From Dichotomocladium elegans (taxonomy: Eukaryota > Mucoromycota > Mucoromycetes > Mucorales > Lichtheimiaceae), in NCBI GenBank assembly GCA_025716815.1, contig JAIXMN010000005.1:434001-498000 (forward strand): a DNA stretch of 64,000 nt, given 5' to 3'. Numbering within the stretch: the first letter of the stretch is position 1; each line of letters opens with the position of its first letter. Under the pieces are notes generated by a model that searched no databases, had not been told where the DNA came from, and saw only the letters and a program-made list of their open reading frames with translations. Shown one piece after another: positions 1 to 64,000 of the stretch. The position numbers were made by a program, and so were the translations under genes.

Positions 1-255
1 GACCGTCGGCGGCGTTTCTATCGGTCGGAGGTGGCCACCAAAGCACACGAGATCACCATCGCGGCTTCATTGGCATCCATCCAGGACAGGGTCCGCCGCG
101 ACGGGATCAAAATAGGCAGTTATCCACTCTGGGGAAATGCCGACGCAAGCGTCGTGGTCAGCGTCGTCGGTAAGGATGAGCATGCGGTGAACGCGGTCGC
201 GGCAGAGGTTGCGAAAGAAATTGGTGGGTGGGAATATCATCCTGCGCGTCTCTGA
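1..255 (+). CDS. C-terminal fragment of a MoaB/CinA-type molybdopterin-binding-like protein
   Basis: The reading frame is open from the first base and ends with TGA at 253-255, so only the last 84 residues are present. They contain an alternation of hydrophobic and charged residues with the motif IGSYP, followed by VVVSVVGKD and a helix ending EIGG. This resembles the C-terminal part of fungal proteins with a MoaB/Mog/CinA (PF00994) fold related to the N-terminal half of animal FAD synthase. The IGSYP signature is the main reason for the call. The start lies outside the window, so catalytic status cannot be judged. A GTG at 31 could be taken for a start but the frame continues upstream of it. 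Confidence 0.5.
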   Translation, partial: DRRRRFYRSEVATKAHEITIAASLASIQDRVRRDGIKIGSYPLWGNADASVVVSVVGKDEHAVNAVAAEVAKEIGGWEYHPARL

Positions 256-1162
256 AACATTCCTTCCCCCCCAAAAAAAATAAAAATGTCTTTTTCATTA
301 CTCAATGATGGGACGCTACGTACTTGGGCAAAACGCATGCTGGCTCTGCAGGGCAGCTGAAGCTATTGTAAAATTACTATACTATAGCGCACCAAGAGTC
401 GATACCGCGAGGGAAACTGCCGGGGTTTCAGCAAAGCCGTTTGGTTTTGAAGACGAGAAAGCCAAAGTGGACAAACAGCCGGAACGGGTTCGGGCGGATC
501 AAGGTGTAAGATAACATCAAGAAGCCCAGACGGATTTGGGGTCCGCATAGAAGCATTGGCCGTCCTCCACCCCCCACCCCCAAACCATCTGGTTCTGCAC
601 CTTTTCTGTGGGTTAGTAAGCTTGCAGAATGAACACTCAGATAGGCTGTGGAGGCAAGGAGCCCTGGCCGACTGAAGGTATCGTTCTTTCCCTTTTGGGA
701 ACAGTTGTAAGCTCTAAAGATAGCTTGGAGATCAGTCAATTAGACAAAAGAGAGATATGAACATGAATTTTGTGTTACATGTGGGATCGAACTATTGTCA
801 TTATTAACTAGTGCCAGTACAAAAAAGATAATGAGGAGTCGTTGCTGAAAGCACGTCTAGCGTGAGAGAAAAATTAAAGATCTGGAATTTCATTGTTTCC
901 CTTATACAAGAATGACAAGAACAGATGCCATGATGCAGTGAATTATTTTATCCATCTATCCCCAAATGGCGCTTTTCATATGGAACTTGTGTATTCGACT
1001 TCAATTTGGAACGGTCCAATAAGCGAGATGAGGGCCCCGATTCAAGCAAGCTATGCAACTTTGACTCTCCGCTGATGCATCCCCATTCTTCCCTTCTCAC
1101 ATTCAGCCTTTCTCCTCATTCTTCTCACTCACCTTCAGGGACCCACATTCTCATTTCTCACC
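256..1162. other. Intergenic stretch without a recognisable gene
   Basis: Only short ORFs with no recognisable motif occur here on either strand. The stretch has several homopolymer runs (C and A tracts near 270 and 570-590). I see no tRNA-like boxes or repeats shared with the rest of the window. Confidence 0.5.
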
Positions 1163-1975
1163 ATGAGGCCTTTGAATCGACCTCCCTTTCTGCCATCGCC
1201 TCGACAACCTCACGATTCGGTACGCTGGTTCGTCATTGGCGCTTATCAAGCCGGTTGCTCGACGTCAAGGATAAGCGACATGACTCATTTGAGCGAGAAT
1301 GCCGTGAGGAACATTGTTCGCAACTTCCAGCATACGGGGTCTCCTTCCCACCGGAGAATAATGGTCAGCGGTAAGCGCAGTGGAGGAGGCTTGCACAAAT
1401 CGAAAGGTGAGGTGAATAATGAGGTGCACTCCAACACACACGACACACACACACAAATATATATATACACCTCTACACAATGCATATACGCATATGCAAC
1501 TATACCCATACACACAATATATACACCTATATATATATCTATATCTATATATATATACAACATATTATGAAATTACAAAAGGCCCTCGTAATACGGATTT
1601 AATAACGGCTCAAGATGTAATCCAGCATGTGTTGCAACAAACACAAGACAATAGCAACGATGACATTGAGGTTCGGTTAGATATGCTGACAAGGAAACAT
1701 GTGTCACAGGAGCGGGGGAAAAAGAGAGAGAGAGGACTGACTAATTGATTTTTGTTTATCTACAGCAACAAGTATGGACGGAAGAGGACGACCGTGCGCT
1801 TTTACATTTTGTCCTGTCGCGCCTAAATGGCATACGATGGCATGATAGTAGATGGCAGCAGCTTGAGTCGACTTTGGATGGAAGACACACCGCCCGTGAA
1901 TGTCAAGAACGATGGGAAACCATGCGACCCATTTTGCTTGAAACAATTAATCTTTCAGGGACACAGGGTTGGTAA
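1163..1975 (+). CDS. Small HTH plus Myb/SANT-domain protein
   Basis: Three exons can be joined in frame: 1163-1406, 1582-1700 and 1766-1975 (190 aa). The first exon encodes a homeodomain-like helix-turn-helix of the kind found at the N-terminus of Tc1-type transposases (RWFVIGAYQAG, then ISDMTHLSENAVRNIVRNF). The last exon encodes a Myb/SANT repeat (VWTEEDDRALLHFV, then RWQQLESTLDGRHTARECQERW) with the spaced tryptophans typical of Myb. Intron 1 holds a CA/TA microsatellite (about 1435-1560). Both domains bind DNA in their families, so a transcription-factor or domesticated-transposase role is plausible but inferred. It ends about 160 bp upstream of the 2.14 kb transposon. The protein may continue in a further exon that I could not place. 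Confidence 0.6.
1435..1560. repeat. CA/TA-rich microsatellite in an intron
   Basis: Alternating CA and TA dinucleotide runs fill most of the predicted first intron of the HTH/Myb gene. They produce spurious ORFs full of Tyr, Ile and Thr on both strands. Confidence 0.75.
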
Positions 1976-2335
1976 AGAGAAAAAAAAACAAAACTCCATG
2001 ACGCAATGATACTGTATTTCCTTATTCCCATTTCTTGCCAACCCTCGACCTCTTCCAAGCTTATCCTAATACAACTCTATAATTGTTTGAATTCTTGGTC
2101 AGAGAAAGAGTGCGGAAAGTGAATGTGGAAAGAGATGGTAATAAATGATATTTATTTTTTGTATGGTGGTAAACGCGATAAGGTTACTAGATCTGCAGAA
2201 TATCATGTAGTAAATTTGTCGCATCAATAGGTAAAACGATTTCGGATCCACGGATTGGAACATGCTGAGCAACAAAAAACATCACCTCTTCTCCATACCC
2301 TTTAACCTGCCTCGGAAGAGTACTGTAGTATGGGT

Positions 2336-2355
2336 GTCCTGGCGATAATCAGGAC
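2336..2355 (+). repeat. Subterminal stem-loop of element E1
   Basis: GTCCTG and CAGGAC form a perfect 6-bp stem around the 8-nt loop GCGATAAT. Other members of this transposon family have a stem-loop at the same relative place with different stem bases but a similar loop. Confidence 0.75.
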
Positions 2356-2623
2356 CGAAGATGCGGAGGAGGTCAGCAGCGATAGGGGAACAGACCAGTG
2401 GCGGCGGCGAAAAGGAATAAAAGGAGCGGAAGGGTGTCCAAGACCTTGTCTCTTCCATGGCTCATCAAGTAATGGAACGAGTGGTCAATCTACAAGGAAC
2501 TGTGGATGTTCGATTGCAATAAAAGGAATTTAGCATGATAGTGGACATACCGGACAAAACCATGGAAGAGAGGGTCATGATGTAGTTGAATAGCAGATTG
2601 CTCACCTGTCCCATTATTTATAG

Positions 2624-3560
2624 GAATTCAAGGATCATACTCGATACGTCAAGGAGCTTATTCCGTACATCACAGGCCTGAGCCGGGCGGGTCATGAAGA
2701 AATATCAGGTCAATGTGTAGCCGTCGACCCAGGCCGACGAGACCTTGTGTACTGCGTGCACGAGGAATCAACAGTTATCGCGCCTCGACGGTTCCGATAT
2801 ACCAAATCCCAGCAGGACAAGGCACGCCAGAGCAAAAAGTTTCCGTCGGTGGAAGAAGCAGCAGCACAGCAACCTGAAGTTGCATTTGCGGAGCACCGCC
2901 TGTCTGAGGAGCGAAGCCGCACACTGTTTTCTGGATGACTTTTCCACCCCACTTTCTCCGTGTAAGATCCGATGCTTCTGACATTCTCCAAGGGTCTTAT
3001 AGTCATACCATGATCTTTTCTCTTTTGAAAACTCCCCCCTGTCAGCTTATTTCAACTGATATTTAAGCTTGTCCAGGGCTTGAAAGAGAAGTTTGGCAGC
3101 ACTGCCGTCTTCATTTTCGGGAACTGGTCAGTTCCTATGACTCAATCCCATGAGCCCATACGCGGTTAAGGGGTTCAGAGAACTCCTGCGGAAGCATGGG
3201 TTCGAGGTGTACCTCATAGACGAGTTTAAAACCACCAAGTGCTGTCCATCCTGCAATAATGAGAACCTTGCAAAATTCAGGACGGTATTGAATCCTCGGC
3301 GACACCAGCAGCAGCAGCAGCAGCCGCAGCAACCGCGGCCCCCATGTCCTTTGTCACCGTCTTTGAGGTACAAAGTTCATTCTTGCGTCCTTTGTGTATT
3401 CGAAAGCCTAGTGAATTCATTGACCTCTGTACTGTAGATGTCACAGCATACTGCGCACCGAAGACAGCGGTCCAGTACGTCGGATGTGGAACCGGGATCT
3501 TGCGGTCAAGTGCCAGAAAGATTTTGGAGGGGCCGCTGTCCACCCCCCCAAGGCGTCGAC
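2624..3560 (+). pseudogene. Decayed Fanzor (TnpB-like RNA-guided nuclease) relic
   Basis: Homologous along its length to the Fanzor at 59.7-61.9 kb. Visible are the RuvC-I strand (VAVDPGRRDLVYC, about 2718), a following basic helix (RRFRYTKSQQDKAR), the KFGSTAVFIFGNW segment (about 3090), the zinc-ribbon half CCPSC in GFEVYLIDEFKTTKCCPSC (about 3200-3255) and the RuvC-III motif WNRDLAVKC (3487-3513). These lie in different frames separated by stops and frameshifts. The N-terminal half of the protein is missing: the family repeat at 2390-2620 runs almost straight into the RuvC-I exon. Fanzors are eukaryotic relatives of TnpB and Cas12 that cut DNA guided by an omega-RNA. This copy cannot encode a working enzyme. 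Confidence 0.8.
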
Positions 3561-3639
3561 ACGCAGCACCTATAGCATGGGAGGACGCGATATCATATAC
3601 AATCAACACAGGCTTATGCTCTTCATTTATTAGATATGC

Positions 3640-3985
3640 TGTCAAGGTCCTTTTCATACTGTCATGCCCATTGCGGTGCTGCACGAATATAGACCTTATC
3701 ATTGCCGGTGTACATTGTGTAGCCCCGCTTAAAGTCTGCTACTTTCATCTAGACCCCTTTCGCTTGGTGGACATACGCAGCAGTAAGGTCAGGGTCACCC
3801 TTGCAAGATAGACCACGCAGATATTCTGTGTGAGAACAAACGGATTGAAGAGAGCATTATTTACTCTTCAACGGCATACTCCGTAGATTCGAGGCCAGCC
3901 ATGCTCACCAACATGGCCTTGCCCATCGTTAAAAAAAAAGGGGGAGGGGGGGCGCAAAACCCAAGCTAATATTTTTAGCCAAGCT
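3640..3985 (-). pseudogene. N-terminal fragment of a Tc1-like transposase
   Basis: The sequence aligns by eye with the N-terminal coding part of the copies at 47.9-48.1 kb and 57.86-58.15 kb. Shared features are the region encoding CSHTEYLRS and the downstream DTDIRM segment. It lies on the minus strand with its N-terminal side to the right, next to the right end of element E1. The catalytic part is deleted, so this is a remnant only. Confidence 0.65.
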
Positions 3986-4126
3986 TCTTTTGTGCGACAT
4001 CTTTCGCTGTGTACATGCGACGTTTGCTTTGTCATTGCGCGTAAAGTTTTCGGGGGGGGGGCAGACACGACTTCAGAATTGCTAGGACATGAGCTTCAAT
4101 TTTGGGAAGACGGTGTATAGTGGATA

Positions 4127-5559
4127 TTAGCTCCAAGTGACGATTGGCTGAAAGAAAAGAAAACTACGTACAGAATGCAATTCCAATAGGCTCGAATTGA
4201 CATGGCATTTTCTAAATTCCTGGTATCCGTTACCTACATATGTAACCTCTCCTCCATTTTTTTTTCGCTTTTCTTCTTGTAAGTTGCGACTATCAGATAC
4301 CGACGAAGCCGAATACCTCAATCTTCGAACATACCAGGGCGGCCGGGTCGAGAATTACACCCGCCCATGAAGCAAGACGAGTTTATGAGAAGGAAGACCA
4401 CCACTTCAATCACGATCGGCGCTCCTATTCATATCCGGGAGGTCGAACATGCACCATTTATTGTGTTCAATCATACGCGACACTAAAGAGCATGTGGACA
4501 TAGCATCATCGTGTCGAAAGGAAGAATGGGCCTATGTAGGTATGTTGTATACTTATATTAAACAATAGAGGCGAAAGAGCTCTTTTCAGGGAAGAAACAA
4601 AAAGAAAAGAAACAGCAGCCTTTGCCCTCTTCAGTATCGTGCTCAGGCTGCCCTTGGAACGATGCACAGTTCACGTATTACCCTTCGGAAGTCTTTACTC
4701 CATGATTTACATGGAGAGAGTATACGAAACAAAAGGAAGGGAGAGATGGTGATGCAAAGAGAGAGAAGAAAAGGACCACAAGGAGCTTTGCGTATGTCAT
4801 TGGGATATTCATCCCTTTATCAGTATGAAAATGACAGGGGTGGGCTGGAGGAGAAGAAACGGGCCTATATGGACAAGTTGCATACTTCTAAACGTAGAAC
4901 GTGTACAGTATATCCTCCTTAATAAACACACAACATCGAACTATTGGATAAAACCTCCTGTGTGGGATTGAGATAGTGTAGGCTAATGTCCCCTAGTGGC
5001 TTGTTTAGTAGGCGTTCGCAACCGAAGCAAAATGAGTGCTTATGTGCGTGTGAGTGAGCACTATCCGGGTGGCAGAAAGGAGAGCGGGATAGTGTTCAAT
5101 TTAACAATGCAGGTACAAAACACTCTTTACTAACCTTACTCGTATTCGTATGCTCCCCCTCCTGTGCGTTCTCTCCCTGCCATAGATATACTGCAGCTTC
5201 GATTATTTCAGCACCTGGCGGGTCCGTTGTCCATCATCATCATAAACTGAGTAGTTTTTACGCGTTTATAGATAACAAGATTTCGTTATCGTGATTGGGC
5301 TGGAATCTGTCAGTACGAAATTCACAATATCACTCTGTCCCCTGTTCATCTCCGTCAGTCCGGGTTGATGTTCTTCTTTCTTATAGATGGTCCCAGCCAG
5401 TGCTACATAGCCAGTTGGGGTATGTTCTGAAGATAGACGGTGCGAATTATATATTTTATAATTTTGATAACAGCAGAATAGATATCAACAAGCAAGGAGT
5501 GATTCGATTCTACACCACTTGTGATAAAATATGCTTTCTATATACTTCTAATGACGGAG
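4127..5559. other. Intergenic stretch, no confident gene
   Basis: Short ORFs occur, for example at 4290-4480 and 4662-4922, but none has a recognisable motif or a convincing splice partner. The region downstream of 4286 has two overlapping frames that read like protein for about 50 residues each, which may be leftover coding DNA. Nothing here matches the transposon family of the window. Confidence 0.4.
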
Positions 5560-5960
5560 CTAATCATGGTGGAATGATGGACTGTATGCGGGCGGTGGTG
5601 GATCGATGACCATTTGATAATGACACCAGATTTGCTGCTGTTGCTGTTGTTGTTGTTGTTGTTGCTCCTGGTACTGGTGATGATGATGGTGGTGATGATG
5701 GTCACTTTGGCCCATCAAGATTTCTTTCACTGTTGGCGCAGAAGGAGCCAGTGCACCTGCTGCATTCAAAAGTTCTTTATCATCCTCGTTTTCTTCGTCT
5801 TCGTGCTCAATCGTGCTTGAAGACAAAGTCGACATTGTTGTTGTGGTTGCTGTTGCTGCTGCGGCAGCTTCATTGCGATAGTTTTCCGTAACTCTCGTAT
5901 TATAATAGTATTTATCTTTATCGCATTCTATGGCGCTGCAGACGTCATCATCATTATCCG

Positions 5961-5993
<33 letters not shown>

Positions 5994-6219
5994 GGGAATA
6001 GATGTCTTTTTGAGCCCAGGTTTCTCGCCCTTGCGACCGAGCACAGCAGTGCCAGTAGAGATAAATGCCGAAGCCGAGAGCAAAGGCAAGCACCAGGCCG
6101 CCGGTGAGAGATAGGACGACGACGAGAGTTCGAAGCTGAGTTTCGTCGCTGTGGATCGATCTCAAGACTGTCGTCATGTCAGGCGGCTCGGCCGCAAGAA
6201 TAGCGGTAGAATCTGTCAT
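5560..6219 (-). CDS. Single-pass membrane protein with PPAY motif (possible Rsp5/Nedd4 adaptor)
   Basis: A single exon encodes 219 aa. Residues about 30-57 form one hydrophobic membrane segment (LVVVLSLTGGLVLAFALGF...) followed by two cysteines and basic residues, so the N-terminus is short and the long tail is probably cytosolic. The tail is low complexity: poly-Ser, an acidic stretch, poly-Ala/Thr, eight histidines and eleven glutamines, then DPPPPAYSP close to the C-terminus. PPxY motifs bind the WW domains of Rsp5/Nedd4 ubiquitin ligases, and fungal Rsp5 adaptors are often small membrane proteins of this layout. The adaptor role is inference from topology and motif; I do not recognise a specific orthologue. 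It is transcribed towards the E1 element and lies 270 bp from the SDR gene on the same strand. Confidence 0.7.
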
Positions 6220-6489
6220 TTAACACATTTACCAGAGTCTGAACGTGTGTAGAGAGAGAGAGTGAGAGTGAGAGAAAAGAGGAAGGGGAAGGGATAAACA
6301 ACTAGTCTTTGAGCCTTCATCCTACTGTTATCCTTCCCCTTTTTCTTTCCTTCCTCCTCAATCCCTTCCTTCCCTCCTCTCCCCCCAACCTCCACCGCTT
6401 CTCTCCTCCTCCTACTTCTCCCCCACCCCAACGCACCAAGCCCTAATCCAGTTCCAGATTGGATTCGCGTCGTAACCGTTTCATTGTTA

Positions 6490-7584
<1,095 letters not shown>

Positions 7585-7823
7585 GTCGTAGCAGGTTAAT
7601 CAAAAGGCAAAAAAAAAAATTGAGGCGTGATTTCAAATAAAAATCAGGGAGAAGTGCGTCTTTGCAAGGATGCCAAAAGATATACTTAAAAGTCAAGGAC
7701 GTAAAAAGTGTTCACGTTGGAATATACATGGGGAAGATATAATAAAAAATAATGACAGAAGTGAAGAGAAGCAAGGGGAGAGAGAGAGAGAGAGAGCAGT
7801 ATTGCACGCATTGCGCATATATA

Positions 7824-9998
7824 TCAGTTGCGCTTGCGATTACCACGTCTGAATTTCGTACCGCCGGCTGCTGAGGGCGAGGTATGGCTAGTCGTGCTCA
7901 CTTGCTGGGAAAGCAATTTGATTTTTCCTAGGAGTTCGTTAGCACTGGGGATCAATGGGGTCTGATTGCTAGTAGTGGGAAGAGGGTCAGACCCTGAATG
8001 GGGCAGAGAGGGTTCAGCAGACTGGACCACATACTGTGGCACAGAAGGAATATGCTGAGGGGGGTAGCCAGTTGTGGGTAGGGCGGTAGCAGACTTGCTG
8101 CCACCAGAGGAAAGGGCGTTCAGAGTGGTAGTCAGCTGTTGCATGATTTGGCTAGGCTTGGAAATAGGAGTGTGTTGCTGCTGTTGTTGCGGCTGCGGCT
8201 GCTGTTGCGGCTGTTGTTTCTGTTGGGATTCTATGGCAGACGCCAAATTTGCAAGCTGACGTTGAATAGTTTCAATTATTGCATTGATATCCATAAGACT
8301 CGCAGTCTGCTGTTGGGCAGCAGCTTGCTTGTTGATGAGCAATTGGATCGAGTTTTGGATATTTTCAAGAGCAGAAACATCAATAATATTGCCAGATGTG
8401 CCAGCGTTGCTTGCCGGGACGGCAGCGGCAGCGGCAGAAGGTTGGGGAGCAAAAGGAAGATAACCAGACGGCGGACGTTGGTAAGGAGAGAGTGGCATTT
8501 GTTGTGCAGTAGGCACCGGGATTGCAGAATAGCCATGTGGCGGCAGTGAGGGAATAGATGGGCCTTGTGGCACTGATTGACCGTAGTAGGTCATATGCGG
8601 TGGTATCCTGGGGTTAACCGCAGCAATAGGGTGAGAAGGGAAAGAGCCCCCGATAGGAGACTGGAGGGTACGCTGCACAATCAGAACCGCATTTTCAACC
8701 GTCACTCCTTCGTACTCTATAGAAGAATAAAGTATGAAAAAAAGATTGCTAAATGAACCAAGAATAAAGTGCGCGGGAGCCCTCATCACGATTTACCGTC
8801 ATAGCGAACGTTCGGCGCTTCTGTCTCAGTACTGCGGTCGAATACTTGGAGCTGGATGGTGCCTAGGACGTCACTATCTCTTTCAACAAGAAGAACAGCC
8901 CTTACACCCTCAACAATCATTTTCTTGATCAAGGATTCCCTGGTGGCAAGATCTGGTTGGATGAAGAGTGTGTGGATAAGGATACCACTCGTACGGAAGA
9001 CGTTCTCAATATGCCTCACGAAGCTGTGATCAGCATCACTTGTTGCAATGGTCTGCACAGTGGGGACTTCTTCACCAAAACGGCGGGAAATAGGATTGTG
9101 CTGATTCTCAAAGTGAACTGCTGCTTTTCCAGGCTCATCGTCACTTTCTGCAGGGCCACACGCGGTAGATCGTCGGTCGGAAGATGTAGAAGACGGCGAG
9201 CGAGACCTACCGCCATATCCTGCTTTGTAATCAGCAATTCTGCTATTGACAGGATCTGCATGGCGACGTTGGGTAACTTTGACAGAGCGCGCAGTGTCTT
9301 TGGAAGAGCTATATTCTTCCCCATGCTGGCGATGGCTTATTCGGGAACGCATATCCTTTTCGCGAGACGCGTTATGTGAGTCGCGCCCATTCTGCTTGCG
9401 GGAGTCGCGGCCATTCGGCTTGTTGCGACAAACTTGGAGAACTAAGATATACACAGCAAAAACCGGGTCATGAGATATACGAAAAAAGAAAAAACGCAGC
9501 AAAGAAAACTAGTTTACCAAATTGCCAGCCTTCCAGCATTTGGCCCTGTTCACTTTTAACTGCATTTGCGCAGGACTCCACATCAGGAAACTGAATAAAT
9601 GTGTAGTTGTCTTTCGGGACGATCTCCAGTACTTCGCCATATTGGCCAAAGCGTTCAGCCAATAACTCCTCAGGAATGCGGTCAGAGGGCATGCCACGGA
9701 TGATAAGTCGTGTCGCTGCTGGGAGATCTTTTATAGATGGAGAACCTTGTCCATTTTTGGAATCATTGGCTTTACGTTGATTCTTCTTCTTGGCCTTGGT
9801 GTTAATTGTTTCGGCCTCGACCGATCGTTTCCGTTTCAAGTTCATTATTGCCGAATCGACGATGGACTCTTGAAAGGAAGATGCTGTCTCATACGAGGAT
9901 GCCGTCTCTGTCTCAACACTCGAATGGTAGTCGACATTATTCTCTGAAGCTGGTGTCTTTCGCCAGAAAGATTGGAAGGATGAGTTCATTGAAGACAC
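7824..9998 (-). CDS. NCOA5-like RRM protein
   Basis: Three exons join in frame: 9998-9518, 9441-8797 and 8716-7824 (672 aa). After a basic, lysine-rich stretch (residues about 50-90) comes an RRM (about 95-165) with RLIIRGMPSDRIPEELLAERF and YTFIQFPDVESCANAV, that is RNP2-like and RNP1-like strands. A basic/RS-like region follows. Next is a domain resembling the anticodon-binding-like fold of nuclear receptor coactivator 5 (SFVRHIENVFRTSGILIHTLF, then GVRAVLLVERDSDVLGTIQLQVF, then VTVENAVLIVQRTL). The C-terminal third is rich in Pro, Gln and Ala. In NCOA5 relatives this RRM plus pseudo-anticodon-binding pairing acts in nuclear transcription or RNA processing; the exact role here is unknown. 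Confidence 0.7.
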
Positions 9999-10121
9999 GA
10001 AGAAACAGTTATTCGTCAGAACAGCGAATAACTTTTTTTTTTTAACTACGAGAACGATTAGCCAATCATATTAGTGGGTGGTTGCTCATGACTGTTCCCG
10101 CGATTCTGGGATTTAATAATG

Positions 10122-10985
10122 CACCTACTTTTCAAACAACAAGATCTGACCTTGTCATGGTTAGCGTCGTTTGTGTACATAACTGCGCGTGGGACCTACA
10201 GTACTGTACTTTTATCTGAATTCCTATATACTTTCGCGTGGTAGCTATCCTAGACTTAATGCTACGTCCTATCGTAGCCTTAAGGAAGCTGAGATAATGT
10301 CCAGTTACAGTTCCTCTGCGCACCTTCAGACTAACCAGCCCTCTTTCTTTTCTTGATTCGTGGCTGCGGGAGTCTCAAGCTGCATATAATGATGCTGGAA
10401 TGCCTGGATTGCTCCAAAGACTGTGATTGTCTTTGCTCTTGTCTTTGGTGCTATAACCACTGAAGGAGCTGCTTTCTCTGACCATGCTATGCTGCGTTTC
10501 ATATTAATATGGAATCCAGACTCATCAAGAAAAACACAGCCTTTTTCTAAAGACGACGTCGGTCCTGTGCCATTTATGTATCTAGTTAAGGCGGTCTTGG
10601 TTCTTCGCAACTTTATTACTGTCTACGAGCTGAAACCGAGCCATTTTCAATGACAAGTTGCATTCATTCTTCATAAATCGATGGAGCGTTGTTTTGGATA
10701 CTTTGAGGCCCTCAAATCTTTGGAACAATTGCTCCATCAGCGGTCTAGGACAATAGGATTGATTGATATCGACGCATTCTAAAATAACGAGTCCTCGCTT
10801 TACGTTTCTTAAAGATGCTGTCAGGGTCGGTTTCGTACTGTACTGTCCATCGCTGGGCTAAACAAACAATGACTCCTAGCTGTTTTGCACCACCTGGTCA
10901 AGTCCAGGCTGTATCTGACAAAAACCCCTTGCTCTATACTATTTTTGCGATCCTGCGACTTCAAAACCGGGAAATACTGTATATG
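10122..10985 (-). mobile_element. Truncated Tc1-like element (copy E2)
   Basis: Contains a minus-strand transposase remnant. The segment with the first catalytic Asp is clear (FLDESGFHINMKRS, about 10545-10500), and flanking parts align with the copies at 18.9, 47.1 and 58.5 kb. The right end carries the family terminal motif (TGCGACTTCAAAAC running outwards to about 10985). The N-terminal coding part and most of the C-terminal part with the other catalytic residues are missing. The subterminal stem-loop and purine-rich block are absent. It sits between the NCOA5-like gene and the zinc-finger gene. A non-functional relic. Confidence 0.7.
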
Positions 10986-11027
10986 TTACATTTGCTTTGC
11001 TATATGGCGCAAACATTTTATGTATTA

Positions 11028-11228
11028 TTAAAATTTGTTATTTGGGAGATGATTATGACCATTAGCAACGCCAGCGACTGCGTCTGTCGTACTCATCACA
11101 GGCACCTGCTGTTGTGGATGTTCGAAAGGGGTATATGCTTGCTGCTGATTCTGGTGGTTTTGCTGCTGCGAAGCCATAGGGTGTGGAGAAAATGAAGTAA
11201 TATGAATGAATGGATGATGACGCTGTTG

Positions 11229-11259
<31 letters not shown>

Positions 11260-14200
11260 TGTAAAAGATTATCTGATGAAAAAGAAGAGGTAAGAGGAGA
11301 AGGATGTGGATTATGTGTTACCGCTGACTGCTGGGGAGGTGGCGGCATCGTTTGTTGTTGTTGTTGTTGTGGCTGCTGCTGCTGCTGCTGCTGCTCGGAT
11401 TGTATATGTGAATGTAAGAGATCGACGGCAGACATCGGACCAGCAATGCCAGCGTACGGAGTAGTTGATGTAGATGATGGTGACGCGCGTTGTTGTATCG
11501 GTGGAATATCTCCATCGGTTTTCATCATATGAGTTTTCCCATGCTTGTTGAGCGACCGCGCGTGATAGTATGCTCTTCCGCAACCCTGCGCAGGACAGAT
11601 GTAGGGACGGACGTTCGAGTGAGTCTTGATATGCGTCGCGAGAGAATCTGGGCGGGAGAAACGTTTGTCACAGTCTGAAAAAGTATAGTTAGTGGATCAT
11701 TTTAAACCTCATCTCGAGCACGACACTAAAAAGAATGCGCATTCAAGATTTACCTGGTTTCGTACATGCGTATGGTCGTTCGCCGGTATGTGTTCGAAGG
11801 TGGTTATACATCTTATGGCGTTTGGTGAATGCCTTCCCATATCGACGGCAATTCTTCCATACACAGCTGTAAGAAGGCTTTTCAGATGATATCAGCAAAT
11901 ACTACATGGGATAATTGTGGTATGAAGACAACTACAATACCTTCCCACCACCGACATGCACTTCGCTGATGTGCGAAATCAATGTTTGAAGGTCTTCAAA
12001 TGATTTCCCACAATTTTCCCAAAGACATTCTGAGCGGGTTTCGTCGCTTTTTTGATGAGGTTCGTTGGAGCTACTCGAGATAATCCCGTCGAGTTTCTCA
12101 CTCTCTTCATCGTCACAATCATCTTTAGTAGTTTCTTCGTTCTTTTGATTGCACGTTTTTTGGTCCTTTTTTGCTCTCTCTTCATCTTCCTGTACCGGTG
12201 AATCCGTATTCACTTCTTCTTTGACAGTTGAAATGGTGCTACCCTTTATTATTGACGACCCGGTAGGTGCTATAGGCGAGGCGTCGGACAAAGAAGTTGA
12301 ACTGGTTGCTGCTGAAGGGACTTTCGTCCGTCGCCCCTGCTCTAGTTCCATCAACCGCGCAACCAACTCTTCTCTCGACATAGATTCATACTCTTTTTTA
12401 GAGAGTGGCGTCTGTGATAGGGTCTGATGGAGTCCCGCAGCAGACTGTAATTTTGAAAACAGCTCCTGAGGCGTCGGTGGCGGTGGGAGTGATAAATGCC
12501 CTGGCGCACGACGATTAGTAGTACCGGTGGAGCCTTTGGAAACTGCCGCGTTTCGATGGTGATGGTGCTGTGAATTTTCATCATCTCCCATCGCCACATA
12601 AACGTTTCGTGTCATAGCAGACGGATCAGTGCTAACTGGGGTTGATGGAGTGCTATTAGGATGTTGGGCGATTGGAGTATAGCCAAACCGGACCTGGCTG
12701 TTGTCTAGGTCATTGAAACTGCGCGTTGTAGCCGAGTGAGGCACTGTCGGATCAAAGCGTTGCACCTCTTGTTGCTGGATGTTTAACTGCGTCGGATAAG
12801 GCGTTGACATGGTGTGGCGCCGTATCTTTTTGCGAGCGTTCACGGCAACACTACATGAAGATGCTGTTAAGGATGTATTATGGAGCAAATGTTTACCGAT
12901 GTGCTGTTGTTGGTCGTCAAGTCCCTCTCCTTTAATGGTGGTAATTGGTGATATTCCTTGGGAGCATGCAGAAGGAGGTATAGGATGATGCTGGCACTGA
13001 TATTGCTGTTTTTGGACCGGGATGATGGTTTGTGGTACAGCTTGTGATGCTAAGGACGTTGTAAGCATAGGATCAGGCACATTATCCAGTTCGTGCCGTG
13101 CAATAGCTGGTTGCATGACCTGATGATTATCTGTTGATATTGTCTGTTGCTGCTGTTGGGACTGTTGGGACTGGTGGATCATCAACGCATTCGCAGTCTG
13201 TATCGTATCGTAAGGATGTGGCGGTGCGAGCGATCCAGGATGATGGTTTATGTGAAGATTGCTATCCATGGGCAGCAACTGAGATGATATCATCGTTTGA
13301 GTAGCAGCAGACAATGAATCATATCCTTCATTTTGTCTCTGGGATGTAATCGCTGCTACCGTCTCCGGCGTGCTTTGGGTCATGTCATGTACTCCACTGT
13401 TAATTATGTCTTGAATCATCTGCTCGTGCTGCCGCTGCAACGGATCACAATGAGGATCTTGCTCCTGTTGTTGCTGTGGAAACGAATGTGGGTTGAGTAT
13501 CACGGTCCCGGCATGATGTTCAAGAGGTGATGGCAATGGGGTTGTCTGCACACTGCCGGGAGCAGCGCTTGGTGTCATTACATGAGGCGTTTGCTGCTGT
13601 AGGATTGTTGTGTCCAGTAAGAGAAGACCATCTTGGGAAGCAGTGACCATCGAGGCATTGTCGCTACGTGTCTGCGGTAGACCGGACTAGATGTTACGAG
13701 TGTCGAATGAGCGAGTTGGTTGATGCACACATATGAGAGAGCCTGTCTAGCAAATTTGGGACGGATAGACAGTTTACCTGTTGTTGTTGGTGCTGCTGTT
13801 GTTGCTGCTCATTCAGATTGTGTAAAGTATTTGTGGGAAGCGGCGACAATCTGTCGGGTGCAGCAGTAGCAAGCTGCTGATACTTTTGTTGGTGGGGTTG
13901 TTGCTGCAGCAATGCCGTATGAAGAGCGTTATTAACACCACCAGTCGGGTGACAAACGCTGGAAGAAGTGCGGCTGTCTAACATGGTATTGACAGTAGAG
14001 CCCGAGGGCGTGGTTGGCGTCATATCAGCCGTTTGGTCGAGAATAGATATTTGTTGTTGCTGTTGTTGGTTATTATCGATAGGTGCAGTTGCAGTGACAG
14101 AGGATGGTTGTGGTTGTGGTTGTGGTGATACCACACTGAGCGACAATTGCTGATTGTAATGTTGCTCCAGCATGTCACCGTCAGGCACATAAAAAGGGAC

Positions 14201-14260
14201 CATGGCAAGCAACGGTGATATCAGAAGTTGAAATCGTGACTGTCTTCGCGAACAAGACAC
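11028..14260 (-). CDS. Q-rich C2H2 zinc-finger transcription factor (GLI/ZIC/Zap1-like finger array)
   Basis: Four exons join in frame: 14260-13778, 13686-11941, 11877-11754 and 11674-11028 (about 999 aa; translation could instead begin at the Met at 14203). Residues 1-700 are rich in Gln, Ser, Thr and Pro. The finger block starts with CLWENCGKSF...HISEVH, continues with CVWKNCRRYGKAFTKRHKMYNHLRTH, TGERPYAC, CDKRFSRPDSLATHIKTH and ends with CPAQGCGRAYYHARSLNKHGKTH. That makes four C2H2 fingers. The two N-terminal tryptophan-bearing fingers resemble those of GLI/ZIC proteins and yeast Zap1. A Q-rich tail follows. It should be a nuclear DNA-binding regulator; its targets are unknown. The acceptor at 11877 was chosen because it alone keeps the finger frame. 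Confidence 0.8.
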
Positions 14261-15860
14261 GGTTTGCTGCTCATACTACGTACACAGGGGGAGACTCCGC
14301 AGCTCTAGATTAGTTTACCGGTAACGAGGGGCTTTAAGCACATCAGTTAAACGGTGCAAACCAGAGCAGCGTAGGAATCTGGATATGGAGAATAAGTTGA
14401 GCGGCAGCATCCGGCTAAAAGGGTTTCCAGGACGGTATCTCTCGTTAGTCGGTATTACTCTACCCACTTCGGCGGTGGCAACAGTTCGATATGGGAGCGC
14501 CTTCTTGTCTTAAATTATTATCATTTGTGATGTAGATGCTATCGCTGCCACTTGAAGAGGTCCATAGTAAAATTAAGGTCAATCCAACAAGAAGCAATGA
14601 ATACAAGTCTGTCCGTAGCAGAACCACGGACCGCCTGCCAATCATCAAAGGAAATATCTTTCTGCGGAGGCAACTGGTGAACGTCATGCATCAAAATAAC
14701 CCATCATGGTATCAGCTGGAGCATTGTTTATCGCAGAAACAAACCTGCATTGCATGCCGTCACGGTGCCTATTGTGTAAGCCCTTCTGTTTTACACCCCG
14801 CTTTGACTTCCTGTAAATAAAGCAAACAACCTTCTTCATCAACTTCATCCCTTCCCTTTCTTCTATCGCCTTCACTGATGCGAACCTCTATGACTCTCAC
14901 ATATTTTTATTATTTTTGTAGATCGACTTATCCATACCAAAGTGCCGTGGGTGGCCGAAGATACTCGCCCTCCTCCGCTTTCTTTCTTGTTCCGTCGCTG
15001 ACATCTTCTTTGACGCAGTGGCTCTTCCCTGGTTATCACCAGGACTATCCTACGTAACTCCTAGGTAAAGATGCAGTTAGGGGAGGTCTGACTAAGGTTC
15101 TTCCTTATCTGAGCGTGCAGGTATTGACTGAGTCTGAGGGCAGACACTGAAAACTTTATGGATTGGCTTCATGGGTTGACCTATGGCTCTGATAAAGAGT
15201 AGCTGACCAGCCCACCTATATACAACCATATTTTCTTTATTTTGTTTGTTCTACATCCTTCGTACAACAAATATCACGAGTTTTAAAGTTCAAACGCGTG
15301 ATGCATAGCGAGCTAATTTCGTCGAAGCCCTTCAAGCGACTTGCACAAAACGAAGCTAAAGAGAGCAACCCTCGGAGACGCATAGCCGGATCACGCTCGT
15401 TAGCATAGTTTTGACGTCGAAGATCGATGAGCCAGATTAGCATAACCAACCCAGATAGAGAACACCACTGTAACATTGTCTTTATCGTACCCAAGCCTGC
15501 GTTCAAAACTTAACTAGAGAAGTACAACTGGTTCCCTTCTCGTCTTCCCCACTTATCACTTTCCCTAGCGAATTCCGCATAGCCGACGTGGTCCCCATTG
15601 TGAACGGCATGTGCAGTGCTGATCTGCAAAAAGTTCCCGTTTGTAACCGTCCGACTCTATGACGGATATTCAAGGATTTACTTCTTACAGAGGAGGTAGC
15701 GAACTTGCGTTGGCTATGAACATAAAAGAGAAAAATAAAAGAAATGATATAATATGACATAGTAGAAAAGGGAATATACAAGGTGGTTATATGTGGCAAA
15801 TGCTTAAGATGCAATCATGCAGAGACTTGCTCAGCAGTTGAGGCGCGATTTCTTGTGCTT
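14261..15860. other. Intergenic stretch with one transposon fragment
   Basis: Outside the small repeat at 14930-15075, the region has only short ORFs without recognisable motifs, such as 15237-15506 and 15503-15814 on the minus strand. A plus-strand stretch near 15535-15660 reads like protein for about 40 residues but could not be linked to a gene. Confidence 0.4.
14930..15075 (-). repeat. Fragment of the transposon subterminal block with stem-loop
   Basis: Read on the minus strand this piece matches the hairpin region at 62.75-62.87 kb. It has a first, slightly degenerate hairpin (about 15049-15065) and then a perfect 5-bp stem, CCTGG with CCAGG, around TGATAA (15028-15043), followed by the GGAGGAG-rich block. 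No terminal repeats or coding parts remain next to it. Confidence 0.6.
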
Positions 15861-15869
15861 TGGTGGTGG

Positions 15870-17516
15870 AGTCTTAGCGCAAGGTGACAGTTCTGATATT
15901 ACTGGGGCCGGCTCGATACCTCAATTTCTTGTGTCTGCAAAGCAACCAATGTGCGACAACCATTGTTTTGGCCTGCCATATTAGCGCTAAAAAGGAGCCC
16001 GTCCCGGCAGAAAAGCGGTTTAAGTTGTCAAGAAAATACTTTGTCTTGTTCCGGGAGAGTCGACAGGTGAACCGAGATGACTTGTCCATGCCAAGGAGCG
16101 TACGCTTCAAGGTTATGGACGAATTGAGTAATGTTCCAAATTCATAGCAAAATTGTCAAGCTGCCCATCATGATAAAACCAATGGCTTTCAGTCCTTTCG
16201 CAGTTAGCGCTGTCGAAATAAGTGAACATAGCATATCTTTCATCATTTGGGGCTTTCAGATTCGCCTTGGCCTCTCTTGCCAGCCTCACCACAATCCAGC
16301 TCGCCAATAGTGTATCTCAGCAGCAAGTCTGCTCTAAGGCCTTGGTCTTCCGGTCAGGCAATGGTCGATTCTCCATCTCACCACTATTATGTCAGTGATA
16401 AAGTATTCATATTTAAACATTCTATCATTACTATTAATATACTCAATCATTACCTCCGGATATCTACCTGAACATCATCGAAAGCCTTGTCGATGACTAT
16501 CCACAACCTTTTGAGAACATCCGTTTCAGTGTGATAGTTAATCGGGATATGCTTCCCAGGGAAGCCGAAAAGACGCAGCGACGTTTCCATGCTGTGTTGG
16601 GCCCAATTCATATCGAAGTAACGATCAAGTCGAAGACTTGGCCCCGGGCATGTATCATCAGGCTCTTGAAATCATTCTACCAGATTCAGCAGTGAGTGAT
16701 TTTTCCGAACAAAAGAAAGGTACCAGTAAGTTACCTTCCTTATATGAGAGCTCAGATACTTTTTCCGTTCCGACTTGATCTCCGGAGCTGTCCTTGAATA
16801 GGGTCTCTCGGTCCCTTTCATCTGGAAATAGCGTCGTCCAGACCGGACCCATCAACTTTGAGGATAAAGGAATGGCAAGGCTATAAAATCACATGAGTAT
16901 ATTCACTGAATCCGGCGATTGATTAATCCTCTTTCAGACACCTACTTTTCATGGCCACAAATGAGGCCGTACGAGAACATGATGTTTTTTTAATGATCGC
17001 ACCCGAGGGCAGCGCCCCCTTGTCCTTGTCTAACATCGCAGCAAATCTCGCTCGAAAGCTTTCGATGAAATCAATTGTCACGGTTGCAGCCGTTTCAGTG
17101 CGGATGCCATAGTCGTGTCGGACGACGCCCGAAACTTCGGTTGTTCCGGTCTGTCCCTGAGATGTCAACAAATATTAGAGCTTCCTGACTATCTGTCAAA
17201 TGTGATCCCAAAGACTTACTGACACTATTCGCTCTGCAATTTAACCCCAGTTAGGTTTCCTCTTCGTTTGCTTTACTTCAAACCTCTTGCGTGATCCGGC
17301 TTGAAAGAAGTCAAGCACCGTCGCAAAACGATTGCTCCAGACGCGCTTATAAACTTCACCACGTAGACACTGCCATGCTGTGAAATGCATATGTCTCGCT
17401 ACAAATTCGGAGAGGTTCACATCACCCTGGGTTTCGCGGAAATAAACCTCAGACACGAAAAGGGCATTTTTAGACCAAGTGATACCGTGAGCGCTAAAGG
17501 AGAGCATTACCATCAT
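15870..17516 (-). CDS. Unrecognised multi-exon gene, possibly decayed
   Basis: Four minus-strand stretches look like real protein. They are 17516-17250 (FSAHGITWSKNALFVSEVYF... to FFQAGSRKRFE), 17165-16925 (TEVSGVVRHDYGIRTE... to SFVAMKSR), 16860-16740 (KLMGPVWTTLFPDERDRE... to VSELSYKE) and 16645-16475 (LDRYFDMNWAQHSMETSLR to IVIDKAFDDVQ). A fifth lies at 16307-16113 (RYAMFTYFDSANC..). They lie in order with plausible splice sites between some of them. I could not keep one open frame through all junctions: the join near 17230 and the 3' end at 16110 break. I do not recognise the family. It may be a real gene with exons I misplaced, or a relic. Confidence 0.4.
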
Positions 17517-18417
17517 AAAAGATTAGGAACCTATCTTGTTCTCAACGGGTCGCCTTTCCTTCCAAAGTTGGGACTGTTTCTTCGATCGACTTCGCCGTTA
17601 TATGGAAATTGTTACAGGAACAGAGATGCCAACCACCATCTCTACCTTTTGTGCAAGTCAGAATTTATATCCGACCCCTTCATAAAGAATTAAACAGGTA
17701 TGTACTTCTGACTCTATTACTGAAAATCTTACAGCATCTTTTGCGCTTCTTCTTCGATCTGCGAGCATGTCCTCATAACCATATGTGCTTTTGGTAAGCA
17801 AAGCATCCATTTTAAACAATGCCCTGTCTATTTATCCTGTACTGCCTACTCTCCGGGTTGCATGTCCTCTCTCCCTCTCTGGCGGATGCGGCTTCTTTCA
17901 TTACGCCTTTTATACATTTCTTCTTCCTTCTTTCGTTTTACTCCAGGTCTCCGCCCGGATGGGCTAGGGCTGACTGGCTATTGCGTGAAACATGGCGTGT
18001 GAGAGAAGATTGCATACAGTGGTGCAAGTATGGCAGGGTGGGTTTCCGCTGGATATCCAAAGTTCTGTAATTGAGGTAGGCGGATACAAGCCGCAATATA
18101 AGGTTTCCCTTGTTGATAATAAATCTATTGAGACTAATAATGAAACATTGCTGTGAGTTGCCGTTCTTCCTCCCAGAGGTAGACAATTGCCCGGATATGC
18201 GGATCTCATTGTTGCAAACGAGTAGTGAGTATTGTGCTTAAACGTTTCTTAGACAATTTGACGCCTTTTCAGTCGGCTATGGGTTCTCTTTTGCCACTGG
18301 TTGGGCAAACCTAGAAACTGTATGTTGCATACTCGCAACTTCTCGTATATACCGAGTACCAATCACAGGAAAGAGGCAAACTATCTCAGAATTCGTTCGT
18401 GCCAGCAAAGTGTATTG
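17517..18417. other. Region without a clear gene
   Basis: Two short plus-strand stretches near 18075-18225 read like protein when one frameshift is allowed (EVGGYKPQYKVSLVDNKS, then LPFFLPEVDNC). They may be a remnant. Nothing else is recognisable. Confidence 0.3.
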
Positions 18418-18890
18418 GTATACGCTGTTTTCCAAAAATGAAGTCGCAAGGATCACAAAAATTGAAGTCGGGCTTAGTCCAGAAATCTTTACGCCTAGTG
18501 GTGCAGCACGGCGAAAGATGATGAAACCTTATATTGGCTTGCTTTTATTCGTGCCTAAAAACTTCTGTTCTTTGTAGACTGACCAATAGTACCGGTACTT
18601 CATAAATCATGAAAGAGAGGTCAAAAGAGATACAGGACCACTCGGTGGGGCCGCGATTCGGCTGTCTTCGGGCAGGGCTTCCCCCCTTTTTTTTTACCGA
18701 GCCGTTGCTTCTGGCGATGCCTGTCCTCACTCCTGCGGCTGCTCCTGGCGCACCGCCGCTCCTCCGCCGCGATTGGGAAGTCAATGTGTAAAGCGGATGG
18801 GTTAATGTTTCCTGTTCGTTAACGAAATCTTTTTACCTGTCGATACGACAATTTTATGCGACGGTCCTTTTGGAAAATAAAGTATTTCTT
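18418..18890. mobile_element. Non-autonomous deletion derivative of the Tc1-like family (copy E3)
   Basis: The left end (TATACGCT..., with GAAGTCGCAAGGATC) matches the transposase-side end of the 57.7 kb element. The right end (CGATACGACAATTTTATGCGAC...AAAATAAAGTA) matches its Fanzor-side end. The inside (18545-18790, minus strand) is the conserved purine-rich block. It closely resembles 34.58-34.70 kb, including the runs encoding GGAPGA and the CTCTTTCATG motif. Both genes and the stem-loops are lost, leaving about 470 bp, a MITE-like form. Confidence 0.65.
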
Positions 18891-18894
18891 GTGC

Positions 18895-19775
18895 TACAGA
18901 ACAAATGAAAACACCCATTTCCCGAGGTTTTGTATCCACTTCTGTCCTGAAGTATTCTGTTTGTACAATCTCCTTTCTCAAGCTACACTCAATAATGCTT
19001 AATGCTGATGTTGCACTCAAAATTATAGTTATTTTCATTCCTGTTTTTGATCCTTTCTTGGACCATGCGATGCTACGTTTCATATTAATATGCAATCCAG
19101 ACTCATCAAGAAACACACAGCAACTTTTTTTTTTTCAAAAAGTCACTGTCGGTCAGTAACCCATTGTCACCTCCAATCAAGGTGCTCTTGTCTACAGGCT
19201 GGAACATAACTCAACGACATCTTGCATTCTTTTTTCATTAATCAATGGAGCATTGTTTTGGATATTTTAAAACCATCAAATATCTGCCTCACTTGCTCCA
19301 AGTCAATGGATGGGATTCTTGTCAACGCATTCTAAATAACATTCTTGTGCTCTTCCGTGAGAGTGCGCGAGCGACCCTCTGCTTTTACGCGTTTCAAAAA
19401 CACTGCTAGAGTTCTTTTCCTATTGTAAACCCGTCTGCTGCGCTGGACGAAAGTAGCAGTTTCACAGCAGCCAATATACCCAAAATCTTTTGAAATGTCA
19501 GCTTGAGAATTGTGACCTTATTTTTGTCAGTGTACGGTGTGAATTCTGCTGCTCGCATCCGAATGTCTGTATCATTTCGTTTGGAGATACTCGTGACGAC
19601 AGGCTCAGATTTACTCTTGTAAAATATACTGCGCAAGTATTCAGTGTGAGAGCAAACGCCTTGAAGAGAATACACTTCCTCATGAACGACATAGTCCATA
19701 ATTTCAGGACAGCCATGCCTGTCATTGACATGGCGTTCCCCATCTTCATAAAAAACTAAATTGCTCATTTCAGGA
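18895..19775 (-). pseudogene. Tc1-like transposase fragment
   Basis: The minus strand encodes the segment with the first catalytic Asp (MFLDESGLHINMKRSIAWSK, about 19116-19057), preceded by a broken middle part. It also encodes the N-terminal 95 residues (MSNLVFYEDGERHV...CSHTEYLRS, 19754-19480). The C-terminal half with the second Asp and the Glu is missing. Frames are interrupted by stops. It abuts element E3 and is probably the remainder of another family member. Confidence 0.65.
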
Positions 19776-20872
19776 TACAGATTGTGTGAAGCAAAGAAGA
19801 GAGTTGAAGGGTTCGAAAAAAAGCTGGTGATCTCCTTTTCGGCATATGTGTCATCTTTGTATCCCCGCGATTCAAGAATTGGGGCCGCGTCGTTGGTTTT
19901 TGGAAATGAGTTACGTATGCGGTATGAAACTTACGTTTTATGAAAGCTTAAAAAAGGGAACATGCATCACATTACGTTGCATCCATTACCAAGCATTTCA
20001 TGCTGTTGTCATTTTTGTCCTTAAAACAAAGCCTAATATTTTCTGGCCTTCTCAAGTTGCAGTATCGTTCTTATTTTCAAGCATTTCCTGCCACTTTATC
20101 ACTTACAACCCACCTTGTTTAGTTTAGCACAAGGTTCAGCTCAGAAAAATAAAATTGTAAACCCGGTGCATAAACGGAAATCGACATTGCGCCGATTGCT
20201 GGAGCCGTTCACAAAGTAAGCCTCATCCACAACGCTTCCCAGAACAGCAAAAACATAGTAGCACAGCATACAAACAGACATGTGCATGCTTTCTCCTTCT
20301 CCCAATCGAGCCGATTTTCCGTTACAATGATACCTTATGCTGTTTAGCGTTGCCTTAATTCAGGTGAATATTACTACGCATTTCTTGCAGGTGGCGCATA
20401 TGTATCATAGCAGGCCTTTAAGTCCTTGCGATTTCTCTCTGTCATGATGCATACTGCACACATACGCACAGCGGCGGTACAGCATCACTTTATGTTTATA
20501 ATACTGTACTGACATTAGAGGGGGGAGGGGATTGCCTACTTCCTGCTGCAATGTCGGTGCAATCTACGCGTGCAATACCTTCGTGGATGACTGCGACATA
20601 ACGCCTTTTCTTCGGCCTTACCATATGACACCGGGAAGTTAAACGCACCCATGAGGCTGAGTCCAATCGGGAAGGATAAGCTACTTGCCTTGGATAAGGT
20701 TCACAAATGCATGTCAAATCATCCTTTTTATATATATATATATATATTTCAGGGACCACGAAAGAAATACATGACGCCTTCAGAGTTTTGCTCTTCGTTG
20801 TTATATATATTCTTCTCCTTCTCCTGATCTCCATCTTCTTTCCCGTTGTATTTATACCATAGAGTACCATCC
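19776..20872. other. Intergenic stretch upstream of the tricalbin gene
   Basis: No gene recognised. A (TA)n run lies at about 20730-20750. The 60 bp before the tricalbin start are pyrimidine-rich (CTTCTCCTTCTCCTG, then CCATCTTCTTTCCC), as is common for fungal promoters and 5' leaders. Confidence 0.4.
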
Positions 20873-23800
20873 ATGACATCCTATCAAAGCAGCAATCGCA
20901 TTGACCCAGTCACGGGAACAGATCGTTCCTACCATACAGAGGAGTTCGAACCTGATCCAGTACGGTCTCCAACACTAGTTGCGTCTCCAGCCAGCTTTGC
21001 CTCGGGAGAAGCATCGCATCTTTGCGAATCAGACAAGTCATTCTCAGAAACATTCACTTCTACCACAACAACCACCTGTTCCACCATTATCAGGGAAACT
21101 AAAGATATCAAACCCGTTCCTCATCCGATGATTCTAAAAACCGCTGCAAGTGATGCCGTTGCTGCGTCCCCTCCATCGACACCATTGCCGACCATAGTTG
21201 AGGCACTTCATTCAAGGCCCCCCGGTCAGGCCCCTCTGCCTCCTTCAAATGGCCGGAATTGGCTTTCGACCCTGCTACCTAGCAATTCGATAGTATCCCG
21301 TTTCTTTGTAGACACGTTGCATCTCGATGAATGGAATCAGGACGCCAGTGTAATAATGGCTGCAGTGTTCTCATCCTGGCTGTTGACTCGCATGGGCGGT
21401 GGATTTTTAGGCTGTTTCATCATAGGAGGTTTTCTCGGTAAGACATCAAAAAAAAACCTAATGGTACTGTCACCCCCCTACCCCCCGCCCGGTCGCTTAT
21501 TATAGAAATTATAGCAACCTACTATAAACGTGCAATTCGCCGAATGCGTCGGGATGCTCGAGATGATCTTGAGCGCGAACTGACGGAAGCGAGGGCGCTC
21601 GAAGGCGTCGAGACGGCGGACTGGCTCAATCACTTTGTCCAAAGGTTTTGGCTCATCTACGAGCCGATTCTCTCGGCACAAACCATTGTCATTGCTGATG
21701 CCATCCTGATTGAATCCACGCCGGCATTTCTGGACTCCATCCGACTGAGCACGTTTACACTTGGAAATAGACCGTTCCGCATCAAAAATATCAAGACGTA
21801 TCCTCGTACGGAGCCCAATGTCGTGGTAAGGTTCTAGCTCCCCCACAAGAACAAACAAGATCATGATGGATAAACCCATATTTCCTCTTTCTATCTGTGC
21901 GTGTCTGTGTATAACCATTGATTGCAGTGCATGGACTGGACGATATCCTTTAACCCAAACGACACTTTGGATCTGACGCAGGCGGAACTCAAAAAGCGCA
22001 CACGACCCAAGATTGTCCTCACCATCCGTGTGGGCAAGGGCATGATTGGGGCTGAAATGCCGGTCCTTCTGGAGGATCTCGAGTTCAGTGGCAAGGTGCG
22101 GCTGACGTTCAAGCTTTTCAACGAATTCCCGCACATCAAAACTGTACAGGCCTCATTCCTGGAGAAACCCCAATTTGACTATGCCCTGAAGCCTGTCGGT
22201 GGCGAAAAGTTTGGTTTCGATATCAATAACGTCAGTATCACTGCAAGAGTGTGGGCATGTTTGTATGCGATTCCTCATTGGATTGCGACATTTTACATAG
22301 ATCCCAGGCCTACAGACGTTTTTGCAAGACCAAGTCCACGCAACCCTGGGGCCCATGATGTATGCACCGAACGTGTACACGTTGGACGTCGCAGGGATGA
22401 TGGAGGGCACAACAGACACCTACTCCGCGAACGGCGTGCTTGCCATCACCGTGCACAGCGCATCAAACCTCAAAGAAGTCGATCTTTTGGGCACGATGGA
22501 CCCATATATTACATTCCATCTTGGAAACGTACGTAACCCTGAACTCGGTCGCACGTCAGCGCACGAGGATACCACAGACCCGAGATGGAATGAGACACAT
22601 TTTGTGTTGCTCAACAAGCTTGCGGGTACATTGTATCTGCAAGTCATGGACCGCAACTCGGGCCGCAAGGATACAGTTGTGGGTGTGGCCCATGTTTCTC
22701 TCCAGGAGGTTGCGGATGCTGACAACAAGCATGCTGAGAACTTGAAGCTGATTGTACTAAGATCAGGAAAACCTGCTGGTCAAGTAAAATGCGACATGCG
22801 TTACCTTGAGGTGTCCAAACCGACCAAGGTGGATGGTATTATTGTGCCTCCTCCGGATTCGAACAGCGGTATTCTTCAGTTGGTTGTGCATGAGTGTCGC
22901 GACCTGGGCGACAGTGATACCAATGCATATGCAATTGTTAAAGTGGATGGTCAAGAGAAGCGGCGGACCAAGGTTTTCAAGCGCAGTGGAAACCCCCATT
23001 GGAACAAGATGGTCGAGATCTTTGTGGATGACCGGGCAACAGCCGAACTCGAGGTGACCATTGTGGACAGCAAGGAGTTTTCCGATGATGAAGTGATAGG
23101 TACCTGGAGAATAGGTCTTTACGATCTCCTATTTTTCCGGCGTGATATCGAGTGGTGGCATCTCAAGAGCGGCCGAGGAAAGCTCCATATGACTTCAGTT
23201 TGGAAACCAGTAGCGAGGAACGCCGTGTCGGGTAATCGATCGCCCACGTCTCCGACTGGCGCAACTTTTCTCGAGGGCTACATGCCGCCGATAGGCGTGG
23301 TGCGAATTCAGATCTATGGTGCTCGGGGACTCAAGAACGTCGAGGCATTGACGGGTGGTAAGTCAGATCCGTATGTCCGGGTGCTCTCAGGCATGCAGGT
23401 GAGAGGTCAGACCGAGAGGCGCGACGACGATCTTGACCCAGATTGGGACGATGCTATTCTGTACATACCCGTCCACTCAATCCGTGACACGCTCACATTT
23501 GAAATTATGGACTTCAACAGCATTGCAAGTGACGAGTCTCTGGGTGTGTACGATTTTGCCATCAAACAGATTGTGGAGAGGTGCCCTGTTGTGTCACCAT
23601 CCGAGGCGACACTCACAGCTCCCAAAGCAATGTACTACCACAGGGCGCGCGACCCGGTTGACATGTGGGTTGATATACATAGTCCCGAGCAGCGTATTGC
23701 TGGTGCAGACGACGACGCCGCCGCCGCCGCATCGGCCAAAGGCGGTCAGGGGCGACTGCATTTTGCAGCTTCCTTTATACCCCCCATGGATCTTCCCAAA

Positions 23801-25504
23801 GATGAACAGGGTCATGTGGTGTTTGCCGACATCGATCTACATGGCGAGCGTGTGAATTATAAGGAGGAAAGTGGAAGCACTAGCAGCAAGAAGGTTGATC
23901 TATTAAGCTATGAGTCGGGTATATTGTGTGTCACTGTCCACGAAGCAAATCTCAAAACACGCTCCAAGGCGGCCATCGATGTCTTTGTCGACTCGAACGA
24001 TTCGCAGTATAGTACCTCGGAGCTTAAGGGCGGCCGCTTGGTTTTCAACGAGACCGGTGACGCATTCGTCAAAGAACTCGACTTCTCTCGTCTGACGGTT
24101 CGTGCGCGACCTGCGCGAGACTGCGACAAGGACGATGTCACGTTGGGGTATTACAACCTCCCAGCTCGGGAGATCGTCCGTAATATCATGGAAAAGGGCC
24201 CGGGCGTCCAGCAGGAGTACAGGCTCGTAGACGGTGAAGGATCCACGGTGCGCCTGAGCTTTGACTATATTCCAGTGGTCGGTTTCGTCCTAGACCCTGC
24301 CGAAAGCCTCGAGAGTAAGTCAGACGCCGTTCTTATTCTGCTTTTGAAACCTCAACTTTTTGTTATAGACCAGGGCAACCTTACCGTGACAGCTATCTCA
24401 GCAGCAAATGTTCCAGCCGTGGATCGCTCGGGCACAAGTGATCCTTACCTCCGGTTTTATGTTGGCGACCATAAAGTACACAAAACACAAGTGTACAAGA
24501 AACAGCTCAATCCAGTCTTTCATGACGAGTCGTTCACGGTTCCTATAGTAAGTGGATCCGTTCGGATCTTCTTGCACTAAAAGAGCGGGAGAAGGTCTCC
24601 CTTGCTGACTCTTGTTTATGTATGCAGCCAAACCGTGTTGGTCTAAAGCTTATGGTGGAAATGTATGACTGGGACCAGATCGGCAAGGATCGATTGTTGT
24701 GCAGATGTCAAGTAGCGTTTGGTAGCGACGAACTCGAGAGTTTTGCCGCTCGCAATATGACAGTTGCCATGGAGAAAGAAGGGAATGCCGAGAACGCGAA
24801 GGAGACAACCATTAAACTTCGACTCCTCTGGCAGCCTCAGCTTCTGGCACGCAAGAAAACAAGCACAACTTTGCTTTTATCTCAAACTACGCGTATCTTT
24901 ACGTCTGCACCTGGAGCGTTGTTTGATGTTGGTAAGACTGCGATCAAGCGAATCGGCACCAGTGGCTCCATCGAGCTGCCAAACGCTTCTTCTCCGCACC
25001 ATGAGCCAGGTACGTACTGTACGGGCAAAATGTTCGCTTTTTTTTTATATAACACATCCATCTTCTTTTTTGTCACTAGTAACATTTCAAGTAACATTGG
25101 TCGAAGCAAAGGGTTTAAAAGCCATGGACCGAGGCGGAACAAGTGACCCATATGTACGATTCAGTATCAACAACATGACAGTGTATAAATCCAAAACCAT
25201 CAAGAAGACCGTACAACCTGAATGGTATGTGCATCTTCAAATACATCCATCCCATGGCAGTAGTCTCATCCATTCGCGCTTTAGGAACGAAACATTTACT
25301 GCAAAAATCACCAATGATATCACAAAGCCTGCCAAAATGCGAGTTCACGTGGTCGACTGGAACGCCATCAGCGATGATGATATCGGGGACTGTTCGTTCA
25401 ATATGTGGGAACTGTTAAAGCCGGGCGAGACGGCTTATGACGGATGGATTTCCCTTCGTCCGGAGGGACGTGGTGAAGTTCATCTTCGTGTTGAGCTTGT
25501 GTAG
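20873..25504 (+). CDS. TCB: Tricalbin-like ER-plasma membrane tether (TM-SMP-six C2 domains)
   Basis: Eight exons join in frame: 20873-21437, 21506-21825, 21928-22230, 22301-24314, 24369-24547, 24628-25009, 25080-25224 and 25285-25504 (1375 aa). The disordered N-terminus (about 1-145) is followed by a hydrophobic hairpin-like segment (VIMAAVFSSWLLTRMGGGFLGCFIIGGFL). Next comes an SMP lipid-transfer domain (about 190-395; WLNHFVQRFWLIYEPILS to FGFDINNVIPGLQTFL). Then come six C2 domains, at least three with the SDPY/DPYI Ca2+-loop signature (GTMDPYITF, GGKSDPYVRV, GTSDPYLRF, GTSDPYVRF). The fourth C2 lacks these aspartates. Tricalbins anchor cortical ER to the plasma membrane and transfer lipids. 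The ATG at 20873 is the first in frame with this domain order. RPC25 starts only 158 bp downstream. Confidence 0.93.
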
Positions 25505-25549
25505 TCAAAATGAAATAAAATTTGTGCGCGGAGCTTGTGCTGTGGGGGA

Positions 25550-25612
25550 TGTGTGTGCGTGTGGATGTTGTGTGTGTTTGTGCGCGCGCGTGCGTGAGCG
25601 TGAGTGTGTTTT
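25550..25612. repeat. Alternating purine-pyrimidine (GT/GC) tract between TCB and RPC25
   Basis: A run dominated by GTGTGT and GCGCGC steps occupies much of the 157 bp between the tricalbin stop and the RPC25 start. It therefore lies in the terminator or promoter region of two genes read in the same direction. Confidence 0.7.
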
Positions 25613-25661
25613 TTCTCAGCCCCCCTCTTTTTCGTTTGAACAGCAAGCCCAGACAATTCCA

Positions 25662-26642
25662 ATGTTCATTGTAGCCGAGCTTGAAGATACTGTCAAAATC
25701 GAGCCAAAAAACTTTGGTAAACCCGATGGTGAGGCCATTACCGAGGTTTTGAATCAAAAATATGCAAATAAGGTAAAATCAACGATTTCTTTTCTCCCCA
25801 CCGCATGGAGTCTCCTAAAGAGGTGTAAAAAAAAACAAAGATCCTTCCCGATGTCGGTCTCTGTGTTTGCGTTCACGATGTCCTCGAAGCAACTCCGGGA
25901 ATGATTTTGCATCTCGACGGCTGTAGTTACATCAAAGGTACATGCGGATGTGTTTATTCAAGTATAAAGATCGTCTTGGCGTTTTTCTCTAAAATATATA
26001 TAATTTCAGCCAAGTTTCGCCTGGTTGTCTTCCGGCCATTCATCGGTGAAGTCTTGACGGGCAGGGTGAAAAGCTGCTCTCCGTCAGGTGTAAGAGGTAT
26101 ATTTGAGCGAGAGATCGATAGAGCGAGACGTGGAAGCATAAGCTTATTTCTTTTATTTCTGCAGTTACGCTAGGATTTTTTGATGACCTTCACATTCCTG
26201 CGCCCGCACTTCAGCCTGGTAGTGAATTGTAAGCACATGTCCCGAGCGAGTGGAGGGGGGAAGGGCGCCATAGATACTTATTGCAATCCATTTCCCGTAG
26301 TGATCCCGCAGAACAACTCTGGGTTTGGAATTATGACGGTGAAAAGTTGTATATGGATCTCGATGAACCCATCCGTTTGCGCGTTCTGCGGGAAGTCTTT
26401 ACTGATAAAACACCTACGCCAGCAACTGCAGCGCACGCAGGACGTCGTCAGTCAGCTGCTGACGCTTCTGCCACTGCGGATCTTCAGGGAAACTCATCAA
26501 AGATACCTCCATATGCATTGACGGTAAACAATACTATATGACAGATGGGGATGATGGAAAGAAAATTGATATCGTTTTGTTGTTTCTACAGTGCACGATT
26601 CAGGAAGATGGTCTTGGTCTGCTCTCGTGGTGGGGTAGCTAA
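25662..26642 (+). CDS. RPC25: RNA polymerase III subunit Rpc25 (RPC8/POLR3H)
   Basis: Six exons join in frame: 25662-25772, 25841-25937, 26010-26087, 26165-26228, 26301-26523 and 26592-26642. They give 207 aa, the usual length for this subunit. The N-terminal SHS2-like part has MFIVAELEDTVKIEP and LNQKYANK. The central part has the family hallmark FRLVVFRPFIGEVLTG followed by VTLGFFDDLHIPAP of the OB-fold. The C-terminus has LWVWNYDGEKLYMDLDEPIRLRV and ends GLGLLSWWGS, matching the Rpc8 ending. With Rpc17 it forms the stalk of Pol III, needed for initiation on tRNA and 5S genes. Promoter space is only 157 bp, shared with the end of the tricalbin gene. Confidence 0.95.
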
Positions 26643-26789
26643 ATCTCCTTCTTTTTGAACTGTCTTTTTTACGCTCGTCTTCCTACTCATTTGTAAATAA
26701 TAATTACACACACTCATACACGCAGTTCTTTTTGTGATAATTTAGAATTATATAAACCAAAACAAAAAAAATGAAATGTGTATTAGATA

Positions 26790-28806
26790 TTACCATTGTC
26801 TATTAGTGTAAAATGTTTCTATGCCTACGAGGACGTTGTTATGACTCAACTTACCCATTTACCATCATCAAATAAAAACCACTTACAGGTACTGTCACAT
26901 ATTCGCGTCTGGCCAGCAGTTCTTCGATCATGTTCTTGCGCGATCTAGCCTTACGATCACGCCACGAACGTGCGCACTTTACCCATGTAAAAATGCCCAC
27001 CAAAATCAGTACAATGACGCCCGCCACGGCCGAAGTTCGAATCAAATTTGCTACAGCAGTCCCTGCCTAACAAAAATAATGACGTGAGCGTGCTAATGCG
27101 ACAGCGGATATTAGCCAGTAATATCATGTGCATACATCCAGAAGCCACCAGCAAGTCGAGTACAATCCCACCACCCAGCAATATCCACTGCTTCCTGTGT
27201 TCAGATTGATCCAGAAGAGGTTGTGGAGTTCTTCATCATTACCCGGGTCGTTTTTTCCTTGTTCAGCAAGGTCATTTTGGAGTGCCTCATAGAGTCGCTG
27301 GTTTTGCGTAGCAATACGCGGACAGTCAAAGGTGTACTTTTCAGGACAAGAAGAAAATGCACGGTCATAAGAAACAAAAGAGGATGTCACGACCCACTGA
27401 ATCCCCGCAACGCCACGCATAAAAGGAGATCAGTTGAGGGCGCCAAAAACTTCCACACCACAGATACCTGCCTCATTAGGATCATCCTGATGGCGACACG
27501 CGACTCTCAGCAACAGAGTGCAATCACCCGATCTCCATCGACCGTTCCAGCGCTGTATCATGGCGCAGTGTGGATCAACTATGCTGCGTGGCTCATTAAC
27601 GTCCCACGACCAGATAGTACCAAGGATATTGTCTGCCAACTGCTGTGGATCATCATTATCATCTGGGATATGACTTGTGTTCCTGTCGGAATAATTGCTA
27701 GCAGTGAAATAGGGCGAGTAGCCACATTTTACCTAAAGGATCCAAGCGGAATGAGCCATCCTTCTTTGCCTTTCATTCTTTGGTGGTAAACGCCCTCCTG
27801 GGGAAATCATTACCGCCTCAAGGGTGGTACTGTAATTAAAACGGTCGTTTTGGCTATCACTCATGGTTGCCCAGGACGCATTGGTGTAAGAACAAGGGAG
27901 CTCAAGCATAGTGCTCGGACTGGCCGTCTGATTGTGGATATGGAGCAGTTCGCCCACATCAAAAATGGTATGGAGATCGCCGCTGATCTTGTACTCTGAA
28001 GCAGGGACATCGTTTGTTCCTAGGCCGACAAGCAATTGGACCTCGTCCTTGATGAGCTTGATCCATGTTGGCCAGGAATCTGCGGAGCGGTTCTGCCTAT
28101 ATTCATCAAGCTCTCGAGGCGTGTAGAGTCGATGTCGCCCGATCACATCCACTAATGCATCCTCCAGCATACCCTCCGCAGCAGCGCCTTTGTCTGCTGT
28201 GTTACTCCGAAGACTGTGCAGATTGAGGATAAGGACATAGAGATTCACTTGCGCGGGTGATATGGTCAAGTTCATGGTCAAAAACTGTTCGTTCACTGTT
28301 TCCAAAAGCTCTCGAAATGGAGATGAGGAGGACGAGCACGTGTACGAGGAGCTAGTACCACCATTATCTGCTGTCGATATAGGGCATAGCTGCCATTGTC
28401 TCCGCCCAGTGTCCCAGAAAAGATCAACAACAAGGCGCTGGTAGCCCATTGCCATGATCTCGCTCACTTGTGCGATCTTTTGCGAAGAATAATCGTTACC
28501 AAAGTAGGCTGTGCTCAAATTAATCGTGGGCCATAGCCAATGGTCGATGGTTTCATTGAGTGCAATATCTCGCTGCGTAATGAGAGGTACCGTGACATTG
28601 GCTGAGCCAACCGGAATGCCGTAGTAGGGCGTGTTTCCCGTATATACGCCCGAAAACCGGCCAACGAGTTCAGACCCTTTCACTGCTGCTTTTACCAACG
28701 CGGTGCTCGCAAGGTTACTGCTGAATCCCCATGCCACATTTCGATAGCATAGCAATACCAACAAAGGCCATACTACCGGGATCGTCATAACCATTTGCAG
28801 ACGCAA
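26790..28806 (-). CDS. MTC6: MTC6 (maintenance of telomere capping protein 6)
   Basis: Five exons join in frame: 28806-27814, 27732-27472, 27396-27136, 27066-26887 and 26849-26790 (584 aa). The protein starts with a signal peptide (MTIPVVWPLLVLLCYRNVAWG). It then has the luminal MTC6 region (SQRDIALNETIDHWLWPTINLST is close to the family pattern of a QRD block), many N-x-S/T sites and several cysteines (CGYSPYF, RVACRHQDDPNE, CPEKYTFDCP). Near the C-terminus is one membrane helix (AVAGVIVLILVGIFTW) and a basic tail. A TAG at 27733-27735 would end the protein if intron 1 were read through. Intron 2 appears to have a GC donor (GAG|GCAGGT), because only that keeps the frame. The last exon is the least certain. 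Confidence 0.85.
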
Positions 28807-29747
28807 ATGAACGGAAAAGGAAGGGAAAAAAGGAAACCGGAGAAAAAGAAACGCTTTACAGCGAAAGGCCCGACTTTTTTTTTTTCTTTGTCATGAAGAG
28901 ATAAAAACTTCCGGATATTTTGTAACGAAAGGAGGACGCATCTACGTACTGTCTGTGCGCATTTTCATCTCACCAAGTTTGCATGTTTAGTAAATGATTG
29001 TGGCTGGAGACTATTACTCTTAATCAACTTTAATGTCCTGTAAATAGAAGAGAAAAAGTTTAGTGAGAGTCTCTGATCGCTCAATGGGAATTTACACATG
29101 TTTTTTTTTTTTTGAAAAAAAGGAACCAGACTTCTATATATCATTATGTTGCCTAGGTGCTTGGTGAAAACAGCCCCAGTGCCGAGTCTATATGCAATTG
29201 GCGTCTGTTCTTAACCATCCGAGGAACTTTTAGCAGACGTCCAATAACATGAACGACGGTGAAGTGGGTTGATTGATCACGAGCGTGATAAGAGGTTATG
29301 CTATGATCTCACATTCCATGGCGGATCTCATCTAAGACAGGCGGATACGTAAATTCAGGAACACGGTTTACCGAAATCTGTGGTTTTCGTATCGTTTTCC
29401 GTTGCTATTCCTCCTATTTTTACTGCGAATCATCTGCAGCATACCTCTGGAGTCGGCTACTACCCAAAGTTTCTTCTTCCAAAAAACCGTTATTGTTCGA
29501 GTTCATCCTAAGAACCATATCAGACTTGTTTGATCAGGTTTATCTTTCGCAAATAATAGGGTGATATTTTACGTGGACGGAAGGCCAGCAATGACGAAAA
29601 AACACGTAACAAGCAATTCTCTACAGTATTAAAAGCAGTATTGACCACAGTACGTGTTACCTAATCACCAATTAGGGGGGGGGGAGGTTGCGGCTAGCGA
29701 CCCATTTTACTAAAGGAAATTGAAAAGCCGGTGCTTTCGAACCGCCC
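28807..29747. other. Divergent intergenic region between MTC6 and HUL5
   Basis: About 940 bp without a coding signal. It contains T/A homopolymer runs (for example 28875-28890 and 29101-29120) and a G run just before HUL5. It serves two divergent genes and probably holds both promoters. Confidence 0.5.
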
Positions 29748-32700
29748 ATGTTCACACCCACCGACAGGGACAAGAAAGCATTTGTGGAGCGCACACGCAT
29801 TGAACGACGGCGCCGTGAACAGGAACGTGCTGAAAAGGAAAAACAAGCAAAGCAGGAAAGGGCTGCCTCTACTGTGCAAGCATGGTGGAGAAGGCATCTT
29901 CGGCAACAAAAGGCACTTGATGCAAGTTGGGCATGGTGGGAGGAAATCTATGCCAATCGCCCGTATACAGAAATGAACATTGATGATTGCTTTCGAGCGA
30001 TTGGATTCTACTGCTTTCTCCATCGACGTAGCGCGAGCGTTAGAAGTCGTGGTAATAGCAGCGGGTCAGGGCGGCTCGTGAGCGTATGCAAATTGCTCAT
30101 GCATAAGTACCGCGGCATCAGGAACGATGTGAGCCAACAACAAGAATGCTTCTATTATTATTATTATGCTCTGCTCGTCGACGCCAGATACTGCTCAGCC
30201 GCACGGCAGTACCTCCAGGAAATCATTTGTCAATGCCTTGCACGGGTGTGCAATACGCACAAAGAGGAACTGTACCTTGCCGGGCCCGAACTTAATTTGC
30301 TGCTTCAGTATCTCAACCCGAAAACATATACCATTAAGCAACCTCTCGACACCGACCACGTGCTGGAAAACTCCTCCAACGTATTAGAGCGCACTGCAAC
30401 CCAATCAATCCTTGGCGACTGTCTTATGCCGTTCAACGCTCGGGAGGCCTTTTTGATGCGTGTACAAAAGGCCGCAAAACTCGAGAAGAAAAAGAATCCG
30501 CTTATGCCAGACGAGGCAAAGCTACTGAAATCGATTCAACTCTGGCTGACTACCATGGTACGCATTTATCTTTTCCCACTCGAAATCAACCGCGGTAGCA
30601 GTGATCGACTGCGAAGAAGAGCCCAGCTGGGGTGTGTGTGTGCAGCGGTATTGGACATACCGCTGGTGACATCGATGGTCAATTCAATGGTTATTCAGCA
30701 CCTGGAAAACCTGGTTTCTGTCGAAGACGTGCTTGATCTGGTGAAGAGCGACGATGATAAATTGACAGAGAGTCTTCAAGGAAACGGGTACCTCTTCCTG
30801 ATGGTGAATCTAATCCAATTGCTGCGCGCGAGAAGTCCCGTGCCGGTGAAGACGGTCGTAGCAGTCGTCAATATATTAGGTGAACGTGCCCGAAGATACT
30901 TTTCTGAACGTCAAGTATCGGATTATAAGCATTACCATCCGTTGTTCAAGTGGTCATCTGCGACATGGGGAAACGGGATTGAACTCGCCGTGTTTGAGCG
31001 TATGCTGGACCATCTCGAGTATCTCAGATCACGCGCGTTCATGGACTTGATATTCAAAGACATCCTTGAATTTGACATGAAAAAGTACCAGAGGCATATG
31101 ACGCATACGGTGGGGAAGAATGACAAATTAAAGACGCCTAGTCTTTTCAAAACGATGCATCAGGAGAGCAGAACAGAATATGCCGCATTGGTCGAGTTTT
31201 CGGTGGATACAGAAGCTATTTTTGCCATGTACACCACGTTATGCGACATGTTCCCAAAATATAAAATGGATATAATTAGCCGCATTGCATTCACACCTCG
31301 GCTGATACCCCAAGTCTGGCGAGCGATGAACACATTTGGACCACAGGGAAACATGATTATTTATCTGAATGCTGCCAAAAGAGAGGATGGAGATCCAGAT
31401 AAAGAACCGTTAATCAAGGTGCTCAAGATATTTTGCGAAGCTTCATCCCTCATGTTCCTGTAAGAGGCTGTCTGATCCACCGAGTGCAGCAGCAGGATCA
31501 GCATCTTACTAAGGTTATCCCATTCTTTGACGTTTTTTTTTAGAACGCTGGATGACACGGACATCTTTGAGCAGGAGGATCCTTTCACCGTCCAAGACCT
31601 CAAGGATTTGAGCACATTCCTCAACAAGTTCTACTTTGCACTTTTACAGCATGTTAATACCCCGAAACAAACATCCGTAGTCGCAAACATGCCGAGTGCG
31701 ACCAACAATTCGGCTGTAGTGATGCCGGCCTCGATGCGGGCCTTTAGAGCCGCACACCGAGTCCTCCTCCAGATTTACGATTTGGATATACGACATCCTT
31801 TTTGTCCTCCAGATCACTGGCTGCTGGTGGTGGACGGGTCGACCATCAAGTCGATGTCATCGTCGCTCCTCGCGCTCTTCAATCCACCACCGTCATCAGC
31901 TGAAAAAAATACCAAGTCAACCGCTTTCCTGGATAGTTTTCGGCAGGGTGATCCAGTGCCTCTTAGAATTCTCCAACTCATGCCGCACACAGTTCCTTTC
32001 AGGACACGTCTCACTATTTTTCGCGACTGGATCGCATTGGACAGGGCTCACGTCTTGAGAAAGGGAGCAATAGCGATACGTATCAGGCGGAAGCATGTCC
32101 TCGAGGATGGGTTGAACGGTTTGGGCGCGATCCCGGATAGCGCATGGAAAGGGACGATCCGTGTCACGTTCATCAATGAACTTGGTATGAGAACAAGAAG
32201 GAGATCGAAGCAAATGCGCGCAGCAGGACGATAATGACATAAGCGTCACTTTTGTTTAGGGATGGAGGAAGCAGGCATTGACCATGGAGGTCCATTCAAA
32301 GGTAAAAGTGGATGAGCTCCTATGACGTGTCTCCCAGGAAGCTGCGGGATGGGCGGCGGCGCTGGCATTTCAAACAAACGACTTACTATGATGTGCAGAC
32401 TTTGTATCCTTGCTGGTCAACGATGTGTTTCGGCCTTCCATGGGTCTGTTTTCGACAACCAGGTCTACTAACCTCTCTTACCCGGCGTCAACATCCTCTG
32501 TCCATGGCGACGGTCATATCCGAGTTTTTGAGTTCATTGGGAAGGTAAATGCTTGCGGTGTGTGCTACAGTAAGAAAAAGGGCTTCTCACCATTGGGAAG
32601 AAACCCATAATAAGGTGGTTGGCAAAGCCGTCTATGAAGGTATTCTTCTCGACGTACAATTTGCCAGTTTTTTTCTCGCCAAAGTACTGGGGCGCAATGT

Positions 32701-33976
32701 ATTTCTTGAAGAGTTGCGCGAGTTGGATGAAGATATCTGGCGAAACCTTATATTCGTGAAGCGGTATGAAGGTAGGTCGTTTGTTGGGCCCTTGTGGAGA
32801 ATGCAAGACAAGGCTCATCCCTTCTCGTTCTCTCTCTCTCGCTAAAAGGATGTGTGGAGGACCTTGGGCTCTATTTTGCTACAGACGAAGAAGCTTTTGG
32901 ACGCGTGACGACGCATGAATTGAAATATGCAAGTCCTTTTGTATTTCATTCATTCAGCATGCATTTTCAATGATGTAACCTATTGTTATCGATAGGGCGG
33001 AAAAAACCTTCCAGTCACGAACGAAAACAGAGTGGACTATGTGTATCGTATGGCCGACTATAAGCTGAATCAGCAGATACGCGAACAAACACAGGCCTTT
33101 ATTCGAGGCTTTCGTGCTATCATTCCGGAAGGATGGGTCAAGGTGTTTTCGCCACCCGAACTTCAAAGGTACGTTATTTTACGTTGCCAAACGAAGCAAA
33201 GACTCAAAAATGATGCCATTTTGTTTCTTCAGAGTCATTTCGGGCGAAGATAAAGATTTTGGTAAAGTGGAGATGATATGTGTATATATCCACTAATCCC
33301 AACCCCATATCGTAGACGTTGTGGATCTTCGGCGACACACGGAGTATCAGAACGGTTACTTTGATCAACATCCGATCATCCGGTCCCTGTGGCAAATCGT
33401 TGAAGATTTTTCATCTGACGAAAAGCGGGCATTCCTCAAGTTCGTAACGAGCTGTCCAAAACCCCCGCTGGGGGGGTTCAGCTATTTACACCCTCCATTC
33501 ACCATTCGCATGGTAACCACGGACTCAGATGCCCGTCAGGGCTCAGTCGAAGGCCTCGCGCTAGTCAAGACGTTCTTCAAAGTAGGCAGTGGCTCGGCGA
33601 GCAAGAGCGGGCGCCTGCCAACCAGTTCTACGTGGTATCTATCTGGATTGCTGCAGTGTGTGTCTTCAGTTTACTAATCGATGACTTTCTCTTTCTCATC
33701 TTCCCCCCTCAAAAAAAAACAGTTTCAACTTGCTCAAACTTCCAGGTATTAATTAGTTATTTGTTATTGTTGACAGCAGAAACTGAGGATCCATGGCCTA
33801 TATTCTTACCCTAGTCTACACCAAAAAGTCGGTCTTGCGAGAAAAGCTTCGCTATGGTAAGCGAAAAATGATCCTTTATAGCCAAAGTTCGATGAAGAAT
33901 GCATAGAACTGATGCGTTCCCTTTTTTTTAAAAAAAAATAGCCATCTTCTCCAACGCAGGCTTTGAGTTGAGCTGA
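29748..33976 (+). CDS. HUL5: HECT E3 ubiquitin ligase, Hul5/UBE3C type
   Basis: Twelve exons join in frame: 29748-31459, about 31544-32184, 32260-32301, 32399-32544, 32615-32771, 32849-32928, 32996-33168, 33233-33261, 33316-33634, 33723-33745, 33815-33856 and 33942-33976 (about 1132 aa). The N-terminus has the basic helix and IQ-like segment of UBE3C (RIERRRREQERAE, then AASTVQAWWRRHL). The HECT domain begins near FINELGMEEAGIDHGGPFKDF. It includes IGKVVGKAVYEGILLD, GGKNLPVTNENR and the catalytic loop LPTSSTCFNLLKLP, and ends FSNAGFELS. The codon of the catalytic Cys is split by an intron (TG at 33633-33634, T at 33723). The intron after 32928 has a GC donor (GCAAGT). Hul5 extends ubiquitin chains at the proteasome and on misfolded proteins. 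Confidence 0.93.
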
Positions 33977-34019
33977 TACCTCCTCATATCGTATGTAGAT
34001 ATGTCAAGAGCTTTCAATA

Positions 34020-34025
34020 TATAGT

Positions 34026-34054
<29 letters not shown>
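34020..34054. repeat. (TA)n microsatellite
   Basis: A run of about 15 TA units directly 3' of the HUL5 gene, next to a Tc1-like relic. Confidence 0.85.
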
Positions 34055-34056
<2 letters not shown>

Positions 34057-34057
<1 letters not shown>

Positions 34058-34330
34058 CATAACAGCATATGTTTCCACCCTCTGGCATTGTGTCCCACAA
34101 CAAACTTCTCACATACCATCTTTATCGAGAGACAACCGCCTTCCTGAAATAGGATCACCCCCACGACGCTGGCAAGAATTGCTTTGATCGGAATAAGATC
34201 AGGACTTTGTGCTGGTCTGTAGGTAGATATAGACAAACCCATCCATTTGTGTCGCCATAGCTGCTAGTATGGCAGCTGGCTCCGTCGTCTTGAAAGATCA
34301 TGTTTGTTGCCAAACTTCTGACGCGGAATG
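34057..34330 (-). pseudogene. Relic of a second, classical Tc1-type transposase
   Basis: The minus strand has the second-Asp motif (MIFQDDGASCHTS, about 34305-34265) and, in another frame, RPAQSPDLIPI (about 34225-34190). These correspond to the QDDNAPCH and WPAQSPDLNPIE motifs of Tc1 transposases. The family differs from the other copies in this window, which have VMDNAPIH and LPPYSPELN. About 90 codons remain, with frameshifts. Confidence 0.7.
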
Positions 34331-34394
34331 AAGTCGAATAGGCCATGTAAGCAACTACTGTACGTGTACGCCCTGATGTAGAGGAATTGCTGTA

Positions 34395-34892
34395 TGTATA
34401 TATGTCTTTTTTTTCCAAAAGAAAATTGCGTCCATGCAAGATAAAGCCATGTTGCCGTATATATCAAGAGATAAAAAGATCCCGTACAACATCCCGCTTT
34501 ACATTTTGGCTGATCAATCCGGCCACCACACCAGGCGTATCCAGGTGTGCCCATGGCGATAACACATGGGCGATAGATGGGTGGTGCGCCAGGAGCAAGG
34601 ACAGGCAACGCAAAGCGCAAAAAAAGTGAGGGAAAGATCCTGCCCAAATCGCAGCGCCACCGGATGATGCGATTCCCGTTTTGGCCTCTCTTCCATGGCT
34701 CAAAAGTACGGGGTGCACGATGGGTTCAACCTATCTACAAATGACAAAAGACCTAAAGATTGTAATCTTTTGCCGCGCATGATACATTTGCTTTGTCGCC
34801 ACCATGCGTGAAGATGTCTGGGCAAAAACGCAGCTTCCAAAGACTGCTAGGACACGACTTTTTCTAATTTTGGAAAACGGTGGTATAACAGG
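34395..34892. mobile_element. MITE-like derivative of the Fanzor/Tc1 family (copy E4)
   Basis: The right edge (TTTGTCGCC...GCTAGGACACGACTT...ATTTTGGAAAACGGTGG) matches the right edge of E1 at 4.0-4.13 kb. The inside holds two neighbouring stem-loops (34527-34549 and 34550-34570), then the conserved purine-rich block (34580-34680) ending in CTCTCTTCCATGGC. Neither transposase nor Fanzor is present, so about 500 bp remain. The left edge is approximate. Confidence 0.6.
34550..34570 (+). repeat. Subterminal stem-loop of element E4
   Basis: CCCATG and CATGGG form a perfect 6-bp stem around GCGATAACA. Directly before it, CACACC (34527-34532) and GGTGTG (34544-34549) form a second perfect stem. Confidence 0.75.
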
Positions 34893-35067
34893 GAAAATGG
34901 ATCATTATATTGCAGGCAACAGAAGATGTACGTACGATATGAATTATGGCATGGGGAATATGGGTTGTTCTATTTACAAATTGGTTTCGGTTTCTCTCTC
35001 ACTTGCTCACAAGGATACGGTATAATTGCTTAACCTATGGCATTTTCGAGATCAAATTGGCAATATA

Positions 35068-37963
35068 CTAATGACTACTATTAGTTGTCTGGGGTGGGTT
35101 GGAGTGGGGAGGCAAGAAACATAAAAGTTCAAAGCTTACTATGACAATATTCTGATCATCGCCGTGGACTCCCAACCTTTCGTCAAGGAATTTTCGCCCA
35201 CGCCGCTCCATTAGCGACATGCCGTCTGACGCGCTGCTCTCCTCCGATTCTTCTTCATCAGATGACTCTGGATCCAAGAGCCCCGCCACTGGTGGGTCGT
35301 GATCGATTGACTCTTCAAAAATGGAAGACCAGTTGAAGTCGCCGCTATCCCTCTCTTCCATCCGTCGGAGATAGCCCATGATCCGTCGAACACTCCACTT
35401 TCGCCTTACTTTGCCCCCCTCCGACGATGACGAGTCCCAGTCCCCATTTCCTGTCCCCTTTGGTGGGCTAGAAGCATACTCCGACGGGTGGAAGGGCATG
35501 CGTGTGTCTTGACTGTCTCGAGTGTACATATGGTAATAGATAAATGCCTTGAGAGCAATGTCCAGCATCACAACCTGCAAATAGGTGAGGTAGGCCCTAT
35601 TAGCCTAGCAGAGAGAAAGATAAAGAGGTCGATCACGTTGGTTATTCAAAGAAAAAGAAGAAATCTATTCATATCACTTACCGAAAAGAACGGCAACCGA
35701 TCCATGATCTGGTTGATCCAGAGACCATCGAGGTAAAGCGGACTGGTAATCAAATTAGGCCGATCTGCTAGTTCAAGGCAACTGATGTCGAGCTTGAAAA
35801 TACTGGGATCCAGATTGGCAGTTCCGACTAACTTGTATGATGCAAGTTCTGTATCCGTCAGGATATCGTCATGCCAATAAAGAACATCTTGTTGCCTTTC
35901 TCTTGACCTAGGAACAAATACCGACAGCGCCTCGACTGTCTTTTGAACCGCACTAGATGTCCGCTTGTCCCGTCAGCCGTAAGTCTACTACGAGCGTAAC
36001 CCTTGTTCCTTACTCTTTCTTGCCAAAAACAACCACAGGTCGACCCGTCAGCAGTGCGAAGAAAATATGGGGAAGGACATCTCGAATGTGCTTCAAGGTC
36101 TCAAGTTGATCATGGCCGTCTTGGATCCACATGGGTGAGCCGAAAATCTTTCGTACGATCGGCTCGTCGTCGTTGTCTTCTGCCTCATCAATGATGGATA
36201 GCCCATCCATCTTTTCTGACACAGCATCCTGTCTGGCGTGCGGGTTCTTCATATTCATGATGAACGAGCCGCCTACCATAAGAACGCTCGCGGATGGCTG
36301 TAGAAACATGGCTTCTTCTTCCACAAGGTCTAGAACCTCGCTACTCCATCCAAGGGCTTTCACCATGTCCATCATCGACCGGATCGCTTCAGCATACATA
36401 TCATGCGTGATGGTGCTTGCAAGTGTTGGATTTGCTGCTGCATACGTCATTTTCGGGGAAATGGCCGACACCAGCGGAATCACCGCTGTCCTTGTAAAGC
36501 TGGGCTGACTCACAGAAGATTCTGTATTACACCGTTGATGGGGTCCTTGACAGAGCTGAGCAAGGGATCGTAATTTTCGCTCGAAGTGAGCCACAGGGTG
36601 GAGTGTCTCGATGAATCTTGGCTAACGGGAGTTTAATTTTTCCCCCATCCAATCTCTCTCAGCACGTAGATTTTTTTTTTACCTGGTAATCGCTTCCCGG
36701 TCCCAACAAGCACTTGGACAAATCCTCGTGATTTTGCGCTAATATTGCCAATGGTTGTAAATTGGTTGATGTGGTGTGTGATGATCCGTCTTGTTGTGCG
36801 AGGTAGATGTCTTCCTTGGTGAGAATGTCCTGGACTGAATTGGGCGTGCTGGGACCGATGCTCCCATATCCTTCGGAGCTCTTTCTTGACAGATAGTAAT
36901 AGTCATTAGAGTCGTCACCGTTTTTTATCGATGGCGAGGTTGGTTCATGCAAAAGCTGTGCTACGTAGGACTCGACGGTGTCAATCATTAGATGTGTTGT
37001 AGTGATCGCCTGCTGCAGGGCGTCTAAAGAGATGTCGGGGTTTGGCATGTTGCGTAATACCGATTGAGTGTACTCCAAATCCATGATTCGACATTTCAGG
37101 TCATAGGCAAAATTTGAAAAGTTTCCTTTTTTCATATACCGTGCAACCTATGGGAATGAATAAAACACAAACGCATATCCAAATCCCCAGAGTGAGAGAC
37201 GACCCAGTCATATGAGTTAGCCAGGCGAGCAGAAAACAATATAATTACCTCATTAAATCTCTCAGTATACGTCTCAAAACGGCACAAGGTTTTGTCCGCA
37301 TCGTTGGAGATGTAGGACAATGCAACAGGGTGGACATAACCGCGAGCGTTAACGTCAAACAGTGTAAGATGATGTGTCTAGGTGCGTCTTGCCCATCATC
37401 AGTTGCTGTTCTGTTTTCTTTTTCGAAGCGAGTCATGACAGCATATTACGTACAAAGGCGTAAATGTTGTTTTCTGTGTCTGTGGTATAAAGCTGGGTAT
37501 CATCAGGGATGGAGAACATCTTCATAGACGTTTCTAACTCGTCGCTCGGATCGAGTTGTCTAATATCGAGTCATTTAGAACATAACCCGTAGCTGGAAAA
37601 CATAAAAATGGCACATACTCAGCCGTCTGGTCAACGCAAACGACCCTGAGAGCGAACGCGTTGAAGTCGAATGTTTGTAAACCGAGTTTTTCGAGGTCGT
37701 TTGGAACGCTCTGTTGATTTCCTTTGAGGTCAACATACGTTGAAGCCGCCACCACGGCCAAAGGAAGCGGACCTTCCAACTCTGAAAACTCGCAAATGAG
37801 GATGAAGTCTTGTGGAAGATTCTGATCACTGCCAATGATTTGATCGCCTGTGCTTCTACTTCATGCAAACGATTTAGACTAGCAGTGTCATTTGAGGAAA
37901 GAAAGAGTGAAGCATATCGACTTGCATTTGATCTGTCCGCAGATCTGATTTCTCATATGCCAT
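35068..37963 (-). CDS. SMCR8: SMCR8/FLCN-type DENN protein
   Basis: A multi-exon minus-strand gene. The N-terminal longin-like part reads DFILICEFSELEGPLPLAVV, then FDFNAFALRVVCVD (about 37830-37620). Next is HHLTLFDVNARGYVHPVALSYISNDADKTL (about 37380-37280), a pattern shared by FLCN and SMCR8. Further exons give a helical linker (37135-36680) and a DENN-like core (36594-36015; EEEAMFLQPSASVLMVGG, HIFFALLTGRPVVVFGKK). Then come 35985-35670 (KTVEALSVFVPRSRERQQDVLYWHDD..) and an acidic C-terminal exon (35580-35068). EFSELEGP and VNARGYVHPVALSYI favour SMCR8 over folliculin. In animals SMCR8 acts with C9orf72 as a GAP and autophagy regulator. The first exon is uncertain; an ATG at 37963 can be spliced to the acceptor before NLPQDF. 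Confidence 0.75.
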
Positions 37964-38543
37964 GGACTGCAATATTCAACAAAAAAGTTAAGGAATAATC
38001 AGAGAGAGAAAGAGTGGATATGAAGGAAACGTGCAACAACTCTATTTTTTTTTTTTGGCTCAAATAAGCACAGAGCCAAAGGTAAAATGCAGCAGTGCGC
38101 CTGTAAGAAACATAGGGTTGGAAACTGATATTCTGCGCAATCCCCCTTCTTACTGGATTTTTCTTAATCGATTCGTGCACAGTAACTACTGAAGAGTAGT
38201 CCTTGAATGTTATTTACATGTGTGTCACAAATAACATGCGCCCAAAGAAAAACAACCCAAAGAATCCAGCACGACATGAACTTGTCTTACACATCTGACC
38301 AACTGACATCTGTCGACCTAAAACACCACTGTGCAGCAATGTTGGCCGAGTAATGCCATGTCCTTGGTCAATAATCCGGAAGTCTTCCGAGCCATCCTGG
38401 CTATAACAAGCTTGGCGTATCACATTTAGAGCACACCATTTGTTCACTGCTTGATTCCAGTCCTTTTTTTTATAGAATGATGAGGAGAAAATGTCCAGAA
38501 TAAACATATTGATGATAGGGGGATATACTACGAGCTCTGCCAT

Positions 38544-39275
38544 TCATTCCTTCTTGTCGCCGACAGGCTCGCCCGCCAAGAGTGACACTGCCTTTTGACG
38601 CAAGTCGTTTGCATGTCGGTCGATGTCCACCTGCGCCTCAAGTAGATATGTCCTAAAGAAGCGTGCATACAACACTTCTGCGCCCTGATTTGGGGAGTTT
38701 CGTACCCTCATGTTAGTGAAGGGAAATCAGTAAGACAAGACATCCCTTCCCAAGTGATTACCCTGAAGTATGGGAGAGTCAACCACAAGACAAACAAGGT
38801 CTTGACGACAAAATAGAAGGGAAACCACGACAAGAGCAGATCGGTAAAGTACTCGACGATCTGCACGAACCCTATCACGGTCCAGTAGGTCAACCATTGC
38901 TTGTCATCTGCCTGGCTTGGTGATTCAATGGCCTTGAATGAGGCATACGCTTTATCAATGTTATCATCGCATCAGTAATCCTCTTAGCATCTCCTCTCTC
39001 TCTCTCCTTTTTTCCTTTTTCTTACCAGGATAAACCCACGAGATGAGATGGGTCAGGAAACGGCCCATGATATTGAAGAAGACCATGGCAAAGACAACGG
39101 TACCAAGACCCAGTGCTGCATGCGACTTCTTTACACCGGTACAGCGCTCAATTGTGTTGCAATATTCGTACTGGCTGAGTTGGGCATCAAGCTTAGCCAT
39201 CCATTGCTTGAGGCGAGTCGTCAGGCCTTCGGAACTTTTGATGAAATTAGCTTCGATGGTTGAGGTTGTCGTCAT
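38544..39275 (-). CDS. YOP1: Yop1/REEP (TB2/DP1/HVA22) ER-shaping protein
   Basis: Three exons join in frame: 39275-39026, 38949-38762 and 38684-38544 (192 aa). The family order is complete: an N-terminal amphipathic region ([19 protein letters not shown]), a first hydrophobic hairpin ([18 protein letters not shown]), the hallmark [15 protein letters not shown] spanning the first splice site, [17 protein letters not shown] with a second hydrophobic hairpin ([15 protein letters not shown]), and [15 protein letters not shown]. Yop1 inserts hairpins into the outer leaflet of tubular ER and bends it, together with reticulons. Its C-terminus here is short and charged. XRN1 starts 610 bp away in the opposite direction. 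Confidence 0.93.
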
Positions 39276-39345
39276 AACGCGGATATCTGTGTAAGAGAAA
39301 GAAGAGAAAGGTGTATCGGTGACGCGGAAAGTAATCCGACCTCTT

Positions 39346-39591
39346 TTATACAGTTGCTAAATATACCCACACCTCGGGTCTTTTTTTGCCTCTGGGGAGT
39401 ATCTGTGAATGCTGCTTAATTTTCTTTCCAGGAGCAGCGCCTAACTGGGCTTGGCACGCATTTCCCAAATAGAAAAGTACAAAACAATAATATTGCTTGA
39501 TCGATACTGGCAAACCCACCTCCTTCTCTTCTTCTGGATCGAGATCATTTAACGTGATCCGCTCCAACCCGCCAGAGCACACTTTATCCAT
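39346..39591 (-). CDS. Small unrecognised ORF, or upstream exons of YOP1
   Basis: The minus strand reads MDKVCSGGLERITLNDLDPE... then, after a possible GT-AG intron, LGAAPGKKIKQHSQILPRG. Both pieces look like protein. They lie between the 5' ends of YOP1 and XRN1. The second piece ends close to a good acceptor (TTACACAG) 10 bp before the YOP1 ATG, so the exons could belong to a longer YOP1 transcript. I do not recognise the sequence. Confidence 0.35.
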   Translation of the reverse strand: MDKVCSGGLERITLNDLDPEEEKEVGLPVSIKQYYCFVLFYLGNACQAQLGAAPGKKIKQHSQILPRGKKRPEVWVYLATV

Positions 39592-39884
39592 CGCGTCAAT
39601 CCATTACGTCCAGATCCACGTATACAGGGCAAGAGTACGTAGCTACGATCATTCGTTCGGTCACTATCATCGGGACTTTCAGACTGAGTCCCAGTAGCGC
39701 ACATGCGTTGCCCCACCTCCACCACAAAGGTGGACGTTATCGGTAGAAGAGTGAAAAGCGGACTTTTATTACTGTGTGCGCGGCCTTTTTCTTGTTCCCT
39801 CAGCCCATCATCTGCTTGGTCCGGTTCTTCTACCCTTCACCTTCTTTGGTTATTCTCCCCGAAAGAAAATAAGAATCATTTAAT

Positions 39885-42800
39885 ATGGGCATTCCAAAGT
39901 TTTTCAGATGGATGAGGTAATAGGAAGGAACCAGGCCCTTGTCTCTATTCGGCATCATTCGCTGATCTTCGTTTTGCTAGTGAGCGTTATCCAATGTGCT
40001 CTCAGCTCATTACCCAAAACAGAATTCCTGAGTTTGGTGAGTTCGGCTTCCCCTTGGTGCTCCCGACCGTTATGTCATGGGTGTCCGCCCGCGTATTGCC
40101 ATTTGTTGGGCGAAGGCTAACATGCACTAGACAATTTATATTTGGACATGAACGGCATCGTGCACAACTGCTCCCATAATAACAATGATAGCGCACACTA
40201 TCGCATTTCGGAGGAAGAGATTTGGATCGGCATCTTCAATTACGTTGATCATCTCTTTGCCAAGATCAAGCCGAAGAAGCTCTTTTTCCTCGCTATTGAT
40301 GGCGTTGCACCTAGAGCGAAAATGAATCAGCAACGATCGCGCCGGTTCCGTACTGCAAAAGAAGCCGAGACAAATCGATGCAAGGCAATCAGCAGGGGTG
40401 AAGAACTTCCTCAAGAGGATCCCTTTGATAGTAATTGTATTACTCCAGGTTGGTATCGAAAAAAGAGGATGGATCTATTTTATTTCGTGAGGAGAGAATG
40501 TAACTGGCTGTCACGGATCATCTTTGCTAGGCACCGAATTTATGACCAAGCTTACACAGCAACTACGCTATTTCATTACCAAGAAAGTGTCTGAGGATGC
40601 CAACTGGCGAGGTGTCGAAATCATCCTTTCCGGTCCAGAAGTCCCTGGTGAAGGCGAACATAAGATCATGGAATATATCCGCCTTGCCAAGGCACAGCCC
40701 GAATATAACCCTAATACCCGTCATTGCTTGTACGGACTTGATGCCGATCTCATCATGCTTGGCTCACTAAGCCATGATCCTCATTTTGCACTACTTCGCG
40801 AAGAGGTCACTTTTGGCAGGCAGAGCCGAAAGAGAAAGACGAAGTAAGTGTGGACTTGCTCTATGAGAGAGATAGAGAGAGAATGTGTGTGTGGATGCGC
40901 ATTGCCGCAAGTTGTTAACTAATCGAGACTAGTCTGGAAACGCAAAACTTTTATTTGATGCATCTCTCCTTGCTGAGGGAGTATCTCAATCTCGAATTTA
41001 TCTCTCTCAAAGATACTTTGCCTTTCGAGTATGACCTAGAACGGATTATAGACGATTTTATTCTCTTGGCATTGTTCGTTGGCAACGACTTTTTGCCGAA
41101 TCTGCCAGGTCTCCATATCCACGAAGGCGCCCTCGGATTAATGTTCAAAATTTATAAGCAATTATTGGGGACCTTTGATGGTTACCTCCAGGACGGTGGT
41201 ATCGTTAACTTCGGGCGGTTACAAAAGGTCCTCGATCATCTCGGACAAAGCGTCGAAAAAGATAATTTCGACGCCGAACGCGCCGATCTTTTATATCTGG
41301 CCGGCAAACGCGAAGGTGGCCAAACCGAAAGAGAGCTGCTTCATGAACTGGAGAAGAAGAAGAAGGGTGTCCTGAGTGAGTATAAACATACATATATGTA
41401 TACATAGTAGTATGCGTCTATATTTTCTTTTTTCCCCTTCCGTGGTGGGCATCCGTCGGCTATATCATGTTAATGCGGTCCATCTGTTGTTTTTATTTCT
41501 TTTAGCTATTACTGAATCACAAAAGGGCTTTTTCCAGCAAATCCAAAAGTTTATTACCGAGCATAGCCCATCCAATCCAGGTCAACTCCATTTTGATGCC
41601 AGTCTCAAGGCCCGCGACCGTAAATTTATTGAAAATATCGCCAGGGATTTTGGACTCCATTATGCCACAGAGTACTCTGTCGAAGATAATTCTAAGCATG
41701 TATATATCGAATTCAACGAGAATGAGGAAGGTGAAGAGGACCCATCGTCGAGCGAAGATCTTCTTGATGAGGAAGCTATCGCGGCCCGCGATCGAGTCCT
41801 AGCGAAATATCAGAACGCCACGGTCATAAAAGACACAATGACAGACGATGAAATCAACCAGCGCGAGCAAGAGAAATATGAATCGGATATGAAGGAATGG
41901 AAGCGCCAGTACTACATGGTAAAAAGATTGGAGGGGGGTTGGGGTGATGCGTGTAATGTGATATAATGCTAACAGCAGCTTGCATTATAGGAGAAAATGG
42001 GTATAGATATAGACGATAAGCAAGCAATGGATGCTATCTGTGAAGCATACGTCACCGGTATCCAGTGGGTTCTTCACTATTATTACAATGGCGTAGCATC
42101 ATGGGGTTGGTTTTACCCATACCACTATGCCCCAAAGATTACCGACCTAGTCAATATTGAACGTTTCCAGGACGCTAAATTTGAGCTGGGGACGCCATTC
42201 AAGCCGTATGAGCAACTGATGGGCGTGCTTCCAACTCTCAGTCGGAAGCTGTTACCTGCAGCGTATCAGGTAAGGAAACTGCAGCAGTAAGAAAAAAAAA
42301 GTAGGTAACTTATATATTATCAAAGGAATTGATGACGTCCACGACATCGCCCATCCTTGATTTCTACCCGAACGAATTTGAAATGGATTTGAATGGCAAG
42401 AAACAAGACTGGGAAGCCATTGTGAAAATTCCTTTCATTGATGAAAAGCGTCTTTTGGATGCGATGAAAAGATACGAGCATCGACTGACCAAAGAGGAGA
42501 GGAAGAGATCTGAATTTGGGGAATGCTACAAGTTTATATACGATGGATCATTGGCCAAATCAGAGTCCGAAGGCAGTGTGTATGCCAGCCCGTTACCAGG
42601 CGTATTCCCGGATATCTACCATTGTATGGCACGCGAAGAAATTTTCCATTTGCCCACTCTTGAAAATGGCTTGTCCTTCCGAAAAAGTTTGTTGGAAGGC
42701 GCAAAGCTGGGTAAAGATGCACTGGCAGGATTCCCATCGTTAGAAACAATCCCCTATACTAGCGAGCTCCGGTTTCATTCCGTCAATGTATTCCAACAGG

Positions 42801-44674
42801 AAAGCAAAAACGAGACCATGGTCGTTAAACTGGTGAATCAATTCGAGGGCCGTAGTGCGGAGGAGATTGCGAAGGAGCTTTTGCACAAACGCGTCTATGT
42901 CCGTAAGTTGGTCCAGTTAGACACCCTCTCACACACCCCTACGTCTATGGACATAGCACTCATGCCTTTCTCGTTCTGCTCATGGACAGATTATCCATAT
43001 TTACAAGAAGCTGTCGTTATTGGTGTCTCAGATCTGCGGGCCAATTACTATATTAAACAAGTGGCTAAGAAGAAACAAATTCGTGAGCACCTGCTGGACG
43101 AAGATGAGCAAGAGAATTGGCGCCGACGCATTGGTCGTGTTGAATACATGTCCAGCAAGCGTTTTGGTCTCGAAGTGGGCAAAACAGAAATAGGTGTTCA
43201 TGTATGCACACTTCGAGGATTGAAGAAGACGGATACGGGTGCATATGTGAAGGAATATGTAAACCCAGCACAAGAGGATTTAATGCCGCTTCAGGCTATT
43301 GTGACCTCTGTTTCGAACCAAGACGCGCGTTACATGGAGCGCCCTCCTCCTCCAATTAGCGAGGAGTTCCCGCTTGGAAGCAAGGCATTCTTTTTGGGCG
43401 ATGCTTTCTATGGCTATTTGGGAACGATCGTGGGCCACAGCAAACGTGACTCGGCCGATGTTCAGATCATCACCCCACTGGATCGCCAGCACTGCCACGA
43501 ACCTGCCTTTGGTCGAGCCATTGCACGAAGCCAGGCGGACACGATACAATACACCCCATCTTATCGCGTGAGCACCATGCTCGGTATTGATGCCTTGGTG
43601 CTTTCCAAAATAACGTCTTCGCTGACGATCCAGGACAAGGGTATGCAGCGTGTCAACTTGGGCTTGAATCTCAAGTTTGAAGGGAAACAGCAAAAGGTCC
43701 TTGGCTACTCGCGCAAAAACCCCAACGGCCAGTGGGAATATTCGGACAAGGCCATCGATTTGGTTGACCAATACATCAAAGCCTTCCCCAAGTTCATTGA
43801 TTTGCTTCGGTCCAAGAAAAGTAGTGGTATAGGTACGTATATATATGCATATCTTTGTGCTGAATGGTCAAGCTGATTCGATCATGTATGCTAGGGATGC
43901 TTCAAGTTGAGGACTTGATATGGACTGAGAGTGGCGCGAAGGAAATCCAGCGTATGCGTCAGTGGTTAAAAGATAGAAAGGTGGATGAGCTTCCCAGGGC
44001 ACCACTCACGGCCGAAGAACTTGAGGAGGTAAGTCCATGTTTTTTCCCGGATCTCTATTGCCTATTACTAAGCGAATCCTTTATAGCCCTTTGTAAAGTT
44101 GATTGAGCATGAAGGGACAAAGTATCACGACTATTACGAAGACCTTCCCTTCAAAAAGGTTGTGATCCAGCGTGTGCCGCGGAACGTTCTATTGAAGCCC
44201 GTAGATGCCGAGGCGAAGCTCCACATTCAAAAGTTTAAGCTAGGTGACCGTGTGGTTTATGCTCTTGAAACTGGACCGGTTCCTCTTGGAAATCGTGGCA
44301 CGGTTGTTGGCATACAAGAAGATGTGATCGATGTCGTGTTTGATACTACGTTTATGGGCGGAAAGAACCTGGGTGGCAAGTGCTCCGACTTCCGCGGTAT
44401 TTCCCTGCCTTGCTCGAACGTGATCAATCTTTCGTACCCTCTTTTTGCAATTCGCCCAGATGGGAGCCAACATCACAATAGCAGTGTTGGAGCCAATAAG
44501 GAGAACCAACCTCATGGTAGTAATAGTGGTAGTGGTGGCCGACGGATCCATCATAGCAATCAGCAACAGGAGCAAGGCAACTTCCGCCCTCGCGCCCACA
44601 ACGGTCCTAACGGCTATAATGGACCCAGACGTGGCGCCAAGGGTCACCATAACCCAAATGCCCAGCAGCAATAA
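39885..44674 (+). CDS. XRN1: Xrn1 (Kem1) cytoplasmic 5'-3' exoribonuclease
   Basis: Eleven exons join in frame: 39885-39916, 39981-40036, 40131-40448, 40531-40843, 40933-41375, 41506-41918, 41991-42269, 42326-42902, 42990-43832, 43895-44028 and 44087-44674 (1331 aa). The protein opens MGIPKFFRWM, the family start, then NLYLDMNGIVHNCSH with a catalytic Asp. It continues with the AIDGVAPRAKMNQQRSRRF helix, VPGEGEHKIM, GLDADLIML and LFVGNDFLPNLPGLHI, giving the acidic residues that bind two Mg2+ ions. The WVLHYYYNGVASWGWFYPYHYAP block follows. The C-terminal D1-D4/SH3-like region ends in a low-complexity Asn/Gly/Gln/Arg tail. No frameshift or lost catalytic residue is seen. Xrn1 degrades decapped mRNA. 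Confidence 0.96.
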
Positions 44675-44929
44675 CCTTTTCCTTCTTTTGTCTATTCTTA
44701 CATTTGTTTGATCCAAATAAATTTCTTATACGAGACAAAAGCAATGGCAGATAAAATACGAAAAGAAAGAGGTATCAATAGGTAAAATTTTTGTATTCAT
44801 GGATTAAAAGTATGTTACTCCATCATCACACCAATAACCTTGTAACACACCGTTCTTCCAACGGAAGAGGGCTTTATCCCTAAGGCCTGTGGTTATCCTG
44901 AGTGTGTCAGTGATAACTGATGCGGAAAC

Positions 44930-45870
44930 ACATTGGTCGGGGCTCATGGCCGTCTCGATCGGCCTGAGGTGTATGTCGTGGTCTTTCTGGCCTTGCCTGT
45001 CGTGATCTCACGTTTCCGCTTACGCTGATTCGGGAGAGCGCGGCCTTTCCACGAGCTGCACATGTTTGTGCCGTACTTGCTCTCTGAAACCTTGCTATCT
45101 TTCTCGAAGACCACGGGGGATATGATGCATGTTAAGAGGCCGCTGCCAGAACCCGATTCCATAACCTTGGTTGACCGTATCGTTGGGTCGTTGATATGGG
45201 TGTGGATTAGGTACCACTTTGAAGGGCAATGCGAGACTCATTACTACAGGTAAGACAGCACTTGCTGGTTTTGTACTCGTTGATTAAATACAACATTGCA
45301 ATTGTCCAACAGCTGCCGAAAGCCTACACCACGGATACATAGGCTCGTGGTATCTGGTATTTGGCGCAGACCGATTTCACCATCACAGACACGGCCTTAC
45401 TACCAAACCCTTGACGTTCGTAGAAGTCGAGGCGCTTTTTCATTCGCTTGCTGCTTCTTGTAAAAATGCGGACAGGCGTAAGTTGTTGAAACTGAGATTG
45501 GATGGTTCGCTGTAGTTCCTAACGTAGAAAATCTTGAGAAGCGTAAAGACACGGTTCTTGGCAATGAGGTATCCGTCGTCGTCGTCGTCGCGTACGGAAA
45601 GTATACGACTTTGGAACTGAGATAGATGCTGTTTTGCCCAACACCACCTTAGGCTGCTCTGACCTTGTACTCGTTCTCTCCTTCTGCCGTACGACTTGGC
45701 CTTCTGTGTGTATGATCCTGAAGCTGCTTTATATAGCGGAAGATTCAGTGGTTATCCGATGAAGAGGTCTCATGAACGCAATAGAGCAGGTCCCTTCTAC
45801 CAGGATCAACAGTGACCCGCTGGCCTATGGGGGTCTTCGTCCCGGGTTACCTGTGGATTCAAGTACTCGA
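44930..45870 (-). pseudogene. Third Fanzor relic
   Basis: The minus strand shows, in order, GQRVTVDPGRRDLLYCVHE (RuvC-I, about 45825-45765), SAPNTRYHEPM (about 45375-45340, matching the segment after FVMGNW in the 60 kb copy), and a RuvC-III region in which WNRVLAA replaces WNRDLAA (about 45150), followed by LNMHHI in another frame. Many stops and frameshifts separate these parts, and the catalytic Asp of RuvC-III is lost. It lies 255 bp downstream of the XRN1 stop. Confidence 0.7.
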
Positions 45871-46084
45871 TATCTTTGTGGATCCCAAATCTCTGTTCCA
45901 AAACCGGATTTAAGGCCATTTGTTCTCTTGAACACTGTAACTCCAGCGCCGTCAGTATGAACACATACCGACTTGCAAGATTGCTGGTTCGATAGACGAA
46001 AACAATTTTTACTTTTATAGGATAATGTACCTAACTTCTAGCCCTATGATAGCCAAAAAACGATCACGATCATCCAATCTGGGG

Positions 46085-46546
46085 TGCTACAACGAATACC
46101 AATAATCAGTTTGCCAGTGGCATTTTGGTCTAACAGAGCTCAACAGTAAACCGAATGCTGACTGTACGCATCCTCTCAGTTTGGGACGGACATGCGCAGC
46201 AACAAGATCAGACTTGCTCATGCAAGATACGCTAGGTAAGTATACGGTGTGAGAGCAAACGGCTTGAGGAGAATGCATTCCTCATCGGCGACGTAGTCGA
46301 TAAACTTTGGAGAGCGATACTCGTCGAAAATGTGACCTTGTCCGTCGTAGTAAAAAAAAAAATAAAATAAACAAACTGTTCATTTTCGGATTGTATAGGC
46401 AAAATCCCGAAAAGCTGGATACTTTTAAAGAGATGAATTTGCGACGTGTATGCGACATTGGCGTTTGTTATGCAAAGACTTTTTGGCAGAAGTGACTTCG
46501 ATTGTTGCCATCCAACGAGTTTGATTTTGAAAAATACTGTATAATT
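46085..46546 (-). mobile_element. Tc1-like transposase N-terminal fragment with terminal repeat (copy E5)
   Basis: The stretch 46090-46380 aligns with the N-terminal coding part of the other copies (for example 19590-19760). About 140 bp further on, the outward-reading terminal motif TTTGATTTTGAAAA ends near 46546. The Fanzor relic at 44.93-45.87 kb lies just to its left but in the same direction as this fragment. In E1 and E7 the two genes converge, so this may be two insertions side by side. The edges are approximate. Confidence 0.55.
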
Positions 46547-48272
46547 CCAAAATTTAGAAGGGGCACCTCACGATGTATTGTGTTGCGGCATAGGAGGTAA
46601 AATAAAATGTCGCACAAAAATATTAAACTTTGTCGCTTGCATAAGAAGGCCAGAGACATACCCGTTAGTCAACAGAAAATATCTGCCCCCCCCTTCTTAC
46701 CCTTCAACTGATCCCCAAGGTAGCTAGGTGTACCATTGCAGTAACAATGGCAGAACAGGGAGGAAAGGAAGGATCCGGAGCTGTTGAGCGTCGACGGCGG
46801 AAGTATTGGAGGAAGGAATGAGGACGGACGACGAAAGACCAACGACAACACCAGCGGCAGAAGCATCGGAGGAAGCAACAGAGAAAGCAGACGAACAAAA
46901 GCACCTCCGCTAGGCCATGGTTGTGCGGGTGCAGCCAAACCACGGTTCCACCCAAAACCCATATCCTCTTCTCTCGAGCCACTTGAGTTAGGTTGATGTC
47001 GTCATCTAGAGAGGATCCGGGATATTGGAAGATTTGCAGAATGGAACAAGGGTAACCTATTGTCTTTTACTTTGCTCTTGGCAAATGACCAAACCTGGTC
47101 AATCGGATTGAGCTCAGGCGATTAGGGTGGGAGATGAACACATCGATATTCTCAGCCTTATGGATAGGTGCATTATTCATTAACAAATCATGCCCCTTCA
47201 TATGCTCATATTTATCCATCTCGTCCGTCGTAGCCTTAAGGAAGCTGAGATAATGTCCATTTACACTTCCTTTACTCGCGACTTCAGATTGTCCTGGCCT
47301 CTTTCTTTTCTTGATCGGGGGCTGCGGGAGACTCAAGCTAGACTTGATGATGCGTGATGCTGAGATTGCTCCCAAGCTTGTGGTTGTCTTTAGTATTGTG
47401 ACCACTACAGGAGTCCCCTTTCTTGGACCATGCCATGCTGCGTTTCATATGAATATGGAATTCAGACTCGTCAATGAAAACGCAGTTTTTTTTTATAAAG
47501 TCAATATCGGTCCTGTCCCATTTGCGCACGCAATCAAGCGCTCTTGAATTTTTTAACATCGCTATTCCTGTCTACAGGCTGAAGCCGAGCCATTTTCAAT
47601 GACAAGTTGCATTCGTTTTTTCATAAATCGATGGAGCGCTGTTTTCGAGAATTTAAGGCCCTCGATCTCTGGAGCGGTTGCTCCATCAGCTGCTCTAGGG
47701 CAATGGATTGGATTCTCATCAACCCATTCTAAAATAACGCTCTTATGCTCTTCACTGAGAACACGCGAACGACCCCTCTCGCGTTAGGGTCCTTGAAGAT
47801 GCTTTGAGGGTCCGTTTCGTACTGTAATGCCCATCGCTGGGCTAAACAAACATGGATTCCTAGCTGTTTTGCAGCATCTTCTCAAACATCCGTTTGAAAA
47901 ATCCGACCTTGTCTTGGTCAGTGTACGCTGTGTAACTGCGCTTGATCCCCGCTTCTTTCATCCGAATGTCTGTATCTTTTCGCTGGGAACGTGTGTGGTA
48001 GTGAGCTCTGAGTTACCTCCGCAAGATATGCTATGCAGATATTCAGTGCGAGAACAAACGGATTGCAGAGAGTACATTTCTTCATCAACGACATGATCTT
48101 GGCCATCTTGGTAGGAAAATAGGATGTTCATTTCAGAATGTAAAAGTGTATAAAAGAGAAAGCGTCAAAAGGAAGAGATGGACATCTTTCCGTGGATGCA
48201 TGGGACATTTGATTTGTGAGAACTGACAGGTGTGCGACTTTGATTTTGAAAAGTAGTGTATGTATGCGTCCA
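46547..48272. mobile_element. Tc1-like element without Fanzor (copy E6)
   Basis: The left end (46547-46680) has AAATGTCGCAC and CGTTAGTCAACAG, matching the Fanzor-side end of the 57.7-63.07 kb copy. A perfect stem-loop (46733-46750) and a purine-rich block (46750-46930) follow. A broken transposase lies on the minus strand (48110-47060; FIDESEFHIHMKRSMAWSK at about 47500). The right end (GTGCGACTTTGATTTTGAAA at 48231-48270) is nearly the same as the left end of the 57.7 kb copy. There is no Fanzor between block and transposase. The element ends about 25 bp from the stop codon of the uL29m gene. Confidence 0.7.
46733..46750 (+). repeat. Subterminal stem-loop of element E6
   Basis: CCATTG and CAATGG form a perfect 6-bp stem around CAGTAA. 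A shorter stem, GGTA (46719-46722) with TACC (46731-46734), precedes and slightly overlaps it. The position matches the stem-loops of E1, E4 and the 62.8 kb end. Confidence 0.7.
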
Positions 48273-48296
48273 TGTGAAAGACTCCTCCCCTTTTTT

Positions 48297-48869
48297 TTAT
48301 TCCTTCTTGGCCATCAACTTTTCATATTCCCGTTGTCGTTCGTTCAATACAAACTTGATGCGTGCCATCGATTTTTGACACTGTCAAAAAATAGATCTCG
48401 CATGAGTAAAGCGTGCCTCTCTCTCCATCCGCACCATCCTCTCTCACCTTCTTCAACCGTCCTGCGTTGGTCCAGACTTGCTTGTTGATGCCTAGCCGTC
48501 TAGCCTCCTCCCGTTGTGTAGCCAGAAGGTTGCGCTCCTTCAAGAGCACGTACCAGAGTTTGTGAAGATCGTCGAATGACTTTGAACGCAGTTCGCTTGC
48601 CTTCCATGCCCGTCCTGTTGCATTATGTATGTATGCGCGTGTGTGTGGGATTTGCAATGTTGTTCTCCAATCAGCTCAAACTCTGTTCAAAGTTCTATTA
48701 TTTATAGATACGCACCGGTCCAGATCTGTTTCGGCAAAGCTTCTCCACCTTCGAAGAATTGATAAAGACCGTGGGTCTTGACCGTTTGGGCAGTTGCTGA
48801 TGCTTCTTGCCATGACGGGCGAGCTGTGGTGAAGTTGCGTATGGTTGTACGGAGAAATTGCTGCAGCAT
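48297..48869 (-). CDS. MRPL47: Mitochondrial ribosomal protein uL29m (MRPL47 / yeast Mrpl4)
   Basis: Three exons join in frame: 48869-48716, 48614-48448 and 48380-48297 (134 aa). The N-terminus is basic and hydroxylated ([20 protein letters not shown]), as expected for a mitochondrial targeting sequence. The core has the MRP-L47 hallmark [30 protein letters not shown] spanning the first splice site, then [13 protein letters not shown] and a C-terminal helix with [14 protein letters not shown]. It should sit at the exit tunnel of the mitochondrial large subunit. It is shorter than many fungal Mrpl4 proteins but complete by this pattern. The 3' end is directly followed by transposon copy E6. 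Confidence 0.9.
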
Positions 48870-49226
48870 GGCGCTATATTAACGTGTTTTGAATGGGGAG
48901 CAGCGGGAAAAAAAAGGGGGTTGGTGGAGACAAGCTGCGGCGGGTTACGTCGAGAGATGCCAGGTCGGTGGAGTTTTTACTCGACAGAAATATGGAGAGG
49001 ATAATAAACAATCCCGGGTTTCCAAAGTCACGCAAACCCGCTTCGTCTGCTATGTTTCCCAAAATGGGGGGGGGAGATGATTGCTTATTTTCGGTTAGCA
49101 GTCACATCCATGGCTCGATAACCCATCATCCTTCCATTGCTAGCTTTTTGGCCAATGCATTTGTGATGTAAAAGTCCTTTATAAAATATCTTCAAATCAC
49201 TAGATGAATGGGAGGGATGGTGGTGT

Positions 49227-50407
49227 TCATGAGACACGTAGAACAATCTTCCCAACAGTGCGGTGAGATTCGAGCTGCAGATGAGCCTTGGAACCATCCT
49301 TGAGGTCATAGATCTGGTCTTCTGGGAGGACAGTCTTGACTTTGCGGTCTGCCAGAAGCGGACTGACTTCTGCAGCAAACCGGTTCCAGGCGAGTCCGGC
49401 GATGATACTGTAGGAGTGGGAAGCAAAGCATTTGCGGTGGACGAGCCTGCCGCCGAGCTTGACAATGTCCAAAAGGCCTAATGGAGTGGCTCCAAAGTGT
49501 TCGATGGGCCCAACCGCCGTCACATAAACTGAATTGGGTTTGAGCACAGGCGAGAGTTTGTTATAGTAATCATCGCCGCCAACACAGTCAAGGATGAGAT
49601 CGAATGTCTCCTTCTCATCATCTGTAATCAAAGCATCGAGCTCTTCAGGCTGCGTATAGTCAACCACGCGGTCGGCACCTAAGCTCAGGACGAGATCCTT
49701 GTTTCTACCGCTGCAGATGGCGACCACCTGAGCACCAATAGCGTTCTTGGCAATCTGGACGGCAAAGGACCCCACACCTCCGGAGGCGCCGATGACAAGA
49801 ATCTTGTTGTCCTTGTTTTCAATGTCCAATCCGCCTTGCAGAACAATGCCCTGGTATGCTGTCATCATGGCAATGCCCACGCCAGCGGCTTCTTCAAAGG
49901 ACAAGTGATTTGGCTTTTTGGCAATGGCGTCTTTTCCTTCTGTGACGACCACCTTGAAAAAAAAATGAACATACCCATGGTAGCGTTGAAGAACCGGAGC
50001 AAGTCAGCAAGGCAAAGAAAGAAAGAACAAGAGAGAAGAAGAGGTTATGTAAAACTTGCATATTCTGCATAAGCGCCATTTTTCAATAGGACGGGAAGGT
50101 GAAGGGCGCCATAAACTTCATCGCCCACTTCAAAGTCATTGACGTTGTCACCCTTGGCCACCACCACGCCCGCATAATCGCTCCCGAAAATCGATGGTAG
50201 TCGAAGTACCCAGTTGACGGGGCTGACCACGCCTGATCGGATTTTGGCCTCGACAGGATTAACGCCCACCGCTTTCACATTGATGAGAAGCTGGTTAGGC
50301 TTGGTGATCTTGGGCGTCTTGACTTGATTATACCGCAAGGCATCTTCGGCAGGGCCGGTCTGGACGACCTGGAGCGCTTGCATAGTCTCTGGAATATCAA
50401 AAGACAT
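49227..50407 (-). CDS. Zinc-independent quinone-oxidoreductase-like MDR protein
   Basis: Two exons (50407-50060 and 49952-49227) give 357 aa. The N-terminal catalytic part has VGVNPVEAKIRSG and FGSDYAGVVVAKGDNV...VGDEVYG. The nucleotide-binding part has FEEAAGVGIAMMTAYQ, the glycine motif VIGASGGVGSFAVQIAK and LGADRVVDYT. No cysteine/histidine zinc cluster is seen, which is usual for the QOR/RTN4IP1 branch of the medium-chain dehydrogenases. Its likely activity is NADPH-dependent reduction of quinones or enals; the substrate is unknown. The intron (50059-49953) seems to have a GC donor (TAT|GCAAGT), since the nearby GT would break the frame. Confidence 0.88.
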
Positions 50408-51345
50408 TGTGTATGCGTGTAACAAATAGGGGACTTCAGGAGAAGAACAATCTCGCTGCTCTCTTTCATACAAATATGAATTGCAACGTCGTTATCCAAT
50501 CAAACCGGCGTCGCTATCTAAAAAAAAAATGTCTGGCATGGTCAGATGTAATTTCTTGGCGTAGATGAAATCCCCACTCTCCCCATCATTGGAAAAGTCC
50601 GGCATACGTGGACTTTCCTTTTAATGCAAACCTTGCTCACATAATATCTTTAACCCATTCCAAAGGGTGGAGATGAATTCTGTGGTAGTCTCTTTTAGTT
50701 TTTTCAAAAGAGCAGTCTTTTGCGTGTGTTCATTGGTATGATTTTAGCATGTCATGAATTTCCTGGTCTATGGTAAAGTATTGAAATTACGTAGAACACA
50801 CTGAGCGTAAAAAAATCAGGTGCATCGCTATAGCGAAATCTCAACGTAATATGCATCCGTTATGCATAATATGATTCGATGACAAACATCAAAACCCGTA
50901 GGGAGCCAGGATAAGTGTTATTGAAAATACGCTACTGTACTTGTCCATCAAGTCAACAGATCAATGGTCAGAGTCCTATGAAGGTGTGGACTGAAATTAG
51001 GCCCTCTATTATATCACCGTACATGACTCTAGCACGATCGCTGTCAAAATCAACGTGGCTTATTTGTCAGTGCATTTAATGCAACAGATGTGTGTATTTA
51101 TTTGTTGGCCCACCACAGAAAGACGACAAGAAAAGAAAATAGAGGGACGGAGGGAGAGAGAGCAAAAGAAAAACCAATAGTATGTGTACGTTATCGTGTA
51201 ATACATTGGGGAACGCAAAAGAAAGGACGGCGAGCATACATTGATGTGCAAGCGTATATAACAGGGCAACGTGTGATAAAAGGAGTGAACTCATCTCAGT
51301 TCAGACACAGAATAATAGCTGGATGAATATGCTGACCCTTTTCTA
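50408..51345. other. Intergenic stretch without a recognisable gene
   Basis: AT-rich DNA with only short ORFs and no recognisable motifs on either strand. It separates the MDR gene from the small ORF at 51346-51636, and the promoter of the MDR gene probably lies at its left edge. Confidence 0.4.
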
Positions 51346-51636
51346 TCATGAGGCGTGGCAATTATCGTTGCTCTTGCAAGAAGTGACCTGTTTCTTGAGT
51401 TGCGCTTCTGTGAATTCGCACAATTGTCGGGCGTACTCATTTCGGGCCATGGCCAGCACATTCTCGCGCGTCATGGGGGATTTTTCGGTGTGCGAATTAG
51501 CTGCATGTTGGTGGTCATGACGGCGATGAATGTACCGAGTAAAGCTGCGGTGCGAAGTGGAAGCAGTGCTGGCGGTGTCATTCACAGAACTGCGGTTGAT
51601 ATTATGAAAATGAGATTGAGCGTATGTCGATGGCAT
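51346..51636 (-). CDS. Small hypothetical protein (96 aa)
   Basis: A single ORF with a Ser/Thr/His-rich first half and a charged amphipathic second half (TRENVLAMARNEYARQLCEFTEAQLKKQ). It starts with ATG and has no low-complexity repeats that would make the ORF trivial. I do not recognise a family. No other coding evidence is visible. Confidence 0.4.
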   Translation of the reverse strand: MPSTYAQSHFHNINRSSVNDTASTASTSHRSFTRYIHRRHDHQHAANSHTEKSPMTRENVLAMARNEYARQLCEFTEAQLKKQVTSCKSNDNCHAS

Positions 51637-53265
51637 GATGTTTATGCTGCTTATCTATCAGGGTAGTGTTCTTTTTTTTTATTATTTACAGATGGATGTG
51701 TATGTGTCAGATGAGTCAGTTGGATAGGTGATGATTGCTTGGTTTCGCATTTATATGTACTGAATTTGCCTCCACTTCAGCATGACATCATAGGCCGTTT
51801 GTTTTAGTACTTATGGCTCGAAGCCAAACCCTTCCCCAACGTAGCCGTGACAAGGAAGAATAGTCGATGACTATTCAAGAGAGAGATTTAATCACCCAAA
51901 AGAAAAACACTTAATCGCTCAGCTTTCACGGTGATATATCCTAGATAAGGTTGAAAGGGACACACTTTAGTTTTCCTTTTGTCACGCATTCGGATCAGAA
52001 AATCTCTTTAGTCTTCTTGGCGTGACCACTTTCCGCGACGTCCCAATACGCCAGAAAACATGAATGGTATGTAAGTGGGAATTCCCCAAAGTATTGTTGC
52101 TCTTTTGCTAGACTGAACGATGCCGTCAAAATTGATTAGTAAATACCCGGATTTTCGGCACATGTCATAATTGGCTAGGCGTTAGCTCAGCTGTGACTCG
52201 CCCAAAAAAAGAATGCAAGTATCCACGTGTAACAGTGCGACTAAGTGGTAAGTGGCTGATTTTGAATTGATGTCGTGCAAAAGAAAAAACTTCATGTTTC
52301 AACAATGATGTCAGGTGGCTCCCAAAAGGACGGTTATTCTTCATGCCAACAAGTATTCATTAAAGCAAGTAGGTTCCCATACCCAAACTCTACGGAATAA
52401 ACTTCCAGAGATGCCTCAAATTTACATTGCTACGTTCAATACAATGAGAGGCGATACGCGTTTGGCTCTGATGATGGGATACTAGACTTTTTCATATTTT
52501 TTCTTTTAAAAAAAAAGCCCTTGCTCCTTCAGCTACTGCAAGCGCAGTTCAAGGTATACGTAATCAAGTCTAAGTGACAGCAAAGTGACTTGGGGGCTAG
52601 TGATCTTGTCGGATCAGTCTTATGTATTGATGTGCACGAAATATGGCTTAGTCGGAAAAATGAAACTTGCGTAAGTATCTAGAAATGAACAGACACTATC
52701 TTCTCATAGATAATGGACCCATCCACTGTCGAAGTATACAGCACCTTCATCATTATTATCCATAGTTGAAACCTACTGAACAGTTGTGATAATGAATTCC
52801 GGACACCCGCTGACACTACTGCTGACCGTAAAGAATCTCTTTTTGCTCCACATCAAAAAAAAAAAACCAGCGACTTTACTTACTGAATGACTGTATTGAT
52901 AGCTTCAGATTCACAGCATATTTAGGAGAAGCCTGCGCGACGAGAGGAATAATCACAATGCGAGGGTCCCTGGGGTCACGGTCATTCTGGCGTGCGTTGG
53001 AGTAGGGATTGTACCTTCAAGACCCGCGACTTCCTAAAGCGCTCGCTCCATGCGTTCGCGTCAAGACAGTGGATGGCTTCTCCTCACGCATTCGAAATCT
53101 TCACAAACATTAGCATGAAGAATCCGATGCCACTCTGGCAGGCATACATTCTGTATTTGTTCTTGGGCACCATTTATCTCATCTGGATGGCAGTATGTTC
53201 AATTTATGAGCATGCATAGTAGTAAGATATATACATTAAATAATGTTCGCCTAATCCACACTGGA
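51637..53265. other. Intergenic stretch without a recognisable gene
   Basis: AT-rich DNA with only short ORFs. A 75-codon ORF at 52992-53219 has a hydrophobic C-terminal helix but no recognisable motif, and it could be chance. No copies of the Tc1/Fanzor family ends are visible here. Confidence 0.4.
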
Positions 53266-53853
53266 CTATGGGTTCAAGTCGAGATAACTTGCCCAGATCC
53301 AATTCGTTGGGGGTGTAGGCGTCACCCAAGTTGGAGGTATTTGAGTCCCTTCGCTGTCGTCCAAAAACATATCCCACTGGTTACGTACTCGTAAAAGAGC
53401 TTTAGTTGTCTGGAGTCCTTGCGCCCAGAACCTGTATGCCGTTTGATCAAGGGACGGTGTGTTATCCTCCGGATGGATATACAACGGTGCATGCTTCTCG
53501 CTGTCGTTCTCGCTCTCCTTCTCAATACCATCTGTTAACCCTCTTTCTTCTTCGCTAGCTTTAATCTTATGGTAAAACTCGTCACCGGCATCTGGAAAGA
53601 AGTGCCCCTGCGCTTCGAGTCGCTTCCGACGCAAATCCCGGAGGTCTTCAAGAAGCGCGACAAGCCGTTTCAGGTCAGGCGTGTTTGCCTTGCTCTTTTT
53701 TTTCGGCTTCTTGCGTGGAGTTTCTTGCGCAGTTGTCTCAGTCTGCCATCGATCCAGGTCTTGATTAAGCTTATGGCGGCGTTCAATTTCTTGTTTCCGT
53801 CGCTTTATTGCATTGCTGACTCGTCGCTTTTGCCATCGCTGGTAGTAATGCAT
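53266..53853 (-). CDS. PDCD7/U11-U12 59K-like protein (minor spliceosome)
   Basis: A single exon of 195 aa. The first half is a basic coiled-coil (YYQRWQKRRVSNAIKRRKQEI.. then LKRLVALLEDLRDLRRKRLEAQG). The C-terminus has LLRVRNQWDMFL, then IPPTWVTPTPPTNWIWASYL. This spacing of an R..WD helix followed by a P..W(V)xPxPPxxxIWA tail is what I know from animal PDCD7 and plant U11-59K. These belong to the U11/U12 di-snRNP that recognises U12-type introns. The call rests on this tail and the helix, so it is moderate. If right, the organism should retain a minor spliceosome. I did not find a clear U12-type intron in the genes of this window. Confidence 0.6.
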   Translation of the reverse strand: MHYYQRWQKRRVSNAIKRRKQEIERRHKLNQDLDRWQTETTAQETPRKKPKKKSKANTPDLKRLVALLEDLRDLRRKRLEAQGHFFPDAGDEFYHKIKASEEERGLTDGIEKESENDSEKHAPLYIHPEDNTPSLDQTAYRFWAQGLQTTKALLRVRNQWDMFLDDSEGTQIPPTWVTPTPPTNWIWASYLDLNP

Positions 53854-55428
53854 TCTTTTACTACTCTTTCCTATTCCCTATTCCCTCCCCACTTTAAACT
53901 CACCTTGTGCCTATTTAGTTTGTTTCGCTTTGAGACAATGCGCGCAAGGTATTCGGGATGCGCCAGGGGTGCTAGGGTCGATTCCGCATGAGCCTAGCGG
54001 CATTTAAAGTGAGAATGAAAGTTGAACAATCAGAATTAACGCATACAAGCGCTGCTTGCTGATCATGAGTGAATTCTGTGCTTGACAAGGACTCGAGGCT
54101 TTCGGTAAGGAGAATGGCGTGGGCAAGTGTCCGTTTGAGACTACAGATGCGCGCAGGACAAGCCATAGTAGGCTGGGGCGAGTTAGAATTCTGCAAAGAA
54201 AATTTTAGGATTTGGGGGGACCGAGTGAAATATCAGGCATCACGAGGGAAGAATGTATTTGGGGGTGTTGGGAATGCCATTCTCCCAGATGGAATATTCT
54301 CAACCCATGGTAGGTAAATGAACCCAAGTGAACATGTAGCCTCATTTCCTTCCCTCCCTCTCCTCACCGACCCCAACAAACTCCCATCCCATCATCCCGC
54401 ACCCACCCCCCGGTCTCCATTTGAGTCCGCTACCGGCCCCGGCTGCTTGGACCAAGTCTGAGCGCAACATTAACCTTAAAAATGGTATGACATGACCCAT
54501 TACGGCAGTCAGTCATAGAATGCATAGCCCTTTTGGTGCACTAACTAACTCAGTTCAGTGTGCCTGGGTGGAACTACATTCCAGACGCTCATCTTTTTCG
54601 CTTCCGTGGATTCACACGAACAAGAGTTGACAAGTACCTCGTCCACTTAATAGAAATGATTATCAGCATTGGCGTTATTTCCATTGATTCTCAGAAGCAA
54701 CACTTCTGACTGCAATGTTTGTAGATACGATACAGTTGATAACTATTTCTCTTTCTTCGCCCCCCCCCAAAAAAAACATACACCCCAAGCTTTTGCTGCT
54801 GCAGCTAGCGAACGATGGTGCTTAATTCATAACGCCTCCCTTACCTTTCTGGGCGTAAAAACCGACGGCTTGGGCCCAAATGCCTCTTTCACTTTCCCCA
54901 TCCCATGCGAACTGCGAACAGCTTCTGTAAATAATCTAAAGTTACTTTTATTGGCGATAGTCAGCCTTTGGCCTGATAAAACCTAAACAAATGCGCATTC
55001 TTTAAGCTCATCGGCGGGCATGGCTTTTCCGGCTTATAGAAGACTCCGATATTAGAAAACAAGAGTACATGCCCATTGCACGCTGTCGTCCCCACTTGAA
55101 GAATCTGCTCTCGTGCGTGAAAACATTTTACGTGTGACAACGGCAGCTCGGGGAATCGGACGACTCCTCCGCCGTACATCTTGATGTACGGCTTCCTAAC
55201 GCTTTTTCAACTTGTAACTTCCCATATTAGGCTTGAAGTCACAACTTTGACTTGCCTCTGGGACCCAATGTACTGCAACAAAAAGAGGGGGACAAGTGCT
55301 CTTTCTTTTTTTCTTCCTCCCTCTTCTTCCTTCTCTCATTCTTTACGCACCCTACTCTGCTTTCACCCACCCTAAGATCCGTCCCTTTGAACCTACGTGT
55401 AATAGAGACCATTGGTTCGTCTTGTTTT
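53854..55428. other. Intergenic stretch upstream of the WC-2-like gene
   Basis: No confident gene. The ORF at 55179-54961 (minus) reads VVRFPELPLSHVKCFHAREQ and looks protein-like, but I do not recognise it. Missing 5' exons of the PAS-GATA gene may lie between about 55250 and 55428. C-rich runs occur near 54395-54410 and 54760. Confidence 0.35.
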
Positions 55429-57266
55429 ATGGTCAACTTCTACACATCATGTTTCTGGGCCTTGTTATCCCCAGAACACTTCCGCTTTCTCTATTTAACC
55501 CACTCTGCGGCAAAGATTATCATCAATCAAGACAAGACTATAGCCGACCTATTGATGCACCGGTCTCTTCTTGACTTTATCCATCCAGATGAAAAGCGCA
55601 GCGCTCAGATCGACCTCGGCAAGTTTCAAAATACCAGAACTCCAGCAGGCTCCATTACTAGGTAGGTCATAGAACGGGTGGAAAATAAAAAAGGAAAAGA
55701 TACCAGGATAATGACTGATATATAGCAGATGTCGTCTGCGGTCCTTTAAAGACATTGCGTTCGAATATTACGGTTCGTCTCAGGTTCATGTCACACATAT
55801 ACACACCTTTATATATACCGCACACGCACACACATACACACATGCAGTGCACATAGACAAAGGGAAGCAGGATAAGTTCCTTGCTAACACACACATGCTC
55901 CCCGGATAAACAGACATCGGATATGCTGGATGCGGCCTCACCAGTCTCAGGATGGGACATCGTTGATGTCGTCATGTACATCGTCACGGAGACCATTATT
56001 CTTGCATTCTTTCACAATCCAGGTACGCAATCTTTGCTGTTCCTTTCTTAAAGCTCTTTACTGTCTACCGCATCTCACTCGAAATATCTCTACCGCTAGA
56101 GTATTTTAGAAATACTGGTGTGACCCAGTCTCATTGTGGGGAACTTGCATTCGAAACGCAAGTATGTAAGAAGAAAAAGAGGGAGCGTGCCACCATCAAC
56201 AAAGTGTAGCCATATTTCTCTTCAACAATTTCTCAGTAGCATCTGAGTGATTGTTGTTTTCTAGGAAGCTGCCAAAGTTTTTGAGTTACTTGACCGCTAT
56301 GTGCCCGTCCAGCTACCGTCGTCTTCCAGTGAGGGATCCACGCAACTCTTCCAAATTCACCATGGTAATCAACTTCGGGTCTCCTGGCCCCGTCAGGTTA
56401 ACGATGAGGTCCTAGAGTCTGCCAAGAATATTATGTTAAAAGAAGCCTCCTTCTGTGATGGCGCGCTTTGTACGAAGAACGCCAATGAATGCACGCACCA
56501 TCACCATTCCAGTTCCATTGCCGCCTTATCGATGGGCATGGTCCGTATTGAACGCATCATTATTCCTTATGGACATGTCACCTTTGCCGCCTTCAGGTTT
56601 ACACCCATCGCAGCACGTCTTCTCCAGCCCCGCCAGACGTATTATAAGCACTATGTCCATTGTAACCCCTCGATCGTCCCTATGCAACAAGAAAATATTG
56701 CTTATGCAAGCCACAACAGCAGTACCTTTGATTTCGGGTAAATGTAAATTGGAAGAAAAAAGAAATGATCAGATGGCAAAAATGATGAGAGCACTGCTGT
56801 TGACATTGCTCGTTTATCTATTTGCCATATATTGGCCGACAAGAAGTAAGCATACGCTTACTGCAATTGATACTCCTGTCTCTGCTACTGATACCTCCAA
56901 CACGATGTCGATCGGGAAACTGTTATACGCATCAGCGAGCAGCAGCAGCACGTCTACCATTTGCGCAGGCGAACGGTTGGCACGTCTTTCGGTATCCAAA
57001 TCGTCAACTACCGCGTTAATCACTGGCCCGCTAGGAGAGCCCCGGGAATGTGCAAAGTGCCATACACAGTCTAGCCCCGAATGGCGCAAGGGTCCTTCTG
57101 GGAATAAGACGTAGGTCATCTTATTATTCTTGGATTTTCATTGGACTAATGCAATCACTGTCTTCATGATATCAGACTATGCAATGCATGTGGCCTACGT
57201 TTTTCACGCTTCATTGCAAAGCAGAAACGACTCTCCCAAAATCGCCAGCAACAGAGCCCACCGTGA
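55429..57266 (+). CDS. wc-2: White collar-2-like PAS-GATA transcription factor
   Basis: Seven exons join in frame: 55429-55661, 55729-55783, 55914-56022, 56100-56161, 56265-56737, 56844-57110 and 57176-57266 (429 aa from the first Met shown). The PAS domain occupies about residues 8-120 (SPEHFRFLYLTHSAAKII, then LMHRSLLDFIHPDEKRSAQ and SVTETIILAFFHNP-like strands). The C-terminus has one GATA-type zinc finger ([33 protein letters not shown]) interrupted by an intron, with the WC-2 type spacing. WC-2 partners with WC-1, which carries the flavin-binding LOV domain, and the pair activates blue-light genes. This protein lacks a LOV cysteine motif, fitting WC-2 rather than WC-1. The true start may lie further upstream (an ORF extends to 55252). 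Confidence 0.85.
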
Positions 57267-57857
57267 TACATGTATACGCGTTTTGAGTATATTAATGTAT
57301 ATATACCAGCAACATGTTCTTCGCACCAGCGCATTTTCACCTACTGCTTTATCATATGTATGCACCCGTTTGCTTTTCTTCTATCGATCTCACCCCACCC
57401 TTATCATGCATAACTTTCCTATTTCTTTCGAGCTACATCAATGGCGCCTCTTTCGGATGCGTGCAGTTTTAAGCTGATTCGGAACTTACGCACCGCATCT
57501 GTATGACTGAAAAGAGAAAAAGACGGTTCTTTTTCTTTTCCCTCTCTTTTATTTTTGCTTTGTTTGTCCTTTTGTACACTAGCATGTCTGCCTATCACCG
57601 GAAAGATCTCCTATGTTGCAACGAAATAAAAGAAAATATAAATCAAACTTGTTCTTGTGCATCGATTCGTAAAATACGTAATTAAGGAAAGGAGGCCGCA
57701 TCACATTCTGCTAGTTATACACTCTTTTTCAAAATCAAAGTCGCACTCTGCCAGTTCTGAAGTCGCAGGATTGCAAAAATACAAATCGCATTTTGCCCAC
57801 GGGAAGATGTCGCACAAAAAAAGAAGCTTTCTCTTTTATACACTTTAACATTCTGAA

Positions 57858-59062
57858 ATGGGCAACCTAATTTTCTACCAGGATGGCCAAGGTCATGTCG
57901 TTGATGAGCGTAGCTGTCTTGAACCTATGAACTATGCCATTGATGAGGAAATGTACTCACTTCAATCCGTTTGTTCTCACACTGAATATCTGCGTAGCAT
58001 ATTGTGCAAAGATAACCCTGAGCTTACTCCCACACGCATTCCCCAGCGAAAGGATACAGACATTCGGATGAAAGAAGCTGGGATCAAGCGCAGTTACACA
58101 GCATAAACCGACCAAGACAAGGTCAGATTTTTCAAACGGATGTTTGAGAAGATCTTGAGTGCGTCAGCTGCTAGGTCTCCATATTCGTTCAGTCCAGCGA
58201 TGGGCATTACAGTACAAGAAGGGCCCTGACAGCATCTTTAAGAAACCTAACACGGGGGGACCGTTCGCGTATTCTCAATGAAGAGCATAAGCGCATTCTT
58301 TTAGAATGCGTTGATGAAGACCCATCCATTGTTCTAGAGTATCTGCTCCAACGATTTGAGGGTCTCAAAGCATATAAAACGACGCTCCATCGATTTATGA
58401 AAACGTATGCAACTTGTCATTAAAAATAGTTCGGTTTCAGCCTATAGACAGGAATAATGTTGCGAAGATCCAAGAGCGCCTTGACTGAGTATGCAGATGG
58501 GATAGGACCGACATCGACTTCAAAGCTGCGTTTTTCTTTGATGAGTCTGGATTCCATATTAACATGAAATGCAGCATGGTGTGGTCCAAGAAAGGGACTC
58601 CTGCAGTGGTTACAGTACCAAAGACAGCCACAATCATGGGAGCAATCTCAGCATCAGGCATCATTCAATGTAGCTTGAGACTCCCGCAGCCACCAATCAA
58701 GAAAAGAAGAAGGCAGGTCAATCTGAAGTTGCGAGCAGAGGAGCTGCAACTGAACATCATCTCAGCTTCCTTAAGGCAACAATGGATGAGATGGATAAGT
58801 ATGAACATATGAAGGGCCATTTGTTGGTAATGGATAATGCACCTATCCATACGGCTCAGGATATTTCTGAATACATCGAGTCTCGGGGATATCGATATGC
58901 TTATCTTCCACCATACTCGCCTGAACTCAATTCTATTGAGCAGTTTTGGTCAGTGGTCAAGGGCAAAGTTAAATGCGATAGGTTGTTGGAAAGCGAGACG
59001 TTGATAACATAGATCTGCGAGGCATCCAACAGCTTAAAGCTGAGCGATTTCGAAGGTATCGC
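57858..59062 (+). pseudogene. Tc1/IS630-like DD34E transposase, broken
   Basis: Recognisable parts in order are the N-terminal region (MGNLIFYQDGQGHV...SVCSHTEYLRS, 57858-58100), the first catalytic Asp region (FDESGFHINMKCSMVWSKKG, about 58534-58590), VMDNAPIH with the second Asp (58833) and LPPYSPELNSIEQFW with the Glu (58938). There are 34 residues between the second Asp and the Glu, so it is DD34E as in Tc1. At least three frame breaks or stops separate these parts (for example TAA at 58104-58106), so it cannot make a full protein. The product would bind the terminal repeats and cut and paste the element at TA sites. Confidence 0.8.
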
Positions 59063-59159
59063 TTCTCATTCTCATATGTGCTTAGTTAACTGCCCTAATG
59101 TGAACAACTGTGATCCGACTTAGGATAGTTCTACACAGATCACAAGGTATAAATAGGTT

Positions 59160-59460
59160 AGAAAGGAAGTGTATGCGTATAAGAATTGATCTATCGAGGA
59201 CGTTCCCTTCGTGGGATCATCAATAGGTTTTGTTAGCCATCGGCCTGGCTTGGTTTCCTGTATAATGGAGATTTGAGAAAACTGGTTTTTGTTTATCAAA
59301 CCCATCCTCAGCCTCTCTTCCATCATCTTACCTGATATGAATCTTCATAATATTGACTTTCTTTTCATCCAAATTTAACACCTACTGTCTTTTGTACATT
59401 GACCAGTTTTTACAGCCCCTCCAAATGCCATGGAAAAGAGATGATCCAGCTACCTTTGGT
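59160..59460 (-). repeat. Partial copy of the family block between transposase and Fanzor
   Basis: On the minus strand this aligns with 62.52-62.72 kb: CTCTTTTCCATGGCA, an AT-rich intron-like stretch, then AAGATGATGGAAGAGAGG. Both copies encode a phrase like (P)DKTMEERV or MMEERLRMGL after the intron-like part. The orientation is the same as the 62.5 kb copy, so the Fanzor is flanked by direct repeats. Confidence 0.55.
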
Positions 59461-59656
59461 TTCTAACTTGTCCATTCATGTCGTTAGCCAGGTGCCCCTC
59501 AGGCAAGACGTGCGGTGAAGATCTGAGACATTGGCTAAAGAAATGTCATTAAAGTCAACAATATTTGCTATTCTGAGGCAAGTAATACATAGATAAATAT
59601 AAAATAAAAGTGACATGGGGGCATGGGGCATAGGGAAATGAATGTGATAGAAGAAT

Positions 59657-61870
59657 CTAATGCGGAGGTTGTGGCCCATGTGGGCCACGTGGTCCTGGTC
59701 GTCGCCGTGGTCCTCGTGCTCTTACGTTTCGCTGGTCCGGCTCTGGTTCCTGGATCCTGACAGCCGTCACGGCTCTTCGGGGAAATCTTTGGGGAACTGA
59801 GCCATCAGAACGAAGGCTGCGGATGATGTGGTGCATGTTGAGACATGCCGCCAAATCCCGGTTCCACACACGGCGTTGAGGACTGCAGTTTTGGTGACTG
59901 CATCTACAGAAAATATTACTATCACATTCAAAGGGAGAGAAAACTTCTTACCTAGGAGACCATGACATATAACCTCCGAACGCCATCTGTCTTCCCTTCC
60001 TCGATGGGCTGGTCGTGGATTTTGCACCCGCTTATATGTTGATAAGCTCTCATTGAGACAGGCTGGACAGCACCTGCTCGTCTTGTACTCGTCAATGAGG
60101 AACACCTCAAATCCGTTCTTCCGCAGTAGCATTCTAAACCCTTTTCCGCGCATGGGTTCGTGATATCTGGCATGGGGAGCCGGCCAGTTTCCCATCACAA
60201 ACACAGCGGTTTCTCCAAATTTTCTTTTCAGTTCGGTGATGAGCTTGAGGTCAGCACGGTGTTTGTTGAAGGTCGATGACAGACGAAGTTTGCGCATCAA
60301 AAAGCGACCGGGGTTATGCGTCGTTCCTGTTGATCCATAAAACTGCTGAAGAACAGCAGTTTGGTCATCCCTAGCAACGAGGAAGCGGGAGTACTCATCG
60401 ACTTCCAAAGTGTTGCTCCGGAACCCCGAGAGATCAAGTTCAGCACGTACAACTTCCTCGTCCTGATCCTTGAGTCGTTGTATCAATCGTCGGTGCTTCT
60501 TCGTCTTCCTGATCTTGTCTTGCTCTTGCTTGGTGTAGCGAAACTTGACAGGCTCAAGCGAAGTCGACCGCTCATGGGCACAGTAGAGCATATCTCTACG
60601 CCCTGGATCCACTGTTACGCATCGGCCTGCAATTTCTCGATGCTTCTCAGCGGTCAAACTATCTACGTATGGAGACTGCTCCTCCACCTTCGGAGCTGCA
60701 CCGGTTCTTGGGGGTGCGTCCCTGTCCCTTCTCTTCTTGATAATGGAGACTCCTACGCCATCCGTTTCAAGTGTACCACGAAATCGAAGTACTCCATTCT
60801 CTGCAGGCTTGAGAGCTTTGGAATGGACATCGATGACTTCATCCCATCCGCCAGGATAAGGAACTGATTTGACCCATAAGCGACCTAGAATGTTTTGCCA
60901 TATGATTTTTGCGTCAATCATTATGTATGACGGAGACCATGACCGACGAAGAGGGAAACAGGCAAATGCAGGCAACTGAAGTCGCTCGAAAAGGAGAGCG
61001 AGCTGGTAAAGTCTGCGATATGTTGGATTGGATGAACCTTTGCATCGTAGTAGATGCTATCGCTGTCAAAGGCGTGGGTAGTAGTGTAAGCATTGAAAAT
61101 TGGCCGGATGGTGTCGAAAGCTTCCTGAAGATAAGCTGGATCGTCTGGGATGTCGTCTCTGGATACGTTTCGACGAGCTACAATCTGCTTAAATGTTGTT
61201 GCGGGTGTAATGATTGTCTCTCGGATGCGTTGATTGATTTGTGTCGCGTCCAGACCTTGGCCAATCAGCTGCTCTTCAAGCTCCTCTTTCCGCTGTCGAA
61301 TATTCAGCAAGACATTGATAGCCCGCCGAAAATGTTGGCCGAATCGCATTGAATGTTATTGGTGTAAGCAACAACCATCTTGTCGCCTTCGTAATTTGCA
61401 CATTGCTGGGAGTATGGAAAGGATGGTCGTTCATAATTTGTATATAAGAGATATGGCGTCGAGTATTCATCAATCAGATTCCGGTATCGAGTCGTTTCCT
61501 CGCCACAGCCACGTCGTTTGTAATCGATCAATGCGAGCCAGACTTCAAGAAAGAATCTTTCGTTGATAAGAGCCCTGATGTCAAAATTTTCATTGGCTTG
61601 GAACTCATGGAGAAAAATGTATTTTGATAGTGCGTATGCATGCATTGTCATTATATTCACAAGTTCGACCAAATGGTTCAACTTTTCGCGGTACTCTTGT
61701 CTCCAGCCTATGCTGTCAATGGATGCTTTCACAACCATGGTACGATCGCGGGTTTCGGGTCGATGAACGTTCATACTTTTGTTGATTGTTTTAGTATGGT
61801 AGGTTGTCAATGAAACGAGTATATCAAAGAAAAAGAAAGAGTGAGAGTAAACAAGCGGTTTTCTACGCAA
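59657..61870 (-). pseudogene. Fanzor (eukaryotic TnpB-like RNA-guided DNA endonuclease), nearly complete
   Basis: Three minus-strand segments follow each other: 61870-61345 (N-terminal helical part), 61349 to about 61035 (RFGQHFRRAINVLLNIR...) and about 61035-59950 with a last exon to 59657. They contain FACFPLRRSWSPSYIMIDAK, RuvC-I VTVDPGRRDMLYC (Asp at about 60607), KFGETAVFVMGNWPAPHARYHEPM, the zinc ribbon CCPACLNES and, after an intron (about 59950-59906), WNRDLAACLNMHHI (RuvC-III, about 59868). The basic tail is rich in Arg, Pro and Gly. Two frameshifts (near 61345 and 61035) and an unclear final splice make this copy probably inactive, although single-base sequencing errors cannot be excluded. 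Fanzors cut DNA guided by an omega-RNA made near the element end. Confidence 0.82.
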
Positions 61871-61952
61871 AAGTATATATTATCTATTCTTTCTTATTTG
61901 ACTGGTCTCATACAAGCACTCAGATGGTAGGATTAACGGGAAATCAATTATG

Positions 61953-62108
61953 TACAGTGGCCATCCCTCATAGTGATATTCATTATAATGATAATTCATT
62001 GTAGCGATACACTTTACAGAACAAAATTACCAGGTAAGGCTTATTCCAATTCATTATAGTAATGCGATTTCCTGGAACCGAGGGTATCACTACAACAGGC
62101 GGCCACTA
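61953..62108. mobile_element. Small inserted repeat with pogo-like ends
   Basis: The ends CAGTGGCC...TAGTGATA and, on the other strand from the right, TAGTGGCC...TAGTGATA are imperfect inverted repeats flanked by TA. The inside is rich in ATTCATTATAATGA-type motifs, seen in pogo/Tigger-like elements. At about 155 bp it has no coding capacity. It sits upstream of the Fanzor start within E7. Confidence 0.5.
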
Positions 62109-62291
62109 TAACAGAAATGCACATCCAATTCTTATCAAACCGACCTCTGAATACGCCCAATACAATTTCGTTTCTAACAGCACCACGGACGGTATGTCGA
62201 TTGCTTAAATACGCTATGTGAACCGCCCAGGGCTAAAAAACCAAAATAAACAGTATCAATAAATGATGGAAATCGTCGATGAAAAGAGCAT

Positions 62292-62467
62292 GTGACCCGC
62301 CGCTCTATTTACTGCAGCATCGTTCATCACAAAGAAATTATGCAAGTACTATCCGAATGCAATAACAGGACGTTTCCAAGCTTCTGTACCGATTAAAGGA
62401 TCAGCGAGTGATGAAAATCGTGACCCGCCGCTGTATTTACTGCAGCATCGTTCATCACAAAGAAATT
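62292..62467. repeat. Two 48-bp direct repeats (62292-62339 and 62420-62467)
   Basis: The two units begin GTGACCCGCCGCT and end ACAAAGAAATT with one visible mismatch, and are separated by 80 bp of unrelated sequence. Preceding bases (GATGAAAA) are also similar, so the duplicated unit may be slightly longer. Confidence 0.85.
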
Positions 62468-62870
62468 TCTTCTGCTCCTCCTTGATTTCCTATAAATAAT
62501 GGACAACTGAGAAATCTCCTTTCTCCATCGATTTCATCCCGACCCTCTCTTCCATGGTCTTATCCGGTATGATCGCTATAATACCAAATTATTTTATTGC
62601 AACTAACATCCACTGTCCTTTATAGATTAACCAATCGTACCCGTGCTTGATGGGCCATGGAAGAGAGGAGTTCCTGAACACCCTTCCGCTCCTTCCACTC
62701 TTTTTCGCTGCCACCGCAGGCCCCATTCCGCTCCTTCCCTCCGCCGCCGCCATTCCCTCGTTTGGCGCCCTGGCAGCCTCCGCCTGTCCCTTCTGGTGTG
62801 CTGGCTCTCTCCTCCTGTTTCTCCGTCCCGGTTATCGCCGGGACTACCCAGGATAACTCCTGGGTCCTTC
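62460..62870 (-). repeat. Subterminal family block with twin stem-loops (E7)
   Basis: Two perfect stem-loops lie side by side: CCCGG/CCGGG around TTATCG (62827-62842) and CCCAGG/CCTGGG around ATAACT (62847-62864). On the minus strand they are followed by a purine-rich block and CTCTTCCATGGCCCATCAAG, nearly identical to 2.44-2.47 kb. An intron-like stretch and ATACCGGA(T/C)AA(G/A)ACCATGGAAGAG follow. The block is shared with E1, E3, E4 and, more weakly, E6. Confidence 0.7.
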
Positions 62871-63072
62871 GGGGCCCTTGAGTGTAAGTTAAAGCGTATG
62901 GAGGAGTAGTGTTTTTTCTGTTGACTAACAGGTTCTAATCCATGGATGCGAAATATTTTTGCCTATTGATACGACAAATTTATATAATACAATGCGACAT
63001 TTTTTTTTGTATTTTGCACGACATTATTTTATCTTGTTTACGACATTTATTTTTGAAAATAAAGTAGTATTA

Positions 63073-64000
63073 CTATGCCCATCAATCTAGATCGTCTAAG
63101 GAATATGCAAATGCCTTGAGTGTTTCATCTAGCACATAGAATAAAAATCCGCTGCTTTTATTGAACGGTTTACGCGATCTATCCGAGAAAACAATCACCA
63201 ACTATTATTACCAATTGTTCAATAAAGATGTATATATGCAAATTGGCATCCTATTGGATTCACAGCTAAGCAGGTCCATGGAAACCATAATTTTCAGATT
63301 CATCTCATGCCAGATCGAAACATTCAATATAATTGCCTGAATCAGGTCAAATACGTACCCGCGTACATTTTCAGATATAGTAACACTTGCTCGTCATCTT
63401 TCTATATTGTCCTCACTTCACAGAACATAAGATAGCACTGCAAATTCAAGCCTTTATGGCTTAACTAGAAGATCAGTTTCACTCGAAGTTGCATCAGTTC
63501 TATCCGCCTGTAACTGTGGAATTGCGAGATTATATTCGTTGGAACGACTATCGAAGGTTTATCTAGAAGGTAGTTCAGACCATTTATTAGAAAGAGGCGC
63601 TTCATAGCACTGATGAAGATAAAAAATAGCTTGTCAATCTCATCCTTCACAAATTGCGGACCGGTTCTCCCCTCAGATATAGGGCTACTTGGCATGTGTC
63701 AATTATATTCTGATATGCCTGGACGTCGATATGTTCCTTTTTCGTTAATCTGATAACGATGTCATGTCAGTTTTGAGAACCTAAGTATTATAGAACACCT
63801 CGATATCCTTATCGTCAATGGTACGCCTGCTAGTCAGATGAATCATCGATAATTGTTTTAGGCGCAACAGCAGTGAAAGGTGTGTTTTGATGGTCGCTGT
63901 CTTGTTTGTCCGGCGCTCCTCTATTCCTTCTTTATTCCATCATCCCTACATAGCGACGCGCATAGTTTTGAGGACGTCGTTATCAGGGTGATTTAATTAC
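63073..64000. other. AT-rich stretch without a recognisable gene
   Basis: Only short ORFs without recognisable motifs. The right flank of the 57.7 kb transposon. Nothing further could be supported. Confidence 0.4.

Follow-up and report, generated by a model that had tools for sequence, protein, structure and literature searches.

Organization of the element

We analyzed a window of 64,000 nucleotides of the Dichotomocladium elegans genome (on contig C68 of the 39.4 Mb searched). The window contains a Tc1-like element in which a transposase gene and a Fanzor gene face each other, with a candidate guide RNA (reRNA) at the right end (Table 1). The inverted repeats (TIRs) at the two ends are imperfect (14 nt, 86%), and repeated GTCGCA/GTCGTA-like motifs are legible at both, as an earlier sequence-only reading had described. 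That reading also set the limits at 57716–63072, which fits on the left but is six bases too long on the right.

Table 1. Features of the Tc1-like element, with positions in the window
Feature	Position	Strand	Remarks
Tc1-like element	57718–63064		bounded by TA on both sides
Left TA	57716–57717		target site
Left end	57718–57815		inverted repeat TACACTCTTTTTCAAAATC and GTCGCA subterminal repeats
Tc1-like DD34E transposase	57858–59094	+	broken; frameshifts and stops
R'	59249–59405	+	diverged second copy of R (69% to 62481–62633)
Fanzor1 gene	59657–61774	-	broken; intron about 59904–59951; DPG, E(x6)CxxC and NRD motifs legible
Small MITE	61955–62108		TIRs CAGTGGCC and GGCCACTA; presumably pogo-like
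Two 48-bp direct repeats	62292–62467	+	Fanzor-less deletion terminates in either copy
R module	62475–62720	+	TATAAATA, then an intron-like GTATG...TAG stretch within a long hairpin; fold z -3.2
Stem-loop 1 of candidate guide RNA	62825–62844	+	GTCCCGG-TTATCG-CCGGGAC
Linker and hairpin	62846–62876	+	conserved ACCCAGGATAAC linker and UUCG-loop hairpin
Right end	63046–63064	+	palindromic TTTATTTTTGAAAATAAAG, also in sister families
Right TA	63065–63066		target site; predicted guide would begin beyond

The spacing from the last D to the E of the transposase, counted directly in the window translation, is 34. A fragment of a related copy (L016) matched DDE_3 (PF13358) at 5.6e-22, and Pfam gave no match on the raw open reading frames of the window. 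Among fetched loci of the window (W) family and its sister families, pooled, TA was found in 31/33 distinct left flanks and 47/50 distinct right flanks. All 24 elements with both ends recovered had the left TA, the right TA being imposed by the search expression. No empty site occurred among the fetched loci, so the TA duplication is drawn from a comparison of flanks only. A DDE_3-type transposase with DD34E spacing, inverted ends and TA target duplication together place the element in Tc1/mariner.

Homology places the gene on the opposite strand among Fanzor1 proteins. Against solved proteins, the window Fanzor half scored 7.7e-64 with Parasitella Fz1 and 2.1e-31 with Spizellomyces Fz1, and the protein of a sister family (F type) scored 9.1e-130 and 2.3e-52, respectively; among 108 proteins, the best matches (42–48%) were in Syncephalis, Mucor and Rhizopus. 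The D, rearranged E and D of the sister protein fall at positions 401, 574 and 637, with the E six residues before CxxC, and the same motifs are legible in the window sequence, where an intact Fanzor reading frame is absent. Sequence comparison thus identifies the cargo as a Fanzor1 nuclease gene. The sequence-only reading had named both genes and their strands correctly, with a DD34E transposase on plus and a Fanzor facing it on minus. All Fanzors and all transposases sampled in the W family are broken, and the window copy is itself a decayed composite transposon – dead, well delimited and with both genes broken.

The TATA-like TATAAATA box and the intron-like GTATG..TAG stretch of R recur in a second element of the window (E1) and on contig C57, and R-like pieces occur at many further places in the genome. 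R may be the promoter of the guide RNA, a reading weakened by the occurrence of R-like modules without Fanzor. We rejected R and R' (62475–62720 and 59245–59490) as the guide RNA itself: R folds at z -3.2 but R' at z 0.2, and most of the R-like pieces listed have no adjoining Fanzor. Subterminal hairpins had also been proposed from the sequence; structures do lie there, but they are chiefly the candidate guide RNA and the separate structured R module.

A candidate guide RNA at the right end

The candidate reRNA begins with a 7-bp stem and a UUAUCG loop and runs to the TIR and TA at the right end. The F type carries the same arrangement past its Fanzor stop codon (GCGTCAG-TTATCG-CTGACGC, ACCCAGGATAAC, UUCG hairpin, right repeat), and the stem halves of another sister family (G type) read GTGTCGG/CCGGCAC. 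The H type and three remnants in the window (at 2.3, 34.6 and 46.7 kb) supply further stems with the same or nearly the same loop. Stem-loop 1 begins 240 (W), 259–260 (F) or 194–195 (G) bases before the element end.

Across eight chosen variants, own stem halves pair at 7, 7, 7, 6, 7, 7, 6 and 6 of 7 positions and foreign halves at 4.1 on average; only 3 of 40320 permutations pair as well, the true pairing included. Between the window and F stems there are four double changes and no broken pair. Covariation thus predicts a structured RNA with a 7-bp stem-loop 1 at the right end, as in reRNA/omegaRNA. Folding energies were mixed: the F-type right end gave z -2.23, and the window right end alone was not unusual (z -0.65). 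Rfam returned no match in the window at gathering scores. Exact complements predicted for RYGTGC-type 3' halves had no match, and a search for full complements of a further stem variant gave only the already known 34.6-kb copy; with two mismatches allowed, four places were found, with inner pairs only. These failed complements and the unremarkable window fold weigh against the guide-RNA reading. A loop–linker pseudoknot (GUUAUC/GAUAAC) is complementary in the W and F families only, and we do not claim it.

The core of the candidate (GTTATC..AGGATAAC) has 159 matches in the genome versus 1 for a reversed control, and a second form has 39 versus 0. The sole core in the window element is on the plus strand at the right end (62832); none of the GTTATC words on the Fanzor strand (58011, 59003 and 62852) continues into the core. 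We aligned 26 of 28 chosen W right ends; the 20-base stem-loop 1 is unchanged in 20 of these and carries one or two changes in the other 6. Substitutions amount to 1.7% in stem-loop 1 and linker, 0.9% in the TIR and 3.1–3.5% in R and spacer – rates that weakly support constraint on stem-loop 1. Three loci outside this set (L004, L026 and L027) have lost stem-loop 1 by a 61697/62860 deletion.

On the minus strand of the window, 34380–34800 holds a right end with an R-like piece and the further stem variant GCCCATGT-GTTATCGC-CATGGGC. On the same strand, at about 46545–48262, lies a Tc1 remnant with a transposase and no visible Fanzor; close to the right end of this remnant is a hairpin resembling stem-loop 1 (CCATTG-TTACTG-CAATGG).

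Copies and deletion forms of the window family

Searches of the genome gave at least 43 matches to the Fanzor, 53 to the transposase and 45 to the right-end DNA; these are lower bounds, from 40 scored candidates per query out of 147, 1094 and 599 first-look candidates, respectively. We typed 40 related transposase loci, setting aside 13 shorter matches of the transposase search: 7 are full-type, reaching towards Fanzor, 19 retain half a Fanzor and 14 are Fanzor-less. Because 33 of the 40 are deletion forms, the Fanzor is dispensable for spread. Mapping of 60 fetched loci showed that the half-Fanzor deletion removes the nuclease half, joining 59120 to 60674 (4-base overlap) or to about 60736, and that the Fanzor-removing deletion joins 59092–59094 to either 62299 or 62427, with at most 3 bases of overlap. 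The short junction overlaps suggest microhomology repair. Most of the Fanzor-less derivatives sampled retain the candidate RNA.

A Fanzor piece was listed nearby at 18 of the 40 transposase loci, and it is convergent in all 18. One of these, on C28, also has a same-strand Fanzor piece, in agreement with an internal inversion observed in L006. Two W copies (L005 and L007) align with right-end sequence and inverted Fanzor in window order, and L008 does so up to its edge at 62900. E1 (about 2.2–3.9 kb, minus strand) repeats the convergent order with pieces of transposase, Fanzor and right end, as had been noticed from the sequence. On C57 (element at about 1657.7–1665.3 kb) an open Fanzor frame of 609 aa faces an open transposase frame of 475 aa and has an R-like module on its 5' side; the core was not found in the 451 bases of L089 from this locus, which begin within the gene's C-terminal tail. 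The Fanzor 5' part also adjoins an R-like module on C90 and C28, where convergent order is kept in part.

Several W copies share a transposase frameshift near 58150–58200; it differs between the two F-type copies described below. Since the frameshift is common to several copies, they were probably moved in trans. Open transposase frames of 386–475 aa at C44:468722, C57:1663639 and C79:217368 are possible active sources.

The central proposal of the sequence-only reading – a Tc1-like element with Fanzor as convergent passenger – holds in that further copies of the arrangement, bounded by the same pair of ends and by TA, exist in the genome, and within the W family we saw neither Fanzors with separate ends of their own nor ends that fail to co-occur. 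Its extension to a defined convergent family stands in so far as the form recurs with ends and TA, but convergence is not the rule of this genome, as the sister families show.

Fanzor and guide in sister families

A Fanzor protein search gave 162 genome matches, many of them open frames of about 737 aa with about 49% identity. Two young F-type elements (L061:1782–5721 and L062:1779–5717) each carry an intact 709-aa Fanzor and no full transposase. They are 98.6% alike across a 3.95 kb alignment and have ends of the same kind, with Fanzor on the strand of the right end and the transposase reduced to a remnant. Their Fanzor genes differ by 12 synonymous changes and 1 nonsynonymous change (491 and 1639 sites; dN/dS about 0.025), and the remaining aligned parts differ at 18/1798 sites. 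Judged from this single pair, the F-type Fanzor appears to be under strong purifying selection, and the Fanzor of this one sister family still looks functional. We considered whether the MITE, which lies upstream of Fanzor in the window and in the F type, proves a cassette inversion; as its flanks differ, we rejected this.

In the G type (L096 and L097, with L084 and L087), left end, frameshifted transposase, Fanzor and right end are all in tandem. We examined the 52 Fanzor search loci on contigs C1–C46 that belong to neither the W nor the H type. The core lies beyond the Fanzor 3' end on the same strand in 39, on the opposite strand in 1, and is without an exact match within 3 kb in 12. In 31 of the 39 tandem loci the protein match ends 339–403 bases from the core. 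Two of the 12 (L088 and L090) have a legible, slightly changed same-strand stem-loop, and in L085 no stem-loop was seen. None of 6 H-type Fanzors on these contigs has the exact core, though an H-type hairpin with the same loop and a shorter stem was read in three loci.

The W family departs from this order. In the window the candidate guide lies on the strand opposite Fanzor, at its 5' side, and not downstream on the same strand as in the 39 sister-family loci. The W copy at C47:37591 likewise has its core opposite, on the 5' side. By exact pattern, W loci on C1–C46 gave an opposite core in 0 of 5, a same-strand core in 1 (the rearranged C28) and none in 4. Since the W Fanzor is read in the direction leading away from the guide RNA, a common transcript for enzyme and guide is impossible.

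Other Fanzor loci were seen beside these. A decayed F-type remnant at about 44650–46543 of the window (minus strand) keeps the left end, parts of Fanzor and the guide-RNA core, all in one orientation, and L093, L094 and L095 represent another Fanzor group (frames of about 380–770 aa) with a right-end hairpin of its own and a different element end.

Flanking sequences

Both flanks were available for 24 elements: RTTA precedes the left end in 18 of them, and its mirror follows the right end in 8 (paired test, p 0.008; the copies are related by descent, the sites independent). It is on the left only in 13 elements and on the right only in 3, and the left form is ATTA in 13 and GTTA in 5. Among 31 distinct left flanks with TA, T precedes TA in 25 and A or G precedes that in 28; the mirrored bases occur in 20 and 13 of 47 right flanks, a set richer in sister-family loci. 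An unpaired test (p 4e-7) was set aside, as it compared unequal sets of families. The left-flank bias is modest and a possible footprint of a TAM, with RTTA as the TAM predicted here by analogy with SpuFz1; it could also reflect a lopsided transposase preference.

Relation to known systems

The comparisons in this section follow the portions of the cited papers available to us. Fanzor1 within Tc/mariner elements has been published since 2013 (PMC3627910). Like the window element, PGv-1, PUl-1 and PUl-4 hold a Fanzor1 and a mariner-type transposase between TIRs with TA duplications, and some elements of the PGv-1/PUl type lack a transposase; unlike it, they reside in viruses and Pythium, and their guide RNA was then unrecognised (PMC3627910). 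A Fanzor inverted relative to its guide RNA is not described in the available text of that paper.

Spu-1 and ghost Spu-1 elements resemble the elements studied here in their right-end guide RNA, in Fanzor-less elements that retain it, and in the conservation, ahead of the left repeat, of bases belonging to the measured TAM CATA; Spu-1 differs in that no transposase was found between the repeats and in a Fanzor that precedes its RNA on the same strand (PMC10432273). The SpuFz1 TAM is CATA, CA precedes the 5' repeat in its elements, and RNAs of ghost elements functioned with SpuFz1 in human cells (PMC10432273); the TAMs of GtFz1 and SpuFz1 are given in the other order in PMC11423790. The best-scoring solved protein, Parasitella parasitica Fanzor1 (PDB 9cf0–9cf3), likewise has a guide RNA with a 7-bp stem-loop 1 and, resembling the TAM predicted here, a 5'-ATN TAM (PMC11423790). 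Its guide RNA measures 75 nt (PMC11423790), whereas stem-loop 1 here lies 194–260 bases before the element end. A first stem-loop of 7 bp is common to three solved Fanzor guide RNAs and contacts the RuvC and TNB domains (PMC11423790). The SfAV Fanzor1 reRNA spans the TIR and duplicated target bases and continues into about 15 nt of flank, as we propose here; the SfAV element differs in encoding Fanzor alone, with the pseudoknot reported absent (PMC10711439).

TnpB derives its guide from the mRNA that encodes it (PMC10278001), so the flipped arrangement of Fanzor and guide is unexpected, and we found no description of it in the accessible parts of the literature searched. The class – Fanzor1 in Tc/mariner – is thus already known, and the flipped order of enzyme and guide together with many Fanzor-less carriers of the candidate guide is a new variant.

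Interpretation and alternatives

We consider it probable that the element is a decayed Tc1-like composite that carried a Fanzor1 as cargo and, on the plus strand of its right end, a guide-RNA gene for the Fanzor of its family. Its Tc1-like ends and transposase placed it into TA sites, as the ends, TA flanks and copies support. The right end would act as a guide-RNA gene, given its position, covariation and the homology of the nuclease. In a working ancestor the guide RNA would read through the right repeat and TA into the flank and so take its guide from the insertion site; Fanzor would then cut the same site when empty and favour copying-back of the element, in line with published Fanzor and TnpB work. 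In the W family, enzyme and guide would come from separate transcripts, or the guide would be used by Fanzors made elsewhere, and forms without a whole Fanzor would have gone on spreading, most of them keeping the guide-RNA end.

That a Tc1 element and a distinct Fanzor element merely adjoin by chance is exceedingly improbable even in a genome rich in both, and is already contradicted by identical junctions, both ends and TA recurring at independent sites. That Fanzor is a plain hitchhiker in Tc1, with the conserved right-end structure serving transposition (as a site of transposase binding or an end hairpin) and not guiding, is quite unlikely. Fanzor-less and half-Fanzor forms do outnumber full ones, right-end modules are also found without Fanzor, and the TIR is the most conserved part across W copies. 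An end structure of this kind is nevertheless hard to reconcile with a stem-loop 1 that starts 194–260 bases inside the end, changes by compensating pairs around a nearly fixed loop, as in RNA, and comes after Fanzor in the same orientation at 39 of 52 loci, or with the position of the window element's only core at its right end.

A further alternative, conceivable though on balance doubtful, treats the convergent form as a decay accident in which recombination inverted the Fanzor of an already dead element, later copies arose in trans, and the form never acted. The convergent order of E1, the open 609- and 475-aa frames facing each other on C57 and the partly convergent loci on C90 and C28 all argue against such an accident, while the broken state of the W Fanzors examined, the transposase frameshift shared by several copies, which were probably moved in trans, and the position of R' near the transposase, which hints at recombination between two elements, argue for it. 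Given the broken state of all W Fanzors and transposases sampled, a working partnership between the flipped form and its own guide may never have existed.

Under the composite-element reading we can also envisage, as a speculative and rather unlikely extension, that in convergent families the guide RNA would be transcribed as a separate gene from a promoter of its own, the R module. A genome-wide Tc1 pool, much of it Fanzor-less, would then supply guides in trans to the few working Fanzors that keep the transposon family in place, with the ATTA flank as their footprint. We give this lower odds because the flank bias is weaker in elements with both flanks.

Significance

The role of Fanzors for transposons is still an open question in the field. 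Within this one genome, a common type of end accompanies transposases, candidate guide RNAs and Fanzors both intact and broken, and the forms present are tandem, flipped, half-deleted and Fanzor-less. These elements are a natural collection for three questions: does Fanzor act in trans, do enzyme and guide require a shared transcript, and does the TAM influence the places in which transposons persist?
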